Part shown: piece after piece, positions 1-64,000 of the stretch
How the letters are laid out: each line of letters opens with the position of its first letter
How positions within the stretch are numbered: the stretch's first letter is position 1
Source of the DNA: a virus
Length of the DNA stretch: 64,000 bases
IMG/VR virus record: IMGVR_UViG_3300017971_000037
Span: 1 to 64,000 of that record
Strand: one strand, 5' to 3'
Translations under genes and position numbers: made by a program
The notes under the pieces: generated by a model
Seen by the model: the letters and a program-made list of their open reading frames with translations, nothing else
What the model was told of the DNA's origin: nothing
The model's database searches: none

Positions 1-1
1 C

Positions 2-43
2 CGAGCGCAGCCCGAGCGGCTCTACGGCCGGGAGGTGGCCTGA
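2..43 (+). CDS. C-terminal end of an upstream gene (partial)
   Basis: An open frame enters from the left edge and ends with TGA at 41-43, leaving only 13 codons (ending LYGREVA). The stop overlaps the next start codon in a TGATG arrangement. That coupling is used throughout this plus-strand run and is the main reason to call it real. Too little is visible to name a function. Confidence 0.55.
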   Translation, partial: RAQPERLYGREVA

Positions 44-213
44 TGGACCCGATCGTCCAGAACATGATTGACGAGGCCCTCGCAGGCGGCCCGATCAACA
101 TCAACTCTCGAGCTACCGACCCGGAAGTGGTCCGGGACATGATCGAGCGAAGCGGCCTCGACCGACGCGGCCTCATGCGGCCCGGCGCCGACCGACGAAA
201 GGCGGACCAGTGA
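43..213 (+). CDS. Small hypothetical protein (56 aa)
   Basis: The frame starts with ATG at 43, overlapping the upstream stop, and ends in TGA at 211-213, which overlaps the next GTG start. A GGAGGTGG ribosome-binding sequence lies just upstream. The protein is soluble and charged, with an acidic N-terminal half (MDPIVQNMIDEAL) and a basic C-terminus (RRGLMRPGADRRKADQ). No family is recognised. The double stop-start coupling argues that it belongs to the same transcript as its neighbours. Confidence 0.6.
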   Translation: MDPIVQNMIDEALAGGPININSRATDPEVVRDMIERSGLDRRGLMRPGADRRKADQ

Positions 214-443
214 GCATCACCGTACGAGCGATCATCGCAGTGAGCGACACCGACGGAGAGGCCTGCGTGGTGGGCTGGAATGTCCCCGGCGAGCTGACCC
301 CGGGTGAATGGGAGACCATCCGCGAGGCGGCCGAGGCCGACGCGGTCGAGACGGGATTCCTCGTCGAGCGGCTCCTGCAGGTCGATATCGCGGTTCCGCC
401 GCCCTCGAAGGCGACCGTCATGCGGATCGAGGACGAAGACTGA
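210..443 (+). CDS. Small acidic hypothetical protein (77 aa)
   Basis: The GTG start at 210 overlaps the preceding stop (GTGA). The product is a small soluble acidic protein with an N-terminal beta-rich segment (SITVRAIIAVSDTDG), a predicted helix (WETIREAAEADAVETGFLVERLL) and a beta-type C-terminus. No motif or family is recognised. It ends the first coupled group; a 66-bp intergenic gap follows. Confidence 0.65.
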   Translation: MSITVRAIIAVSDTDGEACVVGWNVPGELTPGEWETIREAAEADAVETGFLVERLLQVDIAVPPPSKATVMRIEDED

Positions 444-509
444 TTTTCCCCTTGCACCCTCACACGGCCTCACATACCATGCGGCCCCATACCAAAGGAA
501 CAAACCAAC
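444..509 (+). promoter_or_regulatory. Intergenic leader before small membrane genes
   Basis: This 66-bp gap separates two coupled gene groups. It is richer in A and C than its surroundings and ends in AAAGGAACAAACCAAC directly before the ATG at 510. That leader resembles the GGAGCAAACC leader used in the 60.8-63.8 kb gene block. No clear -10/-35 pair can be assigned, so a promoter here is only a possibility. Confidence 0.3.
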
Positions 510-650
510 ATGAAGACTTTTTTCACCATTCTCTTCGGACTCGCCTTCAGCGCTGTCAGCATCGTCTTCAGCCTGTACGTCACCGGGTTCATCTTCGCGC
601 TCTCGATGTTCACCTTCAACTTCGTCAACAGGGCCATCTTCGGCCTCTAG
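510..650 (+). CDS. Small membrane protein (46 aa)
   Basis: The frame runs from ATG 510 to TAG 648-650. After MKTFF the product is almost entirely hydrophobic and Phe-rich, with one or two membrane-spanning helices (residues about 4-22 and 24-45) and almost no charge. A strong AAAGGA ribosome-binding site precedes it. Its role is unknown. It sits beside a second small hydrophobic protein, and phages often carry such pairs for envelope modification or superinfection exclusion, but nothing here shows which. Confidence 0.6.
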   Translation: MKTFFTILFGLAFSAVSIVFSLYVTGFIFALSMFTFNFVNRAIFGL

Positions 651-658
651 GAGCCTTC

Positions 659-853
659 GTGTTCGAGATCTTCGCCGCACTCTTCGACCAGACCCTGCTG
701 ACGCTGAAGCTTACGCCGAGCAGCCCGCTGACCAGCCTCAAGGTCACGGCCTACGCAGTCATCAACACGACCATCCGAGCGGCCGTCGCCCTCGGATTCA
801 CCTACGGCGCGATCCGCGTCGTAATCACCGCCGTCTCGCACGGCTCTTTCTAG
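659..853 (+). CDS. Small membrane-associated protein (64 aa), GTG start
   Basis: The GTG at 659 sits 5 nt after AGGAG (649-653), which overlaps the stop of the gene before, so this start is preferred to any further upstream. The protein starts FEIFAALFDQTLLTLKL and has a hydrophobic helix near residues 37-60 (RAAVALGFTYGAIRVVITAV) that could span the membrane. It ends with HGSF. It is probably co-translated with the 46-aa membrane protein. No family is recognised. Confidence 0.6.
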   Translation: MFEIFAALFDQTLLTLKLTPSSPLTSLKVTAYAVINTTIRAAVALGFTYGAIRVVITAVSHGSF

Positions 854-862
854 GAGACCCAC

Positions 863-1063
863 ATGCCCGAAACGAAGAAGACCCGCCGCAACCGAGACTG
901 GAGCCACGAGTTGGCCACGTTCGAGGCGGCCAACTACAAGACCCGCACGTTCCACCTCTCGTCCCCGGGCGTCGCCCAGGTGACCCGGGTGCGGATCCTG
1001 AACGCGTTCGACACGAACGTCGCGATCCGCACGAAGGGCGCGGACCTGATTTTCGAGAAGTAG
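863..1063 (+). CDS. Small basic hypothetical protein (66 aa)
   Basis: The ATG at 863 follows a good AGGAGA ribosome-binding site. The N-terminus is strongly basic (KKTRRNR), followed by a helix and a beta-rich C-terminal half (VTRVRILNAF, NVAIRTKGADLIF). A nucleic-acid-binding role would fit the charge, but no motif supports it specifically. Confidence 0.65.
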   Translation: MPETKKTRRNRDWSHELATFEAANYKTRTFHLSSPGVAQVTRVRILNAFDTNVAIRTKGADLIFEK

Positions 1064-1085
1064 TCCGAACCGGACGGGAGGTCGC

Positions 1086-1373
1086 ATGAAGGAAGAACAG
1101 CTACTGGAGCTGGCCGAGCGCGCGATCGTGCTGCTCGCCGAACGCCCCGACGAGAAAGCCGTCTTTGTGGTCTACCCTGAAGACCGCAACGACTGGCGCC
1201 GAGCGGGCCCCCTGGAGCGGCCTTTCTATACCATGAAGGTCGAGCGACCTCCCGTCTACGTCGGGTTCAGCCCATACTTCATCCACCAGCTGCATCGCTT
1301 CAACGTCTACGAGCAGCTGATCCACCAGGCGGCCCACATCGCCGGCGAGATTGCGAGATACGATGCCCGATAG
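1086..1373 (+). CDS. Hypothetical protein (95 aa)
   Basis: The ATG at 1086 follows GGGAGGTCGC. The protein begins with an amphipathic helix (ELAERAIVLLAERPDE), then a beta segment (KAVFVVYPED), an aromatic-rich middle and a C-terminal helix with several His residues (FIHQLHRFNVYEQLIHQAAHIAGE). No family is recognised. Its 3' end overlaps the next gene by 11 nt, consistent with one transcript. Confidence 0.65.
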   Translation: MKEEQLLELAERAIVLLAERPDEKAVFVVYPEDRNDWRRAGPLERPFYTMKVERPPVYVGFSPYFIHQLHRFNVYEQLIHQAAHIAGEIARYDAR

Positions 1374-1590
1374 ACTCGAAGAGAAGAGCGACGAGAACCT
1401 CGTCAAGATCCTGCGAAGCAGCGTCGAGCATGCGAACACCTGCCTCCGGCTGCTAGCGGAGCGCGGTATCACGGTCGATGTCGACGCGCGCGACGAGGAG
1501 AGACGAGACAACGTCGGTGGCCCTCTCAACATCCTGCTGGAGCCCGCCCGGTTCCGCCTGGGCCCGATCGAACGAAGGGAGCGACTGTGA
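1363..1590 (+). CDS. Hypothetical protein (75 aa)
   Basis: ATG 1363 is chosen over an in-frame TTG at 1351 because it is the stronger codon and gives a short overlap with the gene before. The protein is soluble and highly charged, with a helix carrying two Cys-flanked turns (VKILRSSVEHANTCLRLLAE) and a basic C-terminus. No family is recognised. Its stop overlaps a GTG that opens a 12-codon frame leading into the next gene, which may serve translational coupling. Confidence 0.6.
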   Translation: MPDRLEEKSDENLVKILRSSVEHANTCLRLLAERGITVDVDARDEERRDNVGGPLNILLEPARFRLGPIERRERL

Positions 1591-1621
1591 AGGGAAACGA
1601 AACGATCGAGAGGCTGAACAA

Positions 1622-2155
1622 ATGAGCAAGCGACGATTCATGATCGACATCGAAGCGGCCGGGAAGATGCCCGGCGGCGTGATCCTCTCGATCGGCTGGT
1701 GTCGGTTCAGCCCAGAGGACGGAGCGGTGCTCGCCGAGTCCGGCGAGGTCCGGCTCGAGATCCAGCCCCAGCTCGATGCAGGCCTGCGCGTGGACGGCGA
1801 TACCCTGGACTGGTGGCTGCGCCAAACGGCCCTCCCCTGGGCCCCGGATACGGTCGCGCAGCCACCCAAAGCGGCCCTCGTGACCCTCCTGGCGTCGATC
1901 GCCAGGGCCGAGCAGATCTGGGCCAAGCCCCCGCAGTACGATCTGACGGGGATCCGAGCGGCCTGCGCGGCCTTCGGCATCGACGAGCCGTGGCACTTTC
2001 GGAAGGAGCGCTGTTTCCGTACACTGAGGGCTGAAGCCCCCAGGGATCTCCTCATGGAGCCCCTGCGAGAGGGCGTGAAGCACGGCGCGCTCGTCGATGC
2101 GGTCCACCAGGCCCGCGAGGCGGCCGTCATCATGAAGGCCCGGAGCGGCTCGTGA
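1622..2155 (+). CDS. DEDD-type 3'-5' exonuclease (Rv2179c-like)
   Basis: This 177-aa protein matches the phage 3'-5' exo(ribo)nuclease-like fold. D9 and E11 lie in MIDIEA, a middle Asp is at about 107, and the last motif is H154-x4-D159 in HGALVDAVHQA. The segment TLDWWLRQ after the first sheet is typical of the family, and the length is normal. Such enzymes trim single-stranded DNA or RNA from the 3' end using two metal ions. ATG 1622 is preferred because upstream in-frame sequence overlaps the previous gene and looks non-coding. All four acidic ligands appear present, so activity is expected; substrate cannot be decided. Confidence 0.8.
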   Translation: MSKRRFMIDIEAAGKMPGGVILSIGWCRFSPEDGAVLAESGEVRLEIQPQLDAGLRVDGDTLDWWLRQTALPWAPDTVAQPPKAALVTLLASIARAEQIWAKPPQYDLTGIRAACAAFGIDEPWHFRKERCFRTLRAEAPRDLLMEPLREGVKHGALVDAVHQAREAAVIMKARSGS

Positions 2156-2162
2156 GGACGCA

Positions 2163-2360
2163 GTGGAACGACCGATGGAGTGGACTGGCTTCCCGAAGTA
2201 CCGGGATGCCAAGCGGCAATTCGAACGCAGATACACGGAAGATTGCCTGCGCCACACCGGCGGAAACGTGACCGAAGCGGCCCGGATATCGGGGAAGGAC
2301 CGGAAGGGGTTCTACGATCTGATGCGGCGCGCCGGCATCAACCCAGGAGACTTCAGGTGA
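2163..2360 (+). CDS. Standalone Fis-type HTH DNA-binding protein (65 aa)
   Basis: Residues about 26-58 (EDCLRHTGGNVTEAARISG, then RKGFYDLMRRAGI) match the Fis/NtrC C-terminal helix-turn-helix pattern, with the signature GGNVTEAAR. The protein is just this domain plus a short N-terminus, so it probably dimerises and binds DNA like Fis, without the AAA+ activator part found in NtrC. The GTG start follows GAGG by 6 nt; an ATG 12 nt later is possible. A role as a small transcriptional or nucleoid regulator is inferred. Confidence 0.75.
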   Translation: MERPMEWTGFPKYRDAKRQFERRYTEDCLRHTGGNVTEAARISGKDRKGFYDLMRRAGINPGDFR

Positions 2361-2545
2361 GGATCATCGGATTTCTTGCTACCGCGGCCGCAATATTCGT
2401 GGTAGGGTTCCTAACGGGCGGATACTTGATCGCCCGCATAGCATACATCGCAGGTGCTCAGGCGGCCTTCGAACACTGCGAGCCATACGAGATGAAGATT
2501 GAAGCATCGACGACAGAATCCTACGACGGCCATTTCCGCTTCTGA
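2357..2545 (+). CDS. Single-pass membrane protein (62 aa)
   Basis: The GTG at 2357 overlaps the upstream stop (GTGA). Residues about 4-30 form one long hydrophobic helix (IIGFLATAAAIFVVGFLTGG), followed by a soluble tail with one Cys and acidic residues. This is a typical small phage inner-membrane protein of unknown function. Its end overlaps the next gene by 47 nt. Confidence 0.6.
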   Translation: MRIIGFLATAAAIFVVGFLTGGYLIARIAYIAGAQAAFEHCEPYEMKIEASTTESYDGHFRF

Positions 2546-2846
2546 TCAGTTCGACTCCGAGCGGCCCTGTTATTTCCTGCTGGGGTGGTGCTCTACCGAT
2601 CTGGCGGAGGCAGGCGGCTACTGGAGCCTGATTACCAATCAGCCGCTGACCTTTAGCGAGTGCTCGCGAGTCCACGACATAGGCATGGAGCCATACGAGA
2701 AGTTCCTGACCGTGTCCAAGGCCGAGATCGACGTGCTAGGCATTCCTCATGACTACGAGGCGTCGGCCTACTTCGACCTGGATCGGCAGCGAGAGGTTTC
2801 ACTCCGCTCGAATAGCGGAAAACGGGAGAACAAACAGAATGGGTAA
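2499..2846 (+). CDS. Hypothetical protein (115 aa), uncertain start
   Basis: The reading frame is clear from about 2547 on. It encodes a folded-looking protein rich in Trp, Tyr and Cys (YFLLGWCSTDLAEAGGYWSL) with a basic tail. No ATG or GTG lies near the expected start. TTG 2499 is the best candidate and implies a 47-nt overlap with the gene before; the first 15 residues may therefore be wrong. No family is recognised. Confidence 0.5.
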   Translation: MKHRRQNPTTAISASDQFDSERPCYFLLGWCSTDLAEAGGYWSLITNQPLTFSECSRVHDIGMEPYEKFLTVSKAEIDVLGIPHDYEASAYFDLDRQREVSLRSNSGKRENKQNG

Positions 2847-3048
2847 GACGACGTACGTGGACATTGGCAAGGTTTCGATCGAGCGGGTCACCGCGAAGGC
2901 GGTTCTCGTGAAGCGCGGCGACAAGGACCACTGGATCCCGCTGTCGCAGCTCGAAAGCGACACGGCCACCCGGGTACTCGCCAAGGCGGAGACCCTGGAC
3001 AAGTGCGAGGTCGCGGACTGGTTCGTGGAGAAGGAGATCGACGGGTGA
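2839..3048 (+). CDS. Small SH3-like hypothetical protein (69 aa)
   Basis: ATG 2839 follows GGAGAA. The core VTAKAVLVKRGDKDHWIPLSQL resembles a small phage protein family in which a beta barrel ends with a WIPxSQ motif. A coiled tail follows (EVADWFVEKEID). The family has no established function. The stop overlaps the GTG of the next small gene. Confidence 0.65.
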   Translation: MGKTTYVDIGKVSIERVTAKAVLVKRGDKDHWIPLSQLESDTATRVLAKAETLDKCEVADWFVEKEIDG

Positions 3049-3131
3049 GCGCGGAGGTTGCAGAAATCTGGGCCGACGCGGCCATTTGGTGCGCCTTCTG
3101 GTTCGCCGTCGCAATGGCGGCCAAGTCATGA
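3045..3131 (+). CDS. Very small membrane peptide (28 aa)
   Basis: The GTG at 3045 overlaps the upstream stop, and the TGA at 3129-3131 overlaps the ATG of the deaminase gene. The peptide is one hydrophobic, Trp/Ala-rich helix (AAIWCAFWFAVAMAA). Exact stop-start coupling on both sides supports translation, at least as a coupling frame. Confidence 0.45.
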   Translation: MSAEVAEIWADAAIWCAFWFAVAMAAKS

Positions 3132-3601
3132 GCGCCCCCTGGCCTGTCCGCTGGCTCGAGACCGCGAAGCACTTCGCCTCCTGGTCGAAGGACGAGTCGA
3201 GCAAGGTCGGAGCGGTGATCGTGGGCGACCGCCAGCGGCTGCTCTCGATCGGCTACAACGGCCTGCCCACCGGGATGAACGACTGCCCTGTCGATCACCC
3301 CGAGCGGCACGAGCGGCCGGAGAAGTACTACTGGTACGAACACGCCGAGCGGAACGCGGTCTACAGCGCGGCCTTCCACGGCATCTCGCTGCGCGGCTCG
3401 ACCATGTACTGCACGGCTGGCTGCTGCCCCGACTGCGCACGGGCGATCGTCCAGAGCGGGATCCGGCAGTTCTACTACTACGTGGACTCCCCGTTCGCGA
3501 CGCGCGACGACTGGCTCGACCGGTTCCGTCGCTCGCGGGAGATCCTCATCGAAGGCGGCGTCCTGACCATCGCCGCGCAGGGGTACGAAGATGAGCAGTG
3601 A
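3128..3601 (+). CDS. Deoxycytidylate deaminase
   Basis: This 157-aa protein has the cytidine/dCMP deaminase zinc site: H72-A-E74 in EHAERNA and C100-P-D-C103 in CCPDCARAI. E74 should be the proton shuttle. The N-terminal KDESSKVGAVIV and YNGLPTGM segments are typical of the dCMP branch rather than tRNA or guanine deaminases. It converts dCMP to dUMP, the substrate of the thymidylate synthase encoded 255 bp downstream, so the two genes form a dTMP supply pair. ATG 3128 overlaps the previous stop. Confidence 0.9.
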   Translation: MSAPWPVRWLETAKHFASWSKDESSKVGAVIVGDRQRLLSIGYNGLPTGMNDCPVDHPERHERPEKYYWYEHAERNAVYSAAFHGISLRGSTMYCTAGCCPDCARAIVQSGIRQFYYYVDSPFATRDDWLDRFRRSREILIEGGVLTIAAQGYEDEQ

Positions 3602-3869
3602 CTACACGTTCGACCCGGACAACCTCGTGACGCTGCCCGCCAGCGACGTTCACGGAGAGCCGGAGTTCATCGTCGAGGGATGCACCGGATGCAACCTGGC
3701 GTTCGAGAAGGGCGAGACGTTCAACACCTTCCTCAATCACAGCCGAGGCTGGCAGGCGCTCTGCGAGGTCTGCTACAACATCTTCGAGCCTAACAAGCAC
3801 GAGAACGCGAACGCCACGATCATGACGCGGCTGATTCTGCGGGAGATCCGAAAGCATGGGCAAAGCTGA
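3591..3869 (+). CDS. Putative zinc-binding hypothetical protein (92 aa)
   Basis: The protein has two CxxC pairs (CTGC and CEVC) about 28 residues apart, which could form one zinc knuckle, and a C-terminal helix rich in Arg and Ile. It overlaps the deaminase gene by 11 nt and the thymidylate synthase gene by 14 nt, so it is translated as part of the same cluster. No family is recognised. Confidence 0.65.
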   Translation: MSSDYTFDPDNLVTLPASDVHGEPEFIVEGCTGCNLAFEKGETFNTFLNHSRGWQALCEVCYNIFEPNKHENANATIMTRLILREIRKHGQS

Positions 3870-4668
3870 ACAGAACTACCTCGACCTGCTCCACGACGTG
3901 ATGCTCAACGGCGCGCGAAGTGAGAACCGGACCGACACGCCCACGCGGAAGGTCTTCGGGCGCTTCTGGGAGTGCGAGGACGTCGTCGAAGACTTCCCGC
4001 TGCTCACGACGAAGCGGATTCACACGAAGTCGGTGATCGCCGAGCTGATCTGGTTCCTCAGCGGTTCGACGAACAACTTCGATCTGCGCGCGATGGGCTG
4101 CACGATCTGGGACGAGTGGGCTGACGAGGACGGCTCCCTGGGCCCGATCTACGGCGAGCAGTGGCGCAACTGGCACGCCTGCGACGGCCTGGGCAACGTC
4201 GACCAGATCCAGCAGACGGTGAACTTGCTGCGCGACGACCCGAACAGCCGCCGCATCCTGGTGTCGGCCTGGAACGTCGCCGCCCTGGGGCACATGAAGC
4301 TGAACCCCTGCCACGACTCGTTCCAGCTGCAGGTCTGCAACGGCGAGCTGAATATGATGGTCCGCATGCGATCGATCGACATCTTCCTCGGGATGCCGTT
4401 CAACATCTCGAGCTATGCGTTCCTGCTCATGATGTTCGCTCACGTCACCGGCTACCGGCCGAAGCGCCTCGTCTTCGCCCTGGGCGACCTGCACATCTAC
4501 GAGAGTCACATGGAGCAGGGCCGGATCCAGCTGAGTCGAACGCCCAGGCCGGCACCCCGGGTACACCTGGCGGACGAGGTCTCCTCGATCTTCGACTTCC
4601 GACCGGAACACGTCGAAATCAGGTCATATGACCCATACCCTGGGTTGAAGGCCGACGTCGCGGTGTAA
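3856..4668 (+). CDS. thyA: Thymidylate synthase (ThyA type)
   Basis: This 270-aa protein is the folate-dependent enzyme that methylates dUMP to dTMP. Visible hallmarks are the catalytic Cys C152 in LNPCHDSFQ, the phosphate-binding MRSIDIFLGMPFN block, N183 in the FNISSYA motif, and GDLHIYESH near residue 210. Retention of the Asn that reads the pyrimidine ring favours dUMP as substrate and argues against a dCMP hydroxymethylase. The length matches bacterial ThyA. It is the last gene of the deaminase cluster; a hairpin follows it. Confidence 0.93.
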   Translation: MGKAEQNYLDLLHDVMLNGARSENRTDTPTRKVFGRFWECEDVVEDFPLLTTKRIHTKSVIAELIWFLSGSTNNFDLRAMGCTIWDEWADEDGSLGPIYGEQWRNWHACDGLGNVDQIQQTVNLLRDDPNSRRILVSAWNVAALGHMKLNPCHDSFQLQVCNGELNMMVRMRSIDIFLGMPFNISSYAFLLMMFAHVTGYRPKRLVFALGDLHIYESHMEQGRIQLSRTPRPAPRVHLADEVSSIFDFRPEHVEIRSYDPYPGLKADVAV

Positions 4669-4702
4669 CTGGGTAGACCAGGACAGTCCTGGACAACCCC
4701 AG
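4669..4702 (+). terminator. Nested hairpin after thyA
   Basis: Directly after the stop codon, CCAGGA (4678-4683) pairs with TCCTGG (4687-4692) around a 3-nt loop. An outer CTGGG/CCCAG pair (4669-4673 with 4698-4702) extends it. No T-run follows, so it may be a weak terminator, an RNA-stability element or an operator for the next gene. Confidence 0.45.
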
Positions 4703-4721
4703 CACTACAAAGGAAACTAAC

Positions 4722-5621
4722 ATGCGTGGATTTATTTGTGCCCTCTTCATCATTGGCCTGCTGCTGACGGCACAGGCTCACACGGCCAGCGCCCAGACCC
4801 TGGACATCGGTCTCTGCTACACGGACGCCTTTCAGGCCCAGTTCGCTGCCTTCGACTCGCCCTCCGCAGCCGAGTTCGATCCGCCGTCGAGCCGAGTGGG
4901 GATCATGCCCAACGTGGCGGCTCTCTTCACGGACGGCTCCTGCTTCCTGATGGAGTTCACCATCGGATCGTTCGCTCCGAACGACTTCGGTGGCGATCAG
5001 AACATCCTCTACACGGGGGACCTCGATGGGGCCATCGTCTTCGAGGGGGAGATCTACGCCCCGTCCCCGTTCAACGAGGTCCGATCCGGCGATCAGGCCC
5101 TGTGCGAGCCGAATTGCCCGATCTCGGACCCGCCCGGAGGTGGTATCGCCCTCTGGCAGCCGGTGACCCCCGTCGGAGAGTTCGTCGAGGTCATTGGGGC
5201 TGAGGCCACCATCGTCGTGGACGACGTTCGCCTCTCGGCTCCGCTGATCCTCTTCGACGTGGATGCCGGGGCCTACCCGTTCGGCGATCCGAATCCCACC
5301 TACGCGGACCTGCTCAACTCGGACAACGTCTACGTGAAGTTCGGGGCAGACGAGGTGATCCCCACCGGCACGGACCAGTTCGTGGCGCTCCAGGTGAACA
5401 CACTTTCCGTTCCCGAGCCGGCGATGGCGTCCGGTCTTGTCGCCGGGATCCTCGCCCTGGTGCTCCTGGGCGCGGGTGCCGCTCGCGCGAACGACGAGAA
5501 GGTGATGGAGGATCTTCGTGACGACCTTCAGGTTTGCGAGGACACGTCCTACACCGACGAAGCGCTGCGCGAGTGCGAGCGCGAAGTGGTCGCGGAGGCT
5601 GTGAAGCGACTCGAGAAGTAA
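4722..5621 (+). CDS. Secreted PEP-CTERM-like protein with C-terminal extension
   Basis: This 299-aa protein has a clear signal peptide (residues 1-24, hydrophobic core LFIIGLLLTAQA, likely cut after ASA). A beta-rich acidic extracytoplasmic domain with six Cys follows. Near residues 230-258 it has VPEPAMASGL and a hydrophobic helix ending GAARAN, which is the layout of a PEP-CTERM sorting signal. Unusually, 44 more residues of acidic helix with a Cys pair follow, whereas a normal signal ends after a few Arg. It could be an exosortase substrate or simply a membrane-anchored protein with a cytoplasmic tail. Its ligand is unknown. Confidence 0.7.
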   Translation: MRGFICALFIIGLLLTAQAHTASAQTLDIGLCYTDAFQAQFAAFDSPSAAEFDPPSSRVGIMPNVAALFTDGSCFLMEFTIGSFAPNDFGGDQNILYTGDLDGAIVFEGEIYAPSPFNEVRSGDQALCEPNCPISDPPGGGIALWQPVTPVGEFVEVIGAEATIVVDDVRLSAPLILFDVDAGAYPFGDPNPTYADLLNSDNVYVKFGADEVIPTGTDQFVALQVNTLSVPEPAMASGLVAGILALVLLGAGAARANDEKVMEDLRDDLQVCEDTSYTDEALRECEREVVAEAVKRLEK

Positions 5622-5630
5622 GCGGTGGGT

Positions 5631-5670
5631 CCGGCGGTCAGGAATAGTTAGTCACCTTCCTGACCGCCGG
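5631..5670. promoter_or_regulatory. Perfect 14-bp inverted repeat
   Basis: CCGGCGGTCAGGAA (5631-5644) and its exact complement (5657-5670) flank a 12-nt loop between two genes. No T-run follows, so it is not a standard terminator. It could be a factor-dependent terminator, an RNA-processing hairpin or a dimer-binding operator. The segment GTCACCTTCCTG, which runs from the loop into the right arm, recurs at 8023-8034. Confidence 0.6.
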
Positions 5671-5706
5671 TGCCACACACCAGGACAAACAACCAAGAGG
5701 GCCATA

Positions 5707-6879
5707 ATGTCCATCTATTTCTGCAACGAAGACGCCATCGACCTCGACGTGATCCGCACGATGGGCGTGTCCGTGAAGAACGGCGACAGCCCGATCGGCT
5801 ACTTCGGCACGGGCCTGAAGTTCGCGATCGCCACGCTGCTTCGCTTCGGTCAGACGATCAAGCTGACCCGCGACGGTCAGAACCACCTGATCACCGCCGA
5901 GACGAAGAAGATCCGCGGCGAGGAGTTCGACGTCGTCACGCTCGACGGCGAGCACCTGGGCTTCACAACGCAACTCGGACGCAACTGGGAGGTCTGGCAG
6001 GCCTACCGGGAGATCTTCTCCAACTGCATGGACGAGAAGGGCGAGATCGCAACGGAGATGCCCGAGGGCGAGTGGGGGACCGTGATCGAGATCGACGGCG
6101 ACCTCTGCCACGCGGCGCATGACATCCGCTTCACGATCTTCCTCAACTCCCCGGTCATCAAGCACGTCATCGGCCTCGCGTCGCTTCACCAGGGGGGCAG
6201 CCCGTACGCCTTCTATCGTGGCATCCGAGCCCACACGCACGAGTACCCGTCGATCTTCACCTGGAACCTGATCGACAGCGTCGCACTCACGGAGGACCGC
6301 ACGCTCGCGTCGCCGTACTACCTGAACCGTGCGGTCACGGAGCTGATCCTGGGGCTCGACGACGAGGACCTCTTGGAGCAGCTGCTGCTCGCCGATCGGA
6401 CGACCTACGAGGGCAACCTCAATTACGAGATCGTCGCCGTGGAGCCCAGCGAGGCGTTCATGCGCGTCTGCAGCAAGCACCGGACGAACCTGCACCTCAA
6501 CGGGACGGCCGGCTCGCTCTGGCGCTCGAAGCAGAGCTACACGGTTCTCTACGAGCCAGTGGAGCTGAGCCCGCTGAACGAGGCCGAGATCGACGAGGCG
6601 ATCGGGCTGCTGCGGATTCTCGACTGCCCGCTGACGCGTGACGAGTTCATCGTCGTCGACAGCCTGGGCGGCGCCTTCTACGGCGTCTTTCGAGAGGGCT
6701 TCATCCTGATCGACCGGAAGACCCTGGAGAAGGGCCCCCGGTTCATCGCCAGCACGCTCTACGAGGAGTGGATTCACAAGTCCCATGGTCTGCGTGACTG
6801 CACCCGCGAGCTGCAGAACATGCTCTTCGACAAGCTGCTCTTCTTCGTCGACCGGACGCGACGGGCGGAACAGCCATGA
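5707..6879 (+). CDS. GHKL-ATPase-like phage protein (390 aa)
   Basis: Residues 31-46 (GYFGTGLKFAIATLLR) form the glycine-rich ATP-lid motif seen in GHKL ATPases (histidine kinase, MutL, Hsp90 type). Phages carry standalone proteins of this kind with no known role. N-terminal DAIDLDVIRTMGVS fits the first part of the Bergerat fold. The C-terminal region (TLYEEWIHKSHGLRDCTRE) resembles a metallopeptidase-like helix but lacks HExxH, so catalysis there is not supported. ATG 5707 follows AGAGGGCC. The stop overlaps the next start (ATGA). Confidence 0.65.
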   Translation: MSIYFCNEDAIDLDVIRTMGVSVKNGDSPIGYFGTGLKFAIATLLRFGQTIKLTRDGQNHLITAETKKIRGEEFDVVTLDGEHLGFTTQLGRNWEVWQAYREIFSNCMDEKGEIATEMPEGEWGTVIEIDGDLCHAAHDIRFTIFLNSPVIKHVIGLASLHQGGSPYAFYRGIRAHTHEYPSIFTWNLIDSVALTEDRTLASPYYLNRAVTELILGLDDEDLLEQLLLADRTTYEGNLNYEIVAVEPSEAFMRVCSKHRTNLHLNGTAGSLWRSKQSYTVLYEPVELSPLNEAEIDEAIGLLRILDCPLTRDEFIVVDSLGGAFYGVFREGFILIDRKTLEKGPRFIASTLYEEWIHKSHGLRDCTRELQNMLFDKLLFFVDRTRRAEQP

Positions 6880-7091
6880 GCTGCGGCGACTGCAAGCACG
6901 TCCGGACGGTCCTGCACGCCCCGTTCGTGCCCGAGACCGTGAAGGTCACGTTCCACTGGCGCCCGCCGTTCATCCGGCGCGAGGTGATCACCCACGATCG
7001 GATCCGCATGGACTGGTGCCATCGCTATCCGAAGTCGGTGCTCGCGAAGCACAAGTGCGGAGAGTACGAGCCGATGGAGGCGAACTTATGA
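6876..7091 (+). CDS. Small zinc-ribbon-like protein (71 aa)
   Basis: Four Cys are arranged as CGDC at the start, DWCHRYP and HKCGEYEP at the end. This is the spacing of a common small phage zinc protein family (CxxC, then CxxxP, then CGE). Stop-start coupling exists on both sides. Function is unknown. Confidence 0.7.
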   Translation: MSCGDCKHVRTVLHAPFVPETVKVTFHWRPPFIRREVITHDRIRMDWCHRYPKSVLAKHKCGEYEPMEANL

Positions 7092-7480
7092 GGATCCTCG
7101 TCTGTGGCAGCCGCGGCGCCAGCACGTCCTTCGTGGTCGATCGCTTGGACCACCTGCTAGGCCAGGTGTACAGGGGCACGAAGACGATCATCCACGGCGC
7201 AGCCCGGGGCGCCGACACCGGCGCTGGCATGCTCGCCCGCCACCTGGGCCTCTTCGAGGAGTCCTACCCGGCTGCCTGGGAGCGCGACGGGAAGGCCGCC
7301 GGCCCGATCCGGAACCAGCGCATGCTGGACGAAGGCGATCCCGACCGCGTCATCGCGTTCTGGGACGGGAAGTCGAAGGGCACGCTGGACATGATCTCGC
7401 GAGCGACCGCCGCGGGAATCCAGGTCTGGATCGAACCGCTCCAGAGCCAAGAGCCGGCGCAGGGGGAGCTGGGGCTATGA
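7088..7480 (+). CDS. SLOG/Rossmann-type nucleotide-binding protein (130 aa)
   Basis: The N-terminus MRILVCGSRGAS and the later HGAARGADTGAGMLA match the small SLOG family once called DUF2493, whose members are predicted to bind nucleotide-derived ligands. WERDGKAAGPIRNQRML and a C-terminal KGTLDMISRATAAGI complete the fold. The start is the ATG coupled to the previous stop. Similar proteins are frequent in phages; the ligand and role are not established. Confidence 0.8.
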   Translation: MRILVCGSRGASTSFVVDRLDHLLGQVYRGTKTIIHGAARGADTGAGMLARHLGLFEESYPAAWERDGKAAGPIRNQRMLDEGDPDRVIAFWDGKSKGTLDMISRATAAGIQVWIEPLQSQEPAQGELGL

Positions 7481-7692
7481 AGTCTTGCTGCGCCGAGCGC
7501 CTGCGTTACGGGATCGTCGCCGTCGAGAACAAAGCTGACGCATGCAACCTCTGCATGGGCCTCTGGTGGCTCGACCGCGGACAGACGGAGCTGCGCACCG
7601 GGTTCCCGGTGAAGGCCTATGAGGCGCTCGCTGAGGCACGCAAGCGCCTGGAGAACTACACCAAATGCCGAACGGAGAACTGCCTACGATGA
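7477..7692 (+). CDS. Cys-containing hypothetical protein (71 aa)
   Basis: Translation is coupled at both ends by ATGA overlaps. The product has a CC pair at residues 4-5, a central CNLC pair followed by MGLWWLDRGQ, and a charged helix. The paired cysteines suggest a small metal-binding fold; no family is recognised. Confidence 0.6.
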   Translation: MKSCCAERLRYGIVAVENKADACNLCMGLWWLDRGQTELRTGFPVKAYEALAEARKRLENYTKCRTENCLR

Positions 7693-8003
7693 AAGGTCTC
7701 GAGCCGGCGATCCACGCGTTCCTGGAAGCCTGGGACGACCCGGACGTCATCTACGACAGCTACGAGGTGTTCGTGGCACCGATCCGCGAGGCGATCGAGC
7801 ACTACGACGAGCCCGAATACCAGTGCCCGCTCTGCGGCCAGGCGAAGGCCCAGCCGGCGACGGAGATTCTGCGTGCGATCAAGTCGTGCGAGGTCTGGTC
7901 GGCCGACGGCACGAGCTGGACCTTCCTCAACTCCAGCTACGAAGGTGACTTGGAGGCGATGCTGGAGGACATGCTCAAGGTCATCCGAGGAGAGGTCACC
8001 TGA
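7689..8003 (+). CDS. Hypothetical protein with one CxxC (104 aa)
   Basis: ATG 7689 overlaps the previous stop and is preferred over an in-frame ATG 24 nt upstream. The acidic helical N-terminus is followed by QCPLCGQ and a Trp-rich segment (EVWSADGTSWTFLN). It closes a chain of coupled genes that began at 5707. No family is recognised. Confidence 0.65.
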   Translation: MKGLEPAIHAFLEAWDDPDVIYDSYEVFVAPIREAIEHYDEPEYQCPLCGQAKAQPATEILRAIKSCEVWSADGTSWTFLNSSYEGDLEAMLEDMLKVIRGEVT

Positions 8004-8012
8004 TTTTTTCTT

Positions 8013-8050
8013 CTAAAAGTTCGTCACCTTCCTGTACCCCCGGATACATA
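8013..8050 (+). promoter_or_regulatory. Possible promoter related to the 61-63 kb elements
   Basis: In the 67-bp gap before the gene at 8071, CTAAAAG (8013-8019) is followed about 20 nt later by CCGGATACATA (8040-8050). The P3 and P4 elements near 63 kb have CTAAAG and CCGATA...ATACATA with similar spacing. The gap also has a TGATTTTTTC T-run at its left end, so the previous transcript may end here. Confidence 0.3.
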
Positions 8051-8070
8051 CCGTCAGAGGTTAGGTTGAT

Positions 8071-8484
8071 ATGCTGAAGCACATGGTCACGTCCCCCATT
8101 CTCTACGCGACTCCGTTCGTCGGTCGGGATCAACCCCACAAGACCCAGGAAGGGAAGCTCTGGCTCTCGTGCGCGGAGTACGGGTTCTCGTTCTGCTGCG
8201 CTGAGATCGACGAGTCGTTCGGTCCGATCCAGCACGGCGAGATCGTCCGCATTGAGGTCCGGCTGAACGAGTTCCTGGGCTCGAAGCCCTTCCCCTACGA
8301 CGAGGCTGGACGGATCTCCGAGCTGGCGGACCGGATGCTGAGCGAGATGTTCGGGCACGAGTATGGCACCTCGGAGTGGGAAGAGAGCTTCATCGAGGCA
8401 TGCGGCCTTGACGAAGACGCGATCGAAAGCAGCCTGGGGTCCACTCTCCCAGGCGACCTTTACTACTGCGTGAGGCGGGTATGA
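8071..8484 (+). CDS. Hypothetical protein (137 aa)
   Basis: ATG 8071 follows a 67-bp gap and AGAGGTTAGG. The product is acidic and looks globular, with a CC pair in GFSFCCAEIDESFG, a beta segment (IVRIEVRLNEFLG) and C-terminal LYYCVRRV. No family is recognised. Confidence 0.65.
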   Translation: MLKHMVTSPILYATPFVGRDQPHKTQEGKLWLSCAEYGFSFCCAEIDESFGPIQHGEIVRIEVRLNEFLGSKPFPYDEAGRISELADRMLSEMFGHEYGTSEWEESFIEACGLDEDAIESSLGSTLPGDLYYCVRRV

Positions 8485-8576
8485 GGTTCGAGCTAGTCGA
8501 GAAGACCGAGGCTCTCAGGGGGGAACACGGTGACGACGAAGCGCGTGGAGATGGCGATTCGGGAAGCGACGACTAG
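8481..8576 (+). CDS. Very short acidic frame (31 aa), doubtful
   Basis: ATG 8481 overlaps the previous stop as in genuine neighbours. The peptide is short, has a low-complexity acidic end (DDEARGDGDSGSDD), and overlaps the next gene by 47 nt in another frame. It may only couple ribosomes to the next start. Confidence 0.25.
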   Translation: MRFELVEKTEALRGEHGDDEARGDGDSGSDD

Positions 8577-8799
8577 TCCAGTTGCTGGGCGTCGATACGT
8601 GCGCGTCACCGTCAGTAAGCCGTTCATGACGACTACTCGGGTGGTGCTTTCGCTGATCGCAGACGACCCGCCGAACGACCTGATCCGAATCTCGGAGAGC
8701 CCACTGGGCAGTCTGCTGCTGGTGCAGGGATCAACCCAATACCTGCTAGCAAGCGGCCAGTGGTCAGACCTTCGACTAACGGAATACGAGGAGAACTAG
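8530..8799 (+). CDS. Hypothetical protein (89 aa), GTG start
   Basis: GTG 8530 is preceded by a strong GGGGGGAA ribosome-binding sequence. The product is beta-rich (YVRVTVSKPF, RVVLSLIADD, SLLLVQGSTQYLL) and soluble. No family is recognised. Confidence 0.55.
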   Translation: MTTKRVEMAIREATTSPVAGRRYVRVTVSKPFMTTTRVVLSLIADDPPNDLIRISESPLGSLLLVQGSTQYLLASGQWSDLRLTEYEEN

Positions 8800-9225
8800 A
8801 TGCCCGGAAACAAGCTCTACAACCCCGGCCAGCCGTCGCTCGCGCAGCGGCTGAACCACGCGTCCCGCACGCGGCAGGCTGGCTACTCGAAGACGAACCG
8901 AGAGGAAGTGCTCCTCTTCAAGCGGCGCATCGCCGACGGCATGGATCCCGAGGAGGCCCGCAAGGGCACGAAGATCTCGAAGCGGATGGTCCCGGACATC
9001 CTCGCCGGCCGCACCTGGGCCTCGGTGATCCTGCTCGTGCTGATCGCGACGGTCACGATGGGCAACAGCTGCGTCGCAGGCAACGACTATACGGTCACCT
9101 GCCAGGGCATCAACTACCCGCTCTGTCGGGACGTGCCCTACGACTACCCCTGCCTCTGCCTGAGCGCGCCGGACGGCGTGACGTCGCAGCGGGCCCAGGA
9201 GCTGAGGTACCTGAACGACCGATGA
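8800..9225 (+). CDS. HTH-like N-terminus fused to membrane helix and Cys-rich tail (141 aa)
   Basis: Residues about 35-70 (EEARKGTKISKRMVPDILAGRTW) resemble the short DNA-binding helix-turn-helix found next to homing endonuclease modules. A hydrophobic helix follows at once (ASVILLVLIATVTMG), then a Cys-rich segment (CVAGNDYTVTC, LCRDV, PCLCLS). A DNA-binding head, membrane helix and possibly disulfide-bonded tail in 141 residues is unusual. It could be a real fusion, or two short genes merged by an indel. ATG 8800 directly follows the previous stop. Confidence 0.55.
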   Translation: MPGNKLYNPGQPSLAQRLNHASRTRQAGYSKTNREEVLLFKRRIADGMDPEEARKGTKISKRMVPDILAGRTWASVILLVLIATVTMGNSCVAGNDYTVTCQGINYPLCRDVPYDYPCLCLSAPDGVTSQRAQELRYLNDR

Positions 9226-9677
9226 TGGAGGAAATCTTCGGAGGGGAAGGTGGCAAGCTCAAAGTTGTGCTGAACCAGAAGTTCTGGACTGTGCCGCCAG
9301 ACGAGCAGGAGGACATCCTTCAGGAGTCCTACCTGATCGCGCTGCGGCGCGGCCTGCTGTACGAGCCGCTGACCTGGTGGGCTGCCACCACACTTCTCCT
9401 CGACGCATATCGTTCTGTCCGAAAGCCCAGGGGGCAAAAGATGAAGCACTTCCCAACCGATCCCGACAAGCTCACTGAGCTGGCCGACCCGCCGAACCAG
9501 TGGGCGGACATGGAGGTCCGAAACAAGATGCTGAGTCCCGAAGAGCAGGAATTCCAGGAGTGGCTGGAAGGGCCGGAAAACGCGAATTTCAACGTCTCGC
9601 TGGCCACGGAGACCCGATTTCTGCTGAATTCGATGCCCTTCACCCTGCGGGAATTGGCTGGACACTGCAAGCGGTGA
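9222..9677 (+). CDS. Sigma-factor-like protein (151 aa)
   Basis: Residues about 24-45 (VPPDEQEDILQESYLIALRR) and 52-72 (LTWWAATTLLLDAYRSVRKPR) resemble region 2 of ECF-type sigma factors, which binds the RNA polymerase clamp and the -10 element. The C-terminal part (RFLLNSMPFTLRELAG) is a short, degenerate version of region 4. If functional, it would redirect host RNA polymerase to phage promoters. The repeated promoter-like elements at 60.8-63.7 kb are natural candidate targets, though nothing proves the link. ATG 9222 overlaps the previous stop. Confidence 0.5.
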   Translation: MMEEIFGGEGGKLKVVLNQKFWTVPPDEQEDILQESYLIALRRGLLYEPLTWWAATTLLLDAYRSVRKPRGQKMKHFPTDPDKLTELADPPNQWADMEVRNKMLSPEEQEFQEWLEGPENANFNVSLATETRFLLNSMPFTLRELAGHCKR

Positions 9678-9695
9678 TCATGCTACGATCCCGGT

Positions 9696-10250
9696 ATGGA
9701 TGCAGCTCTCGGGTGGATCGGTGACCTCGTCAGATACTTCGCGCGCCTGGTGCCTCGGCTCCAACTCGTGCGCATTACCGAGCGGGCGGTCAAGTTCCGC
9801 CGCGCGAAAGCGCTGGAGGTCGGACCTGGGCTTCACTGGTGGTGGCCTGTGACGACCGAGATGGACGTCTACCCGGTGGTCCGGCAGATCGTGAGCCTCG
9901 AGCAGCAGATGATGCAGACCGAGGACGGGAAGACCTTGGTGGTCGATGGCGTCATCGTCTACTCGATCACCGACCTCTACACCTTCTGCGTCGAGAACCA
10001 CGACGCCGAGGAGAACATGGCGGAGCTGGCCCAGGCGGGCATGCGGAAGGCGGTGCTCTCGACGACCATGGAAGAGATCGGCGCCGGCCGTGCGAAGTTC
10101 GACCATCGCCTGACGCGCGAGGCGCAGAAAAGTCTGAGTGGATTCGGCGTCGAGATCGAATCAATGCGACTCCAAAGCTGCGCGGAAGGCACTGTACATA
10201 TACACGCGGGCGCGGCCGTGACGATCGGCATCGCAGCAGGAGGCGAATAA
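9696..10250 (+). CDS. SPFH/band-7 domain protein (184 aa)
   Basis: The segment from ITERAVKFRRAKALEVGPG to DGVIVYSITD matches the SPFH (stomatin/prohibitin/flotillin) domain: the GLHWWWP turn, a basic residue region, then a doublet of strands. An amphipathic N-terminus (LGWIGDLVRYFARLV) could lie on the membrane. The C-terminal helix expected in SPFH proteins is present but short. Such proteins form large membrane rings and control proteases such as FtsH. A phage copy may act on host membrane proteases or lysis timing; that is inference. Confidence 0.7.
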   Translation: MDAALGWIGDLVRYFARLVPRLQLVRITERAVKFRRAKALEVGPGLHWWWPVTTEMDVYPVVRQIVSLEQQMMQTEDGKTLVVDGVIVYSITDLYTFCVENHDAEENMAELAQAGMRKAVLSTTMEEIGAGRAKFDHRLTREAQKSLSGFGVEIESMRLQSCAEGTVHIHAGAAVTIGIAAGGE

Positions 10251-10471
10251 TGTACCGAGATCATCTGACCGGAGAAGTAAAGCGACGAGACCTGGGCTTC
10301 GCAGTCATGCTGGCCACGGCCATCATCTTCTGGGGAGGAGTCTGGGCATGCGTCGGATTCACCGTTGGGTACAGCAGCGAATCCGCAGCCGTTCGGAAGG
10401 CGTGCGAGCGCATGGTCAAGGATGGCTGGGAGGTCACGGTCGACTACTGCGTGACCGAGCTACGGCCATGA
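10250..10471 (+). CDS. Small membrane protein (73 aa)
   Basis: ATG 10250 shares its A with the previous stop (TAATG). A short basic cytoplasmic start is followed by one or two hydrophobic helices (FAVMLATAIIFWGGVWACVGFT), then a soluble tail with two Cys. It is translated with the SPFH protein and may be its membrane partner; no family is recognised. Confidence 0.6.
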   Translation: MYRDHLTGEVKRRDLGFAVMLATAIIFWGGVWACVGFTVGYSSESAAVRKACERMVKDGWEVTVDYCVTELRP

Positions 10472-10779
10472 CCAGGAGGCGGCCCAGCACGTTTTCGGTG
10501 ATCAGCTGGATCCTGGTGTTCGTGATGGCGCTCTACGTCTCGCTGGTCATCGTCCCCGACGCCCAGGCGAGCACTCCTCCGAAGCCCCGAGCGCGGCTGC
10601 TGCTTGAGATCCGGGACGAAAGGCTTCGGGTCTTCGAATACGAAACGGACAAACTGATGTGCCACATCTCGGTCATCGATGTTAAGATGATCGGGTCGCA
10701 GGCCAGCATAACATGCGTGAGAAAAGATGACCAAAAAGCATATCCCGAGCGTCGACTGTTTCTCGATCCGAGCCGCTGA
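10468..10779 (+). CDS. Secreted or anchored protein (103 aa)
   Basis: ATG 10468 overlaps the previous stop. After MTRRRPSTF there is a hydrophobic helix (VISWILVFVMALYVSLVIV) and then DAQAS, so it may be a cleaved signal peptide. The remainder is a soluble periplasmic domain with two Cys. The function is unknown. Confidence 0.6.
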   Translation: MTRRRPSTFSVISWILVFVMALYVSLVIVPDAQASTPPKPRARLLLEIRDERLRVFEYETDKLMCHISVIDVKMIGSQASITCVRKDDQKAYPERRLFLDPSR

Positions 10780-10882
10780 GCGACGCCGACAACTACTCAA
10801 AGAACGCGACGAGTTACTCGCCAAGCTGGCGGGACTGGCGAAGATGCGTCGATATATGAACGGAGAACGAGAAGATGGCTGA
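10727..10882 (+). CDS. Small basic coiled protein (51 aa)
   Basis: ATG 10727 lies inside the end of the previous gene in another frame. The product is a basic helix (ERRRQLLKERDELLAKLAG). The stop at 10880-10882 overlaps the ATG of the coiled-coil protein by 8 nt. Context supports it, but it is short and overlaps both neighbours. Confidence 0.45.
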   Translation: MTKKHIPSVDCFSIRAAERRRQLLKERDELLAKLAGLAKMRRYMNGEREDG

Positions 10883-11945
10883 AGAGGTGAAGTTCCACAC
10901 GGTCAGCGACCGCGCCTTTCGGGCGATGAACCAGGCGGCGATCGACACCCAGGCGCTTCTCGAGGCCACGGAGAAGTCGCTCGACCGCGCGCTCCAGGAG
11001 AACCTGAAGCTCCAGGAGCAGGTGGCCCGCCTGACGCGGGACGCTGAGACCGACGAGGAGATCATCAACGCGCTGGACGAGATGGTCGAGCAGCCTCCCA
11101 CCGACGTCTGGGACAACACGGACGCGAAGCTCGTGAAGCAGCTGAACGGTGAGCTGGAGAAGGCCAACGACATGATCGTGCTGCTGATGGGCCAGCGAGA
11201 ATGGGGTGCGGCCACCGGTGCGCTGCTGGAAGACCCGGCCGTGAAGCGCGCCTACGACGATGTCCACCGTCGAAAGCCTGTGTCCGGACCGCCCGCCCCC
11301 GCGCGCGAGGAGATGATCGAGGCCGAGGCGACCGTACGACCGGCGCTCAAGGCCACCGAAGAGGCAGCCCAACGCATCGTCCAGAGCATGAACGCGGCGG
11401 AGGTCCAGATCGACAAGGACATCCTCGCGAGCTTCGCGCAGGACAAGACGATCAAGCGGCTGGACGACGAGATCATCATCGACGACCCGTTCGACGAGGT
11501 TTTCGGCACCGCAGCCCACGCGGCGAAGGCCGGCGAGCCTATCAGCGTGATCATCAACGATCCGCTCCGCCCCGACCGCGTGATCAAGCGACTCGACGAC
11601 GAGCTGCAGGTCGCCGAGGTCAAGGTGGCCCTCGCCCAGGGCGATCGGGCGAAGATCCAGCAGACGCTGACGCAGACCCAGAAGGCCTGCCGGCGGTACA
11701 AGGCGCGGATCTCGAGACAGAACGAGCAGCTCGACGCGCTGAAGAAGCTCGCAGAGGCGGCGTTCCCGCTCTACGAGAAGCTCGTCTCTGCAATGGGGAG
11801 CGAGACCGTGATCAAGACGGAGCACGCGAAGCTCACCTACTTCTCCCAGAGCAGGGAGACCGAGCAGCAGTGCGTCGCCTTCCACAACGCTTTCAACGAG
11901 GCCGCTGAGGCCCTTACGCCCCCGCGGCGAGGAGATACGGAATGA
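10875..11945 (+). CDS. Coiled-coil hypothetical protein (356 aa)
   Basis: The protein is acidic and mostly helical, with predicted coiled coils at about residues 30-60 (LLEATEKSLDRALQENLKLQ) and 240-300. The motif IKRLDDE occurs twice, about 45 residues apart, each followed by an acidic strand, which suggests an internal duplication. No catalytic motif is visible. It could be a virion-internal or regulatory protein. The strong start is ATG 10875 after GAACGAGAAG. Confidence 0.65.
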   Translation: MAEEVKFHTVSDRAFRAMNQAAIDTQALLEATEKSLDRALQENLKLQEQVARLTRDAETDEEIINALDEMVEQPPTDVWDNTDAKLVKQLNGELEKANDMIVLLMGQREWGAATGALLEDPAVKRAYDDVHRRKPVSGPPAPAREEMIEAEATVRPALKATEEAAQRIVQSMNAAEVQIDKDILASFAQDKTIKRLDDEIIIDDPFDEVFGTAAHAAKAGEPISVIINDPLRPDRVIKRLDDELQVAEVKVALAQGDRAKIQQTLTQTQKACRRYKARISRQNEQLDALKKLAEAAFPLYEKLVSAMGSETVIKTEHAKLTYFSQSRETEQQCVAFHNAFNEAAEALTPPRRGDTE

Positions 11946-12178
11946 GTCAGAACAACGCGAGCAGTGGCGGAATCGGAATCTTCGGTCTGATGTTCGTGGC
12001 CCTCTTCGTCGGGAAGGTCTTCGAGATCGGCGCCGTCGCCAGCTGGTCCTGGTGGTGGATCACCGCGCCGCTCTGGGGCCCGATCGCCTTCGTGATCGTC
12101 GTCTTCCTCGTCATCGTTTTCGCGGTGGTCCTCTACGAAGCGTTCACGGGCAACAAGTCCGGCTTCCGGAACTACTGA
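11942..12178 (+). CDS. Small membrane protein of the Fragile-X-F phage type (78 aa)
   Basis: Two hydrophobic helices flank the conserved-looking block ASWSWWWITAPLWGPIAF. This Trp-rich block typifies a phage family named transmembrane Fragile-X-F protein, which has no proven function. The Ser/Gly/Asn-rich start and short basic C-terminus suggest that both ends are exposed. ATGA coupling links it to the coiled-coil gene. Confidence 0.65.
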   Translation: MSQNNASSGGIGIFGLMFVALFVGKVFEIGAVASWSWWWITAPLWGPIAFVIVVFLVIVFAVVLYEAFTGNKSGFRNY

Positions 12179-12179
12179 C

Positions 12180-13166
12180 ATGGGCTACATCACCTACACG
12201 CATGTGGAGCGACTCGGCCACCCGAACGTCGACGGCCTGCTGATCGGCGACTGCTACATCTTCCCGAAGCTCGACGGCGCGAACGCTGTGCTCTGGAGCG
12301 ATCGGGAGAAGGGCGGCGTATGCACAGGCTCGAGACGGCGCGACCTCACGGTAGAAGGCTCGGCCGACAACCACGGCTTCCGTGCGACCATGCAGGAGCT
12401 GTGGAATAACGGCGACCTGGAGTGGATCCAGGACACCTACGATGGCGTGAAGTTCCCGATCTTCTACGGCGAGTGGATGGTGCCGCACACTCTGAAGACC
12501 TACCGGGAGGACGCCTGGCGTCGCTTCTACGTCTTCGATGCGCGATGCCCAGACACGGGACGCTACCTACACTACGACACCTGGGCTCCCCAGCTGATCG
12601 AGTATTACGGTCACGTCGTCGAGCCGCTCGCGAAGATCACGAACCCGACGGAAGAGGACATCGTCCGGATGCGGGACGTCATCAACACCTACCTGATCTC
12701 CGAGAACAGCGGAGTCGGGGAGGGCGTGGTCGTCAAGAACTACGACTTCGTCAACCACGTCGGCAAGACGGTCTGGGGCAAGAGCGTCCGCAACGACTTC
12801 AAGGAAGACAACAAGCGTGCGTTCGGGACCCCGGAGCATCAAGGCAGCTTCCAGGTCGAGTGCGCGATCGCCGAGGAGTACGTCACCCAGGCGTTCGTCG
12901 AGAAGACGCGAGCGAAGATCGTGATGGCCATGGCTGAGCAGGCCTGGAGAGACGATCCGGCGCTCCGGGACATGAGCGCTCAGCGGATCGCTGACGCTCA
13001 ACGGGGCTCTCTGATCCCCCGGCTGCTGGAGACCGTCTTCCACGAGCTGCTCGACGAAGAGACGGCGGCGTTCGTGAAGAAGCACAAGAACCCGACGATC
13101 GACTTCAAGAAGCTGCGCGGGTTCGTTGTCGCGCAGGTGAAGAAGCACGCTGGCGACCTGTTCTAG
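12180..13166 (+). CDS. RNA ligase, Rnl2-type (328 aa)
   Basis: The adenylation motif KLDGAN has its nucleophile at K30. Motif IV is visible as EGVVVKNYDF near residue 180 and motif V as KTVWGKSV near 200. The C-terminal third is helical, as in T4 Rnl2-like ligases, which seal nicks or ends in RNA using ATP. The gene ends 6 bp before a tRNA-like gene. That pairing fits repair or maintenance of a phage tRNA, for example after anticodon nuclease attack. ATG 12180 is 1 nt after the previous stop. Confidence 0.85.
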   Translation: MGYITYTHVERLGHPNVDGLLIGDCYIFPKLDGANAVLWSDREKGGVCTGSRRRDLTVEGSADNHGFRATMQELWNNGDLEWIQDTYDGVKFPIFYGEWMVPHTLKTYREDAWRRFYVFDARCPDTGRYLHYDTWAPQLIEYYGHVVEPLAKITNPTEEDIVRMRDVINTYLISENSGVGEGVVVKNYDFVNHVGKTVWGKSVRNDFKEDNKRAFGTPEHQGSFQVECAIAEEYVTQAFVEKTRAKIVMAMAEQAWRDDPALRDMSAQRIADAQRGSLIPRLLETVFHELLDEETAAFVKKHKNPTIDFKKLRGFVVAQVKKHAGDLF

Positions 13167-13172
13167 GTCATC

Positions 13173-13252
13173 TGGGGCGTAGCTCAAGGGCAAGAGCACT
13201 GGCCATCTGCAGTATACGGCCAGCGACGCGGGTTGGAGTCCCGCCGCCTCAG
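13173..13252 (+). tRNA. tRNA-Cys(GCA)-like gene with extended anticodon arm
   Basis: A cloverleaf can be drawn. The acceptor stem TGGGGCG pairs with CGCCTCA (13173-13179 with 13245-13251, one G-T pair). The D-arm is GCTC/GAGC and the T-arm GCGGG/CCCGC. The anticodon stem is 8 bp with a 2-nt bulge (13199-13206 with 13214-13223), carrying a 7-nt loop CTGCAGT with U33 and anticodon GCA at 13209-13211. A normal stem is 5 bp. The T-loop reads TTGGAGT, lacking the usual C56. No CCA is encoded. It may be an unusual functional tRNA, a decoy, or a decaying gene. Confidence 0.55.
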
Positions 13253-13287
13253 TGCTAGCCTGGCGCCTCCCTACACAGGAGGCTGTC

Positions 13288-14019
13288 ATGCTGACCCGAC
13301 TTCTCGCTCTCTTCGTCCTGCTCTTTGCGCTGCCCAGCGGGGCGGCGGTCTTTTCCGAGACCCAGAACTCGATCACGTTCACGTCGAACAACCCGTTCGG
13401 CTCGAGCCCGTCGCTCGTCGACCCGGCGTTCTTCGCCGAGTTCCCCTTGGGCGTGAACCCGTTCACGATCAGCTCCAGCTACGACGATGCGGCTTCGACG
13501 TTCGACCAGTGCTTCGGACCTGGCATCGACGACTGCTACCTGGTCACTACCTCGGGCGCGACGTTGTCGATCACGCTTGCCGGCGAGACGTTCACCCAGG
13601 CGGACTTCGACTTCACGAACGCATTCCTGACGCCAGCCGAGGCGAACAGCTTCGACCCGATCGACGGCGCGGTCTTCCCTGCGCTGGTGACGACCGACGT
13701 CGCCGGAATCAGCTCGGTGAACACGCTTGGCACGGCCAACGTGAACCGCTTCGGCCTGCTCGATCGGTGGTCGCTCGAAGGCGTCGTCCTCCAGGTGAGC
13801 CTACCTGAGGCGTCGAACCTGCTGCCCGATCCGCTCGGCTTCGACGGCTTCAACTTCTACACGCAGGGCGTCGATCGCACCGGCGCGTTGATCATCTACG
13901 ACAACGTGCTGGACCAGACCGGCTACGCGTTCATCACGAACCCGGAGCCCGGGGCGGCGGTGCTGATGGGCCTGGGGCTCATGGGGCTCGCCGGGCTCAG
14001 CAAGCGCAAGCGGGTCTGA
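13288..14019 (+). CDS. PEP-CTERM sorted surface protein (243 aa)
   Basis: This is a textbook architecture for an exosortase substrate. The signal peptide MLTRLLALFVLLFALPSGAA is followed by a beta-rich, Ser/Thr/Asp-rich domain with two Cys. The C-terminal tail starts NPEPG (PEP at 219-221), continues as a Gly/Leu helix and ends in KRKRV. In bacteria an exosortase (EpsH/XrtA) recognises this tail after Sec export. ATG 13288 follows a perfect AGGAGG by 5 nt, so the in-frame GTG at 13252 is rejected. No exosortase gene is in the window, so host processing is inferred. It is the last gene on the plus strand before the convergent junction. Confidence 0.85.
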   Translation: MLTRLLALFVLLFALPSGAAVFSETQNSITFTSNNPFGSSPSLVDPAFFAEFPLGVNPFTISSSYDDAASTFDQCFGPGIDDCYLVTTSGATLSITLAGETFTQADFDFTNAFLTPAEANSFDPIDGAVFPALVTTDVAGISSVNTLGTANVNRFGLLDRWSLEGVVLQVSLPEASNLLPDPLGFDGFNFYTQGVDRTGALIIYDNVLDQTGYAFITNPEPGAAVLMGLGLMGLAGLSKRKRV

Positions 14020-14026
14020 TTTCGAC

Positions 14027-14311
14027 CTAGTTCGGGAGTGCGGTGTTCACGTCTGCGAGGTCGAGCGACTGCCCCTGGGCCTGCAGCAGCGCCACGTAGA
14101 TCGGCTCCACCAGCGGCGTTCCCGACAGCACGAGCGCCATCAGCATCGCGTGTGAATGGCCGATCGAGACGGCGTCCATGTCCCCCGGCAGGTAGAGGCA
14201 GAGGCTGCCGTCAGCTCGAGTCACGATCGCGGCGTCGCCTTCGCTCAACTCGATCTGGCTCTCTTCGCTCCACGTCCGCTTCGTGACTGTCGTGTAGTCC
14301 TGATTCTTCAA
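14027..14311 (-). CDS. Hypothetical protein (94 aa), uncertain start
   Basis: The frame has normal protein-like composition (EESQIELSEGDAAIVTRADG). It has only a TTG start at 14311, and the open frame continues about 24 codons further upstream with equally plausible residues (TDAIGEPWTEKLKN). The true start may therefore lie upstream, or translation may shift into it from the overlapping frame at 14211-14438. It is the final gene of the minus-strand transcript, 7 bp from the convergent PEP-CTERM gene. No family is recognised. Confidence 0.5.
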   Translation of the reverse strand: MKNQDYTTVTKRTWSEESQIELSEGDAAIVTRADGSLCLYLPGDMDAVSIGHSHAMLMALVLSGTPLVEPIYVALLQAQGQSLDLADVNTALPN

Positions 14312-14438
14312 CTTCTCGGTCCAGGGCTCGCCGATCGCGTCGGTAGCCTTTGTGGCCGTGCCTCCCGCCCCTGGGCATGTCCCGGTGGAGCTGGCGAGAC
14401 CGGCGTTTGATTGCCTTCAGCGTGTCGTCCGACGCCAT
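14211..14438 (-). CDS. Basic frame overlapping two genes (75 aa), doubtful
   Basis: The ATG at 14438 lies in the tail of the PEP-CTERM gene. The first 30 residues look plausible (MASDDTLKAIKRRSRQLHRD), but the rest is Arg-rich and resembles an out-of-frame reading of the next gene. One explanation is a single gene whose frame changes near 14350, by sequencing error or a natural shift. Confidence 0.3.
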   Translation of the reverse strand: MASDDTLKAIKRRSRQLHRDMPRGGRHGHKGYRRDRRALDREVEESGLHDSHEADVERREPDRVERRRRRDRDSS

Positions 14439-14923
14439 CCCGCCACCGCCAGGCCCAGGATACCAAGAACGAGCAGGAGCAGCATCCCAGGTTCGGGCAC
14501 GTACTCCTTCGAGGTCTGCATCGGAAGGTGGTTGCTGTTTCCGCTCTCCACGACCGCGTGCTCCGCCTCGAATTCGGCGAGCTGCTCCGGCGTCCATGTC
14601 TGAACGGCCCGCAAGGCGTTGAACCCTTCCGGGTAGGGCTTGCCGGCGTGCGCCTTGCAGACGAGCGGCCCTTCGTCGCCTCCGCCGTAGCGGATCGTTT
14701 CGAGGCGGCCCAGGAGCGTCCCATCGGGCTGCTCGCGGATGTTCGTGAGGAAGTTGCAGCGGCGCCCGTCGACGCTGTGCTGGCTCGGGTAGCAGCAGCT
14801 CCAGGCTTTGACGACGCGCTCGTCGCCCTCGACTGCCGGCGGCTGGTACAGGTGGACGTCGAACTTCTCGTGGACGGCCGGGATCTCAGGCCAGTCTTCC
14901 GGGTGGGCTTCACTGTGGGGCAT
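14417..14923 (-). CDS. PEP-CTERM-tailed protein without obvious signal peptide (168 aa)
   Basis: The C-terminus is a classic PEP-CTERM tail: YVPEPG (PEP at 143-145), a Leu-rich helix, then GWRRTTR. The N-terminus (MPHSEAHPEDWPEI) is polar and has no hydrophobic stretch, so a Sec signal is not visible. The middle has five Cys (CCYP, RRCNF, LVCKAHAG) and TWTPEQLAEFEAEH. The ATG overlaps the upstream gene by 14 nt. The upstream gene encodes a membrane protein that might help its export. It could also be a tail-anchored protein. Confidence 0.7.
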   Translation of the reverse strand: MPHSEAHPEDWPEIPAVHEKFDVHLYQPPAVEGDERVVKAWSCCYPSQHSVDGRRCNFLTNIREQPDGTLLGRLETIRYGGGDEGPLVCKAHAGKPYPEGFNALRAVQTWTPEQLAEFEAEHAVVESGNSNHLPMQTSKEYVPEPGMLLLLVLGILGLAVAGWRRTTR

Positions 14924-15239
14924 TGCAGGCTCCTGTCGTGTCGATGTATAGGGTAGCGTGTCCGCCTACGGTCACATCGTCTGTGTCCCACCGCTCGGTG
15001 CCCAGCGCCTGCTGGCCGTCGCTGCGGGACCCGTTGATTCCGATCTCCGCCCCGCTGATGCAGGGGTTGTGGTGGCATGCGACCTGAAGAACCGCTAGCG
15101 CTCCGAGGGTCATCCACGTCATCCAGGTGATGCGGTCTCCACCGAACATCCGATGCCCGGTCTCCGCAACGCATGCGATGGTCAGGACGAACGGCAGGCC
15201 GTAGATCACGACGCCCAGGAAGTGCAGTGTCGATTCCAT
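14910..15239 (-). CDS. Membrane protein (109 aa)
   Basis: The ATG at 15239 overlaps the primase stop (TGATG), and the longer upstream frame is rejected. Two hydrophobic helices (LHFLGVVIYGLPFVLTIACV and MTWMTLGALAVLQVAC) are followed by a soluble tail with Cys residues and DVTVGGHATLYIDTTGAC. It directly precedes, and is coupled to, the PEP-CTERM-tailed protein, so a joint role at the envelope is plausible. Confidence 0.6.
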   Translation of the reverse strand: MESTLHFLGVVIYGLPFVLTIACVAETGHRMFGGDRITWMTWMTLGALAVLQVACHHNPCISGAEIGINGSRSDGQQALGTERWDTDDVTVGGHATLYIDTTGACNAPQ

Positions 15240-17590
15240 CAGAAGATGTCCTCCTGCTCCGGGCCGGGAAGTTCGATCTCCTCTTCGGGCTCTTCCCCGA
15301 CCCAATCACCCTGACCATAGACCTCGACCCACCTCTCGCGGCAATCCTCGAGGTCCATGAACTGGTAGACCTTCCGACGGCCCGTCGAGACCGACGAGTT
15401 GCCCTTCTTCACCGGAGCGACCTTGCTCAGGAAGCGACCCCAGTGAACGCGCGTCTTCGGGTTTCGGAAGCTCTTGCGCTTCGTGTACTCCAGGTAGTCC
15501 TGGTAGAGGGTGTCAGTCAGCACGACCTGCGGCCACGGCACGCTGCCAGGATCGTCGTCGAGCATGCGGCCCTCGACCAGCTTGTCGAACCACCACTGTT
15601 CCTCGGTGTCGTAGCTCTGCATCTGCTGCTCCTGCAGCGCCATCGTCGTCGGAACGTGGCGGACATCAAAGCCGGAAAGATCGTAGTTGAGCAGGTTGTA
15701 GAGAAACCCCTCTCGCCCTCCGTTGTCCATCTGCTGTTGAATCGCACCGAAGTACTCAGCGTCCCGGGCCCGTGCATCGCTCACGTCAAGAACGAGGAAG
15801 CGGCGCTCGCTCCGACTGTGGGCCGGAACGACCCAGTCATGGTTCGAGGCCATCATGAGGTGCAGGCAGTTAGTCGCGGTTTCGATGTCGACGCCCTTGG
15901 CCTCGATCTGCATCGTATCCTCGGTGACGATCATCTTCAGCACGCCTTCGTGCTTCTTGTCGCCGGCGTAGAAGGCCTCGTCCGCGAAGATGAAGACGCA
16001 GTCCCGGAGGTGGGCGTTGAAGTTCCCGACGAGCTGGCTGGAGTGTCCGACCTGCATGTAGTGTCGGCCCAGGAGGGCCCCGAGCTGCTTCGCGAGGAAC
16101 GACTTCCCCGTCCCCTGCTGGCCGCGCATCACGATTGCCGTCTGCCCAGGCTCGCCGGGATGCTGGATCATTCGGGCCATCCAGCCCATTACGTATTCGA
16201 AGTAGGTGTCCTTGCCTTGGCAGACGTTTTCGCGGATGTGCTCTTCGAGCTTGTCCCACCGCCCCGGGCGTGCTTCACAGGAGAAGCCTCTCCAGAGGTT
16301 GTACGAGTCCGGCACTTCCTGGTTCGGAACGAAGATGACCCGCTTGAACTGTCGCCGGTCCGGATGCTTCAGCCACCAGTCGCCCAGGGGCATGTACTTC
16401 GGGTTCCCGTCCTTGTCGGACCCGACCTCCACCCGTCGGTTCATGTGCGCGTTCTTGAAGTCGCCGAAGCTCATTGACGAGAGGCGCGAGCGCCGGAGGA
16501 TCGGATCGTCCAGCTCTTCGATCACGCGGCAGCGTCCCCCGAAGTTCTCGATCACCGAGTAGCGGTCATTCATCGCCGCCAGGTTCGGATCGATCGCGAA
16601 TTCCTTCGCCTTCCCGATCTGGCGTTTCGCATAGCTTTCGACGTTCGCGCCCTTGTCGAGCACTGAGTCGCTGATGCCGAAGTCCGGGTCCGTGATCAGC
16701 GAGAAGATGACCTCGTCGGGCACGTTGCAGCGAACAAGGTTGCAGACGCAATCGAATAGCCAGCTCGATCGCGAGTCGTCTTCCTTGGGCGGTTCGTCGG
16801 GATGCCGCCCCTGGACGATGATGACCTTCACACGGTCGGGCACGTCCCACTCGTCCAGCTCGTCCATCGTGGCGATGCGGGCAATGTTTCCGCTGATCTC
16901 GACCGTCTGGGACGACGCTCCGAACAGCTCGTTCGTCTGCGTGGGCGCGGCCGGCGTGAACTGCGAGAGCGAGTAGATCCGGCTCTGGTCGAAGACCTCG
17001 ACCTTCGCCAGCTCCTCGCTCCGACCCTTCGCGCGCTTCTTCGCGTCGGGGACGTTGACGGTCCCTGGCAGCCGCATGATGCGATCGACGTTGTGGCAGT
17101 TGTCCGCGCCGAAGAGCAGCTCGAGCTGCAGGTTCCAGCGCTTCGCGGTCTCGGCCAGGCCGACGTCGCCGTTGATCTCGAACTCCTCATCGAGCCGCCA
17201 GAAGCCTTGGTAGCCGCCGCCCGAGAAGATGACCGCCGTGGGCTTCGGAACGCCGGCCGGCGGATCCAGCAGCTGGGTCAGGGCGCGCTCTCGCTCTGCT
17301 TGGAGATCCTGACCGTCACGCGGGTCGACGTCGACGTGCAGCCAGCGCATGCCCCGCATGTCCTCGCGGAGTGCCTTCTTGTCCATCGGTCCACGCGTCG
17401 GGTTGACGTGGAAGTAGATGTTGCGGGTGCCGTTGTACTTCTCGATCCACTCCGCGCATTCGGTGTCCGTCTCGGCCTCGAACGTCGCGGTGGTGATCGC
17501 CTTGCGATCCACGGCGATCGCAGTCAGCACCCAGAGCCCAGAGGGCTCGTACTGCTTCAGGAACTCGATTGCTGCCGGGGTATCGGTCAT
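15239..17590 (-). CDS. Primase-helicase (D5/P4-type, 783 aa)
   Basis: The N-terminal part is a primase-polymerase (AEP)-like domain with MRWLHVDVDPRDG (metal-binding DxD), IFSGGGYQGFWRL and NVDRIMRLPGTVN. The C-terminal half is an SF3-like ATPase with Walker A GQQGTGKSF near residue 493 and FIFADEAFYAG near 535, then the ATNCLHLMMASN segment typical of the DUF5906/P4 group. It should synthesise primers and unwind at the fork, together with the polymerase at 19,056-21,137. It is coupled at both ends to its neighbours. Confidence 0.85.
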   Translation of the reverse strand: MTDTPAAIEFLKQYEPSGLWVLTAIAVDRKAITTATFEAETDTECAEWIEKYNGTRNIYFHVNPTRGPMDKKALREDMRGMRWLHVDVDPRDGQDLQAERERALTQLLDPPAGVPKPTAVIFSGGGYQGFWRLDEEFEINGDVGLAETAKRWNLQLELLFGADNCHNVDRIMRLPGTVNVPDAKKRAKGRSEELAKVEVFDQSRIYSLSQFTPAAPTQTNELFGASSQTVEISGNIARIATMDELDEWDVPDRVKVIIVQGRHPDEPPKEDDSRSSWLFDCVCNLVRCNVPDEVIFSLITDPDFGISDSVLDKGANVESYAKRQIGKAKEFAIDPNLAAMNDRYSVIENFGGRCRVIEELDDPILRRSRLSSMSFGDFKNAHMNRRVEVGSDKDGNPKYMPLGDWWLKHPDRRQFKRVIFVPNQEVPDSYNLWRGFSCEARPGRWDKLEEHIRENVCQGKDTYFEYVMGWMARMIQHPGEPGQTAIVMRGQQGTGKSFLAKQLGALLGRHYMQVGHSSQLVGNFNAHLRDCVFIFADEAFYAGDKKHEGVLKMIVTEDTMQIEAKGVDIETATNCLHLMMASNHDWVVPAHSRSERRFLVLDVSDARARDAEYFGAIQQQMDNGGREGFLYNLLNYDLSGFDVRHVPTTMALQEQQMQSYDTEEQWWFDKLVEGRMLDDDPGSVPWPQVVLTDTLYQDYLEYTKRKSFRNPKTRVHWGRFLSKVAPVKKGNSSVSTGRRKVYQFMDLEDCRERWVEVYGQGDWVGEEPEEEIELPGPEQEDIF

Positions 17591-18003
17591 CGTTGGAGAA
17601 GCTCGTCTAGATCAGCCACGGCGATCTTGCCGTAGGAGTGCAGTAGGGCTCGTTCGATCAGCTCGTCGCGAGGGACTCTGCCGACGAATTCGTGGGCGGT
17701 CAGTCCATCAAAGAGCAGATTTTCTACGACGCCGCGAGAACCGACTCGTAGCAGAAGCCACGCGCCACCGCCCGCATTCCAGCGGCGACGCAGCCAGTTG
17801 CGCTGGTGCTGCTTGTACTTCGGGAGCCGCAGCGGTGTGTCGTTCTGCTTGGGCCAGCAGGGCGCGTACTTCAGCTCGAGCCATCCGCGCAGGCACTCGA
17901 CGTCGGGGCACCCAGGGTTCGCGGAATTCTCGACGGCCTGAGGATCGGAGCGGAGGCGCCTCAGCGCCTTGATCACCTGGGCGCGGTAGTTGTACTCACC
18001 CAT
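17587..18003 (-). CDS. VRR-NUC-like nuclease (138 aa)
   Basis: ATG 18003 (MGEYNYRAQ) is preferred over the longer upstream frame. The motif GCPDVECLRGWLELKYA has the PD...E-x-K arrangement of VRR-NUC/PD-(D/E)xK nucleases, followed by PKYKQHQRNWLRR and GGGAWLLLRVG, as in phage VRR-NUC proteins. These cut branched or other DNA. The stop overlaps the primase start (ATGA), putting it in the replication operon. Confidence 0.8.
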   Translation of the reverse strand: MGEYNYRAQVIKALRRLRSDPQAVENSANPGCPDVECLRGWLELKYAPCWPKQNDTPLRLPKYKQHQRNWLRRRWNAGGGAWLLLRVGSRGVVENLLFDGLTAHEFVGRVPRDELIERALLHSYGKIAVADLDELLQR

Positions 18004-18388
18004 CGTCGCTCTCCCGATACGGGCAGCAGTGCTCGCATCGCGTGTGAGGGTCCGGCTCACCGTCGCGCGGACAGTTACGGCAGGTGCATCCTCCTGGGCT
18101 GATGTTCGCGCTCGTGAGCGGCTGCACCACCGGCTCCCCGGCCTCGTAGGCGGCGAGAGCTTCGCGGATCTCCGCCTCCGCCGATTGGTAGCCCGCCACC
18201 CACTCTGTCACGGTCTCAGTGTCCGCCGATCGGGCCACGTTCATCGAGCGCACCGCCTTCGCCAACCGGTCGGCAAGGGCGATCTGCGTTGCCATCCGAG
18301 CACGAACAGCTTCTCCAGCAGCCACCCGAGCCTCCAGTTCCTTGATCCGCTTGTTCCGGGTCACCATCCATAGGTGGTCAACGGACAT
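17996..18388 (-). CDS. Coiled-coil protein with Cys-rich tail (130 aa)
   Basis: The N-terminal half is a coiled coil (RNKRIKELEARVAAGEAVRA). The C-terminus is Cys/His-rich (CTCRNCPRDGEP, HTRCEHCCPY), probably a zinc site. The segment AAYEAGE also ends the next protein upstream, and a 24-bp DNA identity there (18134-18157 and 18396-18419) suggests the two genes share a duplicated end. No function is known. Confidence 0.6.
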   Translation of the reverse strand: MSVDHLWMVTRNKRIKELEARVAAGEAVRARMATQIALADRLAKAVRSMNVARSADTETVTEWVAGYQSAEAEIREALAAYEAGEPVVQPLTSANISPGGCTCRNCPRDGEPDPHTRCEHCCPYRESDDG

Positions 18389-18878
18389 TACTCACCTCCC
18401 CGGCCTCGTAGGCGGCGAGCTTGGCGCGGTAGTCGGCCCGCTTCGAGTCGGACTCCGCGAGCTTGTCCGCAAGGTCGGCGACTCTGGCGCGGGCTTCGTC
18501 GCGTTCTTCGACGAGCAAGTCGATCACCTGCGAAGGCAGCGCGGGCTTGCGCTTCGCCTCGTCAAGCTCCCGCTCCAACTCCGCCACCCGAACGCGGGCC
18601 TCGTCGCGTTCGCGTTCTGTCTCACACACGTGGCACGGCCCCTGCCAATCTGGTGGCAGCATGTGAGCGAAGTTCTCGCACCACTTCGCTTTTCGCTCCC
18701 GCTCCAACTCCGCCACCCGAGCCTCGGCGGCTTCGTGCAGACCGCGTAGCCGCTCGATCTCGGCCTGGGACAATCGAAGCTCGATGTCCCGCTCGCGCAG
18801 CTTCTTGCCGTGGTCTACGCGGAGGGCCAGTTCCGCCTCGGCAGCTTCGGCACGCTTCTTCCACGTCTCGTCACTCAT
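18378..18878 (-). CDS. Long coiled-coil protein (166 aa)
   Basis: Almost the whole protein is heptad-rich helix (KKRAEAAEAELALRV, RVAELERELDEAKRK), interrupted by a short segment with two CxxC-like Cys (WCENFAH, PCHVCETE). A 25-bp DNA identity inside the gene (18567-18591 and 18696-18720) shows internal duplication. The function is unknown. Confidence 0.6.
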   Translation of the reverse strand: MSDETWKKRAEAAEAELALRVDHGKKLRERDIELRLSQAEIERLRGLHEAAEARVAELERERKAKWCENFAHMLPPDWQGPCHVCETERERDEARVRVAELERELDEAKRKPALPSQVIDLLVEERDEARARVADLADKLAESDSKRADYRAKLAAYEAGEVSNVR

Positions 18879-19059
18879 CGTCTTCGCCCCTTTCGTTTCC
18901 CTCGGCCACGGGGCGCGGAGAGGATTTCTCCGTAGGCTCCGCTGCGGGCGGAGGGGTGGAGCATTTTAGGCAGCCAGTTGGTGACATATCTTTCGGAACT
19001 GGAAACTCATAGCCGCACACGATGCAGCGCCATATCCAGCCGCTCTCCCATACGCTCAC
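18871..19059 (-). CDS. Rubredoxin-like zinc protein (62 aa)
   Basis: Residues 12-33 contain CIVCGYEFPV and, 18 residues after the first Cys, CLKC, the layout of a rubredoxin-type metal knuckle. A low-complexity Pro/Glu tail follows. It is coupled by ATGA to the polymerase stop. The function is unknown. Confidence 0.6.
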   Translation of the reverse strand: MSVWESGWIWRCIVCGYEFPVPKDMSPTGCLKCSTPPPAAEPTEKSSPRPVAEGNERGEDDE

Positions 19060-21137
19060 ATCGAATCTCCCCAGCTCGAGCCCAGCTCCACGTCGACCTT
19101 CGACGGGACCGTGAGCTGCGGGATGCAGTGCTCCATGATCTCGGCCGCGGCGTTCGCGTCGCCTTCACCATGGAAGCTGCCTGTGATCTCGTCGTGGACC
19201 TGGAGCTGCAGGTAGTGACCGTCGCGATGAACGTCGACCACGGCCTTCTTCGTCTGGTCCGCTGCGCTGCCCTGGATGACGCGGTTGAGCGCCTTCTGGG
19301 TCCAGTCGTACTTGCCATCCTTCCCGACCGGGAAGTGGCAGTGGCGGCCCAGGATCGTGATCACGTAGCCGCGCTCGTTCGCCTTGTGCTGGGCGAACTT
19401 CGACAGCTCTCTCACGAATGGCAGCTTCTCGTCGAACGTCTCCAGCAGCTTGCGGCCTTCCGCGCCGGCGCCCTCCATCAGCCGCCCTCCGCACTCCTGG
19501 GCGTACGCCGCTGCCGACGTGCGGTCTTCGATGTCGAAGTACTTGGTGTCCGCCCACGCCTTGCCGTAGACGACCCACGCCTTGGGCAGGCCCAGCTTCA
19601 CGCAGAGCTTCGCGCCGCCCAGGCCGTAGATCTTGCCCAGGAAGATCTCCTTCGCGGGCTTGCGCTCGATCCCGGCCATCTCCGCGACCATTGTATGGTT
19701 GTCCGTATTTCGGTCGCGCCGGTACTGCTCCGCTGCCGCCACGGCTGCGTTGCGTGCGTGCTGGCTGATGCCTTTGCCCTTGCGAAGATCTCCGACCGGG
19801 CAGTTCTCCGCGTAGTGCATCATCATCCGCGGCTCCTGCTGGCTGTAGTCCAGGGAGCCCCAGGTCATGCCTTCCTCAGGCAGGTAGATCGCACGCCACA
19901 TCTTGGCGAACTCGTCGCGCGCCGGCTGCTGCTGCAGGTTCGGCTTCTCGCTGGACAGGCGGCCGTAGCGAGCGCCCGATCCGTCGTCCAGGCTCGCCTC
20001 GTCGGTCGAGTCGTTGCGCCGGAGCTGGTTGAACGTCGTGTGGATGCGGCCGTTCACCATGTGCTCGCGGATCGAGGCGACGAAGGTGGTCCGGAGCTTG
20101 TTCGTCTTCCGAGCCCAGAGGATCCGCTCCGCGACCGGGTGATCGATCGCGTGCAGGGTCTCCTGCTTGATCTCCGGCTGGCCCTTCGAGGTCTTCTTGA
20201 GGGTCACCCCAATCGCTTCGAGCGCCGGAGCGACCTGGCTGGGCGCCATGATCCCCTTCCCCTTGGCGGTCCCGATCCTCACCCCCGTGAGGCGGTGGAT
20301 CTCGTCCAGGGCGGCCTGCTCTTCCCCGCGGGCCCACTGCTCGACCTGGGCCAGGCGGTCCTGATCGATCCGCACGCCACGGCGCCGCATCAGCGTGAGG
20401 ATGGGCTGGACCTGGCACTCGAGATTGAAGATGTCCCAGAGGCCCGCCTCTTCGATTCGCGCCTCCTGGCGCCGCAGAATGGCCAGGGGCTCGTCCACGT
20501 CTCCGAGCCCATACGGGCCCACGAAACGCGCGGGGAGCTTGTGGAGCCCCGCCTTCGGATCGACGTTGAAGTGCTCTGCAGCCGTCCGCAGGAGCGCCTC
20601 GTCCTTGCCCTCGCGGCCGTACCGCTGCGAGAGGGCCTGGAGGCCGTAATTGAACTGCAGCTCGTCCAGGAGCGGCTCAGCGACCCCGATATCGCGCCAG
20701 GTGCAGCCGCCCTCGATGAAGTCGGCGCCTTCCTGGGCCAGCCAGTCGCAGTCGTAGCCCAGGTTGCAGCCGACGAGCTGCCCCCGGAACGATCGGGCCT
20801 GGGCCTCGATGTACGCCAGGGCCGCCTGGGGATTCTCGACGTTGTCGCCCCCCTCGTGGAAGAGCGGGACGTAGAACCCGGGCCCGCCCTCGATCCGGAA
20901 CGAGTAGCCGACCAGCCGGGAGTCGTCGCGGCGGACGCCGGGGCCGAGCTTCTTCAGGTGTGGGTCGCAGGTCTCGACGTCGATCGCGACTCGCGCGCTG
21001 GCGTTCGTCGGCCAGTCCGGTAGCTCACCCAGGCGGGGCGGGCGCCAGTCGGACTCCGGCACGAACATCGGCAGCTGGGTCTCGGCTTCGTTCGTCTGGT
21101 CCGCGTGCTTCCGGCCGCTACTCCTGGGCTTCGCCAT
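19056..21137 (-). CDS. Family A DNA polymerase (693 aa)
   Basis: This is the phage replicative polymerase. The exonuclease domain begins AIDVETCDPH (D53, E55). The polymerase domain has RLSSEKPNLQQQPA (motif near the dNTP site), LDYSQQEPRMMMHYA (motif A), the O-helix-like KIYGLGGAKL and VHDEITGSF (motif C). No N-terminal 5'-nuclease domain is present, as in T7-like enzymes. It lies with the primase-helicase and nuclease in one coupled cluster. Motif A carries Gln-Gln where Gln-Ile is usual (DYSQIE); its effect is unknown. Confidence 0.92.
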   Translation of the reverse strand: MAKPRSSGRKHADQTNEAETQLPMFVPESDWRPPRLGELPDWPTNASARVAIDVETCDPHLKKLGPGVRRDDSRLVGYSFRIEGGPGFYVPLFHEGGDNVENPQAALAYIEAQARSFRGQLVGCNLGYDCDWLAQEGADFIEGGCTWRDIGVAEPLLDELQFNYGLQALSQRYGREGKDEALLRTAAEHFNVDPKAGLHKLPARFVGPYGLGDVDEPLAILRRQEARIEEAGLWDIFNLECQVQPILTLMRRRGVRIDQDRLAQVEQWARGEEQAALDEIHRLTGVRIGTAKGKGIMAPSQVAPALEAIGVTLKKTSKGQPEIKQETLHAIDHPVAERILWARKTNKLRTTFVASIREHMVNGRIHTTFNQLRRNDSTDEASLDDGSGARYGRLSSEKPNLQQQPARDEFAKMWRAIYLPEEGMTWGSLDYSQQEPRMMMHYAENCPVGDLRKGKGISQHARNAAVAAAEQYRRDRNTDNHTMVAEMAGIERKPAKEIFLGKIYGLGGAKLCVKLGLPKAWVVYGKAWADTKYFDIEDRTSAAAYAQECGGRLMEGAGAEGRKLLETFDEKLPFVRELSKFAQHKANERGYVITILGRHCHFPVGKDGKYDWTQKALNRVIQGSAADQTKKAVVDVHRDGHYLQLQVHDEITGSFHGEGDANAAAEIMEHCIPQLTVPSKVDVELGSSWGDSM

Positions 21138-21537
21138 TGGAGTCCCAGGGGTTCGGGAAGGCGATCAGCGACTGCACGAGCAGCTGAGCGTGCGCGAAGG
21201 ACACGGCCGTCCAGCGCGTGGCGAAGATCGAGATCACGATGCGCTCGCGGAAGTCCGTCACCCCGTTGACGTCGAGGAAGCGGTTCACGGCCATCTGGCC
21301 GGCGCCTTCCGAGCGCGGCTCGCGCCCGTCCTCGTGGTGCAGCTCTTCGAGCTTCATGATGTAGTGCAGCACCTTGCGGAGATCCTGCGCCCCGCCCTTG
21401 GCGCGCCAGCGCGTCACGTACTTGACGATGTTGCCTTCGATGAATCCGAGCCCGTGCCGCTCGATGAAGTCCCAGGGCTGCTCGTCTTTCGTGCTCTTGT
21501 AGTGGTCTCCCCCTACCTGTACTTCGTTCGCGCTCAT
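21118..21537 (-). CDS. DUF3310 protein with extra C-terminal half (139 aa)
   Basis: Residues 7-65 (VGGDHYK, PWDFIERHGLGFIEGNIVKYVTRW) match DUF3310, a small phage family of unknown function sometimes mislabelled nucleotide kinase. A C-terminal half of about 70 residues (RFLDVNGVTDFRERI, FATRWTAVSFAHAQLL) has no recognised relatives. The gene overlaps the polymerase start by 20 nt. Confidence 0.8.
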   Translation of the reverse strand: MSANEVQVGGDHYKSTKDEQPWDFIERHGLGFIEGNIVKYVTRWRAKGGAQDLRKVLHYIMKLEELHHEDGREPRSEGAGQMAVNRFLDVNGVTDFRERIVISIFATRWTAVSFAHAQLLVQSLIAFPNPWDSNGEAQE

Positions 21538-21794
21538 GCTGCCTCCGGTTTGTTTGTTGCCGGGATCTCTATGTTCCCGACGGTTTCGTCATCTTCCATG
21601 ATCATCTTCGCGTACATCACCGTGTGATAGGTGGTGTAGAGCTGGGCGTGCCGCCTGGAGAGGCTGGTCAGAGCGAAGAGAACCTTCGTCTCATGCACCG
21701 CGGCCGCGTACTCGTCGGTTCCCTCAATAAAGGCGTAGAACCAGTCGTGACGCTCCAGCCTCTCCCAGTAGGCGACGAGATCAGTCTTCGCCAT
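21534..21794 (-). CDS. Hypothetical protein (86 aa)
   Basis: This soluble, helical protein is rich in Tyr and Trp (YWERLERHDWFYAFIEGTDEYAAAV). It is coupled to the DUF3310 gene by ATGA. No family is recognised. Confidence 0.65.
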   Translation of the reverse strand: MAKTDLVAYWERLERHDWFYAFIEGTDEYAAAVHETKVLFALTSLSRRHAQLYTTYHTVMYAKMIMEDDETVGNIEIPATNKPEAA

Positions 21795-22092
21795 CCGCCG
21801 TTTCGATCATCGACTTCAAGGCCTTGAAGGAGGAGACCTCCTCGCCAACCAGGAAGGTGTCGACCTCGGTCCCGCCGTCATCCCCTTCGCTGGTCACGAG
21901 CAGCAGGATCGTCTGGTTCGGCAGGAGCTGCAGCGCGTGCGAGCAGCGACCGAACTTGATGTCCTCCCCGATCGTGTGCCGAACCAGGAGTCCTGCCACG
22001 ACCTCGGGCGGGGTGATCATGCCCATGGGCGGTCGCTGTTGGGCTTCGCGGGCTGCCTTCTCGGCCGCCAGTCTCTTCGCTTTCGTCGTCAT
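21781..22092 (-). CDS. Hypothetical protein (103 aa)
   Basis: ATG 22092 overlaps the upstream stop and is preferred to the TTG one codon earlier. A basic N-terminal helix (KAKRLAAEKAAREAQQ) is followed by a beta-rich domain (ALQLLPNQTILLLVTSEGDD). No family is recognised. Confidence 0.65.
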   Translation of the reverse strand: MTTKAKRLAAEKAAREAQQRPPMGMITPPEVVAGLLVRHTIGEDIKFGRCSHALQLLPNQTILLLVTSEGDDGGTEVDTFLVGEEVSSFKALKSMIETADGED

Positions 22093-22532
22093 CAATCGTT
22101 CCTATTGTGGGCCAGCAGCCGCTCGAGATCTTCGTGCGACGGCATCGGCCGTTCCTTCCACGGCCACGTCAGGGGCGTCCAGCCCAGGAGCGTGAGCGCG
22201 ATGAAGTAGATGGGCGGGACGGTCAGCAGGGCCATCACCGCGATGTAGACTTTGATCAGCGACTCTCGCCGCTGGTCGATCTTCGTCGCCCGATCGTCGA
22301 GCCGCCTTGCCATGCATGCGGCCAGCTTGAAGTCGGCGACGGGCTTCGAGTAGAAGAGGCCCAGGAAGCCGCCCTTGCCGACGTGGTACGCCAGATCGTG
22401 TAGGTCGCAGCAGTCGTCGAAGTTGGCACCGCCGACCTCGTCGGGGACGAGCTTCGCGGTGATGCCTGCGCCGCAGCCGTTGGGGATGAACTGGGTCGGC
22501 CGGAAGCCAAATCGCTCTGCAAGGGTTCTCAT
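22092..22532 (-). CDS. Phospholipase A2-like membrane protein (146 aa)
   Basis: Residues 17-75 have the PLA2 signature: a GCGAG calcium-type loop, then FDDCCDLHDLAYHVG with the His45-Asp46 pair, and VADFKLAACM supplying the second Asp (D67) and paired Cys. A membrane helix follows (about 92-118, VYIAVMALLTVPPIYFIALT), then a basic/acidic tail. Secreted PLA2 cuts the sn-2 acyl chain of phospholipids. Here it is coupled into the replication cluster, with no signal peptide visible. It might damage the host membrane late, aid entry, or be inactive. Confidence 0.7.
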   Translation of the reverse strand: MRTLAERFGFRPTQFIPNGCGAGITAKLVPDEVGGANFDDCCDLHDLAYHVGKGGFLGLFYSKPVADFKLAACMARRLDDRATKIDQRRESLIKVYIAVMALLTVPPIYFIALTLLGWTPLTWPWKERPMPSHEDLERLLAHNRND

Positions 22533-22747
22533 GAATCGTCTCCCATCAGGTGCTGGTAGTAGTACAGCATACCCGGGTGCGGTTGGGGAGGGTCGGGGAT
22601 GCGTTTCTCCCCGCGTTCGACGCGCGCCTTCATCTGCTCGATCTCGCGCTCCCCCTGGGCCTCGACGCGTTGGATGAACGCAACCCAGTCCTCGTCGGAG
22701 CAGCTCACGTCGACCTCGGCGCCGGTGGTGCGAAACTTCGGAAACAT
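22529..22747 (-). CDS. Hypothetical protein (72 aa)
   Basis: This soluble protein has a charged helix (IQRVEAQGEREIEQMKARVERGEK) and a Pro-rich, Tyr-rich C-terminus (PPQPHPGMLYYYQH). Stop-start coupling exists on both sides. No family is recognised. Confidence 0.6.
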   Translation of the reverse strand: MFPKFRTTGAEVDVSCSDEDWVAFIQRVEAQGEREIEQMKARVERGEKRIPDPPQPHPGMLYYYQHLMGDDS

Positions 22748-22950
22748 CAGTCCTCCAGTTCGGGTTCCCAGACGCGCTGCTTGATCGAGATCAGGTCGAT
22801 CAGGTCGGCGTCGGAATCGTCGTCGGACACGAAGTCCAGCTCGACGTCGATCCCCTTCTTCGACAGCTTGGACAGGTGGCCGTTCAGGTGCGCCACCAGG
22901 CCGGTGAGCTTCACGATATCGGAGTCAGGTCCGAACTTGATCTTAGCCAT
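22747..22950 (-). CDS. Small acidic protein (67 aa)
   Basis: A basic start (MAKIKFGPDS) is followed by a helix (GLVAHLNGHLSKLSKKG) and a very acidic segment (VSDDDSDADLIDL). No family is recognised. It may interact with a basic partner in the replication cluster, but no direct evidence exists. Confidence 0.6.
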   Translation of the reverse strand: MAKIKFGPDSDIVKLTGLVAHLNGHLSKLSKKGIDVELDFVSDDDSDADLIDLISIKQRVWEPELED

Positions 22951-23098
22951 TCTTCAGCTCTTCGTGCTTCGCGTCGGCGGCGACCTCGCAGAAGTTCGCC
23001 AGCTCCTCCATCACCTCGACGTAGTCCTCGTCGGACAGCTTGGCGGTGTGTCGATCGATGCGGCTCTGCAGCATCTCTACGATCTCAGTCGTGGTCAT
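22943..23098 (-). CDS. Small helical protein (51 aa)
   Basis: ATG 23098 overlaps the reductase stop. The product is a short helical protein (VEMLQSRIDRHTAKLSDEDYVEVMEEL). The longer upstream frame is antisense-like and rejected. No family is recognised. Confidence 0.55.
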   Translation of the reverse strand: MTTTEIVEMLQSRIDRHTAKLSDEDYVEVMEELANFCEVAADAKHEELKNG

Positions 23099-24834
23099 TC
23101 GCAGCTCCTGATCCCGTTCTCGTCGATGGTACACGCTCCGCTGGCTTCGTCCACGGCCTTCATGATCCCTTCGCGCTTTCCGCCCGAGGTGAACGTCGTG
23201 CAGCCCTTCGCGCCCTGCTCCCAAGCCGTGACGTAGATCTTCTTGAAGTCCTCCCACGGCGTCGTGTGAGGCACGTTCAGCGTCTTGCTTACGGCGGAGT
23301 CGACCAGCTGGGCTGCCGTCGTCAGCACGCGCAGGTGCTCTTCAACGGTAACCTCTGACGCCGGCCGTCCGCGAACGCCCAGGCGGTCGAGGCCGTAGTC
23401 ACGGAGCGTGACTTCCTGCTCCCCGTCGGCCATGTGGACCTTGCGCTGCGATTCGAACGCGAAGACCGGCTCGATGCCAGAGCTGACGTTGTCGGCCGCC
23501 ATCGAGATCGTCCCGCACGGCGCGATCGACGTGAGGTGCGAGTTGCGGAGGCCGTACTTGTGGATCTTGTTCTGAACGTCCACATGGAGCGTCTTGAAAA
23601 ACTTCCCGTCGCAAAACTGCTCCGCGTCGTAGAGCTTGAACGGCCCCTTCTCTCGAGCCAGCTCCGCCGAAGCGTCGTAGGACTCGTCGCGGAGGGTCGT
23701 CAGGACCTGCTCCTCGAACTCCACGAACTCGTCGGTGCCGTACGGGAATCCGAGCGCTTCGCCTGCGTTCGCGAGCGCGGTGACCCCGAGCCCCATACGC
23801 CGCTTGTTCTGGGCTTCCCGCTTCTGCTCTTCCAGAGGATAGATGGCGCGATCGACGACGTTGTCCATGGAACGCACGGTGGGCGCGATGTCGTCCACGA
23901 AGGAGTGCCAGTCGAGGCCCAGGAAGCTCCCGTTGCTGCCGCGATGGAGGTACTTCACGAGGTTGAACGAGCCCAGAAGGCACGCACCGTGTGGCGGGAG
24001 CGGCTGCTCACCGCAGGGGTTGGTCGCCGCGATCTCCTCGCAGTACCACAGGTTGTTCATCTCGTTGATGCGGTCGATGAACAGCACCCCCGGCTCTCCC
24101 CAGTCCCAGGTGGAGCGCATCAGCGTCTCCCAAAGCGGCTTCGGGTCGATTGTGCGGTAGACCTTGCCGTCGAACTTCAGCCTGAACGGGCGCTCGTTCA
24201 GCAGACACCGCATGAACTCGTCCGTGACCGCGACCGAGACGTTGAAGTTGGTCAGCGCCGTCTCGTTCTGCTTCTCGCGAATGAACGTCTCGATATCCGG
24301 GTGATCGATCCGCAGCACGCCCATCTGGGCACCGCGGCGGTGACCGGCGGCCTTGATGATTGCGCAGTAGCTGTCGAAGCCATGCATGACCGAGACCGGA
24401 CCGGAGGCGGTCGATTCGATCGACGAGACGTGTGTCCCGTTGGGCCGGAGCGTCGAGAAGTCGTAGCCGATCCCTCCGCCCAGGCGGAGCGTTTCGACCG
24501 ACTCGGTCTGGCGCTGCATGATGTTGCCGTGGCCGCGCGTGAACGAGTCCTCGATCGTCCCGCTCACGTAGCAGTTGTACGGCGTCACCTGACGCGTGCT
24601 GCCCATGGACGCCTGCACGCGGCCGGCTGGCATGAACCGCATGTTCCGAATAACATCACGGAACGTGTGGTAGTGGTCGGCGTCATCCGACATCGCACTC
24701 GCGATGCGGTTCATGGCTTCGGGGAAGGACTCGTTTTTCCCGCGGTACTTCTCCGCGTGGACCTGATCGCAAAAGGGGTGCTGCGGGCCGAACTCACTCA
24801 ATGCATTTCTCCGGTGAAGGGGGTCGGCCATCAT
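23095..24834 (-). CDS. nrdJ: Ribonucleotide reductase, class II (B12-dependent) type
   Basis: This 579-aa protein reduces ribonucleotides to deoxyribonucleotides. Class II features are MPAGRVQASMGST followed by YNCYVSGTIEDS (C88, first redox Cys), NPCGEQPLPPHGAC (active-site Cys and Glu) and SIAPCGTISM. The C-terminal Cys residues are CTIDENGIRSC. No NrdB radical subunit is encoded nearby, consistent with adenosylcobalamin as radical source. ATG 24834 overlaps the helicase stop; the longer upstream frame is antisense to the helicase and rejected. It supplies dNTPs to the polymerase. Confidence 0.88.
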   Translation of the reverse strand: MMADPLHRRNALSEFGPQHPFCDQVHAEKYRGKNESFPEAMNRIASAMSDDADHYHTFRDVIRNMRFMPAGRVQASMGSTRQVTPYNCYVSGTIEDSFTRGHGNIMQRQTESVETLRLGGGIGYDFSTLRPNGTHVSSIESTASGPVSVMHGFDSYCAIIKAAGHRRGAQMGVLRIDHPDIETFIREKQNETALTNFNVSVAVTDEFMRCLLNERPFRLKFDGKVYRTIDPKPLWETLMRSTWDWGEPGVLFIDRINEMNNLWYCEEIAATNPCGEQPLPPHGACLLGSFNLVKYLHRGSNGSFLGLDWHSFVDDIAPTVRSMDNVVDRAIYPLEEQKREAQNKRRMGLGVTALANAGEALGFPYGTDEFVEFEEQVLTTLRDESYDASAELAREKGPFKLYDAEQFCDGKFFKTLHVDVQNKIHKYGLRNSHLTSIAPCGTISMAADNVSSGIEPVFAFESQRKVHMADGEQEVTLRDYGLDRLGVRGRPASEVTVEEHLRVLTTAAQLVDSAVSKTLNVPHTTPWEDFKKIYVTAWEQGAKGCTTFTSGGKREGIMKAVDEASGACTIDENGIRSCE

Positions 24835-26045
24835 ACCACGACCGTGACGGACTTGGCAGCCCGGGTGATTGCGGTGTAGAGCCACCGCTGCGCGTCGTCG
24901 CGGAAAGAGCTGCTCTCGTCGAAGATCAGCACGTTGTCCCACTGGCTGCCCTGCGACTTGTGGCACGTCAGCGCGTAGCCGTAGTCGAACTCCTCGTGAT
25001 CGCGGCGGTCCCACCAGGGGATCGACTTCACGTCGCCGGCGAACGCAGCGAGCCACGCGCTGACCGCAACCTCTGGGCTGTTCCCGACACCGTGCTCCTC
25101 GAGAAGCATGCTCACGAGCCCAGCGTCCTCGTCGATCTCCGCCACGTTGGCGGTCCAGAGCGTCCCGTTCAGGATGCCCAGCTCGCGGTTGTTCCGGAGG
25201 CAGACGACCTTCTCGCCCTCCACCACCGGCACGTCGACGGGATATCCCAACAGCTCCCGGCAGCGCCGGTTGACCTGGTGCCGCGTGGCGTTTCGCCCAC
25301 AGATCAGCTGGTCCTGGGCCATCACGAGTTCGGGATCCTGCTTGCCCTTCACTACGCGGCTGATCCCGTAGTTGCCCACGGACAGCTTCCGGCCCTCGCG
25401 CACGAGCGTCGCCAGGTGGATGATCGGATCGTTCTCGGCCTGCCGGTGGATGCTCGTAAGCATGTAGTCCGGCCGCTGATCGGTGAAGAAGCCTCCGCTC
25501 GCGACGGGCGGCAGCTGGGCTGGGTCGCCCAGGACGAGCACCTTCGTGCCGAACGAGAGCAGATCCTCACCCATGTCCACGCCTACCATCGAACACTCGT
25601 CGATGATCAGCAGGTCGAGGTCACGGACCTCTGAGTCCCTGTTCAGAACGAACGCGGGCTTGTTGACCTCGTCCTTCTCGTCGTCGATCTGCTTCTTGAG
25701 CTTCTTGATCCGGAGAGCGTCGCGGTCCGTCAGCTCGTCCTTCGCTTCCAGCTCCGCCAGCTCCTGCTCTAGTCCCTGGAGTCGGTTCTTCGACTTGTTG
25801 TAGGGGATGTAAATGAGCGAGTGGATCGTCGTCGCTGGGCATCCTTTCGAGACAAGGACTGACGCAGCTTTTCCTGTGTATGCAGCGAACGCAACTCGTC
25901 CGCCTGTATTTTCCGCGAGGTGTCGTGCGAGAGTAGTTTTTCCAGTTCCCGCATAACCGAAGAGTCGAAAGACCTGCTGCTCACCGCTGCGATACCAATC
26001 GCTCACCGCAGCAAGCGCCTTTTCCTGATCGGGAGACCATTCCAT
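24831..26045 (-). CDS. SF1 helicase, RecD/Dda-like (404 aa)
   Basis: ATG 26045 (MEWSPDQEKAL) is preceded by GGAGCAAATACA. Walker A is GYAGTGKTTLA (30-40), Walker B LLIIDECSMVG, and motif III GDPAQLPPV. The C-terminal YALTCHKSQGSQWDNV is the Dda/RecD motif V-VI block. A charged coil lies between motifs Ia and II (about 85-125). It should translocate 5' to 3' on single strands and help origin melting or recombination. Coupled to the reductase. Confidence 0.88.
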   Translation of the reverse strand: MEWSPDQEKALAAVSDWYRSGEQQVFRLFGYAGTGKTTLARHLAENTGGRVAFAAYTGKAASVLVSKGCPATTIHSLIYIPYNKSKNRLQGLEQELAELEAKDELTDRDALRIKKLKKQIDDEKDEVNKPAFVLNRDSEVRDLDLLIIDECSMVGVDMGEDLLSFGTKVLVLGDPAQLPPVASGGFFTDQRPDYMLTSIHRQAENDPIIHLATLVREGRKLSVGNYGISRVVKGKQDPELVMAQDQLICGRNATRHQVNRRCRELLGYPVDVPVVEGEKVVCLRNNRELGILNGTLWTANVAEIDEDAGLVSMLLEEHGVGNSPEVAVSAWLAAFAGDVKSIPWWDRRDHEEFDYGYALTCHKSQGSQWDNVLIFDESSSFRDDAQRWLYTAITRAAKSVTVVV

Positions 26046-26166
26046 TGTATTTGCTCCGAAAGACGGGCGCGCCCCCGTTGACCTCCCCCGAGTTCCCCAG
26101 GAGGCGCGCCCTAACACCGTTTTCCTGACCATCGCTCCGCGTACGGTCAGTGCCCAGGGTACTTCC
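26046..26166 (-). promoter_or_regulatory. Regulatory gap with two inverted repeats
   Basis: In this 121-bp gap, GGGCGCGCC (26065-26073) and its exact complement (26103-26111) flank 29 nt, and CTGACC/GGTCAG (26125-26130, 26145-26150) flank 14 nt. It is the largest gap inside the replication cluster and is the likely place for a terminator after the SSB-like gene and a promoter or operator before the helicase. Confidence 0.5.
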
Positions 26167-27024
26167 CTAGAACGGTGCGTCTCCATCGGAGTCGCCGTCG
26201 GAGGAGGCGCTGCCACCGCCGTCGGCCGTGGACATGTCCGCCTTGGCGATGCCCTGCTTGACCATGTCACGCATCTCGCGACCCGCCGCGAACAGCTCGT
26301 GATCCGAGCCCAGGAGGCTGTCGAGCAGCTTCCCGTTCGCCGGGGCCAGCTTGAAGTTGGCGTACTCCTGGCCCGCCTTGTTCTTCTCGTCGACGGTCGA
26401 GACCTTGGTCAGGTGGGCGAAGAGGTCCGGCTTGATCTTGCCGTTCGGCGTGTTCAGCACGAACATGCGGATCGCGGACATCCACTTCCGGTAGACCTTG
26501 ATCTTCGAGGACGTGAACGAGATGATGCAGGGCATCGGCTCGCTGTGCTCGGGGATCAGGATGCCGTAGACGTCGAACGTCTCGACGAGGTCGTGACCGT
26601 CGGGCGTCTTCACCGTGCCGAAGGGCAGGTCGTTCGCCTTGGCGTCGCGGAGAGCGTCGACCACGAACTTGTCGGTCACCTCGTACGAGCCCACGAAGCC
26701 ACCGCCGTCGTCGACGGGGATCCACTCGTTGTAGAGGTGCTTGGTCGTCGCCGGGACGAAGAGAACCTCGTCGTAGCACTCCTGGGTGACGGTGTTGAAG
26801 AGCTTGCCAACTTCGGCGCCCTCGACTCCACCCTTCTCGACGGACTTCACTTCCGGGCTGAGCGCCTGGAGGACACGCAGGAACGGTACCTGAATGTCGC
26901 TGTTGTCCTGGTTCTCGAAGCCGGCTCCCTCGTAACCCGAGTAGTCGACGTCCACGCTGACGGAATTTCCGGCAGCCTTGGTGACGGCCGTCTCTTCGAC
27001 GGCGTCGCTCTTGTCCTTGGCCAT
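26167..27024 (-). CDS. SSB-like protein with acidic DDxPF-type tail (285 aa)
   Basis: The N-terminus (YSGYEGAGFENQDNSDIQVPFLRVLQ) matches a phage family annotated as single-stranded DNA-binding or related protein. The C-terminus is a Gly/Ser/Asp linker ending GDAPF, the acidic tip that SSB proteins use to recruit partners. The central part is beta-rich and includes KIKVYRKWMSAIRM. It lies beside helicase, polymerase and primase genes. A strong AGGAGG site precedes ATG 27024. DNA binding is inferred. Confidence 0.65.
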   Translation of the reverse strand: MAKDKSDAVEETAVTKAAGNSVSVDVDYSGYEGAGFENQDNSDIQVPFLRVLQALSPEVKSVEKGGVEGAEVGKLFNTVTQECYDEVLFVPATTKHLYNEWIPVDDGGGFVGSYEVTDKFVVDALRDAKANDLPFGTVKTPDGHDLVETFDVYGILIPEHSEPMPCIISFTSSKIKVYRKWMSAIRMFVLNTPNGKIKPDLFAHLTKVSTVDEKNKAGQEYANFKLAPANGKLLDSLLGSDHELFAAGREMRDMVKQGIAKADMSTADGGGSASSDGDSDGDAPF

Positions 27025-27092
27025 GGTGAGGCCTCCTGTGTTGAGATTGCAGAGGGTTCTTTTAGGGCCCCCAGTGCGTCAGCCCATGTGAA

Positions 27093-27263
27093 CTAGCGGT
27101 TCCGGCGACTGGCCTTGTACCGCTGGATGACGACCTTGACGGACGTGTAGGGCCAGATCGCCCCCGCGACCAGAGACTGCTTCACGGTCATGCCGATGAA
27201 CAGGCTCGTTGCGAGTTCGACGCACGCGCCGCCGATGTAGTATCCCGCGAGAAACTTGATCAT
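27093..27263 (-). CDS. Small membrane protein (56 aa)
   Basis: The frame starts at ATG 27263, overlapping the upstream stop (ATGA), and ends in TAG 27093-27095. Two short hydrophobic stretches (FLAGYYIGGACVELATSLF and LVAGAIWPY) are followed by a basic tail (QRYKASRRNR). The function is unknown. A gap of 68 bp to the SSB-like gene contains CCCTAAAAG, similar to the upstream half of the 61-63 kb elements. Confidence 0.6.
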   Translation of the reverse strand: MIKFLAGYYIGGACVELATSLFIGMTVKQSLVAGAIWPYTSVKVVIQRYKASRRNR

Positions 27264-27841
27264 TTCTTTCCCTTCTTGATCTGAGCGATCGTTTGTCGAT
27301 GGCCGCCGAGCATCGCCAGCGGCACCTCTTCCCCGTCTTCCAGCTTGTGCTTCACGAACGCCTTGACGCTATTCGTCTCGACGCCTTCGAACTTGTTCAT
27401 CGTGAGCCGGCCGGGGTACTGGGCGATGAACTCTTCGAACTGCTTGGCCGCGTCACCCTCGCCCTTGTCGAACTTGAAGCCGAACTCCTCCTTGATAAGG
27501 TATTCGCCCTCGTTCTCGATCAGCCAGGTGATCACTTCCTTCCGCCGGTCGGGATCCTTCGGGATGCTCAGGCGGAGGGTCTCCTTCACCGTAATCTCGC
27601 TGCCGTCCTTCAGCTTGAAGGACTCCATGTTCAGCGAGTCCAGCAGCTCCGGGATCTGCTTCCACGCGATCTCGCGAACCTCGGCCTCGAGATCCTTGAT
27701 CTCCGCCTGGTGCTCTGCGATCTGGGCTTCGAGGTCGCGCTGTCGATCGGCAAGGCCTGTCAGAAGCTCCAGGTCACCTCCGCTGACTTCGGTCTGGCCG
27801 TAGCCGGAGTAGTCAACCTTCGGTTCCTTCGTCGTACTCAT
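27260..27841 (-). CDS. Conserved-type phage hypothetical protein (193 aa)
   Basis: A coiled coil (about 25-60, LTGLADRQRDLEAQIAEHQ) is followed by IPELLDSLNMESFKLKDGSEITVKE and RRKEVITWLIENEGEYLIKEE. This domain order recurs in phages next to SSB-like genes, but no function is established. The N-terminal YSGYGQTE resembles the SSB-like protein's YSGYEG, so the two may share a short peptide. Confidence 0.65.
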   Translation of the reverse strand: MSTTKEPKVDYSGYGQTEVSGGDLELLTGLADRQRDLEAQIAEHQAEIKDLEAEVREIAWKQIPELLDSLNMESFKLKDGSEITVKETLRLSIPKDPDRRKEVITWLIENEGEYLIKEEFGFKFDKGEGDAAKQFEEFIAQYPGRLTMNKFEGVETNSVKAFVKHKLEDGEEVPLAMLGGHRQTIAQIKKGKK

Positions 27842-28190
27842 CTTCGAACTCTCCGTTGATATCGGCCTGGATCTCGACGTATGCCTGGTCGCGTCCAGAC
27901 CACTGAAGGATGTTGACCCGGCCGTCGTTCAGGTCGGCCGCCACGGACATGGCAAAACCGACCAGGCACTGATTGCCTACCAAGAGTAGGTGGTCGTCAT
28001 CCGAAAAAGTGTCGAGCTTTTCGTATAGCTCCGTGATGATTCCGCCGGCCGAGAACGGCTTCGCCCTGGGCGAGAGCAGGTACTCGATCCTCCCATACTG
28101 CTCCGCCTGCGTCAAGTCGAATCTGGGCACCATGTCGCCAGATCGCGGATCGACCTTCATTTGCTTCTGAACTACGTAGACTACACCCAT
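27813..28190 (-). CDS. Hypothetical protein (125 aa)
   Basis: This acidic protein has a strand-rich core (IIYELY-like helix, LLLVGNQCLVGFAMSVAADL) and an acidic tail (EFEDEYDEGTEG). It overlaps both neighbours by a few nucleotides. No family is recognised. Confidence 0.6.
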   Translation of the reverse strand: MGVVYVVQKQMKVDPRSGDMVPRFDLTQAEQYGRIEYLLSPRAKPFSAGGIITELYEKLDTFSDDDHLLLVGNQCLVGFAMSVAADLNDGRVNILQWSGRDQAYVEIQADINGEFEDEYDEGTEG

Positions 28191-29626
28191 TCGACTTCTC
28201 GATCTCCAAGGGTCTCCGCCGAGACTTTCCGTTTCTTTCTGAGCGATTTCACGATGTGATAGTCGATCGAATTCATCGCCATCAGGTCGGTCACGAGCAC
28301 CGACGTATCCTGACCGATTCTATGGTTCCTGTCTTCTGCCTGCAAGCGATGCCGAGGTACAAATGAGTTGCTGTAGAAGAACATGCTCTTTGCACAATTC
28401 AGGGTCAGCCCAGTGCCGCCGACCGCTGGGTTCGCGATCAGCCACTGCGCGTTCCCTGCCTTGAAGCTCGCCTTGCTCTTCTCGCGGCCCTCCTCGTCGA
28501 GGGATCCGTCGAGCCGCACAGCGCTGCTGCCCAGGGCCTTCGTCAGCAGGTCGATGTCCAGCCGAAAGCGGCACCAGACGATGGCCTGGTGCGGCGTGTG
28601 CTCCAGAAGCTCAAGCTGGAGGTCCAGGCGCGGGTTCTTGTCCCCGATCAGCTGGTATGGCTCCGCGTTCTCGCCCTCCTCCTCGGGCGTCGGGAGGTAG
28701 CCGCACGCGACCTGCTGGAGCCGGAGCTGGCGGACGATCGCGAGATCGGCCTCCCACTCCATGCCGTTCACTTCGGTGCGGTACTCGGTCTCGATCTGGT
28801 TGTAGATCCGCTGCTGCTCCGGCGTCATCTCGAAACGCGCCTTGGCGTAGAGCCTCTCGGGCAGGTCGAGCACGTCCTCCTTGAGCACCCGCGAGCTGAT
28901 CGGCTGAAGCCACTCGTGCAGCTCGTCGAGGTTCACGTAGCCCGTGCAGAACTCGCCGCCGTTGGGCGCGCCCATGAACGTGCCGAACCGGTGCTTGAAG
29001 GCCTGATAGGTCGGAATGCGGTACTGCTTCCAGTAGTCGTTCTGGAGATATCGAACCGGCGCGTAGACGTCGAACGGACTCTGGGCTGTCGGCGTGCCGT
29101 CGAGGATCCGCGTGTAGATGGGGTACTTCCCAGCCGCGACCACGCTCTTCGTCCGCTTCGCCCCGGGCGTCTTGATCTCGCCCGACTCGTCACAGACCAT
29201 CATGATCCCCTGCTGCATGAAAGCCCAGGCGAGTTCCTTGCCCTCCTTGGTCATGAAGCCAGAGTAGGGCATCGTCATGACCTTGAAGCCATCCTTGTAT
29301 GCGAGGAAGTCCCTCAGCTCGCGCTGGTGCCACTTCGTCTTCTTCTTGGCGTTCAGGAACGAGACCATCTTCGCCCGCTCGGCGATGCGATCGGGCAGAT
29401 GGGTGGGCATCTCGTCCGTGCGCCAGTTCTGGTGGACAGCGTTGGGTGCCAGGACTAGCAGGCCGTTGATCTCGCCCTCCTCGTACATGTAGGCGGCCGA
29501 GTCGACGACAATCTTCGACTTCCCGGTGCCCTGCTCGTGGAAGTGAGCCCAAGCGCGCTTCTCGCGCGTATTCTCGAAGTCCTCCCTCTGGTGGTCGAAG
29601 GGGACGGTCTTGTATTCGTAGCTCAC
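28181..29626 (-). CDS. SNF2-family helicase/ATPase (481 aa)
   Basis: SF2 motifs are visible: motif I HEQGTGKSKIVVD (31-43), motif II MMVCDESGEIK (a DESG variant of DEAH) and the C-terminal lobe (AIVWCRFRLDIDLL, VGGTGLTLNCAKSMFFYSN, DRNHRIGQ). These are SNF2 motifs IV-VI. Single-domain phage SNF2 proteins are thought to remodel protein-DNA complexes or assist recombination. It is coupled to the endolysin gene upstream. Confidence 0.85.
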   Translation of the reverse strand: MSYEYKTVPFDHQREDFENTREKRAWAHFHEQGTGKSKIVVDSAAYMYEEGEINGLLVLAPNAVHQNWRTDEMPTHLPDRIAERAKMVSFLNAKKKTKWHQRELRDFLAYKDGFKVMTMPYSGFMTKEGKELAWAFMQQGIMMVCDESGEIKTPGAKRTKSVVAAGKYPIYTRILDGTPTAQSPFDVYAPVRYLQNDYWKQYRIPTYQAFKHRFGTFMGAPNGGEFCTGYVNLDELHEWLQPISSRVLKEDVLDLPERLYAKARFEMTPEQQRIYNQIETEYRTEVNGMEWEADLAIVRQLRLQQVACGYLPTPEEEGENAEPYQLIGDKNPRLDLQLELLEHTPHQAIVWCRFRLDIDLLTKALGSSAVRLDGSLDEEGREKSKASFKAGNAQWLIANPAVGGTGLTLNCAKSMFFYSNSFVPRHRLQAEDRNHRIGQDTSVLVTDLMAMNSIDYHIVKSLRKKRKVSAETLGDREVEWV

Positions 29627-30090
29627 GGGTATCGCTTGCTTCGGGGCAGCTCGAAGTGCGGGCCGTCGAGGAAGACGCGCTGGCCCTTCGCCTGGCGACG
29701 CTTCGTATAGGCCTCGACCTCACCTTCGATCGTGCCGTACATCGACGAGAGCCGGCGATCCCAGACGCCGCCCCAGCGGATCGGGATTTCGATCTCGATC
29801 GACACCATGCGCGCGGCAGCGGCCAGCTCGTAGATCGGCGCCCACTCCCAGCGGAGCTTCCCGTTGATGTAGGGGACGAGGTCGACAGCGCAGCCATCCA
29901 GGTGGCGCGACTTCATCGTTCTCGAGACCCCGCGGCGCACCAGCTCTCGCTGCTCGCTGATCAGGCGGATTCCATCGTGGACGCCGAAGTCCACTGGGCT
30001 CACTACCAGCAGCCGTCGGACGAACCACTGTAGATCCTCGTGGACGTTCTCCAGCTCGCGTCGGCTTCGTGCGGATAGTTTCCAGGCCAT
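29623..30090 (-). CDS. M15-type peptidase endolysin (155 aa)
   Basis: The zinc site of VanY/L-alanyl-D-glutamate peptidases is complete: SRHLDGCAVDL (H63, D70) and DGPHFELP (H145). The length is that of the single-domain T5-like endolysins. It cuts peptide stems of peptidoglycan at lysis. No signal peptide is visible, so release through a holin is expected; a holin candidate and spanins lie about 2.5-3.5 kb upstream. Confidence 0.85.
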   Translation of the reverse strand: MAWKLSARSRRELENVHEDLQWFVRRLLVVSPVDFGVHDGIRLISEQRELVRRGVSRTMKSRHLDGCAVDLVPYINGKLRWEWAPIYELAAAARMVSIEIEIPIRWGGVWDRRLSSMYGTIEGEVEAYTKRRQAKGQRVFLDGPHFELPRSKRYP

Positions 30091-30091
30091 G

Positions 30092-30274
30092 TTATTCCTC
30101 CCTGATGTCTTGCTTTGCTTCGCGCCGCGCCCTCTTGTGGAAGCGGCGTCTGATCTTCTTGATGACCCCTGGTCGGTCGAGGCCGACGAGCCAGCGGCGC
30201 CAGTTCTTGCTGAATGCGTCCGTGGTATCGCCGTCCTTCGCCGGCGGCAGGGCCTTGCGACCCTTGTAGCTCAT
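30092..30274 (-). CDS. Small basic protein (60 aa)
   Basis: This strongly basic protein (IKKIRRRFHKRARREAKQD) has a conserved-looking WRRWLVGLDRPG segment. It is coupled to the HTH-phosphoesterase gene. It probably binds nucleic acid, judged only from charge. Confidence 0.55.
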   Translation of the reverse strand: MSYKGRKALPPAKDGDTTDAFSKNWRRWLVGLDRPGVIKKIRRRFHKRARREAKQDIREE

Positions 30275-31875
30275 GCCTTGTGCTTCCCCTTCCAGATCGT
30301 GATGATCTGGCGCCGGCCATTGTACATGGTCACGATCGCGCTCTGCGACCAGCTGGATAGCCCGTCGTTGTAGCCCTGGTCAAGGTCGCCCCAGACGCCA
30401 GCCGTCGCGGTCCCGTGGATCAGGCTCGCGGTGTGGTCGTGGCCGCGGTTGGCCTTCATGCCCATCTTCGCGTAGCCGCGGGCTGAGCCTCGCGCGCCGT
30501 TCGCCCCCAGGTGGCCGTGCTGGCCGAACTGGATGCCCTTGCGGATGTGGTCCTGATCGCGGCGGAGGAACGTGATCTCGTCCCGGACGCCCAGCCAGCG
30601 GCTCACGGTCTCGGGCAGGTAGAAGTCGTCGTCTCCGTCGCGGATCGCCTTCAGCTTCGCGAGCACGCATTCGAGCAGGAAGACCGCGTTCGGCGGGTCT
30701 TCGCGCCAGTCGGCGTAGTGGGTCCACTTCTCGATCATGTCGTCGTGGTTCGCGTTCACGACGTAGGTCTTGCACCACGGGCGGTAGGCGACGTGCGAGA
30801 GGAACGAGACCGTGTCCTTGCACATCTCCTCGACGCTCTCTTCGCCGTCGACGAACTTCTCGAACCGCTTGTAGGGATCCTTGTCATCGTGGTGGTTCCG
30901 CGGCGGGTCGAAGAGGTCGTGCATGAACTCCTCCTCCGGTCGCAGCTCGTCCTTGATCCCACCTGGGCCCCAGGTCCGCTCGAAGAGGTCGGGGTCCGGC
31001 TTGGAGAGGTGGATGTCGCCCCAGTTGACCGCGAAGACCGTCTTCCCCGTCGCGTTCACCGTCTTCCCGTCCCGAGCGATCACGTCGAGGTCGTAGATCT
31101 CGCCGTCGCGCCCAGCGTGAAGCTGCCGGACCCACCAGTCGCCGCTCGAGTTCACCTCGGCGATCAGCCCGCCGTACGCGTGGTGGTGCTCTGCCTTGAT
31201 CCCCGCCTTCTTCTGGAGGTAGTTCATCTGGCCGACGGTGCCGGTCGTGTACATGAACTTCGCAGGATCGAGCTTCGACGTCGGGACGCACTGCAGGCGG
31301 ATCGTCGCGTGCGGGAAGATCGAGCTGGCCGAGCCGGTGTAGGTCTCGTAGCCCGCGAGAGGGTTGTCTGCGGTCGGCAGATCGTTCGTGTGGCCGCACC
31401 AGTGGAGCCCAGGGGCGAGCGCGAGGTACTCGTCGGAGAAGAACTCGGTCGCCATCGGATCGAACCACAGCTCGCTCTCGCGCTCTTCGTCGGTCCCCGG
31501 CTTGACGCTCATCTTGCCGAACGCGTTCTTGTTGTAGGTGAAGCGCGCGACGTGCAGCTCCGCCTTCCAGAACTTCTTCAGCGCGAGGATGTTCTCCCAG
31601 ACGTCTGGGTGGATGTGCGTGCAGCTTTGGAGGGACGTCAGGATGTACCGCTTCACGCCCTTCTTCGGCAGCGGTAGCGGTTTGGCGGTATTCGGCTTCA
31701 GCGTGCCGCCAGCCAGCGGCTTCGTGTCGCGCAGGCCTAGCTTGTTGACGTAGTGGTAGACGGTACCACGCGAAATTTCGAGGCGCTTCGCGATGCCTCG
31801 CACGTTCCCGTTCGTTTGCTCCCAAAGAGCGACTACCTGTGCATCTGTGATCCCCTTGTTGCGCGTATCGCTCAC
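30271..31875 (-). CDS. HTH plus metallophosphoesterase, T5 A1-like (534 aa)
   Basis: An N-terminal HTH (VVALWEQTNGNVRGIAKRLEISRGTVYHYVNKLG) is followed by a large domain with calcineurin-like metal motifs: GDIHLSKPD, NANHDDMIEKW and GHDHTASL. The same layout occurs in proteins related to phage T5 A1, needed for transfer of the rest of the genome and host DNA breakdown. The Cys-His segment HTHDLPTADN-like near 170 may add contacts. The T5 A1 link is from memory of the family and should be tested. Confidence 0.6.
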   Translation of the reverse strand: MSDTRNKGITDAQVVALWEQTNGNVRGIAKRLEISRGTVYHYVNKLGLRDTKPLAGGTLKPNTAKPLPLPKKGVKRYILTSLQSCTHIHPDVWENILALKKFWKAELHVARFTYNKNAFGKMSVKPGTDEERESELWFDPMATEFFSDEYLALAPGLHWCGHTNDLPTADNPLAGYETYTGSASSIFPHATIRLQCVPTSKLDPAKFMYTTGTVGQMNYLQKKAGIKAEHHHAYGGLIAEVNSSGDWWVRQLHAGRDGEIYDLDVIARDGKTVNATGKTVFAVNWGDIHLSKPDPDLFERTWGPGGIKDELRPEEEFMHDLFDPPRNHHDDKDPYKRFEKFVDGEESVEEMCKDTVSFLSHVAYRPWCKTYVVNANHDDMIEKWTHYADWREDPPNAVFLLECVLAKLKAIRDGDDDFYLPETVSRWLGVRDEITFLRRDQDHIRKGIQFGQHGHLGANGARGSARGYAKMGMKANRGHDHTASLIHGTATAGVWGDLDQGYNDGLSSWSQSAIVTMYNGRRQIITIWKGKHKA

Positions 31876-31878
31876 AGG

Positions 31879-32589
31879 CTACTGGCCTCCGCCGGCTCCG
31901 TGCAACCGGTCCATGCGATCCATGATCATCTGGTCGCGCTGCTCGCTGCGCGTTTCCATGTCCTGCAGGCGAGTTGTGAAACTCTCGTAGGCGGCCTGTG
32001 CCTGCGACGCTTCGCGCGCCCGCAGAGACTTCTCTTCTTGCTGCTGGGCCAGGCTCTCGGCGTCACGGAGCTTCTCAATGTTCCTGCTAAGCTCGTCGTC
32101 GCGTCGAACGAAGTAGCCCTTGTTCGACTCGATCTCGTCACGAGCCCAGTAGGCGTCGCGTTCGAGGACAGCGAGGCGTTCCGCGCGGGACAGGATCTCG
32201 CGGTTGATGATCGCCGTGTCGTTCTTCAGGTCGTCGACCGACTGAATCGTCGTCGCCTGCCGCTCGCCCATCTCCTGGACGATCCCCACTATCTTGTCGA
32301 GGTCAGTGGAGTTGTCGCGGACCGAAGAGGCCCAAGGGACCACCATGGCACCGATGCCGGCGAGGAGGACGGTCACGACGAGCGCCAGCCAGCGTGTGAG
32401 CTGGGTGGTGTCCGTCGGACGAGCCATGAACTCGCGAACTTCCTTGGCGAGTGCGGCTTGCTCTCGTACCGACTGACGCAGCTCTTCTTGCGTTCGATTG
32501 GCGGACTCCGCCAGGCGACCGAGGTTGACCTCGATCTGGTTGACGCGCCCCTCAATCGTCGCTGCTGTCGTCTCCGGGAGATCCGGCAT
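31879..32589 (-). CDS. Coiled-coil membrane protein (236 aa)
   Basis: A coiled coil (residues 10-55) is followed by one membrane helix (LTRWLALVVTVLLAGIGAMVV, about 62-83) and a long second coiled coil (NREILSRAERLAVLE to MDRLHGAGG). The geometry suggests a membrane-anchored rod. It overlaps the o-spanin gene by 38 nt and lies in the lysis region, so a role in envelope disruption or lysis control is possible. Confidence 0.55.
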   Translation of the reverse strand: MPDLPETTAATIEGRVNQIEVNLGRLAESANRTQEELRQSVREQAALAKEVREFMARPTDTTQLTRWLALVVTVLLAGIGAMVVPWASSVRDNSTDLDKIVGIVQEMGERQATTIQSVDDLKNDTAIINREILSRAERLAVLERDAYWARDEIESNKGYFVRRDDELSRNIEKLRDAESLAQQQEEKSLRAREASQAQAAYESFTTRLQDMETRSEQRDQMIMDRMDRLHGAGGGQ

Positions 32590-32962
32590 TCTCGTCCCTG
32601 TCCTGTCGGTAGTAGCGGAGCTGCCACATCACTTCCTGCGTGAAGCGGAGCACCTGCCCGTTGTTACGCGCGAGGATCTCGTACTGGGACGGATCCAGGC
32701 AGAAGTACACCGCCTCCGGATCCCGCCAGTACCCGGGCGCGAACACTGTCCATTCGAACGGTTCCAGCCGGAGGGGATCCGGCGGAAGAATCACCGGAGT
32801 CGGGTCCGGCAGCTCCACGATCTCCGTCACCACAGCCGGCGAGGGTGGAGTGGCAGTTGAGCAGCCGAATAACGCGAGCAGTAGCGCGATTGAGACGGCG
32901 CTCCATGTCCGCCGGATCAGCGCGCGTCTCCGCGTCGAGGTTGAGTTCCCGTAGTCGTTCAT
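32552..32962 (-). CDS. Outer-membrane spanin (o-spanin, Rz1-like) lipoprotein (136 aa)
   Basis: The N-terminus has basic residues, a hydrophobic core (SIALLLALFG) and a lipobox ending FGC, giving a lipoprotein with Cys34 as the lipid-bearing residue. A Pro-rich stretch follows (ATPPSPAVV, VELPDPTPVILPPDP), as in Rz1. The start lies inside the i-spanin gene in a different frame, which is the overlapping spanin architecture. The protein is longer than lambda Rz1, with an extra C-terminal domain (WTVFAPGYWRDPEAVYFCL). Confidence 0.75.
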   Translation of the reverse strand: MNDYGNSTSTRRRALIRRTWSAVSIALLLALFGCSTATPPSPAVVTEIVELPDPTPVILPPDPLRLEPFEWTVFAPGYWRDPEAVYFCLDPSQYEILARNNGQVLRFTQEVMWQLRYYRQDRDENAGSPGDDSSDD

Positions 32963-33281
32963 CGAGTCTCCGTTCCTCTTCTCGGGCCTTCGCCGTCAGC
33001 TCACGCTGCGCGGTCAAGGTCTCCTGGTATTTCTCTGCGCTCGCCCGCCATCGCTCCTGGGCCTCGCGCGATACCTCCAGGCTAGCCTGAGTCGTCTTGT
33101 GTGCCAATTCCCCCGCAGCTCGAGCTGCCTCGCTCTGGGCAAGCTGCTCGACCGTCCGCTCGTGCATTCTGACGGCGAACCAGATGCCGGCAACTACGGC
33201 CGCAAGCACCAGGCCCAGAACGAGCTTCTTCCAGTGCTTCGCGGCGAAGAGGGCGAGCTGAGGCGGGATGAAGAGGGTCAT
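32664..33281 (-). CDS. Inner-membrane spanin (i-spanin, Rz-like) (205 aa)
   Basis: ATG 33281 gives an N-terminal membrane helix (KLVLGLVLAAVVAGIWFAV, 20-38) and a long periplasmic coiled coil (ERTVEQLAQSEAARAAGEL to RLREL). That is the i-spanin plan. The C-terminal 60 residues are low-complexity Gly/Asp/Ser because the o-spanin is read there in another frame. With the o-spanin it should span the periplasm and fuse the membranes at the end of lysis. It is coupled to the holin candidate by ATGA. Confidence 0.75.
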   Translation of the reverse strand: MTLFIPPQLALFAAKHWKKLVLGLVLAAVVAGIWFAVRMHERTVEQLAQSEAARAAGELAHKTTQASLEVSREAQERWRASAEKYQETLTAQRELTAKAREEERRLDERLRELNLDAETRADPADMERRLNRATARVIRLLNCHSTLAGCGDGDRGAAGPDSGDSSAGSPPAGTVRMDSVRARVLAGSGGGVLLPGSVPVRDPRA

Positions 33282-33538
33282 CGCTTGTCGTTCCAGACGG
33301 CGCCGAAGACGTAGCTGCCTGTGATGGCCGTCATCGTGCCGAACGCGCTCGCCACCGCCGTCTGCATCACCTGTGTGTCCGAGTCCTTCCAGAGAGCCCA
33401 GGAGATGCAGGCCATGCAGAAGGCCACGATCGAGAACATCAGGCGGCGGCGCTTCTCCCACGCGCGGCCGCCGGCGTTCCGGTTCGTGGACGGATCTTCG
33501 TCGGGGATCAGCTCGACAGAGGGTAGAGGCGCGGCCAT
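33278..33538 (-). CDS. Holin candidate (86 aa)
   Basis: It has two hydrophobic helices (LMFSIVAFCMACISWALW and TAVASAFGTMTAITGSYVFG), both followed by charged residues, and a charged N-terminus. The size and position directly upstream of the spanins fit a holin. Proteins with the pattern QTAVASAFG and GSYVFG are seen in phages without confirmed function, so this is a good guess, not a proof. Confidence 0.6.
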   Translation of the reverse strand: MAAPLPSVELIPDEDPSTNRNAGGRAWEKRRRLMFSIVAFCMACISWALWKDSDTQVMQTAVASAFGTMTAITGSYVFGAVWNDKR

Positions 33539-33593
33539 GGGTGAATCATAGCCCAGAGGGGTAGAGGAATCAGCCCGTGGTGAATTCGCCGCG

Positions 33594-34865
33594 CTAGACG
33601 CTGTGCCCGATCAAGAAGCAGACCAGCCGAGCGAACGTGACGTCCAGGTCACCGCCGCTGTTCTGCTGAACCTGCAGCTTCACGGTGTCACCATTCGTCA
33701 GATCGAACAGGCCCGAAGTGGTACAGACCGTCGTGCCGGTACCGCAGGCATCCTTGCGGTCGCGCGCGATCACCTGCGTGCTGCCGGTGCCGGAATCCTT
33801 GAAGACTCGGATGTCGCGCTGGCCCGTGGCGTTCGCTTCCCAGGTGACGTTGGCCATGAACATCCAGGTACCGTCGAAGTGCGTTCCGTCGGAGGGGATC
33901 TGGAACTGGATGTTGTTCGTGCCGGCCTGGAAATCGGTCGAGGCGTTGTAGGACTCAGGCTCGAACCGCTCCGCAACTGCAGCCGTGTTCGAGGTCGGGA
34001 GCGTATCGAACTCGATGTCGGCCCAGGTGTTTTCCGCCGCGCTCGTGATCGTCTGATCGGCGTCAGCCTTCACGATAAAGCAACGCGCCTGCTCCTTCAG
34101 CAGGAGCTGTCCGAACTGGTTGAAGATGGCTGCGGTTACCGCGCTACCGCTTCCCTCGCCACCGTCCTTTTGGGACGCCCAGCCGAAGTTCGAAGCGATG
34201 CCTCGGTGGAAGAACCCAGCATCTTCATCAACGCCTTCCTTGCTTCGAAGTCGGATAGATGGAAAGGCTCCACCAACAAGCGTGTCCGACGCATCCGCTT
34301 TCTCGTGGATGCGGTTGATCATGTCCGCGCCGTTCAGCGACTCGCTGGTCGAGAGATTGTCGACGAAGCTGCTGATCGTGCCAGTGCCGTCCACGTAGGA
34401 GAACTGCGCGAGGTCGAAGAACGAATCGGAGGCCGTCAGCGAGAGCGCCATCAGGCCCGTCTGGTCCGTGTTCAGGTAGACCGTCTGCGTTCCGGTGACC
34501 AGCGCGTCCAGGGTGGTCTTGTTGAACGTCGTAGCAGACAGGTTGATGCGCTGTCCGCCCGCGTAGATCTTGCCCGCGGTGACGTCGACCTCGGCCGAAC
34601 CGCCAGAGGTGAAGGTGATCCGCGCGTCCGACGGATCGACTCGACCTGCCGTCTGCCCCGTGCGCAGGAGCATGTCGGTGGGGATCGTCGCATCGAGCGC
34701 GCGAACCGACGCCAGCTCATCGACCATCTGGTTGACGGTGGTGCGGATCAGCGTGAAGTTCGTGTCGAGATCCTGCGGATAGTTCGTGTAGGTCGCCGCC
34801 GACGTACCCTGCCCATCAACGAAGCTGAGCAGGTAGCCGGTGGAAGTTTCGAGCTTGCTGGCCAT
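33594..34865 (-). CDS. Tail fibre or receptor-binding protein (423 aa)
   Basis: An N-terminal attachment-like region (TSTGYLLSFVDG, TNYPQDLDTNFTLIRTTVN) leads to a Ser/Thr/Gly-rich beta shaft. A C-terminal domain follows (DGTHFDGTWMFMANVTWEA, DIRVFKD, GDTVKLQVQQNSGG) resembling C1q/TNF-like receptor-binding heads. It is the last virion gene before the lysis genes, a usual place for a host-recognition fibre. The receptor is unknown. Confidence 0.65.
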   Translation of the reverse strand: MASKLETSTGYLLSFVDGQGTSAATYTNYPQDLDTNFTLIRTTVNQMVDELASVRALDATIPTDMLLRTGQTAGRVDPSDARITFTSGGSAEVDVTAGKIYAGGQRINLSATTFNKTTLDALVTGTQTVYLNTDQTGLMALSLTASDSFFDLAQFSYVDGTGTISSFVDNLSTSESLNGADMINRIHEKADASDTLVGGAFPSIRLRSKEGVDEDAGFFHRGIASNFGWASQKDGGEGSGSAVTAAIFNQFGQLLLKEQARCFIVKADADQTITSAAENTWADIEFDTLPTSNTAAVAERFEPESYNASTDFQAGTNNIQFQIPSDGTHFDGTWMFMANVTWEANATGQRDIRVFKDSGTGSTQVIARDRKDACGTGTTVCTTSGLFDLTNGDTVKLQVQQNSGGDLDVTFARLVCFLIGHSV

Positions 34866-35341
34866 TAGAGAATCACCTCATTTCCACTCGCGTCGAGTGC
34901 GACGCTATTTCCGAATCCGGCGACGCCCCATGCGCCGTTATCCGCGTAGTACGTGAAGACCCGCCGGCCGAAGCCGAAGCCCTCATCCGTCGAAGCGGTC
35001 GCCGTGTCCGTGCTCTCGTCGAGCAGCTGAACCTGACCCGTTCCGCGGATCCTATCAGACGGCCCGATCACGATCCACCGACCGCCGGCGTTCCGCTGGA
35101 TCTCTACCGCCTTCCCCTGCTGGGCGAACTCCCGGGCACCCTGTCCCGTCGAAGACTTCACGACGACATTCTGGATCACCCGGTTCGCGCCGATGTCCAC
35201 ATCGACCACGAAGACGGTACTGGTGAGCCCAGAGGTGTCGAAGTCGACCACGCGGACGTCGGTCAGCACCGTCCCGCGGCGCAGCTCCTGCCGCGCGCGG
35301 ATGTCTCGGCTAATCAGCCTCTGCGTGGTGGACTGGGTCAC
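34865..35341 (-). CDS. Tail-associated protein (158 aa)
   Basis: This beta-rich protein (VRVVDFDTSGLTSTVFVVDVDIG) includes RNAGGRWIVIGPSDR, resembling small tail or baseplate proteins. It is coupled to both the fibre gene and the baseplate gene. No specific family is recognised. Confidence 0.55.
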   Translation of the reverse strand: MTQSTTQRLISRDIRARQELRRGTVLTDVRVVDFDTSGLTSTVFVVDVDIGANRVIQNVVVKSSTGQGAREFAQQGKAVEIQRNAGGRWIVIGPSDRIRGTGQVQLLDESTDTATASTDEGFGFGRRVFTYYADNGAWGVAGFGNSVALDASGNEVIL

Positions 35342-36978
35342 GGGTTCACTCCAGACGTGGTCTCGTAGACCTGGAGCGTAGCAGTCTGCGGCTCCTCACC
35401 TCGCTTGATCGACCGGGTGACCTGCGTGACGATGAAGTCGCGCGAGGCGTCGGAGATCCGGAAGCGGTCCCCGGGCTCGAGGCGAAGGTCGTGCTTCATC
35501 ACGCAGGACCAGCTGTTCCCGCGCTTTCGGGCGGTCCGCAGCTCGCGCAGGGCGATCGAGTCCGCCAGCGTCTGGGTGTCCACCAGGTGGTTCTCGACCG
35601 TGATCCCGACGATGTCGATGAACGGCAGGTCGCCCACGCGGGCGACACCGCGGATCTCCTTGAAGACGTACTCGTAGGGCGTCCCGACGATCTCGTACTG
35701 CCCGCGGCCGATGGTTGCCTGGATCGTCGAGACCGCGAGCGCCGTCGTGCCCTCGACCAGGCGTCCGATCGGGATCGTGTTCCCGCCTCCGATGCCAGCC
35801 CAGGCGTCCGGGATGAAGCTGGTCGAGATGATCGCGGCGTAGAGTACCGTCACGAGAGGCGCGTAGAACGCCCCCTCGATCTCGATCTCGCCGTAGCGGG
35901 AGCCTCCGTCGTTGTCGGTCGAGAAGCTGAAGCTCTCGGCACCGAACGGGATGAGCGCGCCCGTGACCGACTGGAGCACGTTCAGGCTGGGGTTGTCCGC
36001 CTGCTGCGTCCGATCGTCCGACCACTGGACCGGGATCGTCTCGTCACCACCGAAGAAGCCCAGGGTGACGCTGGCCGTAGCGAGCTGCTGCAGCGGCTGC
36101 TCGATCTTGCTCATGTCCGCTTCGAGGCCGATGACCGAGACCTCGTTCGTGATCTCCAGTGGAGAGAACGGGCGGGTGAACTGCTCGAACAGATCCTGGT
36201 TCGCGTAGATGACGTCGTAGCCCTTGGTCGAGAAGTTCGGGTACATCTCCAGCACCCCATCTCCCCGGAACCTGGGCATGAACCCGTCGATGAAGCCCAG
36301 CTTCGCGAGCGCGACCATCGGGCTCTCGTCCACGATCTGGGTGGACGCCTGGGTCGTCAGCTTCGTTCCCACGCTGAGGCCGATGTCGAACTCCGACGCC
36401 TGCATCCCGACGTCGTCTTCGAGGATGGAGGTCATGATCGTGTTCAGCGGCGTCCCTTGGTCGAAGCTCTGGCTGGTGATCGTCTTCTTCAACTGCGCCG
36501 CCATGCGGTCTTCGGCGGCGACCTGCAGGATCGCGTTGCCCGCGCGGTCCCGAGCGCTCGCAGCGGCGCGACCGACGATCGTTCCGGTGAAGGTGGTGAC
36601 CCAGTTCGCTTCCGCCAGATCCTCGTCGCCCTCGATGAAGACGACGCCGTTGCCTTGCTTCAGCCAGTTCGACTCCGACCCACCGTACGGGTCGTAGACG
36701 AGCCCGCGATCGGCCACGGCGAAGGACAGGCTGTTGCCTGCGATCGTGCCGTTGGCGAAGTCGCTGCCGCGCTCCGTGAAATCGACCTGGATGACGAAGT
36801 CCGTCAGGTCCAACGGCCCAACCGCCGAATCCAAAGTCTCACCTTGAACCAGCCGACTGATGGTGTCGGGGGTGGTGTTGCCGCGGGTCGCGTTGAAGTC
36901 GTAGACGTACAGCTTCCAGGCGCGCCGTCGCCCCAGGTTCAGCTGGATTCCTTCGAGGTCTACCGAGAGTGAACGCAT
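35338..36978 (-). CDS. Baseplate hub/tail tip protein candidate (546 aa)
   Basis: This large mixed alpha/beta protein has VQVDFTERGSDFANG, RMAAQLKKTITSQ, GFMPRFRGDGVLEMYP and a C-terminal MKHDLRLEPGDRFRISDAS. That final segment resembles phage hub/tail-tip proteins in which a carbohydrate-binding-like domain is followed by late strands. Position after the tape measure and between other tail genes supports a baseplate role. No catalytic motif is visible. Confidence 0.6.
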   Translation of the reverse strand: MRSLSVDLEGIQLNLGRRRAWKLYVYDFNATRGNTTPDTISRLVQGETLDSAVGPLDLTDFVIQVDFTERGSDFANGTIAGNSLSFAVADRGLVYDPYGGSESNWLKQGNGVVFIEGDEDLAEANWVTTFTGTIVGRAAASARDRAGNAILQVAAEDRMAAQLKKTITSQSFDQGTPLNTIMTSILEDDVGMQASEFDIGLSVGTKLTTQASTQIVDESPMVALAKLGFIDGFMPRFRGDGVLEMYPNFSTKGYDVIYANQDLFEQFTRPFSPLEITNEVSVIGLEADMSKIEQPLQQLATASVTLGFFGGDETIPVQWSDDRTQQADNPSLNVLQSVTGALIPFGAESFSFSTDNDGGSRYGEIEIEGAFYAPLVTVLYAAIISTSFIPDAWAGIGGGNTIPIGRLVEGTTALAVSTIQATIGRGQYEIVGTPYEYVFKEIRGVARVGDLPFIDIVGITVENHLVDTQTLADSIALRELRTARKRGNSWSCVMKHDLRLEPGDRFRISDASRDFIVTQVTRSIKRGEEPQTATLQVYETTSGVNP

Positions 36979-36979
36979 A

Positions 36980-37570
36980 TCAGACCTCGCTGACGATCTT
37001 GAAGTCCCACTCCACGACTCGATCGATGAGCCCAGTGGTGACAGCGTCCAGCGTGCCGGCAGCGAAGGATCCGATTTCCTTCACGTCGAGCTTGCCGGTC
37101 GAACCCCCGACGCGGAGATCGAGCAGGACGATGTTGTAGACCGTGGTCGTCTTGTCGACGGGCGCCCACTGGATGAAGACCTCGGGATCGGCCGCGGCTG
37201 GCGGGTTCGCGATCAGCTCGAACATCCGCCGGAACTGGGCTGCGACCATCGAAGCCTTGCCTCCGTTCGCCTCCCAGCGTTCGGTGACGATCACGTCGTC
37301 GATGCTGTTGGCGTTCACGAACGTCTGCGTCGTCCCCAGCGTCCGCACCGTTTCCGTGGTGGGCACGTTCAGCGGCTGCTGGTCGAAGTTGATCGTCCGG
37401 TCCGGGTTCCGGTTATAGGTGACCAGCGGGAAGCTGGCCGTGGTCGGGTGCGACATCGTGCGAAGCGCCGCCGACGTCAGCGACGAGGCAGGGTCGACGA
37501 GCGTGATCGTGGACGTGACCTCGGCGGCCTCCCCAGCCAGGATCTCAAGCGTGGTTTCTTCGGTGGGCAT
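36980..37570 (-). CDS. Tail structural protein (196 aa)
   Basis: Beta-rich segments (TLEILAGEAAEVTSTITLVD) alternate with short helices (QFRRMFELIANPP). It sits between the tail-tip candidate and an Ig-containing protein, so a minor tail role is likely. No specific family is recognised. Confidence 0.5.
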   Translation of the reverse strand: MPTEETTLEILAGEAAEVTSTITLVDPASSLTSAALRTMSHPTTASFPLVTYNRNPDRTINFDQQPLNVPTTETVRTLGTTQTFVNANSIDDVIVTERWEANGGKASMVAAQFRRMFELIANPPAAADPEVFIQWAPVDKTTTVYNIVLLDLRVGGSTGKLDVKEIGSFAAGTLDAVTTGLIDRVVEWDFKIVSEV

Positions 37571-37571
37571 A

Positions 37572-38735
37572 TCAGATTTCCGAGTTGGTGGGTAGGACCA
37601 GCCGAATCACCGGATCCGACGAGAGAGAAGAGGGAGAGCTGTAGATCGCGGTCACCTGACCGTTGGCATCCGTCCGACCGCTCGTGTCCGACGTCAGCGT
37701 CCCAGGACCGGACTGTAGCTCCATGTAGCAGTTGAGCCCAGGGACCGGATTCCCGTTGTCGTCGGTGACCGTGCCCGTCATCTTGACCCCGCCGTCGAGG
37801 TAGACGAAGCGGTCCTGCGTGAGCGTCAGGTTGTAGTTGGGCTCGCTGATGTTCCAGTGCATGATGAACCCGCCGATGAACGGGTCCGGGTCCGCCGAGG
37901 CATCCTGCGTCGTCGCGTCGTCCACGTAGTAGAGCAGCGCGAACGCGCAGTTGCCCGCCGCTGCGCCGGCCGGAACGGTTCGCCGAAGCCAAATCGGAAT
38001 GCAGTCCTCGTCGTCCACCGTGCCCGAGCCGTTGACGGGGACGGCAGAGGCCTGGTTGTACCGGATCTCGAGTGCCTCGGCGCCGCCCCAGGACGTGTTG
38101 CTGCTGCCGATCCCCACGACCCGACCGTAGATCCCGAACGGACTGGTTCGATCGTCCGCGATCGTAGGCTCTTCGGCGATCGTTGCGGCAGTGGCCGTGC
38201 CGCTGGCCATTAACTCGATGTCGCATCCGCCGCTCTGAATTGGCACCACGTAGAAGCGGAAGTTATTCTCGGACCCCGCGTTCGTCTTGCGGAAGTAGAG
38301 CATCCGGTAGTCCTGGAAGCCCGAGTTGATGTCGTCGATGTCCGTGACGTTCGCGAAGACCGATCCGGCCTTGCTAGTGCGAACACGATCCGGACTGTCA
38401 GGCAGCGCGGACATCGGGCGGTCGATGGTCGCCGTGTTCCCGACGTAGTCCACCGCCGTGATCCGCCCATACGAACCAGCGGCTGCGCCTGTCAGCACCC
38501 ACAGCCAGTCTCCGACTTCGGGGTCAACGCCCCCGCCCCCGTCGTCGATCTGCGTGTCATCGACAGTCACGAGATCGGGGCTGGGCCCGTCCAGCGTCGC
38601 CTGTCGATAGGGCTCGCTCGCAGAGGTTCCCGTTCCAGCGAACCCGCCGAGCGAAAGCGTAGGGTCGCCCTGGGCGGTATTTGCGGTGGTCGCCCCAGAG
38701 TAGATGAACCGTGAGCTGGTTCCAGTGAGCGCCAT
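37572..38735 (-). CDS. Tail protein with Ig-like (Big-1) C-terminus (387 aa)
   Basis: The C-terminal ~75 residues (GVKMTGTVTDDNGNPVPG, DTSGRTDANGQVTAIYSS) match a bacterial Ig-like Big-1 fold, common on phage surfaces where it binds host envelope sugars weakly. The rest is beta-rich and contains DTQIDDGGGGVDPEVGDW and TAAGNCAFALLYYVDD. It probably decorates the tail tip or fibre. Confidence 0.6.
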   Translation of the reverse strand: MALTGTSSRFIYSGATTANTAQGDPTLSLGGFAGTGTSASEPYRQATLDGPSPDLVTVDDTQIDDGGGGVDPEVGDWLWVLTGAAAGSYGRITAVDYVGNTATIDRPMSALPDSPDRVRTSKAGSVFANVTDIDDINSGFQDYRMLYFRKTNAGSENNFRFYVVPIQSGGCDIELMASGTATAATIAEEPTIADDRTSPFGIYGRVVGIGSSNTSWGGAEALEIRYNQASAVPVNGSGTVDDEDCIPIWLRRTVPAGAAAGNCAFALLYYVDDATTQDASADPDPFIGGFIMHWNISEPNYNLTLTQDRFVYLDGGVKMTGTVTDDNGNPVPGLNCYMELQSGPGTLTSDTSGRTDANGQVTAIYSSPSSLSSDPVIRLVLPTNSEI

Positions 38736-40546
38736 CAGGCAGTTGCCTCAAGGACGTCCAGCTCCCCGTCGACGTTGTCGCCGTACTCGACGAACGCGAA
38801 CGCGTTGCCATCCCCGTCCGTCGTCGATCCGGTGGTGAGCAGGGTGCCATGAGCGGGCGTCAGCTTCACGTTCCGGTGTCGATAGCGCACATAGATCGTG
38901 TCGCTGGGCCAGGAGCCCACAGGGGTCAGGACGCCGGTGCCGTAGTTGACCGTGTAGTCGGTCGTCTCGACCAGCAGCGTGCCTCCGTTGTCGACGTCAT
39001 CGCCCTCGTAGACAGCCAGCGTGTTGTCGTCGTCGATCTCGTCTGCTTCGACCGTGTACGTGCCCGCTCCGGTCGCCGTCCCGTCGAAGGACTCCGCCCG
39101 CGTCGAGTAGCGGCTGAGCGTGAAGCTCACCTCAGCACCGGAAGCGCGCTGTCCGAGATCGGTGTACGCGATCGTGCGAAGCTGGATGGTCGTGTTCTCG
39201 GCCGGCGCGGCGTCCGGCGTGGGCTGAGTGATCCGATTGACGACGAACGATCGGCGCCATCGGATGATTCGCGAGTCAAGCAGATCGGGCGCGTCGGCGG
39301 AGTCATCGTTCACAACTTCCGGGTGGCTCGTCCAGGTGAAGAAGCTGCGCGTCGGCGGGTGGTAGTGGACGCTGAGGGCACGCTCGTCCTGGGCGTTGCC
39401 GCTGTTGTCCGCGTTGTGCCCTCCGTTCATGATCGGCTCCTGGGGCTGATCGACGAGGCCCAGGAAGGTTCGGCGGTTGTGGACGCGAACCGGTCCGGTT
39501 GTCAGCTCGAACGGGTTGAAGTCATGGATCGCGACGTACTGGCGGGTCGCCAGAGACGTGAACGAGCCGGCCGGGTCATCGATCGTCGCTCCGATCTTCT
39601 CTCGAGCCGCCGCGTTCGAAGTGCTCAGCACCAGCTCGCCCTTGGGCTTGGCCCAGGTGGAGTCCGGGTCGGGGACGAACTGGACGTGGCCCCAGAAGAA
39701 GGTCTCGCCATCGAGGGTGGGCTCCGCGAACGTGTTGCTGTTCGTCGAGTTCACGTTGGTCGGGAGGCCCAGGACTCCGACGCACTCGCCGGTGTCCAGG
39801 TCGATCCAGCACCATCGGCGTCCGGTGTTCGTGCCGCCATCGAAGTTCGCACGCTCGACCGTCTGCAGAGCGAGTCCTTCCGGATGACTCGTGATGCCCC
39901 GGAGCATGCCAGCGGACGCGCTCGTCTCGCCGGTGTAGTCGGACGTGTCCGTCATCCCCTCGAAGATGATGACCGTGGTCGGCCGTTCTTCCGGGTTCGT
40001 GTCGTCGGCCTCCCAGTAGCCTTCGGTGCCGGTCGTGCCGTTCGAGCTGGTGATGAAGTCGTCGGGCAGGTTAGGCCAGAGGCTCGTGGCCCCAGGATCG
40101 CCGGTGAGCGCGTCGATCTCGTAGTGGCCGGACGCGGTGACGTTCGTGTTGTAGCAGTAGACCTTCTGCTGGCCTGTCGAGAGGTTCGGCTGCCCCATCT
40201 TCAGGCGGCGCTGGGTACCGCCGTACGTGTTCTGGATCTCTCGCCACCAGCCCGTGCTGGGGTTCAGGCAGAGCGCGTCGCGCGAATGCGTGTTGATGCG
40301 CAGCGCGTCCGCACCGAGCGTGTCCTCTTTCGTGATGAGGCAGTGGAAGATCAGCTCGTCGCGGATGTGGTGATAGACGGCGTAGTTATGCGCACCGTTG
40401 AACGTCCGTCCATCGCCGATGCCCATGTTCCAGCCCGTCGACGTCGTGTTGCCGCCAGTTGGCGCGTCGCGCGCGATCACCTCGGTGACGTAGGAGTCCA
40501 CGAACGACTTGAGGTCGCGGATCTCGACGATCTCCAGTCCAGCCAT
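38735..40546 (-). CDS. Large tail fibre-like protein (603 aa)
   Basis: N-terminal LEIVEIRDLKSFVDSYVTEV is followed by a long beta-rich body with many Trp/His/Tyr (GDGRTFNGAHNYAVYHHIRDE, PTRSFFTWTSHPEV) and a C-terminal fold with IRYRHRNVKL-type strands. No enzyme motif is visible. Size and position after the tape measure suggest a fibre or distal tail protein. Confidence 0.55.
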   Translation of the reverse strand: MAGLEIVEIRDLKSFVDSYVTEVIARDAPTGGNTTSTGWNMGIGDGRTFNGAHNYAVYHHIRDELIFHCLITKEDTLGADALRINTHSRDALCLNPSTGWWREIQNTYGGTQRRLKMGQPNLSTGQQKVYCYNTNVTASGHYEIDALTGDPGATSLWPNLPDDFITSSNGTTGTEGYWEADDTNPEERPTTVIIFEGMTDTSDYTGETSASAGMLRGITSHPEGLALQTVERANFDGGTNTGRRWCWIDLDTGECVGVLGLPTNVNSTNSNTFAEPTLDGETFFWGHVQFVPDPDSTWAKPKGELVLSTSNAAAREKIGATIDDPAGSFTSLATRQYVAIHDFNPFELTTGPVRVHNRRTFLGLVDQPQEPIMNGGHNADNSGNAQDERALSVHYHPPTRSFFTWTSHPEVVNDDSADAPDLLDSRIIRWRRSFVVNRITQPTPDAAPAENTTIQLRTIAYTDLGQRASGAEVSFTLSRYSTRAESFDGTATGAGTYTVEADEIDDDNTLAVYEGDDVDNGGTLLVETTDYTVNYGTGVLTPVGSWPSDTIYVRYRHRNVKLTPAHGTLLTTGSTTDGDGNAFAFVEYGDNVDGELDVLEATA

Positions 40547-40800
40547 CAGCTCTCTCCCTTGTCGAGCAGCTTCGTGTCGGGCCCGAGCCCGAGCTTCTCC
40601 ATCGCATCGAACGCGTTCGCGAAGACCGGGTTGGCCTTCTTCATCGCGTCGATGCCGTTCTTGATCGCCTCTTCGGGCGTGATCGCCAGGGCCTCTTCCT
40701 GCCGCTGGGCGATCCTCTCGTTGACGTCAGCGGTGCGCTTGAGTTCGAGGCGAATGCCTCGCAGTTCCTGGATCAGCTCGCATGCGAGATCGGCGTCCAT
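40546..40800 (-). CDS. Small helical tail protein (84 aa)
   Basis: This helical, charged protein (LIQELRGIRLELKRTADVNERIAQRQEEA) could be a tail-tip or tape-measure-associated helper. It ends DTKLLDKGES and overlaps the next start. No family is recognised. Confidence 0.55.
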   Translation of the reverse strand: MDADLACELIQELRGIRLELKRTADVNERIAQRQEEALAITPEEAIKNGIDAMKKANPVFANAFDAMEKLGLGPDTKLLDKGES

Positions 40801-40812
40801 AGTGTCTCCGTA

Positions 40813-42789
40813 TTAGATGGCCGCGGCCGGTGCGCTGCCGAATGCCAGCGAGGCCGTGTCCGTGGTATCGCCGCCGGACGAGCCGATGCCCGCCCGCGTG
40901 GCGTCAAGGATGCCCGAAAGGATTCCGGTCTGCACGCGCGTCTCCTCGAGCAGCGGGTCGATCGCCTCGGCGATGTTCCGCCCGACGTTCGCGATCGCGA
41001 TCTCCGTGGGCCCCGCGACGATGCCGCGCACGGCCTGCGTGCTCGTGACGGCCGACTCGACGTTCGCCGAGGAGCTGGTCGCCTGGTTCCCGCCTCCGCC
41101 GAGGAGCGCGGTGAGTCCCTGCAGGGCAACGAACTGGAGCGCGCCCGAGAGCGCCTGGCCGAGCGGGCCGGCGGCTTCGCCGAAGACGGAGCTGAGCGCG
41201 GGCCCGAGCGCCTCCGCTGCGGAGTTGAACGCCTCCTCCAAGATCCCCTGGGCCTGATCGATCGACGTCTGGAAGCCCTTCAGGAGCGCGTCCGTCGACG
41301 CCTGCTCGAGAGAGCTGCGCAGGGTGCCCAGGAAGTCGCCGCCTTCGAGACCGGCGCGCAGCCCTTCTTGGAAGCTCAGCGAGATGCTCTCGGAGAGATC
41401 CTGGGGGATGTCCGTGGCTTCGAAGCCGGCATCCTGCTGGATTCGGCTCGTGTTCCGCGCGGCACGCTCGAAGAAGTCGGGTCCGGCTGCGTCCTCGCGG
41501 TCCGCCCGCGGTGCAGTCAGAGCGCCCTCCAGGCTGTCGGCAAGGTCCAGGAGGCCCTGCTGGAACGGCGTCAGAGCGGCCTCCGCCTGCGCCACGCCCT
41601 CCTCGACCCCGAAGCCCAGGGCGGCGCCCACGTCGCCCAGGTTCCGGCGAGTCTCCTCCGCGGCGGCTTCCAGGAACGCCTGCGACTCCCGCACGCGCGC
41701 GGCCTGCGCGGCGGCCTCCTCGTCGCTGAAGATGCCCCCGCGGAGCCCGACGGCGCGTCCGAGGCGCGTCAGTCCGTTGGCGAACCGCGCGAGTCCGTTG
41801 CGAGCGGTCGCGAAACCCGTGATGATGCTGTTCACGGCCAGGTTCACGATGTCCTTGAAGAGGCCGAAGAGGTCCGCGAGCACGCGCACGGCGGTGGTGA
41901 CCCGCGAGATGCCCGCGCGGACCGCCTCGAACGTGCTGGAGAGGCCGACAGCCGCCCGCAGCCCGTTGGCGAGCCCCGCGACCAGCCGCTCTGCCAGCCC
42001 ATCTGCGAAGTCGAAAATGGCCTTCGTCAGTGTTTGCGTTACGGGCGTCGCGCGCTGGAGGATCGAGAAGAAGCGGATGATCTCGTTCCGCACGGCGTTG
42101 AACGCCTGGGCGAAGGTGAAGACCACCTCGCCGTTCCGCAGGCGCTCCGTGAACGACGCGACGGCGCGCTCCAACGCCGGAAACACCGTCTCCGCGTTCA
42201 GCTTGCCCTGCCGACCCAGCTCCTTCAGGTTGCCGATGCCGGTTCCCAGCTCGTCCGCGAGAGCCTGGGCGAGGGGCGGCAGGTTCTCTCGGAGGGACCG
42301 GAGTTCCTCACCGGACAGGTTGTCGGAGGCGAGACCCTGACCGAGCTGCAGGAGCGCCGCGCTGGCCTCTCGAGCCGTCGAACCAGACACGAGGAGCGAG
42401 GCGTTCAGGCCTTCGACGACGTTGACCAGGCGCTCGGTGCCGACGCCCAGGTCGCGAGTACCGACGGAGAGGCGCTGGAATAGGCGCGAGCTGTCGGCGA
42501 TCGATTGACCGGTGCGGTTCGAGACCTCGAACAGGCGCTGCTGGACGGAGGCGAAGACCTCGGTCGAGTTCGTCACCGTGCGGATCCGGTTGCCTACCTC
42601 GGTGGCCGCATCGCTCACGCGGAGGATGGACCCCACCGTTGCCGCACCGAAGGCGGCCGTCAGCGCGATACCCAGGCCGCGGACTGCCGTAGTCGCTAGG
42701 CGACTCGAACGGCCGATGCTCTGAATACCGCGCGTGGCCCGAACGGTGCCGCGGGTCGTGACGACGATGTTGACATTCTCGGTGACCAT
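40813..42789 (-). CDS. Tape measure protein (658 aa)
   Basis: It has the long helical plan of tape measure proteins. N-terminal RGTVRATRGIQSIGRSS is followed by a hydrophobic segment (LGIALTAAFGAATVGSIL). The domain with NRTGQSIADSSRLFQRLSVG and GEELRSLRENLPPLAQ is typical of lambda-H-like TMPs. A long helix and hydrophobic C-terminal stretches (LGQALSGALQFVALQGLTAL) follow. The length would fit a tail of roughly 100 nm, a rule-of-thumb estimate only. It lies downstream of the chaperone genes, as usual. Confidence 0.85.
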   Translation of the reverse strand: MVTENVNIVVTTRGTVRATRGIQSIGRSSRLATTAVRGLGIALTAAFGAATVGSILRVSDAATEVGNRIRTVTNSTEVFASVQQRLFEVSNRTGQSIADSSRLFQRLSVGTRDLGVGTERLVNVVEGLNASLLVSGSTAREASAALLQLGQGLASDNLSGEELRSLRENLPPLAQALADELGTGIGNLKELGRQGKLNAETVFPALERAVASFTERLRNGEVVFTFAQAFNAVRNEIIRFFSILQRATPVTQTLTKAIFDFADGLAERLVAGLANGLRAAVGLSSTFEAVRAGISRVTTAVRVLADLFGLFKDIVNLAVNSIITGFATARNGLARFANGLTRLGRAVGLRGGIFSDEEAAAQAARVRESQAFLEAAAEETRRNLGDVGAALGFGVEEGVAQAEAALTPFQQGLLDLADSLEGALTAPRADREDAAGPDFFERAARNTSRIQQDAGFEATDIPQDLSESISLSFQEGLRAGLEGGDFLGTLRSSLEQASTDALLKGFQTSIDQAQGILEEAFNSAAEALGPALSSVFGEAAGPLGQALSGALQFVALQGLTALLGGGGNQATSSSANVESAVTSTQAVRGIVAGPTEIAIANVGRNIAEAIDPLLEETRVQTGILSGILDATRAGIGSSGGDTTDTASLAFGSAPAAAI

Positions 42790-43259
42790 CAGCGATTCCT
42801 TGCACGGAAGTTCGAGACTGCGATTTCGACACCGTCGCGGGCACCCGCCGCGATCTCACGGGAGACAAACCCAGCTGCCGCCTGCGGCGAATAGCCCCGG
42901 TTCAGCAGCTCAATGTACGGGGCGTTATTCGTGATGTAGAACACGTCTCCGACTCGAATCTGGGCCGCCAGGGCACGAATCCGGGCAGGAGCTGCCACGG
43001 CCTGCGGATCCAGAGTCGACGTGGGCAGAATCGGGGGAGCGTTCAGCCCAGGTACCCAGTTGCCGCGAGCGAATCCCGTGTCGACCGGCGTCGCAGGCAC
43101 CAGCCGATCGCCTACGTTGACCGCGACCTCGCGCTGAATGTCCGCGACGAAGTCACCCAGCCTCTTCGAGACTCGGCGCAGTCGACGGTCCAGTCTGTTC
43201 AGGTTCGTCCGGATCAACGAAGTTCTCTCGGTGGTCTGCGTACGAGACCAAGGTAGCAA
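42789..43259 (-). CDS. HK97 gp10-like tail completion protein (156 aa)
   Basis: The motif PVDTGFARGNWVPG and the region VFYITNNAPYIELLNRGYSPQAAAGFV are characteristic of the HK97 gp10 family of tail completion/neck proteins. Its gene is normally next to the connectors, but here it lies between the chaperones and tape measure. The ends overlap both neighbours. Confidence 0.75.
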   Translation of the reverse strand: MLPWSRTQTTERTSLIRTNLNRLDRRLRRVSKRLGDFVADIQREVAVNVGDRLVPATPVDTGFARGNWVPGLNAPPILPTSTLDPQAVAAPARIRALAAQIRVGDVFYITNNAPYIELLNRGYSPQAAAGFVSREIAAGARDGVEIAVSNFRARNR

Positions 43260-43527
43260 AGTCGTCGGGATGGCTGACGAACCACTCGTAGACCTCCTGC
43301 TCGCTCATCTCCGGCTCCGTCGCGGTCACGACGCCGAACGCGTAGGTACGCATCGCGAGATCGAGTTGTTCCTCTTCACTCACCCGCCCGAGCTGCAGCG
43401 CAAGCGCCCTGGGCGCCAACCAGTTCCGCACCGCGGCGTCGTAGAGCGTGTTCAGGTCGCGATCAGCAGGTCCGAACTCCATCACGAGGCCGTCGTGGGC
43501 CTCGAACTCCATCCGTAGCGTTTTCAC
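43153..43527 (-). CDS. Tail-region protein (124 aa)
   Basis: N-terminal MEFEAHDGLVMEFGPADRD is followed by helices (LNTLYDAAVRNWLAPRALAL, EEQLDLAMRTYAFGVV) and a disordered Pro/Thr tail. It is encoded directly after the frameshifted chaperone and overlaps the gp10-like gene by 107 nt. It could be a third assembly factor. No family is recognised. Confidence 0.5.
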   Translation of the reverse strand: MKTLRMEFEAHDGLVMEFGPADRDLNTLYDAAVRNWLAPRALALQLGRVSEEEQLDLAMRTYAFGVVTATEPEMSEQEVYEWFVSHPDDFATLVSYADHRENFVDPDEPEQTGPSTAPSLEEAG

Positions 43528-44248
43528 TACATTTCCCCCTGATCGACCAACGATTTGATGCGGCGGGCGAGCGATCGACCCTGCTCCGTCTTCGCATTCG
43601 CGGCGCCGCCCTTGCCGGCCGACTCGTCGACCTGCATCTCGCGGATGTAGGTGCGCATGGCGTCACCCTTGCCTCCCATGAGGTCGGCGACGGCAGCTTG
43701 CACGCCCCAGGCCTGGAACACGCGTTCCTTGCCCTCGGCCTGGATCTCGATCTCGAGCGCGGCGTTGAACTGGTCGTCGGTCAACTCGTGGACGAGTCGC
43801 TCGGGGCTGCTTCCCCATCGGCGGGCGAGGAAACAGAGTCCGGCCCACTCGGCGCGCTCTCGGTCTTCTGGGGAGACGACAGCATCGGAGCCAGCAGGCC
43901 TGCTGTTTTTCCCACGAGGCCACCGCCGGCCTCCGTGATGATGTTCAGCTCCCAGACCGCCTGGGCGATCACGGGGACGTCCTCCCAGTCGAGGTCGTCC
44001 CAGTCGAGGTCGCCCAGGTCGCAGCTGAGTCGGCAGATCTCGGCGACCTCGTCTTCGGCATGGGTGAAGATGGTCGCGAGCGAGAAGTCGACCTGCTGTC
44101 CCTGCATGGCCGTGAACTTCTCGAAGATCTTGGCGATGCGGGGCTTCAGCTCCGCGCGGTCGCGCATCTTCCACTTCCGGACTTTGACGGTTCGTTCTCC
44201 GCCGCACACGTCGACGGAGATGACTCGGGGATGACTGATGGAATCCAT
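43527..44248 (-). CDS. Tail assembly chaperone frameshift product (GT-like, 240 aa)
   Basis: This is a -1 frameshift fusion. Translation follows the shorter chaperone to K114, slips at GGGAAAA (43907-43913), and continues in the -1 frame to the TAG... stop region at 43527. The extension (about 126 aa) contains ERAEWAGLCFLARRWG and VFQAWGVQAAVADLMGGKGDAM, which is protein-like, whereas the upstream part of that frame is Arg/His-rich noise. It is the analogue of lambda gpGT, whose T part binds the tail tube protein. The join is inferred from sequence. Confidence 0.7.
43781..44248 (-). CDS. Tail assembly chaperone (G-like, 155 aa)
   Basis: This is the unshifted product. N-terminal VKVRKWKMRDRAELKPRIAKIF is followed by an acidic middle with a tandem LDWDD/LDWED and a helical VIAQAVWELNIITEAGG. 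A low-complexity Ser/Pro/Asp tail follows the slip site. It lies between the major tail protein and the tape measure, the standard position. It keeps the tape measure and tube proteins assembly-competent. Confidence 0.75.
   Translation of the reverse strand: MDSISHPRVISVDVCGGERTVKVRKWKMRDRAELKPRIAKIFEKFTAMQGQQVDFSLATIFTHAEDEVAEICRLSCDLGDLDWDDLDWEDVPVIAQAVWELNIITEAGGGLVGKTAGLLAPMLSSPQKTESAPSGPDSVSSPADGEAAPSDSSTS
43907..43913 (-). promoter_or_regulatory. Programmed -1 slippery site
   Basis: On the coding (minus) strand the heptamer reads G GGA AAA in the chaperone frame, a canonical X XXY YYZ slippery sequence like the GGGAAAG of lambda G/T. A further A follows, so five A are in a row. Slipping by -1 enters the protein-like frame of the GT extension. 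Confidence 0.75.
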
Positions 44249-44282
44249 TTGTTAGTTATCTTTCTGGGGAGTATCGTGGAGC

Positions 44283-44324
44283 GGGGCCGACACGTCCGAC
44301 TATGACATCGTCGGTGTCGGCCCC
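44283..44324 (-). terminator. Hairpin after the major tail gene
   Basis: GGGGCCGACAC (44283-44293) is exactly complementary to 44314-44324. An inner CCGAC/GTCGG pair lies in the loop. The 113-bp gap has no T-run, so partial termination or mRNA processing is more likely than full stop. It would reduce chaperone expression relative to the tail tube. Confidence 0.6.
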
Positions 44325-44361
44325 GTCCTGGGGTGGCGGTTGCTGCGCCGGGGGGTAAGCG

Positions 44362-45468
44362 TTACGCGCCGGCCTCCGTCTCGCTGGACAGCTCCAGCGT
44401 ACCGAAGCGATCGGTGCCGCCGGCGTCGTTGATGTTCAGGCTCAGCGTCGCCGTGCCGAACTCTTCCGCGCCGAAGGTCAGGGCGTCGTCCGTGATGATG
44501 ATCGTGGCCGAGGGGATCGTCCAGATGAAGTTCACGCCGATGTCCGTGAGGTGCTTGATCACAACCGATCCGTCCACCTGATTCCGGGTGAAGGGCTTGA
44601 GCGGGACGTGCGCCTTGCGGTCGTACGTGTAGTCGACGTCCACCGACTGGCCCTGCCGAAGCTCGGCGGTGCCGTTCTTCGAGGACGCCGAGTCGAGGTC
44701 CAGGAACCGGAGCCGGCCGTCGAGGGGCGAGGTCACGTAGTCCGTGTTCTGGGTCAGCGTGTGGCTGGGCGTGTAGGTCGCGAGGATGGCCTCGCCGTTG
44801 GTCACGTCCGTGGCGACACCGCCGACGAAGAACTGCAGGTCGCCCGAAGTGGCGCCGGTTCCGACCACGACCTCAACCTCGTTGCCCGAGGCTGCGGCAC
44901 CGACCGCGATGGGCGTGAAGGCCACACCGGCCACCGTGACGCTCGTGACGTCGCCGACGATGAGGGGCTTGTAGTCGAGCGAGAACTCGCCGGACGTCGC
45001 GCCCAGTGCGCCGGTTCCCGTGCCGACCGCTTCGTCGGTGATGGTCGAGCAGGTGACGGTCCAGCTCGTGTCGTCCACGTCGCCGTTCACGACGTTGGCC
45101 CAGGTGCTCTCGGCGTCGGTGCCGGACGGGACGGTGACCGCCTCGTTCGTGATCGCCGCTGCAGCGTCCGCGCTGACCGCGGTGACGTCCTGGGATGCGA
45201 AGATGTACTGGGCGACGTCGGACTTGAAGTTGAAGACCTCGAGCTGCATCGAGACTTCCAGCGAGCCGACGATCTCGCGATCGACCGTGAGCGGACCGGA
45301 GTCACCGCGCTGGAGCTGGAGCAGCTCGATTTCCTTCTGCAGCTCCTGGCCGCCCAGGATGCCCAGCTGGACCTCCGAGCCGCCGGTCGGCGTGAAGAAC
45401 ACGGTCGAGAAGCCGAGAAGCAGATTGTCCCTCGTGAACGTGTCCGAGGGTCGAGTTTCGACAGGCAT
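44362..45468 (-). CDS. Major tail (tube) protein (368 aa)
   Basis: This beta-rich protein has N-terminal RPSDTFTRDNLLLGFSTVFF and ILGGQELQKEIELLQLQRG, an Ig-like middle (DYKPLIVGDVTSVTVAGVAF) and C-terminal AEEFGTATLSLNINDAGGTDRF. That is the tube plan with inserted extra domains, longer than lambda gpV. It sits upstream of the chaperones, is followed by a hairpin and has its own good ribosome-binding site, as expected for an abundant product. Confidence 0.75.
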   Translation of the reverse strand: MPVETRPSDTFTRDNLLLGFSTVFFTPTGGSEVQLGILGGQELQKEIELLQLQRGDSGPLTVDREIVGSLEVSMQLEVFNFKSDVAQYIFASQDVTAVSADAAAAITNEAVTVPSGTDAESTWANVVNGDVDDTSWTVTCSTITDEAVGTGTGALGATSGEFSLDYKPLIVGDVTSVTVAGVAFTPIAVGAAASGNEVEVVVGTGATSGDLQFFVGGVATDVTNGEAILATYTPSHTLTQNTDYVTSPLDGRLRFLDLDSASSKNGTAELRQGQSVDVDYTYDRKAHVPLKPFTRNQVDGSVVIKHLTDIGVNFIWTIPSATIIITDDALTFGAEEFGTATLSLNINDAGGTDRFGTLELSSETEAGA

Positions 45469-45489
45469 GAAAATCCTCCCGGCTGCCCG

Positions 45490-45945
45490 TTACGGCGCAG
45501 CCCTGTCAGTGAAGTATACCCAATCGGCGGCCTGGATCACCTGGTACCAGGCGCCGTCACCGCCGACGTGCTGTGCCGCGGTGCGATTCCGAAAAATGAC
45601 GGTGGCGAACCTCGCCGAACCGTCAAGAAAGCCTTGGGCCGCGTAGGCCAGATCGTTCACCTGTCCGAGGCCTCGGCCCTGCCGGACATAGGTCTCGATC
45701 GTGAAGCGACCCTGCTCCTGGAAGAAATTCGTCGCCACCGAGCTGGAGAGCGGTCGGTGCCCGTCGTCCGTGATGCCGGTGGAGAAAACCCTCACCCAGG
45801 CGTCCTCGAGCCCAGGCTTGAGGTCCGACGGGTCGAACTCGGTGTTCGGCCAGCAGATCGGGACGTCCGGGTAGGCCGCCGTCCAGTAGGTGTCGAAGGC
45901 CGTGAAGATCTCGCTCTGGAGGTCGCGCGGGGAGAAGTCAGCCAT
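45490..45945 (-). CDS. Tail terminator candidate (151 aa)
   Basis: N-terminal FSPRDLQSEIFTAFDTYWTAAYPDVPICWPNTEF and the later QEQGRFTIETYVRQGRGLG resemble tail terminator (lambda gpU-like/DUF4128) proteins. It lies between the connectors and the tail tube gene, which fits. It would cap the tail end for head joining. Confidence 0.65.
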   Translation of the reverse strand: MADFSPRDLQSEIFTAFDTYWTAAYPDVPICWPNTEFDPSDLKPGLEDAWVRVFSTGITDDGHRPLSSSVATNFFQEQGRFTIETYVRQGRGLGQVNDLAYAAQGFLDGSARFATVIFRNRTAAQHVGGDGAWYQVIQAADWVYFTDRAAP

Positions 45946-46355
45946 CAGACCCTCACGATCAGTTCGTAGTAGAGCGTCGTGCCACCAGGGTTCTGGGGGC
46001 GTGCGGCCGTGACCGAGTACTGGCGCCCACCGCGATCGATCACCCAGTCCGTGCCCATCTCGGCCGGCAGGGCCGACTCAGCGGTCACCAGGACGCGCCC
46101 ACGGTGCTCCTCGACGGGAGTGGAGCCTCGGCCGATGCCGGCGCCCGTGGTCGTGAAGGGATCGTTCGAGAGATCGAAGAAGACCGCCGTCGCCGAGATC
46201 GCCTGCACGTCGGCGCCGCTGACCTCCGGCCCCTCCCAGGGCTTCGCGGAGTCCTCGAACGTGGACGCGGCGCGGCGAAGCGTGACCGCCTCACCGAACT
46301 CGGCCAGCAGAGCGTCAGCCGTCGCCTTCAGGCTTGTGTAGAACGCGCTGCTCAA
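45945..46355 (-). CDS. Head-tail joining protein (136 aa)
   Basis: N-terminal SLKATADALLAEFGEAVTLRRAA and a beta-rich C-terminal half (DWVIDRGGRQYSVTAARP) resemble head completion/joining (stopper) proteins. The position between capsid and tail terminator supports the call. Coupled to the tail terminator candidate. Confidence 0.6.
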   Translation of the reverse strand: MSSAFYTSLKATADALLAEFGEAVTLRRAASTFEDSAKPWEGPEVSGADVQAISATAVFFDLSNDPFTTTGAGIGRGSTPVEEHRGRVLVTAESALPAEMGTDWVIDRGGRQYSVTAARPQNPGGTTLYYELIVRV

Positions 46356-46367
46356 GAAATCGTCCTG

Positions 46368-47219
46368 TTAGTTGTCGAGTTCGGCCTTGGCCTCGTCGGC
46401 AGAGATCGCCCGGTTGTTCGGGTTCTCCGGGACAGCCGGGGGCTCCGGGATGCCGCCTTCGCGGGTGATACGGTTCTTGTCCAGCTCGGCCTGCCGCGCC
46501 TCTTCGCGCTGCCGGGACTCTTCCTCGCGCTGCGCGCGTTCCGCGGCTGCTTCCTCGGCGGCCTGCGCCTCGCGCTCCTTGGCGAGCGCCGCACGCTCCG
46601 CCTGCAGCTGAGCCTCTTCCGCCGCTTCGTCGCGTGCCTTCTCCGCCTCTTCGGCCGCCTTGGCGGCGCGCTTGGCGAGCAGCTCCTCGACCTTCGCCTG
46701 CCGCGCCTGAGCCTCTTCCTCGCGGATCATGGCTTCGATCTCGCGTCGCTCGGACTCCTCGGCTGCGCGGACGGCTCGCTCGGCCAGCTCGCGCTGCTGC
46801 TCTTCCTCGCGTCGGCGGGCGTTCAGCTCACGGCGAAGCTCGCGCTTCTCCCGGAGCTTGCGGTCCTCGTCGGCCTGGAGGCGCGCCTCTTCGCGACGAA
46901 TCGCCGCGTTGTCCACGATCCGCTTCTTGCCGGGGACCTTCTCCGGGCAGCCGTCGTCGCGCAGCTCGATGCTCTGGCTGTACCAGAGTGCCTTCAGGCG
47001 GCGCGCGGAAATGCCATCTCGATCGCAGTCGACCGGCTCGCCCTGCTCGACGCGGCGCTTGCCGTCGCGGCCATGAACGATGATCGCCTTGCGGAAGACG
47101 TAGTCTGCATCAGGGCCAGCATACCGCTGGCGCCAGTGGCGTACGGGGCGAATGCGCTGCCGTGTGCTGGGCGCGCTGACCTCGTCGTTGGGGGTCTGCT
47201 CGTTGCTCTCGTCGCTCAC
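46368..47219 (-). CDS. Highly charged single-helix protein (283 aa)
   Basis: GTG 47219 follows GGAGGA and is preferred over an ATG 15 nt upstream that would overlap that site. N-terminal about 85 residues look folded (RHWRQRYAGPDADYVFRKAIIVHG). Then about 145 residues (roughly 107-250) consist almost only of E, R, K, A and Q, suggesting one continuous stable helix about 20 nm long. It lies between capsid and connector genes, so a head-associated rod or fibre is possible. Confidence 0.65.
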   Translation of the reverse strand: MSDESNEQTPNDEVSAPSTRQRIRPVRHWRQRYAGPDADYVFRKAIIVHGRDGKRRVEQGEPVDCDRDGISARRLKALWYSQSIELRDDGCPEKVPGKKRIVDNAAIRREEARLQADEDRKLREKRELRRELNARRREEEQQRELAERAVRAAEESERREIEAMIREEEAQARQAKVEELLAKRAAKAAEEAEKARDEAAEEAQLQAERAALAKEREAQAAEEAAAERAQREEESRQREEARQAELDKNRITREGGIPEPPAVPENPNNRAISADEAKAELDN

Positions 47220-47238
47220 TGGAAATTCCTCCATCGCT

Positions 47239-47308
47239 GGGGCCCAGCATAGCCCATTCGAGCCATGCTGGACCCCGCGTTGGCAGTCGTCGGGTCAAGC
47301 CCGACTGC
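47239..47308 (-). terminator. Two hairpins after the capsid gene
   Basis: Just past the capsid stop, GCAGTCG-type arms (47283-47308) form one stem-loop. A second, GGGG(C)CCAGCAT with ATGCTGG(A)CCCC (47239-47276), follows. Neither has a T-run. They probably act as a partial terminator or RNA stabiliser, helping make capsid mRNA abundant. Confidence 0.55.
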
Positions 47309-47311
47309 GTC

Positions 47312-48277
47312 TTACGACGCGGTGACGTCGTCGAAGAAGTAGCCCAGTTCGGAGGCCACCAGCTTCTGGTCGTACGCCTGATCGATCTCGACCCGATCGG
47401 ACTCGAGATGATCCATGCGGAACCGCTTCATCCGCATCCCGTTCTGGCTCGCGCCCAGGAAGCCGGTCCACGAGAACGTGTAGCCAGCCGACGGGGTCAT
47501 GATGCCGGGGTTGGGGGCGGAGTAGCAGAGCAGCGCGTCCAGCCCCGTTCCGATGAACGCGTGGCTGTCCGTGGCACCCTTGAGCGCGGTGTTCTGGACA
47601 CCTTCCATCACGAGGATCTGATCCAGCTCGAAGAGAGCGGCCAGGGACTCGCGAAGCGCGCGGGCCGGACCCGAGGTCTGACCGCGGTCGAGGCGGGCGA
47701 TGATGTCCGCGTTGTCGACGAGGATGTCGTAGGCCTGCTTGCCGAGCACCATCGTGTTCGGCTTGATGCCCGTGTTCTGGAGCACCGTGCGGACGCCCGT
47801 GCGGACGTCCTCGATCGGCGTGCCAGCGCCATCCCAGGCGAGACCGGAGTTCACGTCCGTGTCCCAGACGCCGGACGTGAAGAACGTCGAGGCCCAGTTG
47901 ACCTCTCGGTTGATCAGCGCCTTCTGCGTGAGGAACTCGGTCGCCTCGCGATCGGGCGAAAGCGGGCTGTCCGCGTTCGCGCGCACCTGATCCGCGATGT
48001 CCTTGTGCAGAGCACGGACGGGCGCGGAGTAGGTGCTGGTCGTCAGCTTGTAGTTCGCACCGGCCGACTCGGTTCCGGGAGCCCGGAGTTCCATGTCGTC
48101 TCGGTTGAACTCACCACGCGGGTACTCGTAGTACACGTCCGACTGGTGCATCACCGGGATGTTGGGGAACACCCGGTCGGCCACGAAGGCGTCCTGCGAC
48201 TGCATGAACGCGATCGAGATGTTGGTGAGGGGGCCGTCGACGTGAACGTCGGAACGGCTCGGCTCGATGAACGGCAT
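47312..48277 (-). CDS. Major capsid protein (321 aa)
   Basis: The predicted fold and position fit an HK97-like capsid: an N-terminal arm (LTNISIAFMQSQDAFVADRVFPNIPV), GEFNRDDMELRAPGTESAGA, the ALHKDIADQVRANADSPL helix, a central TGVRTVLQNTGIKPNTMVLGKQAYDIL (typical of this capsid group) and C-terminal beta strands. It is flanked by a decoration protein and scaffold upstream and by hairpins downstream. A strong ribosome-binding site (AAGGAGAA) precedes it. Confidence 0.85.
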   Translation of the reverse strand: MPFIEPSRSDVHVDGPLTNISIAFMQSQDAFVADRVFPNIPVMHQSDVYYEYPRGEFNRDDMELRAPGTESAGANYKLTTSTYSAPVRALHKDIADQVRANADSPLSPDREATEFLTQKALINREVNWASTFFTSGVWDTDVNSGLAWDGAGTPIEDVRTGVRTVLQNTGIKPNTMVLGKQAYDILVDNADIIARLDRGQTSGPARALRESLAALFELDQILVMEGVQNTALKGATDSHAFIGTGLDALLCYSAPNPGIMTPSAGYTFSWTGFLGASQNGMRMKRFRMDHLESDRVEIDQAYDQKLVASELGYFFDDVTAS

Positions 48278-48306
48278 TGCTCGTTCTCCTTGTCAGAGCG
48301 CCTGAA

Positions 48307-48690
48307 TTAGGCGGTGTGGGGTGCAGCCAGGGGCGAAGCGACGACACGAACGATCGTGCCAGCCGCGCCGGTCTCGAGAGCGACACCGACGGCCATCTGG
48401 TCGACCGGGATGGCCGCGAGGGACGCCACGGAGGCGACGCCATCGGCCACGGCCACGACGACCTGATCCTGGGTCACGCCACCGGTGCCCACGAGCATCT
48501 CGCAGATGCCTTCGAGCTTGGCGACGGGGACCGAAGAGCCGGACGCGACCGTCTCGGCACACACGCCCACGATCGCGGACGTCGCGCCGGCCTGAACCGC
48601 CGCACCGGACGAAATCGCAACGAGTTCGCCATTGGTGAGCGCCTCGCCGGCGGTGAGGGTGATGGTCTGAACTCCATCGTGAGAAGCCAT
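48307..48690 (-). CDS. Capsid decoration protein (DUF2190-like, 127 aa)
   Basis: The Val/Ala/Gly-rich beta barrel with TITLTAGEALTNGELVAISSG and VGTGGVTQDQVVVAVADG matches the DUF2190 head decoration family. Position directly before the capsid gene is typical. It would bind the outer capsid surface to stabilise it. Confidence 0.75.
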   Translation of the reverse strand: MASHDGVQTITLTAGEALTNGELVAISSGAAVQAGATSAIVGVCAETVASGSSVPVAKLEGICEMLVGTGGVTQDQVVVAVADGVASVASLAAIPVDQMAVGVALETGAAGTIVRVVASPLAAPHTA

Positions 48691-48718
48691 TGTGACTTCC
48701 TCCTTCTAGCTAGGGGCC

Positions 48719-49942
48719 TTAGTTGGCCGCCCGCTTGATCATCGCCTCGCGATGCTGGTTGTAGAGATCCTTGCCCTCGGGCGTCGCCAGAACGATCTGG
48801 TACGCCTTGGCGAAGTCCTTCACCGGATCGAGACCGAGCTTGATCGCTTCGGCCTTGGCCAGGTCGTCGAGCTTCGTCTCGGACGCGGACTTGGTGAGCT
48901 GCGCGCCCTGCGGCGTCGCCGGAGCGTCGTTCGAAGCCTCGTTGCTGGTGCCCAGGGACTTCGTGACGTCCTCGCTCGCCGAGTTGCCGGCCTTGAGGGC
49001 CTTGAGGGCGGCTTCGCGGTGCTCGGGGTTCTCGATCGACTCGACCGACTTGAGCAGTTCGGCGCGCTGCTTGACCGTGCCCGGCAGGTTCGCCAGCTCG
49101 ATCTCCGCTCGCTTCTCGAACTCCTGGTCCGCCTTCTCGGCCTTGAGGGCCTCGATCTCGCGGTCCTTCGAGTCCTTCTCGATGATCGCAGCCACGAGCC
49201 GCGGGTCATCGCTCTTCGTGAAGACCGCACCGTCCGCCGCCGTGTAGACGACGTTCGGGTCTTCGCTCTTCGCGACCTCTTCCTCGACCGTCTCTTCCGC
49301 CTTCTCGACGGGCTTGACGATCTCGGCGCGCTCGTCGGCCGACTTGGCCAGGAACGCGTCCTGGTCTTCGGCCTTCTCGATCGCGTCGAAGTGCTCGCGC
49401 TGGTCGGCGGGGAGTGCCACGATGGCCTCGAGTCGCTCGACGCTCTTCTTCAGTTCCTCGTCCATTTGGACTTCCTCCTCTGTGGGGGCTGCAGCAACCT
49501 CGGGGAAGTTCTTCTGGATCTTGCCCAGCGTCTCTTCGTCGAGATCCTGCTTGCTGATCATGGCCATCACTGCGGTGACCATGTCCTCACGAGATACCTC
49601 GTGCGTGTGACCGGCATTCATGACGATCTCGATGTTCCCGAGGTCGTCACGTACCGCGCCGTGTGAATGTTCGGACGCTCCGTCCGCGCCGGCATAACCG
49701 ACGGTGAAATCGCCGTCGTCCGGCCAGAACCGAATGACGTGTGCGTGGCCGTCTTCGACCGAAGAGACCATCTCGATCGATCCGCTCTTCTCGACCTTGC
49801 CCTCGTCGTCTTCCTTCTCGACGTAGTCCTTGCCCTTGCGCTTCATGATGACGGCCTTGGCCGGAGCCTGCGCGGGGCGGTCGACGCTCGAAAGCTCGTC
49901 GATGCGGAACTTCTTCATCTTCTGTCGCTTCGCGTGCCGCAT
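48719..49942 (-). CDS. Scaffold-like protein with zinc-type N-terminus (407 aa)
   Basis: N-terminal KKFRIDELSSVDRPAQAPAKAVIMKRK resembles the C-terminal tail of XkdF-type protease genes, including the start of its downstream product. It continues with a His-rich segment (GHAHVIRFWP, ASEHSHGAVRDD, MNAGHTHEVSRED) and ends with a long, acidic helical region (QMDEELKKSVERLEAIV to EAALKALKAGN). The acidic coiled body is typical of scaffolds. GAGGAG precedes ATG 49942. Scaffold function is inferred from layout and position. Confidence 0.65.
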   Translation of the reverse strand: MRHAKRQKMKKFRIDELSSVDRPAQAPAKAVIMKRKGKDYVEKEDDEGKVEKSGSIEMVSSVEDGHAHVIRFWPDDGDFTVGYAGADGASEHSHGAVRDDLGNIEIVMNAGHTHEVSREDMVTAVMAMISKQDLDEETLGKIQKNFPEVAAAPTEEEVQMDEELKKSVERLEAIVALPADQREHFDAIEKAEDQDAFLAKSADERAEIVKPVEKAEETVEEEVAKSEDPNVVYTAADGAVFTKSDDPRLVAAIIEKDSKDREIEALKAEKADQEFEKRAEIELANLPGTVKQRAELLKSVESIENPEHREAALKALKAGNSASEDVTKSLGTSNEASNDAPATPQGAQLTKSASETKLDDLAKAEAIKLGLDPVKDFAKAYQIVLATPEGKDLYNQHREAMIKRAAN

Positions 49943-49945
49943 AAC

Positions 49946-50344
49946 TTACTCCTCGACGGGTTCGTTCTCGATGTAGGCGCCGCCGATCGAGAAGCCGGTG
50001 TACTCACCGGACTTGAACTTTTGGAGAACTTCCGGGCTCGGCTCCACCGCGACCATCCAGCCGGTGCGGTCGGTCGTGATGCCGAATGCCTTCGCGATCT
50101 CGTCCGTGAGCGGGAACTCATGAACGACCGTGCCGTCCTTGAAGACGTGCATGTCGCCCGACGTGCGATCCGTCTTCGCGAAATCGGTGACGGCTTCGAG
50201 CATCGCGTCCTCGGGAATGTGATCGCCCTGGGAGTCGTAGAACTCCTCACCGTTGATCTTGCAGACGATCCCCCAGCCGAACACGAGACCCAGCTCGTCG
50301 TCGACCTTGGCGATCTGCTCGCACTTCGTGAAGGACTTGCTCAA
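49946..50344 (-). CDS. XkdF-like putative prohead protease (132 aa)
   Basis: The domain DELGLVFGWGIVCKINGEEFYDSQGD, MLEAVTDF, VVHEFPLTDEIAKAFGI and PEVLQKFKSGEYTGFSIGGAY matches the XkdF family of phage proteins called putative serine proteases. TTG 50344 with AGGGAG 9 nt upstream is preferred over GTG 50380, which lacks a ribosome-binding site. Protease activity for the family is predicted, not proven. Confidence 0.75.
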   Translation of the reverse strand: MSKSFTKCEQIAKVDDELGLVFGWGIVCKINGEEFYDSQGDHIPEDAMLEAVTDFAKTDRTSGDMHVFKDGTVVHEFPLTDEIAKAFGITTDRTGWMVAVEPSPEVLQKFKSGEYTGFSIGGAYIENEPVEE

Positions 50345-50404
50345 GAGTTGCGTCTCCCTAGACGCGCAGGGGGTACGCACGCCGTAGGCAGTAGAATGGC
50401 AGAT

Positions 50405-51382
50405 CTAGAGCGAAGGCGCCACGAGAGAGCGGGAGACGACGCAGCGGCAGCTTGCGACTTCCCGAGCCGGGGCGCTCGAATCGCCCGGGTAGCGCAGCAT
50501 GATGCCGCTCCCGGACATGAACGCTTGGCCCAGCGGGCGGGTCTGGCCGTCCATGAACCCATGGCTGTCGCGCTGGCGGCCGTCGACCAGCGTGTGCCAG
50601 GTCTGCTCGACCGTGCGGGCGTCGAGTCCGCGGTCCACCGCCTGCGCCCACATCTCGGCCTCGCCTGCGTTCACGGCTGCGAGCGCCTCGGTGCTCCCGA
50701 TGACACGCGCGCGGTGCGCGAGGAGCTTCCCCTCGTAGCGCTCGACCATCCGATCGATCTGGGCGCTCGAGAGCTGCTTGCCGGCTGCGATCGCGCGACG
50801 CACGGTCCCGTCGAACCGCCGGTCGCGGAGCGCGCGGGCCAGCGCCTGAGAATCGAGATTCGTAAGGAGCCGCCGGTAGTTAGCCACCGCCTGCGCCTGC
50901 TGACCTGTGAGTCCGATCGATCCCTGGATGGCGCGGGCGATCTGGTCCGGGCGCAACCCCTGCTGGATCCCCTGCTGGAGGGACACGGCGAGCGCCTGAG
51001 CCTGCTGGGCGCTCAACTCCCGCACCAAGCGGGCCTGCGATGCCTGGATGGCATTTACCCCGCGGGGGGTCAGGGTGTCGAAGCGGATCAGCGGGACGGC
51101 GCGCGACTCGCGCAGCGCGGCGGCGACCGAGACCCCGGCGCTGACGTAGGCCGCCGTGATCGCCTCGTTCAGACCCGGGCCGATGTCTTCGATCAGCCGC
51201 ATCGCGGCTTGCACCTGGCCGCTTTCGATCAGCGCGACGATTTCTTCGAGGGACTGTAGACCTTTCGCCTCACTCACCAGCTGGAGGAAGGTTCGGCGGA
51301 TGTTCGAGTCCGCTGCGTCGATCAGTGCGATCGTCCGGCCCAGGTCGTCCAGGTTGCTCGGAATGAATTCCGCAGCTGCCAT
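50405..51382 (-). CDS. Mu F-like minor head protein (325 aa)
   Basis: C-terminal TWHTLVDGRQRDSHGFMDGQ followed by a late SCRCVVSRSL matches the phage Mu gpF/SPP1 gp7 head morphogenesis domain. The N-terminal two thirds are helical with Gln-rich repeats (QAQALAVSLQQGIQQGL). Such proteins ride on the portal and are few per head. Confidence 0.8.
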   Translation of the reverse strand: MAAAEFIPSNLDDLGRTIALIDAADSNIRRTFLQLVSEAKGLQSLEEIVALIESGQVQAAMRLIEDIGPGLNEAITAAYVSAGVSVAAALRESRAVPLIRFDTLTPRGVNAIQASQARLVRELSAQQAQALAVSLQQGIQQGLRPDQIARAIQGSIGLTGQQAQAVANYRRLLTNLDSQALARALRDRRFDGTVRRAIAAGKQLSSAQIDRMVERYEGKLLAHRARVIGSTEALAAVNAGEAEMWAQAVDRGLDARTVEQTWHTLVDGRQRDSHGFMDGQTRPLGQAFMSGSGIMLRYPGDSSAPAREVASCRCVVSRSLVAPSL

Positions 51383-51451
51383 CGAGTAGCCTCGTTAGGT
51401 CGTATTCGTGCGCCCAGGGACCAGCTCCGTAGCTGGCTCCTGGTTGCCCCA

Positions 51452-52078
51452 TCAGATGTTGCCGTTCCCGCCGACGCTGTAGTCGAAGGTCAGGAAGACG
51501 GACTCCTGCGAGCCAGTGACCGTCGCGCCCTGCAGCGTGCCACCGATGAAGCACTTCAGGTACTCCTGCACGATGGCAGGGAACCGCGTGCCCGCGGCCT
51601 GGCCGACGTTGGTCGGGCTGAAGTACTCGGTCTCGTCTTCGGTCTCGAGGTCGCCGACCTTCTTGCGCGTCAGCACTCGCTTCGTGTTCGACCCTGTGCT
51701 CGTTGCCGTCTGCACGGTCGCATCGTCGAGGATGGCCTTCGCCAGCTCGTAGCTCGCGTGAACGACGTCGGCGGGGATCTCGTCCGTCGCCACCGCGTCG
51801 CCGTCGCAGTCGACGACTCCCGTACGCGGCCACGCGAGCGCCTGCGGCGTCGCCTTGTCCGTGGGCTCGCCCACCCAGCGCTGCTTGTCGAGAATGGTCG
51901 AGGCCGTCACGAGCGCCTTCGCCCTGTCGGTGCTCGAAGCCGCGTCCCAGTTCGTCGTGTTCAGCTGCCCGAGGAAGTACGTGGTCGCGCTGACCGCCTG
52001 GGGGCTGTCCGAGACAGTGTCGTTCGACAGCTCGCCGTAGACGTCGAAGGTCTTTCCGCCGATGCTTACCTGACCCAT
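51452..52078 (-). CDS. Head-tail adaptor candidate (DnaT-like fold, 208 aa)
   Basis: The central part (DAASSTDRAKALVTASTILDKQRWVG, ALAWPRTGVVDCDG, EIPADVVHASYELAKAIL) matches the phage adaptor domain often annotated putative DnaT-like single-strand-binding protein. In phages this gene usually lies between MuF/capsid genes and tail genes; here it is upstream of the MuF gene. A connector role is likelier than DNA binding. Confidence 0.7.
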   Translation of the reverse strand: MGQVSIGGKTFDVYGELSNDTVSDSPQAVSATTYFLGQLNTTNWDAASSTDRAKALVTASTILDKQRWVGEPTDKATPQALAWPRTGVVDCDGDAVATDEIPADVVHASYELAKAILDDATVQTATSTGSNTKRVLTRKKVGDLETEDETEYFSPTNVGQAAGTRFPAIVQEYLKCFIGGTLQGATVTGSQESVFLTFDYSVGGNGNI

Positions 52079-52085
52079 GGATGCC

Positions 52086-52436
52086 TCACTTGTTGATGTC
52101 CTGGCGCCATTCGATCTCGCCCTTCGCGATCGTGAAGATGTCGGCGCTGGGGTCGGTCTCCTGGAAGTCGTAGAAGAGAGTCCCGAGCTGGTCGGCTTCG
52201 CTGGTGCTCAGGTTGAAGCTGACCGTGTTGGAGCTGACGACGCCGGTCACGGTGAAGACCTCATTTGTGGCGTCCGACGGGTCGCTCTCGGTGTTCACCG
52301 TGAGTTCATAGCTGTGCCCAGTGAGGTCGCGGGCGTTTCCGTCCTCGTCCAGCAGCGTGAACCCGAAGGGCTTGGTGTCGCCGCGGGTCAGGCAGATGTT
52401 GATCGCTTCGGGGCAGCGGTTCAGGGTCGTGGGCAT
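52086..52436 (-). CDS. Minor structural protein (116 aa)
   Basis: The beta-sandwich-like sequence NICLTRGDTKPFGFTLLDEDGNARDLTG and SYELTVNTESDPSD resembles small BppU-like/Ig-like phage structural proteins. It is translated between the repeat protein and the adaptor. The function is inferred from position. Confidence 0.55.
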   Translation of the reverse strand: MPTTLNRCPEAINICLTRGDTKPFGFTLLDEDGNARDLTGHSYELTVNTESDPSDATNEVFTVTGVVSSNTVSFNLSTSEADQLGTLFYDFQETDPSADIFTIAKGEIEWRQDINK

Positions 52437-52437
52437 G

Positions 52438-53964
52438 TCAGCTCCGTACTTCGGCGGTGTTGGCCTTGTCGGTGACCGTGATTGTAGCGGATCCGGCCGT
52501 GACGGTGGCGGAGGCCGCTCCTGCCGTGACGGAAGCCTCCGCGGCGGCAGCCGTGACGGTCACGTTCGGCGTGGTCGCAGTGACGGTCGCGTTCGCGGTG
52601 ACCGCGGTGACGATGAAGAGCGCCAGCCCGTCGGCGATCGCGTTTCCGCGGGGCTCAGCGAAGATGGTGGCCGTTCCACCCAGCTCCGAAGCGAGGTCAA
52701 GGATCAACGACCCAGTCGCATCGAGCAGGGCATCGGCCGTGAGTTCGGTGGCCCCCAGGAGCGTGAGCACGCCGTCGGCGTCGAGAGCAGCCGCCGCGTC
52801 CATCTCGGAAGCACCGGCGAGTTCGAGCTGCGGAGCTGCGTCGAGAGTCGCGTCCGCGGAGAGTTCGCTGTCCGCCTCGAACGTCAGTTCGCCTTCGGCG
52901 TCGACGGTCGCGTCCGCGGAGAGTTCGGAAGTGAGTTCGCCGGCGAGACTCGGGGTGGCGTCGAGGGTCGCGTCGGCTGCAAGCTCGGAATCGACGGAGA
53001 TGGCGAGGGACGGAGCCGCGTCAACCGTGGCGTCGGCGGAAAGCTCGATCGCACCCGAGACCAGGATCTCGCTTTCAGCGTCGAGGGTCGCGTCAGCGGA
53101 GAGTTCGGAATCGACGGAGATGGCGAGGGACGGAGCGGCGTCGAGAGTCGCGTCCGCGGAGAGTTCGCTGTCCGCCTCGAACGTCAGTTCGCCTTCGGCG
53201 TCGAGGGTCGCATCACCCGACAGCTCTGCCGAGGCGTTGGCTCCCAGAGAAGGAGCCGCGTCGATGGTCGCGTCTCCGTCCAGCTCGGCTTCGGGGACCT
53301 CATAGGAGATCTCCAGGATCGGGTTGAGGCTGGCTGCCTCCGCCGAGTTGATGTTCCACATCTGGCCGGCAGACGCGGATGGAACAGCCAGAATCGCCAT
53401 CGGAACACCGCGTGCAGTGCGGTTAGTTTCGTTGTCGTTGAAGATGTTCTGGGCGTCGGTCAGGAACCCGGAATCAGTGGTGACCACATCGCCGGTGCCG
53501 GACCCGGCGTCATTCCACTCCAGCCAATCCCCGGACGTAACTACCCCGTTCAGGAAGTTGGTGAAGAACCGAGCGGAGCCGCCTTCCCAGCCGGCGTCCG
53601 CGGCTCCCGTGCGGTTCGGGTACGGAAGAGACGCTGCGCTGGTTCCGTACTCACCCCATCCGAGATCGGACGCCTGCACGTTCCAGGTGCCATCCAGCTC
53701 CAGGAAGCCGACGCTGACGGTATGAGCCGCGGTTCCCGTCTTCGTGTTTACGTGGATGCGGAAGCTGACAGAAGTCAGTTCCGCTCCAAGCGGGATGTCC
53801 GGCTCGAAGATGAACCAGGTGGCCTGGTTCTGGAGGCTCTTCTGGACGCTGCCGATGTTATGCGTAGACGCCGACTGGGTGGTCGGGTTACCGGTGGGGC
53901 TGGCGTAGTTGGTGAAGAAGTCAGCTTGGTCGGTCGGAGTCGGGTTTACCGATACGGTAGGCAT
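52438..53964 (-). CDS. Repeat-rich structural protein, fibre-like (508 aa)
   Basis: N-terminal about 220 residues form a jelly-roll-like domain with a SASTHNIGSVQKSLQNQATWF-type segment (here within 20-residue stretches) and DGTWNVQASDLG. It then holds eleven perfect-length 20-residue repeats (consensus SELSADATLDAxxxL), and after a linker five 9-residue repeats (TAxxAxATV). This is the plan of an extended beta fibre with periodic turns. It sits in the head-connector region, an unexpected place, so it may be a head fibre or a displaced tail fibre. Confidence 0.6.
   Translation of the reverse strand: MPTVSVNPTPTDQADFFTNYASPTGNPTTQSASTHNIGSVQKSLQNQATWFIFEPDIPLGAELTSVSFRIHVNTKTGTAAHTVSVGFLELDGTWNVQASDLGWGEYGTSAASLPYPNRTGAADAGWEGGSARFFTNFLNGVVTSGDWLEWNDAGSGTGDVVTTDSGFLTDAQNIFNDNETNRTARGVPMAILAVPSASAGQMWNINSAEAASLNPILEISYEVPEAELDGDATIDAAPSLGANASAELSGDATLDAEGELTFEADSELSADATLDAAPSLAISVDSELSADATLDAESEILVSGAIELSADATVDAAPSLAISVDSELAADATLDATPSLAGELTSELSADATVDAEGELTFEADSELSADATLDAAPQLELAGASEMDAAAALDADGVLTLLGATELTADALLDATGSLILDLASELGGTATIFAEPRGNAIADGLALFIVTAVTANATVTATTPNVTVTAAAAEASVTAGAASATVTAGSATITVTDKANTAEVRS
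52474..52608 (-). repeat. Five 9-residue repeats (27 bp)
   Basis: The coding strand contains five consecutive 27-bp units encoding TAVTANATV, TATTPNVTV, TAAAAEASV, TAGAASATV and TAGSATITV. Thr at position 1 and Val at position 9 are constant. Confidence 0.8.
52633..53292 (-). repeat. Eleven tandem 20-residue repeats (60 bp)
   Basis: The frame of the fibre-like gene repeats exactly every 60 bp. Each unit begins xxELxxDATxDA with Glu-Leu at positions 3-4, and ends with a variable strand such as LAISV, LTFEA or LVSG. Exact DNA copies occur, for example 52838-52904 and 53138-53204 (67 bp). That shows recent internal duplication. Confidence 0.9.
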
Positions 53965-53967
53965 GGT

Positions 53968-54795
53968 CTACCTCCGCCGGATCGGCTCAGCACTCACCGT
54001 GCGCGTCGGTCGCGTGTAGTCTTCGTACCGCGTTCCATCGTCTTCGGATTGCAGCTCCCGCTTGATCTCACGCGGAGCGTTCTCGACCGTCTCGTCTCCG
54101 AATCGCACCTTGACGCCGTCGGCCATCTCTTCGAACACGTCGCGTCCGTACGTGTTGGTTCCGCGCGCGACATAACGCGAGTCGGGGTGCGTCGGCAGCT
54201 CCCACTCGACGAAGTCCACATCCAGCTCCCGGGCGTCAATCGTCACCAGATCGGTGTCCATGACCAGCCGGGCGATGGCTCCGGCTACCGCCGCAGAAGC
54301 CACGGTCACCCTGTTGGTGACGATCGGAGGGTGTACGACGACAGGCCACCCTCGCAGTGTCAGCAGGCGGGAATCCATTTTGACCTGCTGGATGTTCGAG
54401 ATCAGCAGCGCCCCGGTGAAGTTGCGTCCCGCGATCGGGCGGATGCCCCACCAATGCAAGGGCAGCCACGGCTTCGAGATGAAGTCCGGAATGCCCACCC
54501 GCTCGAAGTTGGCCTGACCGAAATCCTCGAACGTTTGAGGCCGTCGGCCAGCCCGGCGGGTACTCTCAACATGATCAACGTAGGCGTTCAGCAGCGGACC
54601 GAGGCACGCCTCCTGATTGATGCAGGTCTCCTGGAAACCGAACGTGTCGTTCTCCTTCAGGAACTCCTGCATTCCCTGGTGCCATAGCATCCGGATACCG
54701 GAGGCCGTAGCGCTGGGCAGCGTGCGCACGTCGACCAGCTCCACGCCGAGGCGCGGGAAGACCACCGTCTCCACGGGTCCGAATGCGTCGGCCAT
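53968..54795 (-). CDS. Structural protein (275 aa)
   Basis: ATG 54795 (MADAFGPVETVVFP) is preferred to upstream starts. The protein is mixed alpha/beta with FLKENDTFGFQETCINQEACLGP, HWWGIRPIAGRNFTGALLISN and a basic tail ending EPIRRR. No enzyme motif. Located between portal-proximal genes, it is likely a minor head or fibre protein. Confidence 0.5.
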   Translation of the reverse strand: MADAFGPVETVVFPRLGVELVDVRTLPSATASGIRMLWHQGMQEFLKENDTFGFQETCINQEACLGPLLNAYVDHVESTRRAGRRPQTFEDFGQANFERVGIPDFISKPWLPLHWWGIRPIAGRNFTGALLISNIQQVKMDSRLLTLRGWPVVVHPPIVTNRVTVASAAVAGAIARLVMDTDLVTIDARELDVDFVEWELPTHPDSRYVARGTNTYGRDVFEEMADGVKVRFGDETVENAPREIKRELQSEDDGTRYEDYTRPTRTVSAEPIRRR

Positions 54796-54808
54796 GGGCC
54801 ACCCCCTA

Positions 54809-55204
54809 CTAGGCCAGGGTGATGCCCAGAGCGTCCGCCGGGAAGGAGAACACGTCATCGGCCACGACCGCGCGGGACGTGGTGAGCGCGCCGTGGAAGA
54901 GCAGGTTGCCGCCGCTCGAGGCGTCGAAGACGCCCACGTGGGTCACCGTGCCCCAGGAGCCCGTCGCCGTCGGGAACGTGATCGCCGAGGTGTTGCCTGC
55001 GCGGGTCGCCGTACCGGAGATGGTGAACCCACCGGTGACGGTCACGCGCGCGTACGAACCGCCCGAGACCTCGGTGCCACCGCCCGAATCCGACGGTGCC
55101 GCCGTGAAGAGCGCGACGTACACGCTCGTCGGAGAGGTGTACGCGTTGTTATTCAGGATGTGATCCAGGAGTTCGCTCTCCAGGTAGTCACTCATCGCCG
55201 CCAT
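54809..55204 (-). CDS. Phage tail fibre-like beta protein (131 aa)
   Basis: The pattern LESELLDHILNN, YTSPTSVYVALFTAAPSDSG, SGGSYARVTV and GSWGTVTHVGVFDASSGGN recurs in a small phage structural family often labelled tail fibre or hypothetical. ATG 55204 follows TGAGGAC well. It lies between portal and the other fibre-like genes. Confidence 0.65.
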   Translation of the reverse strand: MAAMSDYLESELLDHILNNNAYTSPTSVYVALFTAAPSDSGGGTEVSGGSYARVTVTGGFTISGTATRAGNTSAITFPTATGSWGTVTHVGVFDASSGGNLLFHGALTTSRAVVADDVFSFPADALGITLA

Positions 55205-55206
55205 GT

Positions 55207-56622
55207 TCAGTCCTCACTCTGTGCAGAATTGTCGTCCTGCATGTCCTCGTTCGGGTCGTTGCTTGCCATCAGGCTGACGAGGGCGTTCAGGTCGACCTCG
55301 TTCTGATCGGACAGGCCCATGATCGAACGGATCTCGTTGATCGCCGGGTCATCAGGGGCCAACATCGCGCCGGCCGACGCCATGGACTGTAGCGCAGTGG
55401 TGATCTCCGCCACGTCCTGGAACGCGATCTGCTCCGTCCGGAAGGTGGGCATCTTGTCCTCGGGCCACCCGTTGATCCGGAAGAGCGTCTTCACGACGTC
55501 GTTCTGCATCGCCCATCGGATCTCCTTCAGCGAGGAGTCGACCATGAGCGCGAAGTTGTCGCTCTTCTGCTTCGACATCGCGAACGAGCCCGCGCCGTCC
55601 GACCCAAGCATCAGCTCTTCGACGCCCATGATCCGCGCCATCTCCCGGTTCAGCCGTTCGATCGCGGTGGCCACGGCGACGGCGGAGTCCGCGCTGCCCG
55701 AGGTCATCGTCTCGACGTCCCACTGCCGGTTCGCCGTCGGGGTCTGCGTGTCGCCCAGGCCGGTGTACACGGCCGAGTCGATCATGAGCCCTGCGTTCGG
55801 GCGCCGCGCGTGGTCCGCGAGGAAGCTGACGAGTGCGGAAGTCGCCGCGGTCGCCTGCTCCTGCGTGATCTTCCCGCTCATCAGGTTCGTGTTGATCTGC
55901 GCGAGCGGAGCCCGGACGATCGGCACACCTTGCAGATCCATCTCGTAGCCGTAGGTCTCGAGCCGCTGCAGCTCCGCGAGCGTTTCCGCCGGCTTCGTCA
56001 GCTGCCGCAGGATGCCCAGGCCCTCGGGCGAGTCTTCGAGCGCATCGTCCACCACGTAGACCGTCTTGGCCCGAGGCAGGTAGATGTACTCGAAGCTATT
56101 CGGGTTCTTCTGGATGCAGCCGATGACGTTGCCGTCCGCTTCCGTGTCCCACTGCTCGATCGTGTTCTGCGGTCGGGGCGCGATGTCGAGAAGCCCGAAG
56201 GTTCCGTCCTCTTCTCTCTTCGCAATCCATTCTTGTACCGAGAACCCGTAAAACCGGTACATTCCAGCCGAACGAACGACTCGGGTCCACGGTCGGCGCA
56301 TGTTGTTGATGATCGACTCGACTTTTTCTGCCAGTTCTTCCGATTCAGCGGTGGTGTCCGCCGGGTCGAGCGTCCAGTTCGCCTTGGACAGCAGGTTCAG
56401 GTAGTAGCGAGTGCCGGCCGCGACGATCGAGACATTCGCGATGATGTCCTTCCAGGTCGCATAGCGTCGGGTGCCGACGAGGTCCGCGTTGCTCTCGTCG
56501 CGCTGGACGAAGCCGCCGGTGACTCGGAAGCCGGCCGTACCGCGGATGTCGATCGGGCTGGGGGACTCGGTCCGGGCCACCGCCTGGGGTGCTCGCGCTG
56601 TGTTCAGAAACTCGACGGCCAT
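55207..56622 (-). CDS. Portal protein (471 aa)
   Basis: N-terminal KDIIANVSIVAAGTRYYLNLL, RVVRSAGMYRFYGFSVQEW, PNSFEYIYLPRAKTVYVVDD and LGILRQLTKPAETLAEL, and later ATAIERLNREMARIMGVEELMLG, form the pattern of DUF935/SPP1-like portal proteins. It is directly downstream of the large terminase gene, the expected location. The C-terminus is acidic. It should form the dodecameric DNA-entry ring. Confidence 0.8.
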   Translation of the reverse strand: MAVEFLNTARAPQAVARTESPSPIDIRGTAGFRVTGGFVQRDESNADLVGTRRYATWKDIIANVSIVAAGTRYYLNLLSKANWTLDPADTTAESEELAEKVESIINNMRRPWTRVVRSAGMYRFYGFSVQEWIAKREEDGTFGLLDIAPRPQNTIEQWDTEADGNVIGCIQKNPNSFEYIYLPRAKTVYVVDDALEDSPEGLGILRQLTKPAETLAELQRLETYGYEMDLQGVPIVRAPLAQINTNLMSGKITQEQATAATSALVSFLADHARRPNAGLMIDSAVYTGLGDTQTPTANRQWDVETMTSGSADSAVAVATAIERLNREMARIMGVEELMLGSDGAGSFAMSKQKSDNFALMVDSSLKEIRWAMQNDVVKTLFRINGWPEDKMPTFRTEQIAFQDVAEITTALQSMASAGAMLAPDDPAINEIRSIMGLSDQNEVDLNALVSLMASNDPNEDMQDDNSAQSED

Positions 56623-56632
56623 CTAGACTCCC

Positions 56633-58291
56633 TCAGCGATTGAACGGGACGATCATCGGTGCGGATCCGACGATCGCGGTCTTCTGCATGGTGAGACGCA
56701 TGAAGGCCCGCGACAGCGCATCTGCCTGATCCTTGAACTCGCCGTTGGGGAACAAGCATAGCTCATTCACGAGAGAATCGTTCCAGCCCGCCCGCAGGAG
56801 GTAGAGGTTCCCCGCTTCGCACTGGGCCTGCGCCGGCCGGATCCGCTGCTCCTTCGATCCCGACTCTGGGCTCGAGTACGCGTCGTAGCCCGCGAGGCTG
56901 TCGATGAAGGCGGATCGCTGGAATTTCCCTGCCTGGCCGGGGTCTTGGGGGATGTCGACCATGACTTCGTGCCCATCCGCCTCGGTCGTGCGGATCAGCG
57001 CCTGCTCCACCTCGAACGGCGAGAGCCGCTCCCGCAGCACGTCGAGGATCACGAACCCGCCCTTGAACCGCCCGAGCTTCAGCCCCACCGTGTACGGGCT
57101 CTTCTTCCGCTCGCTGCCTGCGAAGTCCCAGCCGCGCACGATCTCACCGCACTCCGGCGCGATGTCCAGGAACCGGAAGTCGGAGCGCTGGAACGCGCCA
57201 CCGCCGCGCGGCGCCGGCCGCTGCTGCAGCTGACCAGCCTCGGCGTACGATCCGCCCCAGCTCCGGAACGCGTTCTTCAGCTCCTCGACCGACTCGTACG
57301 TGAACCGCTCGGGCCAGAGCAGCTCCCCGTCTTCGCTCCGCCGATCCTGGCACCACACGGTCTTGAACTCGCCGGCCCAGTCCTCGGGCGCGCGGGTCCG
57401 ATCGTCACCTTCGGGGAGATCGCGCCGCTCCTCCAGCTCCTCCTCCGTCAGCCACTCCGGCAGCGCCATCCCCTCCGTGATGAACCGGACGCGCCGCTCG
57501 GGGGGAGAGTCCTTCCGCGGGACGACGGAGAAGCTCCGGGTCGCCTTCTCGAACTCCATCGGCAGGCAGAGGTGCTCGTAGTCCAGCTCCTTGCTCAGGA
57601 TCAGACCACTCACGTCCCGCTCGTGAATCCGCTGCATGATCACGACGATCGCGGACTTCGAAGGCTGGTTCAGACGCGTGGGGAGCGTTTCGGAGAACCA
57701 CCGGAGCGCGTCTTCCCGGACCACCTCGGACTCCAGATCCCGGACAGCATGAGGATCATCAAGGATGATGCGATCACCACGATGGCCAGTAAGTCCACTG
57801 CCAGTAGAACTAGCTTGTCGCCAACCCGTCTGGTCGTTCTCGTAGCGGATCTTCGCATTCTGATCGCCCTTGAACTGCCAGACGTCGCCCCAGTTCTCCT
57901 GGTACCACTCCGAGAGCGCGAGGTCGCGTGAACGGATGTGGTCGCGAATCGGCAGCCCTTGGTCGTACGCGCAGGTGATGTACCGATAGGTGGGCAGTCT
58001 AGCAGGCCCCCACTCGTACATCGGCCAGAACACCGAAGACGACATCGACTTCGTGCAGCCAGGCGGGACGTTGATCAGCAGCCGCCGGATCTCGCCGTCA
58101 GTCACCGCTTGCAGATGCTCGCAGATGGCCTCGACCGCCCAGCCGTAGACGAACTCCGCCCCGGGTTCGAGCGCGTGCCACCCCGCCTTCATGAACTCGA
58201 GCAGGGAATCCGCCGCCTGGGCTTTCGCCAGCTCGCGCTGGGTCTGCTCCGGGTCGCGCAGGAACGGAAGCAGGAGTTCTAGACTGTCCAT
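56633..58291 (-). CDS. Terminase large subunit (552 aa)
   Basis: ATG 58291 overlaps the stop of the gene before; earlier in-frame starts are antisense noise. The ATPase has Walker A PPGCTKS (76-82) and Walker B IILDDPH (D178, D179), with coupling motif QRIHERD. The nuclease domain starts with RGWDFAGSE, continues VMVDIPQDPG and ends near ALSRAFMRL. Cys80 in the P-loop is unusual. It packages DNA with the small subunit. Confidence 0.85.
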   Translation of the reverse strand: MDSLELLLPFLRDPEQTQRELAKAQAADSLLEFMKAGWHALEPGAEFVYGWAVEAICEHLQAVTDGEIRRLLINVPPGCTKSMSSSVFWPMYEWGPARLPTYRYITCAYDQGLPIRDHIRSRDLALSEWYQENWGDVWQFKGDQNAKIRYENDQTGWRQASSTGSGLTGHRGDRIILDDPHAVRDLESEVVREDALRWFSETLPTRLNQPSKSAIVVIMQRIHERDVSGLILSKELDYEHLCLPMEFEKATRSFSVVPRKDSPPERRVRFITEGMALPEWLTEEELEERRDLPEGDDRTRAPEDWAGEFKTVWCQDRRSEDGELLWPERFTYESVEELKNAFRSWGGSYAEAGQLQQRPAPRGGGAFQRSDFRFLDIAPECGEIVRGWDFAGSERKKSPYTVGLKLGRFKGGFVILDVLRERLSPFEVEQALIRTTEADGHEVMVDIPQDPGQAGKFQRSAFIDSLAGYDAYSSPESGSKEQRIRPAQAQCEAGNLYLLRAGWNDSLVNELCLFPNGEFKDQADALSRAFMRLTMQKTAIVGSAPMIVPFNR

Positions 58292-58698
58292 CAGGGGAGC
58301 ACCTTGGGCAGGACCGAAACGCTCAGGAAGGCGAGAGCGTCGGCTTCGGGAACGGCGCCCTTCGGGTCGGAGCATATCACGTAGTCGAACCGCCGACCGC
58401 CCAGGGCGGAACCCCATGAGGCGTAGTGGATCGAGCCGCCCTCGTCGTTGTGGAGGGTCATGTAGTCTCGGCGCGCGCCCGTGATCCGCTGCGCGCGCTT
58501 GAGGTAGCGCTTCGCCAGCTCCATGGTGCTGGTGAGGACGAAAACGCGGGCCGCTTCGGAGACGTCGCCCCAGATGTGGGCTGGAAAGTCCGCGGAGCAC
58601 CACTCGGCGCGATCGGGATCGTGGATCGCGTAGAGGGAGCTGTTGCAGTGGACCGTGACGGAAGGGTCGAATTGAAAGGCGGTATCTGCGTAGGACAT
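58291..58698 (-). CDS. Hypothetical protein between HTH gene and large terminase (135 aa)
   Basis: The protein ends with SWGSALGGRRFDYVICSDPKGAVP and includes VFVLTSTMELAKRYLKRAQRI, giving a P-loop-free Rossmann-like impression similar to parts of terminase or nuclease folds. Coupled to both neighbours. Function unknown; packaging is a guess from position. Confidence 0.5.
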   Translation of the reverse strand: MSYADTAFQFDPSVTVHCNSSLYAIHDPDRAEWCSADFPAHIWGDVSEAARVFVLTSTMELAKRYLKRAQRITGARRDYMTLHNDEGGSIHYASWGSALGGRRFDYVICSDPKGAVPEADALAFLSVSVLPKVLP

Positions 58699-58982
58699 CA
58701 GGACTGATCCCAGTGGTTGGGGGGCTTCACGACGGTGCGGACCCAGGCTTCGGACTTTCCGATTCGCTTTGCGATCGCGCGGGGGTGGAGTCCCTGCTCG
58801 AAGAGCCGTTTGGCACGGCGCGCTTTGCGCTGGGCGGAAGCTCGAGGTGGCTTCTCGATGTCGAAGGGGACGTTGGTGACAGGGCCAGCGGTGGACTGGC
58901 TCTTCTGCACGACGTTCGTCGCGAGGGAATCGAGGTCCGGGCAGAGCGGGTCGTCTACGATGATTACGGTGGGGGAATTCAT
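58698..58982 (-). CDS. HTH protein (94 aa), possible terminase or regulatory
   Basis: The C-terminal half (QRKARRAKRLFEQGLHPRAIAKRIGKSEAWVRTVVK) is a clear helix-turn-helix. N-terminal half is acidic/hydrophobic (PTVIIVDDPLCPDLDSL). It begins the terminase-to-capsid run and could be a small terminase or a regulator. The separate gene at 59,794-60,414 is a stronger small-terminase candidate. Confidence 0.6.
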   Translation of the reverse strand: MNSPTVIIVDDPLCPDLDSLATNVVQKSQSTAGPVTNVPFDIEKPPRASAQRKARRAKRLFEQGLHPRAIAKRIGKSEAWVRTVVKPPNHWDQS

Positions 58983-59793
58983 GGTGTTAGTTGGGCGCCT
59001 CGGGTTTCAAAATTTTTTGTGGGAAATTTGGCGATTCGGTTTTTGATTTTTGCTTATCGATTGCCAGGTCGCAAATGAGCAATATGGATGCAATTTGCCA
59101 GCAATTTGCGCATTGCCTGCTTCTTCGTTGCACATGAGTTGCGCATTCTGCACATGCCTTGCCTCCTACTTGCACATTGCTTGCTCATAAGCTGCTCATT
59201 TTGCGTATGACTTGCATATCAAACTCACATTTGTGATGCATACATGCACATGAGTTGCTCATTTTGCCTATAAGCTGCCCCCATACTGCGCACCCCTTGC
59301 ACATGAGTTGCTCATTTTGCACATGACATGCACACCATCTGCCCCCTTCTGCCTATAAGCTGCCCCTCCCCTGCATCCGAGTTGCTCATTTTGCCTGTCC
59401 CATGCACCCCCCTTGCACACGGGGTGCCTGTGGGCTGCGCATTCTGCACATGGGGTGCCTGCTGGATGCCCCCCTTCTGCACACCCCCTTCCTAAGATGC
59501 CCCCTTCCTGCACACCCCCTTCCTGTGGGCTGCGCTCGAGTTGCGCATTCTGCCGGTCCGCTGCCGGGAAGGTTCTGGCATTTGCTAGCAGGTGCGTGTT
59601 AGTTGCCGGTCCGCTTCTAGAACCTTCTCGCAGCGAGTGCGCAACTCGATCCGCCGCTGCACATTTCTTGCTAGCAGGTTCCGGCATCTGCGCATGCCAA
59701 CTTTCGCGGCGGCACCCCGCTAGCGCCCCGATAGCACCCCGTGCGCAACTGCAAGGGGCCGGCAACCGATGCGCACCTGCTAGCACCTGCACG
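58983..59793. other. Long gene-free stretch holding the TGC array
   Basis: No convincing gene is visible in this 811-bp stretch. The left 60 bp is AT-rich with runs of T. The rest is the TGC-phased repeat array and its imperfect continuation. A 204-codon minus-strand frame across it is Cys/Ala/Gly-rich noise. It lies between two HTH genes of the packaging region. Confidence 0.7.
59051..59606. repeat. TGC-phased 11-bp degenerate array
   Basis: TGC (GCA on the other strand) recurs at regular 11-bp spacing, with occasional 9-bp steps. Positions include 59107, 118, 129, 140, 149, 160, 171, 182, 193, 202, 213, then 256, 265, 276, 287, 298, 309, 318, 329, 340, 350, 361, 372, 383, 392, 403, 414, 425, 436, 445, 456, 467 and 478. 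The 9-bp units read TGCTCATTT or TGCGCATTC. The 8 bp after TGC vary. The period is not a multiple of 3, so it is not coding. It is not a CRISPR array (no spacers). Confidence 0.85.
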
Positions 59794-60414
59794 CTAGTTG
59801 CCTTCGCTCGAGACTTGCACATCGACTGCGCTCGAGATTCCTTCGTTTTGCAGGTCCTCTTCCGTAGGCACCAGACCGGCAAGCTCTGAGAGGACGATGC
59901 GCAACGCTCGCCGCCCTTCGGGGGAAAGCTTCTGCACGAGAGTTGCGTCTAGCGCGCCGACTCCCTGCTGCTTCTCTGCCGGCAGGTCGCCGATCACCCG
60001 ATCGGCACGATCTATGACTTTCGCCAGCAACCCATCGGCATATTGCGTGACTGTCCCCACGGGTTCGCCATCCCGGTTGAACCGATCAACTTGCACGCCT
60101 TCTACCGCTCGGCGGGTGGCTTCCCGCACCAAAGAATCACGATACCTGCACACTGCCTCCCGGACTGCTGCCGCGAATTCTGGCACCCTTGCCTGGTAGG
60201 TGCGTGCGACTTGCGTGCTGCACCCCGCGACATCGGCAGCGCGTGCGAGTCCGCCATGCGTTTCGACTTCCCGCAGGTACACCGCGCGAGCAGGCGCCGG
60301 GAATGTGACCGGCATGTAACCCGCAGACGTGTCGCGGGCCCGCTCAATGACTTCTAAGGCCTCGATGGCCCGCTCCCGCTCCCGCTCCGATTTTACGATT
60401 TCATCCTCGCTCAT
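59794..60414 (-). CDS. Small terminase-like protein (206 aa)
   Basis: The N-terminal part has a helix-turn-helix (YLREVETHGGLARAADVAGCSTQVARTYQARVPEFAAAV) and the following EAVCRYRDSLVREATRRAVEGV, then QYADGLLAKVIDRAD. This order matches small terminase-like phage proteins. It lies next to the TGC array and other packaging genes, which would place a pac/cos-type recognition site close by. The C-terminal tail is acidic. Whether it, or the 94-aa HTH protein, works with TerL is not settled. Confidence 0.6.
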   Translation of the reverse strand: MSEDEIVKSERERERAIEALEVIERARDTSAGYMPVTFPAPARAVYLREVETHGGLARAADVAGCSTQVARTYQARVPEFAAAVREAVCRYRDSLVREATRRAVEGVQVDRFNRDGEPVGTVTQYADGLLAKVIDRADRVIGDLPAEKQQGVGALDATLVQKLSPEGRRALRIVLSELAGLVPTEEDLQNEGISSAVDVQVSSEGN

Positions 60415-60580
60415 GGCCCCTCACATAGCCCAGCGGGCACGATAGGACCACCCCTAAAAGCATGGGTAAAGATTTTCTCTGGTGCTGGTAATAGTTCACG
60501 TAAGTACCTGTTTTTATTATACTTTACTAGTAACACTAGTAACACTAGTAAATATACATATTAGACACGCATCGCCCCAT
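60415..60580. promoter_or_regulatory. Divergent AT-rich intergenic region with 9-bp triple repeat
   Basis: This gap separates leftward and rightward transcripts. It contains an AT-rich stretch (about 60,510-60,560) with ACTAGTAAC in three consecutive copies (60526-60551). Divergent promoters are expected here. A CCCCTAAAAGCATGGG sequence near 60,455 resembles the upstream half of the 61-63 kb elements. Confidence 0.5.
60526..60551 (+). repeat. Three copies of a 9-bp iteron
   Basis: ACTAGTAAC occurs at 60526-60534 and 60535-60543, and ACTAGTAA at 60544-60551. The repeats lie in the AT-rich part of the divergent intergenic region. They could be regulator-binding iterons or part of an origin. 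Confidence 0.8.
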
Positions 60581-60816
60581 CACCCCTGCGCAGCGCACCC
60601 GCGTTTTTCCCCCACGCAACTCGCGCCCCCTACCGGTGCTGGTGTACCACACGCAACTTCGATCCTAACTCCGCGTCCCATAAGCGAAAATCGACGCACC
60701 GGTGTCTAAAAATTGCCAGTGCTTCCCGGTGCAGAAATTGCCCCCACGGGTACACTTTCGCCCCCTTATCGCCCAAAATGCGCAACTCGAGCGCAAATCG
60801 CGTTTTTTGTCCGCCA
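60581..60816. other. Non-coding sequence before the first early gene
   Basis: No supported gene. It contains several GCAACT-type words (for example CACGCAACTCG near 60,615) shared with the downstream region. A frame opening at 60,713 continues into the gene at 61,052 but has shadow-like composition here. Confidence 0.5.
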
Positions 60817-60860
60817 CCCCCTCAAGCTTTCGCGCCACCCACCGATAGATCAGTCACGGC
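60817..60860 (+). promoter_or_regulatory. P1, promoter-like element
   Basis: CTCAAG (60821-60826) is followed after 14 nt by ACCGATAGATCAGTCAC. This is the first of five similar elements (P1-P5), each before an early gene. The 30-nt leader to ATG 60891 ends GGAGCAAACCAGA. Confidence 0.6.
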
Positions 60861-60890
60861 CCACCGAACGGGCCGCAGGAGCAAACCAGA

Positions 60891-61055
60891 ATGAGCGAAA
60901 CCATGGTCCAACTCGTAACCGTCGACCCCACCGAACGCGTGGAGCGCGTCGTGCCCCTCGGGTTCGCCTATGCGCAACTCGGGTGCGGATACCAGCGGGT
61001 GACGATTTCCGACCCCGAGACCGGCATCGTCATGCAGCAGGAAAGCAACTCATGA
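60891..61055 (+). CDS. Small hypothetical protein (54 aa)
   Basis: ATG 60891 follows the GGAGCAAACC leader. The stop (61053-61055) overlaps the next ATG. The product looks like a small beta protein (MVQLVTVDPTERVERVV, GCGYQRVTISDPETG). No family is recognised. It likely belongs to the early gene block. Confidence 0.65.
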   Translation: MSETMVQLVTVDPTERVERVVPLGFAYAQLGCGYQRVTISDPETGIVMQQESNS

Positions 61056-61489
61056 GCAAGCGAATCCCGAACAACGCCCGCAGCCGAGTTGCCGCTTGGC
61101 TGCACGAAAACGAGCCCGTCCGCAATTTGCGCATCGAATGCGTCGAACATGCCACCCGCAGGGAAATCCCTGTTGCGGACGCGATGCGTGCTCTCGAACA
61201 GGCAAATCTCGCGCGCTTTATCCCGGGGGTGGGATGGGTGTCGAATTTCGTCACCGGCGACAAGTGCGCAGAACTCGCGCAACACGAGCGCAGCGGGAAG
61301 GGGTGGTTCGTCCGCTCGGAGCGCAAGCGCAAGGCACCGGCAACTCTCGAGCATCCCGACCGATGCGCAGATCCTGCGCAGGTGACGTGCAACTCGTGTG
61401 AGTCTTCGTGGTGCGAGCGCTGCGATCCGGCGCCCGGTCCGCTCTGCCACGTCTGCCACGGTCGCGGATACTCGACTGCGCAACTCTAG
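61052..61489 (+). CDS. Zinc-finger-tailed hypothetical protein (145 aa)
   Basis: ATG 61052 overlaps the previous stop. N-terminal basic region (KRIPNNARSRVAAWL) and a middle GVGWVSNFVTGDKC lead to a Cys cluster at the C-terminus (CNSCESSWCERCD, LCHVCHGRGYS). The final CxxCxGxG resembles a DnaJ zinc module. The N-terminal half may form a small winged-helix-like fold. A regulatory nucleic-acid-binding role is plausible, not proven. Confidence 0.65.
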   Translation: MSKRIPNNARSRVAAWLHENEPVRNLRIECVEHATRREIPVADAMRALEQANLARFIPGVGWVSNFVTGDKCAELAQHERSGKGWFVRSERKRKAPATLEHPDRCADPAQVTCNSCESSWCERCDPAPGPLCHVCHGRGYSTAQL

Positions 61490-61524
61490 CGCAACAAACA
61501 AAAATCGCGTTCGGCAGCGAAAAA

Positions 61525-61566
61525 CCTCTAAGGTTATTCGGGGCCCGACCGATAGGTATATCATAA
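61525..61566 (+). promoter_or_regulatory. P2, promoter-like element
   Basis: CTCTAAGG (61526-61533) is followed by ACCGATAGGTATATCATAA from 61548. The leader to ATG 61601 ends GGAGCAAACCAAA. Confidence 0.6.
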
Positions 61567-61600
61567 GGGGCAGCAAACCAGCCCCCAGGAGCAAACCAAA

Positions 61601-61723
61601 ATGAAGCTTGTTTTCGCCGCCCTCGCCCTCGGATTTTTCGCCCTCGCCATGCAGGTCGATATCCCCGACGCCTCGAACCACACCGGCAACGTTCACGCGA
61701 ACGCGCAGCTTGCTGGCAACTAA
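61601..61723 (+). CDS. Secreted 40-aa peptide
   Basis: The frame from ATG 61601 to TAA 61721-61723 encodes a signal-peptide-like start (MKLVFAALALGFFALAM) followed by a short polar tail (VDIPDASNHTGN, AQLAGN). It has its own promoter-like element and the standard GGAGCAAACC leader, so expression is likely. It may act in the periplasm or membrane, for example as an exclusion factor. No family is recognised. Confidence 0.6.
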   Translation: MKLVFAALALGFFALAMQVDIPDASNHTGNVHANAQLAGN

Positions 61724-61749
61724 CTCGCGCCACGCGCGCCAGCCGATCG

Positions 61750-61778
61750 CCTCGCACCCTCACGGGTCGCGAGGTTTT
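61750..61778 (+). terminator. Hairpin with T-run after the 40-aa peptide
   Basis: CCTCGCACCC pairs with GGGTCGCGAGG (one bulge) around TCAC, and TTTT follows at 61775-61778. This is the best rho-independent-like terminator in the window. Confidence 0.55.
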
Positions 61779-61806
61779 CGCGGTAGAAACTAACGGAGCA
61801 AACCTA

Positions 61807-62520
61807 ATGCGATACCAACGCGAATTTACGTGGGGCACGGACGAAAGCACGGGCGAGGACGGATGGCTGCCCGCGTGGCTCGACGGCGTCGAGGACCCCT
61901 ATGCGTTTATCGGGGACGGAGTTGCGCACGACGCGCTAGAGCACGAGGCGCACGAATCCGACGGAGACCTCGAAAACGAGACCCGCGCGCTAGGTGCCGT
62001 CTATTTCGTCCGCGGCGAATCGGGATGGTTCGATGCGCAGCGAAGTGGCAACCCCGACGTAGGTGAAAATCTCGCCTCGGATTTCATCGAACTATATCGA
62101 GCTTTTGCCTATGCGGGAGACTCGATCGGGGACGCGTGGCCGCTCGGGTCCGACCCGGACGCGCATGCGATGGCCGCGACGTTTCGCGATATCGTGCGCA
62201 ACGGGATCCGGCAGGCGATCGACGAGCATTCGACCGATTCGGATGAGCGGGACACCCTCGCAAGCTTCGCGCGTGGCCGCGAGTGGTTCGTGCAACTCAT
62301 GTGCGAGGGATACGCAGCCGCGCATGAGCGCTTCAACGGCAACTCCAGTGCAGCGCGTGAGCTGTTCGAGCGCATCTCGTCTGCTAGCAGCGATGCCGCA
62401 AGCCATGCGCAGGACCACGGATACGCTCGTTTCCTAGTTGACATCGACACGGAAGCCGGCAAGTTTAGTGCAACGTGCGAGGTTTTCGAAAATCCCACGT
62501 ACGGCGACGATATGCGCTAA
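61807..62520 (+). CDS. Acidic hypothetical protein (237 aa)
   Basis: ATG 61807 follows GGAGCAAACCTA. The protein is acidic and helical (GVAHDALEHEAHESDGDLE; ASDFIELYRAFAYAG; LMCEGYAAAHERFNG). It has no recognised family. Size and charge would fit an early host-takeover or DNA-mimic-type protein, but that is a guess. Confidence 0.65.
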   Translation: MRYQREFTWGTDESTGEDGWLPAWLDGVEDPYAFIGDGVAHDALEHEAHESDGDLENETRALGAVYFVRGESGWFDAQRSGNPDVGENLASDFIELYRAFAYAGDSIGDAWPLGSDPDAHAMAATFRDIVRNGIRQAIDEHSTDSDERDTLASFARGREWFVQLMCEGYAAAHERFNGNSSAARELFERISSASSDAASHAQDHGYARFLVDIDTEAGKFSATCEVFENPTYGDDMR

Positions 62521-63019
62521 AGCTGCACATCGGTCAGGAGAGCGCAGTCCGTAGGCAACTACAGGCTGCGCTTTTTTGTTTGTCCGTTTCGAATTTTGCT
62601 ATCAAGTTGCACAATCTCGAGTCAGCAGCCGGTGCGCAGTTTGAAAAATGCACTCAAGCTGCACATGCGCAACTCGCAAGCAACTATCAAAACTGCGAAT
62701 TTTGCACTCAAGCTGCGCATCGGCAACTCATGTGCATCTCTCGAGCTTTCGAATTTTGCACTCAAGTTGCGCATCGCCCAACCGGCAACTCAGGTGCAAT
62801 GTTCAGAATGCACTCAAGTTGCGCCTGGGCTGCACACGAACCATCACCTGAGTTGCACTCGAGACTCACGCCCGTAAATGGCCCGTATCGCGATTTTTCG
62901 AGGGTACCCGTCGGATCATACCGGCGACCGTTGGCACGATTCTCCGGCGATCCTGCGGCGCCTAACGCCACATGCGCAACTAGCATGTAACTAATAAAAT
63001 AACGAAAAAACATCAAAAA
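62521..63019. repeat. Intergenic repeats with TGC pairs
   Basis: This 499-bp stretch has no convincing gene. It contains about five copies of a unit related to AATTTTGCACTCAAG(C/T)TGCGC, around 62,590, 62,645, 62,700, 62,755 and 62,805. In each, two TGC are 11 bp apart (62597/62608, 62649/62660, 62703/62714, 62757/62768, 62809/62820). GCAACTC words also recur. It resembles the 59-kb array in TGC spacing. Confidence 0.75.
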
Positions 63020-63056
63020 CCCCTAAAGTTATGGGGGCACTAACCGATAGGGTAGT
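63020..63056 (+). promoter_or_regulatory. P3, promoter-like element close to a start codon
   Basis: CCCCTAAAG (63020-63028) is followed by ACCGATAGG (63043-63051) and the ATG is at 63057. If CCGATA is the -10-like part, the transcript would start at or near the ATG, so a very short or absent leader is possible. Confidence 0.55.
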
Positions 63057-63305
63057 ATGACTAAAAAACGGTTTTCCGATATATGCGCGGCGGCTGGCGT
63101 TCGATGGTCGCACAATCCCGATCTAGATACGATCGACGTGGACCCGCCTAGCGGATACGTGATAGCGGACACGGGCCTACACTATCTGTCGCACTTCATG
63201 CGAGGCTGGACGCGCGCGGAAGCTTACCAGCACATCGCCGCCGACCTAGCCGGTGGAATCGAAAAGTGCGAGCAGGCGGAATGCGACTACTGCGAAAAAA
63301 GCTAG
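63057..63305 (+). CDS. Hypothetical protein with Cys cluster (82 aa)
   Basis: ATG 63057 directly follows the P3 element. N-terminal KKRFSDICAAAGVRW is followed by SGYVIADTGLHYL and a C-terminal ECDYCEKS with ECEQAE nearby (a likely metal site). No family is recognised. Confidence 0.6.
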   Translation: MTKKRFSDICAAAGVRWSHNPDLDTIDVDPPSGYVIADTGLHYLSHFMRGWTRAEAYQHIAADLAGGIEKCEQAECDYCEKS

Positions 63306-63322
63306 TTGCCTGTCTTTTGCTA

Positions 63323-63359
63323 TTCAGGTTTCGGACTACTCACCGATAAGAGATACATA
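63323..63359 (+). promoter_or_regulatory. P4, promoter-like element
   Basis: A degenerate TTCAGG upstream part is followed by ACCGATAAGAGATACATA (63342-63359), and the ATG at 63360 follows at once. AAGAGA may be the ribosome-binding site. The element is the most divergent of the five in its upstream half. Confidence 0.5.
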
Positions 63360-63632
63360 ATGCAGAAACTCGAATCCCTTCTAATCGCGCTGCGCGAGTC
63401 GTCGCCCACGGGCCGCATCGCGGCGACCGTTTCGCCCGAAGTCGATCGGGTGACCTATCACGCGCTCACGGTATGCGAGCATTGCGGCGGAGAAATCGCC
63501 GTCGGTGACGGTTTCGCATGGCAGGAGTGGGGGTGGTACCGGGGAGACTATCGCCGCGCGGAAGCGTACGCGGACGCTACCCGATACGCGCATCATGCGC
63601 AGGAAATGTGCAAGCGATTTTCTTTCGAATAG
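63360..63632 (+). CDS. Putative zinc-binding protein (90 aa)
   Basis: ATG 63360 is chosen over an upstream start because it follows P4. A CxxC knuckle (VCEHCGGEI), a Trp-rich stretch (FAWQEWGWYRGDYRR) and His-rich C-terminal helix (TRYAHHAQEMC) suggest a small zinc fold. No family is recognised. Confidence 0.6.
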   Translation: MQKLESLLIALRESSPTGRIAATVSPEVDRVTYHALTVCEHCGGEIAVGDGFAWQEWGWYRGDYRRAEAYADATRYAHHAQEMCKRFSFE

Positions 63633-63644
63633 CGCGAAAAAACT

Positions 63645-63682
63645 CTCAAGCGCGGGCGCCGCGCGCCGATAAGTAGATCATA
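63645..63682 (+). promoter_or_regulatory. P5, promoter-like element
   Basis: CTCAAG (63645-63650) is followed after 15 nt by CCGATAAGTAGATCATAAC. The leader to ATG 63701 ends GGAGCAAACCCA. Confidence 0.6.
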
Positions 63683-63700
63683 ACAACGGGAGCAAACCCA

Positions 63701-63772
63701 ATGATTTTCGAGTCCGTTCTGTTCTTTTCCTACACTGTCGCCATTTGCATGGGACTTGCCGCTCTTCGATAG
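63701..63772 (+). CDS. 23-aa membrane peptide
   Basis: ATG 63701 has the full P5 element and GGAGCAAACC leader before it; the frame ends TAG 63770-63772. The peptide (MIFESVLFFSYTVAICMGLA, then ALR) is one membrane helix. A dedicated promoter and ribosome-binding site for so short a frame argues that it is real. Confidence 0.55.
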   Translation: MIFESVLFFSYTVAICMGLAALR

Positions 63773-63805
63773 AGCGCACCTAACACGCAACAAAGGAGCA
63801 AACCA

Positions 63806-64000
63806 ATGGATATTCTGAACGTCCCGAAGGGGAAAATCCCGAAGCTTGACGCGCTCACGAGCGCGCGAGAGTACCGCATCCAGAGTGCAACTAGCGTGCG
63901 CATTTCGTCCTACTGGGATGGCGGATCGAAGGATTCGTATTGCGCATACAATGCACACGGGGTGCCGGTCGATCTGCCGGCCCATGGCGGCGCGCCGCAA
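63806..64000 (+). CDS. Partial hypothetical protein (N-terminal 65 aa)
   Basis: ATG 63806 follows AAAGGAGCAAACCA. The frame stays open to the right edge. The start is basic (ILNVPKGKIPKLDALTSARE), then YRIQSATSVRISSYWDGGSKD. No family is recognised from this part. Confidence 0.6.
   Translation, partial: MDILNVPKGKIPKLDALTSAREYRIQSATSVRISSYWDGGSKDSYCAYNAHGVPVDLPAHGGAPQ

Follow-up and report, generated by a model that had tools for sequence, protein, structure and literature searches.

Can a phage encode proteins that are addressed to the exosortase of its bacterial host? The question is raised by a gene at positions 13288-14019 (plus strand) of the window, i.e. the 64,000-nucleotide stretch of viral DNA analysed here, which the initial annotation described as a phage-encoded "textbook" PEP-CTERM protein. 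The reading favoured here is that a lineage of tailed phages makes proteins meant for the exosortase of a Gram-negative host, by which the surface of the infected cell would be changed. We regard this reading as moderately probable, and the status of the proteins as putative exosortase substrates as well supported by their sequences.

The gene, P0001, encodes 243 amino acids: a signal peptide, a unique body of 200 residues and a PEP-CTERM tail composed of NPEPG, a hydrophobic helix and KRKRV. AGGAGG is located five bases 5' of the ATG, in agreement with the perfect ribosome-binding site claimed for the gene; P0001 is also, as stated before, the last gene of the plus-strand run, followed by a convergent minus-strand block, and its codon usage is phage-like. 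Upstream lies an RNA ligase gene (12180-13166, plus strand), with a tRNA-Gln directly after it (ARAGORN; 12180-13253 together with the ligase gene; no Rfam match at the gathering threshold); the two are possibly a tRNA repair pair. The N-terminus of P0001, MLTRLLALFVLLFALPSGAA followed by V, resembles a Sec signal peptide by inspection and hydropathy: the hydrophobic segment ends in SGAA, with small residues at the putative cleavage site. The C-terminal tail, ITNPEPGAAVLMGLGLMGLAGLSKRKRV (PEP-CTERM segment at 13942-14016, plus strand), is accepted by TIGR02595 (cut-off 16 bits) with 22.8 bits in the genome search and 18.6 bits as protein. For Pfam it is a borderline case, since PF07589 (cut-off 20.7 bits) passes in the genome search (22.6 bits) and misses for the whole protein (18.5 bits). 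The textbook label holds for the tail and the signal peptide, but the beta-rich domain that went with it is not confirmed: AlphaFold2 on the single sequence gave no usable model (pLDDT 35). Searches of IMG/VR, GenBank phages and GTDB genomes yielded no relative of P0001 within their sensitivity, and the related phages (G001 and shorter relatives) contain no counterpart. Selection on the P0001 tail is therefore not demonstrable, and the evidence of conservation comes from a different gene, at 14417-14923 (locus B).

The virus record from which the window is taken (69,649 bp) is that of a tailed phage, with genes for large terminase, portal and tape measure proteins, and it also encodes a DNA polymerase A, a DUF5906 primase, a ribonucleotide reductase, a Dda-like helicase and a T5 A1-like DNA transfer protein. 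For the polymerase and the DNA transfer protein, the best database relatives come from phages infecting Gram-negative bacteria; a host search via a phage protein against bacterial genomes gave no match. Most genes of the record are collinear with those of G001 (IMGVR_UViG_3300011258_001374; 70,652 bp), the identities being 87% for the terminase, 80% for the primase and 81% for the polymerase. Host contamination or a mis-binned contig is ruled out by the portal, terminase and tape measure genes as well as by the gene-by-gene synteny with this 70.7 kb relative. Four of the five relatives compared are fragments: G002 (33.8 kb), G003 (12.3 kb), G008 (4.1 kb) and G009 (9.1 kb). In the collection scans, confirmation by tblastn with a short query missed at least one known member (G008), so that relatives beyond these five may exist. 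Elsewhere in the window, an SPFH/Band 7 (stomatin-like) protein (9696-10250, plus strand; PF01145, 72.7 bits) is unusually conserved (81-88% in relatives), and a SLOG-family protein YAcAr (7088-7480, plus strand; PF10686) shows merely 31% identity in a relative. Beyond the window, the record contains a GP88 family protein (65770-66579 of the record, L003 6871-7680; PF17338) and a C-5 cytosine methylase (67853-68824, L003 8954-9925; PF00145).

P0001 is one of several tagged proteins. Seven tails in five related phage records exceed the TIGR02595 cut-off, and G000 (the window's own record) and G001 each encode two PEP-CTERM proteins. Different PEP-CTERM genes have unrelated bodies, the tail alone being common to them, and profile and structure searches indicated no function for these bodies. 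A rule combining PEP, a hydrophobic stretch and a basic C-end gave 7 hits among the 2,734 ORFs of the lineage, none among 67,276 ORFs from 60 third-order Markov windows and none among 1,113 ORFs of less related phages; because this rule was written after the tails had been seen, more weight is to be given to the scores of the curated HMMs. PF07589 detected no tails in four isolate relatives outside the lineage, and short tblastn searches detected no PEP-CTERM tails in GenBank phages, where the low-complexity filter may have masked the queries. Exosortase profiles (PF09721/TIGR02602) had no match at E 10 in G000, G001, G002, G008 and G009; as these phages encode no exosortase, a host enzyme would be required.

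The second PEP-CTERM gene of the window lies 400 bp from P0001 on the opposite strand and was overlooked in the initial annotation; it is the stronger of the two by PF07589. This locus B gene (14417-14923, minus strand; P0002 family) encodes 168 residues: a fast-evolving body with paired cysteines and a conserved PEP-CTERM tail (14429-14500, minus strand; PF07589 24.1 bits, TIGR02595 21 bits). It is flanked on one side by a small membrane/lipoprotein-like gene (14910-15239, minus strand; counterparts in G001, G002 and G009, not seen in G008) and the DUF5906 primase-helicase gene (15239-17590, minus strand; 79-83% identical in relatives), which anchors the synteny, and on the other by a conserved 94-residue gene (14027-14311, minus strand; 63-73% identity) that serves as a marker of the lineage. 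Each of the four relatives whose sequence spans the locus (G001, G002, G008 and G009) has a homologue at this position. The tails are VPEPGMLLLLVLGILGLAVAGWRRTTR in the window, VPEPGLLLMLAIGILGLTVAGWRRKTP in G001, VPEPGLLVMLAMGVLALAVAGWRRKIR in G002, VPEPAFILLLGIGLLGLCFAAWRRKTQ in G008 and VPEPGLVLMLAIGVLCLATVGWRRRTQ in G009. In the genome search, all five exceed the cut-off of PF07589 (24.1 bits in the window; 27.1, 26.4, 32.5 and 24.2 bits in the relatives) and that of TIGR02595 (19-21 bits; 15.4-17.9 bits as whole proteins).

What is maintained at locus B is the peptide. Body and tail taken together, the proteins of the relatives are 30-37% identical to that of the window, whereas the tails alone are 66-69% identical to that of G001. 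VPEP is invariant in all five, its codons varying at third positions (GTG/GTA/GTC, CCC/CCG, GAA/GAG and CCT/CCC). In the 21 tail codons that precede the overlap with the following ORF, the frequency of silent differences is close to that of the body (pS 0.36-0.72 in the tail vs 0.56-0.80), while amino-acid differences are much rarer (pN 0.11-0.34 vs 0.35-0.65). Because silent sites in the tail, including the third positions of VPEP, vary as in the body and amino acids change far less, the codon comparison shows that the tail is conserved as peptide and not as DNA. Chance is rejected as the cause, since random ORFs gave no hits, and so is the overlap, since VPEP and the helix are located upstream of it and vary at silent sites. 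The overlapping ORF, MASDDTLKAIKRR..., begins within the final codons of the locus B gene (14380-14440); as the overlap is kept in relatives, both reading frames constrain the WRR part of the tail.

A hydrophobic N-terminus is absent from all five locus B proteins and also from the reading frame upstream of their starts. Fusion of locus B to the lipoprotein-like gene upstream through a programmed frameshift, which would supply a signal, is rejected because the relative frames differ among the phages and an upstream ORF of this kind was not seen in G008; for the same reasons, a spanin pair is unsupported. The bodies are acidic (net charge -4 to -12) and contain paired cysteines at 43/56 (G002), 41/54 (G009), 38/95 (G001) and 38/96 (G008); the window protein, with cysteines at 43, 44, 56 and 89, has both types of pair. 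These pairs would fit a disulphide-bearing extracytoplasmic domain and are suggestive only. The model of the body, of medium confidence (pLDDT 66), shows beta strands and has no significant match in PDB or BFVD.

The main alternative is competition for the exosortase: the phage tails would engage the host enzyme and thereby keep host PEP-CTERM proteins and matrix from being displayed, loosening the matrix for progeny release, with the locus B protein as the competitor. A body that lacks the usual export route and a tail conserved far better than that body are both as such a competitor would have them. The active site of exosortase is held to face the periplasm (PMC1569441), however, which would leave a cytoplasmic PEP motif out of reach, and a competitor would need no body with paired cysteines; we consider this explanation unlikely. 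The lack of a signal peptide, together with the 23-residue C-terminal helix predicted at residues 145-167, could also point to a plain membrane anchor, in which the tail serves for membrane insertion only and the PEP motif plays no part in sorting. An anchor of this kind does not account for a VPEP that stays invariant while its codons change silently, for tails over the curated PEP-CTERM cut-off in five of five phages, or for unrelated proteins of the same phages that bear the same module behind signal peptides, and it is quite improbable.

A third position in these genomes, after the thymidylate synthase gene, behaves differently. Here (locus A), the window has gene 15 (4722-5621, plus strand), likewise overlooked in the initial annotation, which consists of a signal peptide (HTASA followed by Q), a body and SVPEPAMASGLVAGILALVLLGAGAARA, with an extension of about 45 mostly acidic residues at the end. 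It is PEP-like only: its SVPEP motif is internal and followed by a hydrophobic stretch, the basic cluster is absent, and the segment fails TIGR02595 (9.5 vs 16 bits; PF07589 8.3 bits). The acidic extension holds two cysteines, and no relatives of gene 15 were found in IMG/VR. At the same place, G001 encodes P0005 (16570-17343 of G001, minus strand), with a signal peptide, a body and ELPEPGLASSLLLGTLGLVAARKRRA; its tail exceeds the TIGR02595 cut-off in the genome search (16.2 bits), while hmmscan of the whole protein reported none. The bodies of gene 15 and P0005 are dissimilar, and in G002 thymidylate synthase is separated by 240 bases from the next recognised gene, leaving no room for a gene of their size. 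Signal-peptide/PEP proteins therefore come and go at locus A, whereas locus B is constant. Recent capture of host surface genes that bring the phage no benefit (hitch-hiking cargo) is a further alternative for P0001 and locus A. It would fit the finding that P0001 and gene 15 are among the genes without counterpart in relatives, but is hardly probable given that locus B is kept in every member covering its place, that a signal-peptide/PEP-like protein is found at locus A in two phages and that P0001 combines a strong ribosome-binding site with phage-like codon usage.

Sorting by a host exosortase, the preferred reading, could proceed in the following manner: P0001 would be exported via Sec and its signal peptide removed. 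The C-terminal helix would then anchor it in the inner membrane such that the PEP motif faces the periplasm and the Lys/Arg cluster the cytoplasm; for a body located outside, a basic C-end is in keeping with the positive-inside rule, as far as the sequence tells. The host exosortase would cut P0001 at the motif and pass the body to the cell surface or the exopolysaccharide, where it may alter the surface of the infected cell, e.g. by receptor shielding or polysaccharide binding. The locus B protein, having the same tail and no cleavable signal peptide, would take a different route: the body is probably translocated as an N-terminal tail (N-out, C-in), a type of inner-membrane passage open to long N-terminal segments that have no signal peptide, as exemplified by E. 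coli ProW. We infer the host exosortase, the cleavage, the surface location and a benefit to the phage; superinfection exclusion or a shed decoy, both proposed for P0001 initially, are guesses as to the latter. A more far-reaching version, in which the lineage depends on the host exosortase and combines a conserved PEP-CTERM protein lacking a signal peptide with interchangeable ones bearing it, as a route to coat or unseal the infected-cell surface, is put forward tentatively.

Since several proteins are tagged and one of them is kept in every relative covering its locus, the data suggest that a small family of uncultured phages exploits the host's own sorting enzyme. Knowledge of the exosortase system comes almost entirely from the genomes of bacteria, plus a small number of genetic studies. 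In the literature on PEP-CTERM and exosortase in connection with phages or viral genomes, no paper on phage-encoded substrates was found; most subscription papers were outside the scope of this search, hence novelty is unproven. TIGR03118 proteins with a putative exosortase interaction domain are mentioned among the horizontally acquired genes in a study of hot-spring viruses (PMC11003980). Phages that keep the sorting tag under selection would show that the exosortase system matters at the interface of phage and cell. Their PEP-CTERM proteins would offer compact natural exosortase substrates, and the locus B family, lacking the signal peptide, would probe how the tail reaches the enzyme.

Superinfection-exclusion proteins of the envelope are encoded by other phages, such as Llp of T5. 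SieA of P22 (PMC10883804) is a further example. Llp and SieA are likewise phage-encoded envelope proteins, but have other anchors and no PEP-CTERM. The PepA protein of Aquincola, when overexpressed, turns soluble exopolysaccharide into bound (PMC9850573), and a PEP-CTERM protein of phage origin might, by analogy, act on the matrix or shield the receptors of the infected cell. P0001 and locus B match PepA-type flocculation proteins (NF033554) weakly and mostly in the tail (22 bits vs a cut-off of 80), i.e. they are not members and the PepA role is an analogy only. In the accepted model for cellular PEP-CTERM proteins, the motif is located at the periplasmic side and recognised there by EpsH/exosortase (PMC1569441). 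Unlike these proteins, the ones described here are encoded by phages without exosortase, and the locus B family is devoid of the signal peptide that is present in ~97% of PEP-CTERM proteins after start-site correction (Haft et al. 2006, PMC1569441). Cellular PEP-CTERM proteins have unrelated bodies, share the tail alone and are usually multi-copy where present (Haft et al. 2006, PMC1569441). The phage proteins resemble them in the same respects: bodies without mutual homology, more than one protein per genome, a signal peptide in P0001, and, as in proteins processed by exosortase, tails over the curated cut-off with PEP motif, hydrophobic helix and basic C-end.

Follow-up and report, generated by a model that had tools for sequence, protein, structure and literature searches.

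Genomic setting of the array

The window, by which we mean the whole analyzed stretch of 64,000 nucleotides, corresponds to bases 1-64000 of a 69,649-bp IMG/VR virus record. It belongs to a tailed phage (G000) with a circular-mapping genome of ~69.5 kb, the circular map being deduced from an exact 123-bp terminal repeat at the record ends, which most likely represents the assembler's k-mer. The genome encodes TerL, TerS, DNA polymerase, primase, helicases, ribonucleotide reductase, thymidylate synthase and a C5 methyltransferase. Its late genes are on the minus strand and the genes to the right of ~60.9 kb are on the plus strand, and its distant TerL relatives came mostly from alphaproteobacteria and their phages. 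A 61-amino acid Fis-family helix-turn-helix (HTH) protein, possibly a phage DNA-bending protein, is encoded at 2175-2360 (PF02954, 8e-7; 73% in the related complete genome G001). GCGGCC is enriched (35 versus 6.4 expected) among the plus-strand early genes at L002:1900-5850 (65.7-69.6 kb of the record), which surround the C5 cytosine methyltransferase gene (L002:4054-5025).

The terS gene (59794-60414, minus strand) encodes the small terminase subunit, an HTH-domain protein (phrog_4044, E 2e-14; AlphaFold model) and the candidate binder of the array described below. About 800 non-coding bases separate terS from the next gene, which starts at 58982 on the minus strand. This gene (58698-58982), the first after the array, encodes a small HTH_23-like protein for which a homologue was not found in G001. 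It is followed on the same strand by a gene for a small protein preceding terL (58291-58698; conserved in G001, 39%) and by terL (56633-58291), encoding the large terminase subunit (phrog_38, E 5e-66; PF17289). The array, which a first-pass annotation had described as lying next to packaging genes, is indeed situated between terS and the terL operon.

A TGC array between terS and the terL operon

The non-coding array spans ~500-700 bp, equivalent to ~50-60 helical turns. Its main part (59051-59606, plus strand) consists of head-to-tail units of 11, 10 or 9 bp with a coherent period, and a weaker continuation (59607-59793, plus strand) extends to the 3' end of terS, with TGC-N8-TGC at 59658 and 59788 on the plus strand and at 59630, 59734, 59751 and 59762 on the minus strand. 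The main part contains 52 TGC, with 31 pairs at a lag of 11, 7 at a lag of 9 and 2 at a lag of 10, and further lag peaks at 20, 22, 31 and 33. In 300 dinucleotide shuffles, the number of lag-11 pairs averaged 2.8 and reached at most 8, bearing out the TGC autocorrelation expected by the first-pass annotation. When all trinucleotides were scanned across the window at periods of 10.2-11.2, TGC at 59001-59750 gave the strongest signal. Successive TGC gaps over 59051-59800 included 28 of 11 bp, 7 of 9 bp, 3 of 10 bp and none of 12 bp, and the longest unbroken chain with steps of 8-13 bp ran for 23 steps with a mean of 10.48, so that the earlier count (more than 40 steps) was slightly overstated. 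Gaps left by an absent TGC often correspond to whole turns (20, 21 or 22).

The array is not CRISPR, coding sequence or a simple tandem repeat, as had been claimed. Its lags (11, 20, 31 and 53) are not multiples of 3, the signal survives the exclusion of lags divisible by 3, and TRF reports just a short stretch at 59465-59525. Another helix-phased window, at 18.1 kb, lay in genes whose sequence is coiled-coil-like (21-bp heptads), and it fell off the top list after the same exclusion. The numbers of sigma70-like promoters and terminators near the array were not above chance.

Helical register of the array

Fourier analysis gave a best period of 10.6 for the array (power 27.7; shuffles reached no more than 8.8), and the power at 11.0 was 0.4. 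The earlier description of TGC recurring every 11 bp holds for most single steps and fails for the coherent period, which is 10.5-10.6; interspersed 9- and 10-bp steps restore the register and hold it over hundreds of bp. With this long-range period the TGC lie along a single face of the helix, as had been proposed. Permuting the order of the steps destroyed the register, which was kept in 0 of 2000 permutations in G000 and the relatives L004 and L007 (0.003 in L006), a test that is not fully independent evidence since the array was shaped by block duplication that respected the turn. The self-match peaks of the array fall at 11, 20/22, 31, 42, 53 and 64, and larger blocks recur at spacings of 42, 53, 63, 74, 106, 116 and 127 bp, near whole turns, which points to such duplication.

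The B-DNA pitch suggests that the array works as DNA and counts against an A-form RNA scaffold, one of the roles suggested by the first-pass annotation. One A-form turn is 11 bp, and the array region may be transcribed together with the late operon, as would suit a source of structured or scaffold RNA. However, there is almost no power at 11, neither strand is predicted to fold clearly more stably than shuffled sequence (z -0.48 and -1.32), and no Rfam match was found for the array, which makes an RNA role highly improbable.

Unit structure, conserved core and AT-rich tract

Pooling 96 units from six phages gave the 11-bp consensus TGC-N-Y-(A/C)-Y-N-A-(C/G)-(T/C), of which TGC is the only constant part. 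The 9-bp units resemble TGCTCATTT and the 10-bp units resemble TGCTAGCAGG. Units are mostly oriented head to tail, with TGC-TGC at lag 11 occurring 32 times and GCA-GCA 8 times, an arrangement that fits a cyclic ring or a polar filament and not a two-fold dimer.

Alignment of the six phages revealed a conserved core of ~37 bp (59071-59107, minus strand) that contains four GCA (TGC on the minus strand) at steps of 8, 11 and 11 bp, and is oriented opposite to the remaining array. Adjoining the core is a conserved AT-rich tract (58996-59052), possibly a promoter, an unwinding region or a cutting region.

Conservation in relatives

We examined five relatives with upstream DNA present (L004, L005, L006, L007 and L008; TerL 76-87%), and all five carry a TGC array at the same place, in line with the conservation that the first-pass annotation would expect. 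The core and the AT-rich tract are kept, and the array filler has diverged. The best period was 10.5 in L004 and 10.55 in L006 and L007, and the register of about 10.5 is clear in these three; the TGC spectrum was not significant in L005 and borderline in L008, where nine 10-bp steps follow one another. Across the complete G000 and G001 genomes, with lags divisible by 3 excluded, no non-coding window was more strongly helix-phased than the array locus. Because the TGC phasing is kept while other letters have changed, the array is probably a one-sided docking strip on DNA for a ring- or filament-forming protein. A pac region or an array for an oligomerizing protein, both listed by the first-pass annotation, remain the best readings. 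Whatever the binder, a register selected over 500 bp with the remainder free to turn over is an unusual and searchable signature of a nucleoprotein platform, one that ordinary repeat finders miss.

More distant relatives carry arrays of other words. In L013 and L014 (TerL ~54%), a non-coding ACC/TCA array lies directly upstream of terS (L013:5030-5300), with lags of 10, 20, 41, 51 and 61 in L013. G004 (TerL 46%) has arrays of GTAAGA-N5-GTAAGA, in which the words are spaced by one turn, in two places: one at the start of an early operon 3.7 kb from terS (L281:200-600) and the other ~0.85 kb upstream of terS (L281:3328-3510). A 9-bp ACTCGACCT repeat is located between the second array and terS. 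Scanning 159 further TerL relatives yielded few other strong windows, mostly repetitive or coding-like. The array is thus lineage-specific; its word changes while the register is kept. Purely intrinsic phased bending, another of the roles suggested earlier, appears less likely, since the phased word is a strand-biased TGC here and is different in distant relatives.

Several candidates were discarded as helix-phased arrays: the L015 signal is a 42-bp repeat, the L283 signal has a period of 12, and a TGTACA cluster in L012 is weakly phased. The latter comprises eleven TGTACA in ~250 bp of non-coding DNA (L012:1070-1315), ~0.6 kb upstream of terS; past position 3000, the other 11.5 kb of the locus contains a single copy. 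No comparable array was seen near the terminase genes of nine annotated phages reached through distant TerS/TerL matches, which include Shewanella S0112, Rhodobacter RcRudolph and Pseudomonas PaMx11. A single-sequence TerS search of viral contigs returned nothing, a clade-alignment TerS search returned the known members alone, and a search with the AT-rich motif returned the G001 record alone. A search of open-access literature turned up no account of such a helix-locked array, an outcome that speaks only weakly for novelty.

TGC pairs and promoters in the early region

TGC-N8-TGC occurs 115 times in the window (38.6 +/- 6.7 expected), mostly at 59-64 kb and on both strands, and 53 times at 63.8-69.6 kb (4.6 expected). 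A secondary cluster lies in an early intergenic region (62588-62826, plus strand), where five TGC-N8-TGC are spaced by 52-54 bp, or five turns, some facing inverted copies. AGTTGC/GCAACT and TGCGCA are more than 20-fold commoner in the early than in the structural region, both within and outside genes (60415-66000 of the record), an enrichment absent from G001. A repeated element resembling a phage promoter, CTAAAG-N16-CGATA(A/G)G with the offset constant at 22 bp, was found at 60821-60849, 61528-61556, 63023-63051 and 63645-63673 and in L002, and is often followed by the leader GGAGCAAACC ahead of a start codon.

The array might activate or silence the late (terL/structural) operon from upstream, and early promoters as well. 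A phage transcription factor would then bind TGC-N8-TGC near promoters and, upstream of the late promoter, build up into an extended assembly on one side of the DNA. The position of the array directly upstream of the minus-strand operon starting at 58982 is consistent with this, as are an early-promoter-like CGATAAG at 59059 (minus strand), the five-turn spacing of the 62.6-kb cluster, the G004 array at an early operon start, and several CTAAAG-N16-CGATAAG early promoters with TGC-N8-TGC 50-80 bp upstream. However, the early region is so dense in TGC-N8-TGC (83 in 5.6 kb) that closeness to promoters is weak evidence. Moreover, neither L004 nor L006 conserves the CGATAAG, G001 keeps the array without the early-region enrichment, and an activator array of 60 turns would be unusual. 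We judge a role in transcriptional control unlikely.

The spread of TGC pairs across 59-66 kb would also suit a platform for another wrapping or bridging protein, such as a phage histone-like protein, a Fis-like protein or host gyrase, that condenses or supercoils the junction of early and late genes. The phage encodes the Fis-family protein at 2175-2360, which is conserved in G001, and a helix-phased register would, from general knowledge, suit gyrase wrapping. Fis-type dimers, however, prefer palindromic sites, whereas the array units are direct repeats; gyrase has no strand-specific word, and the array stays at terS throughout the clade. In our judgment, the probability of such a platform is low.

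Comparison with replication-origin iterons

We considered whether the array is a replication origin, with iterons for a phage initiator, e.g., the primase-helicase (15239-17590), and with the AT-rich tract as the site of unwinding. Such a tract does flank the array and is conserved, and the oriR of SPP1 is an example of an intergenic origin with direct repeats located among late genes (PMC6316719). Viral contigs were scanned for TGC repeated at steps of 11 bp; more than 100 matched, with arrays often inside an open reading frame of ~200-350 codons, and the 11-bp direct-repeat arrays of all ten TGC cases scanned lay within initiator genes of the O-like, DnaD-like or primosomal type. With CGT, the reversed word, as control, 103 contigs matched. 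Since the control was equally frequent and 10 of 10 TGC matches were initiator-gene iterons, the scan defines no TGC family, and a TGC-specific class of arrays was rejected. Rigid 11-bp iterons of many different words lie inside initiator genes in ~200 viral contigs (L034-L255).

The arrays from the scan, whose pattern itself favored 11-bp steps, had mean steps of 10.98 (116 arrays) and 10.97 (103 arrays). This rigid unit length, 10.97-10.98 over 219 arrays, is not shared by the arrays at terS, which range from 10.0 to 10.6; the G000 array mixes steps of 9, 10 and 11 with a mean of 10.48. With the caveat that the scan pattern favored 11-bp steps, different selection seems to act on terS arrays and on origin iterons. 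Furthermore, no O-like or DnaD-like gene was seen among 30 G000 genes scanned, the array is distant from the primase gene, and GC skew gave no clear origin. We consider an origin at the array quite unlikely.

A possible packaging-initiation platform for TerS

The reading we tentatively favor, with somewhat less than even confidence, is that the array is a packaging-initiation (pac) platform carrying one TerS half-site per helical turn. The half-site would be TGC plus a loose NYNY pattern, one per B-DNA turn and mostly in one orientation. TerS rings or arcs, with HTHs about one turn apart and pointing in the same direction round the ring, would bind successive TGC cooperatively, and the bound DNA would bend or wrap round the ring. 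A nearby site, perhaps the core and the AT-rich tract, might then be presented to TerL for the first cut. Binding by TerS, wrapping of the DNA and a start of packaging at the array are all inferred from the B-DNA-pitch register, the head-to-tail units and the place of the array beside terS. The array abuts the terS 3' end in G000 and is likewise placed in the five relatives. The array of another word directly upstream of terS in L013/L014 and the Sf6-like HTH of TerS also argue for this reading. The predicted HTH (residues 35-94) best matched Sf6 TerS (Z 8.2, 2.0 A over 59 residues), and Foldseek alone gave no significant PDB match. Structural matches at this Z are modest, and TerS is identified chiefly by the family call (PHROG small terminase).

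In published TerS rings, neighboring HTHs are about one B-DNA turn apart, one SF6 TerS domain covers or occludes 3-5 bp, and pac DNA may wrap the ring (PMC4737164), a geometry that suits same-oriented TGC spaced by one turn. In SPP1, direct repeats occur in the pac region, which overlaps the beginning of terS (PMC4737164, PMC6316719), and the SF6 TerS DNA-binding domain showed little sequence specificity (PMC4737164, PMC6316719). How small terminases recognize DNA is disputed between wrapping round the ring (Greive 2015) and reading in the tunnel (HK97, 2024). The finding that HK97 TerS reads DNA emerging from its tunnel (PMC11331095) and a review that doubts wrapping (PMC9611059) count against a wrapped pac. 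Other points against a pac are the phased array of G004 that lies 3.7 kb from terS and the spectra of L005 and L008, and the TGC-N8-TGC pairs scattered through the early region of G000 are left unexplained by a pac alone.

The pac may act as a helical code, in which ~60 turns each present a strand-specific half-site, several TerS rings wrap the DNA, and the word differs between lineages at a constant register. We know of no pac as long as this array. The helical code is a doubtful proposal; if true, it would be a case in nature of a wrapped terminase ring recognizing DNA by its sequence, and the wrapping model has been criticized because it seemed unable to give such specificity. A natural array with a half-site per turn beside terS makes the dispute directly testable, using one protein and phase-shifted DNAs.

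Comparison with known systems

The array resembles SPP1/SF6-type headful pac sites in its place beside terS (which those sites adjoin or overlap), in its direct repeats and in the HTH type of TerS, and the DNA of those sites has likewise been proposed to bend round an HTH ring with one-turn spacing (PMC4737164, PMC6316719). It differs in lying between terS and the terL operon and in having ~60 helix-locked units of a 3-bp word, to which TerS is the candidate binder, instead of a few boxes. Like phage origin iterons (lambda O, SPP1 gp38, O-like/DnaD-like genes), the array consists of one-turn direct repeats next to AT-rich DNA. Those iterons are mostly inside the initiator gene, number 6-12 units and have a rigid 10.98 step, whereas the array is intergenic, far longer and locked at 10.5. 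The parC site of plasmid R1 contains 11-bp iterons for ParR in two groups of five units; it shares 11-bp direct repeats with the array and is bound by a ring- or helix-building protein, and no partition genes were noticed among the G000 genes scanned. Finally, the complexes of phi29 p6 also involve phage DNA with phased signals, which guide wrapping by a protein multimer. The p6 protein reads bendability at a 12-bp phase with no fixed word, whereas the word of the array is fixed and strand-biased and recurs at 10.5 bp.
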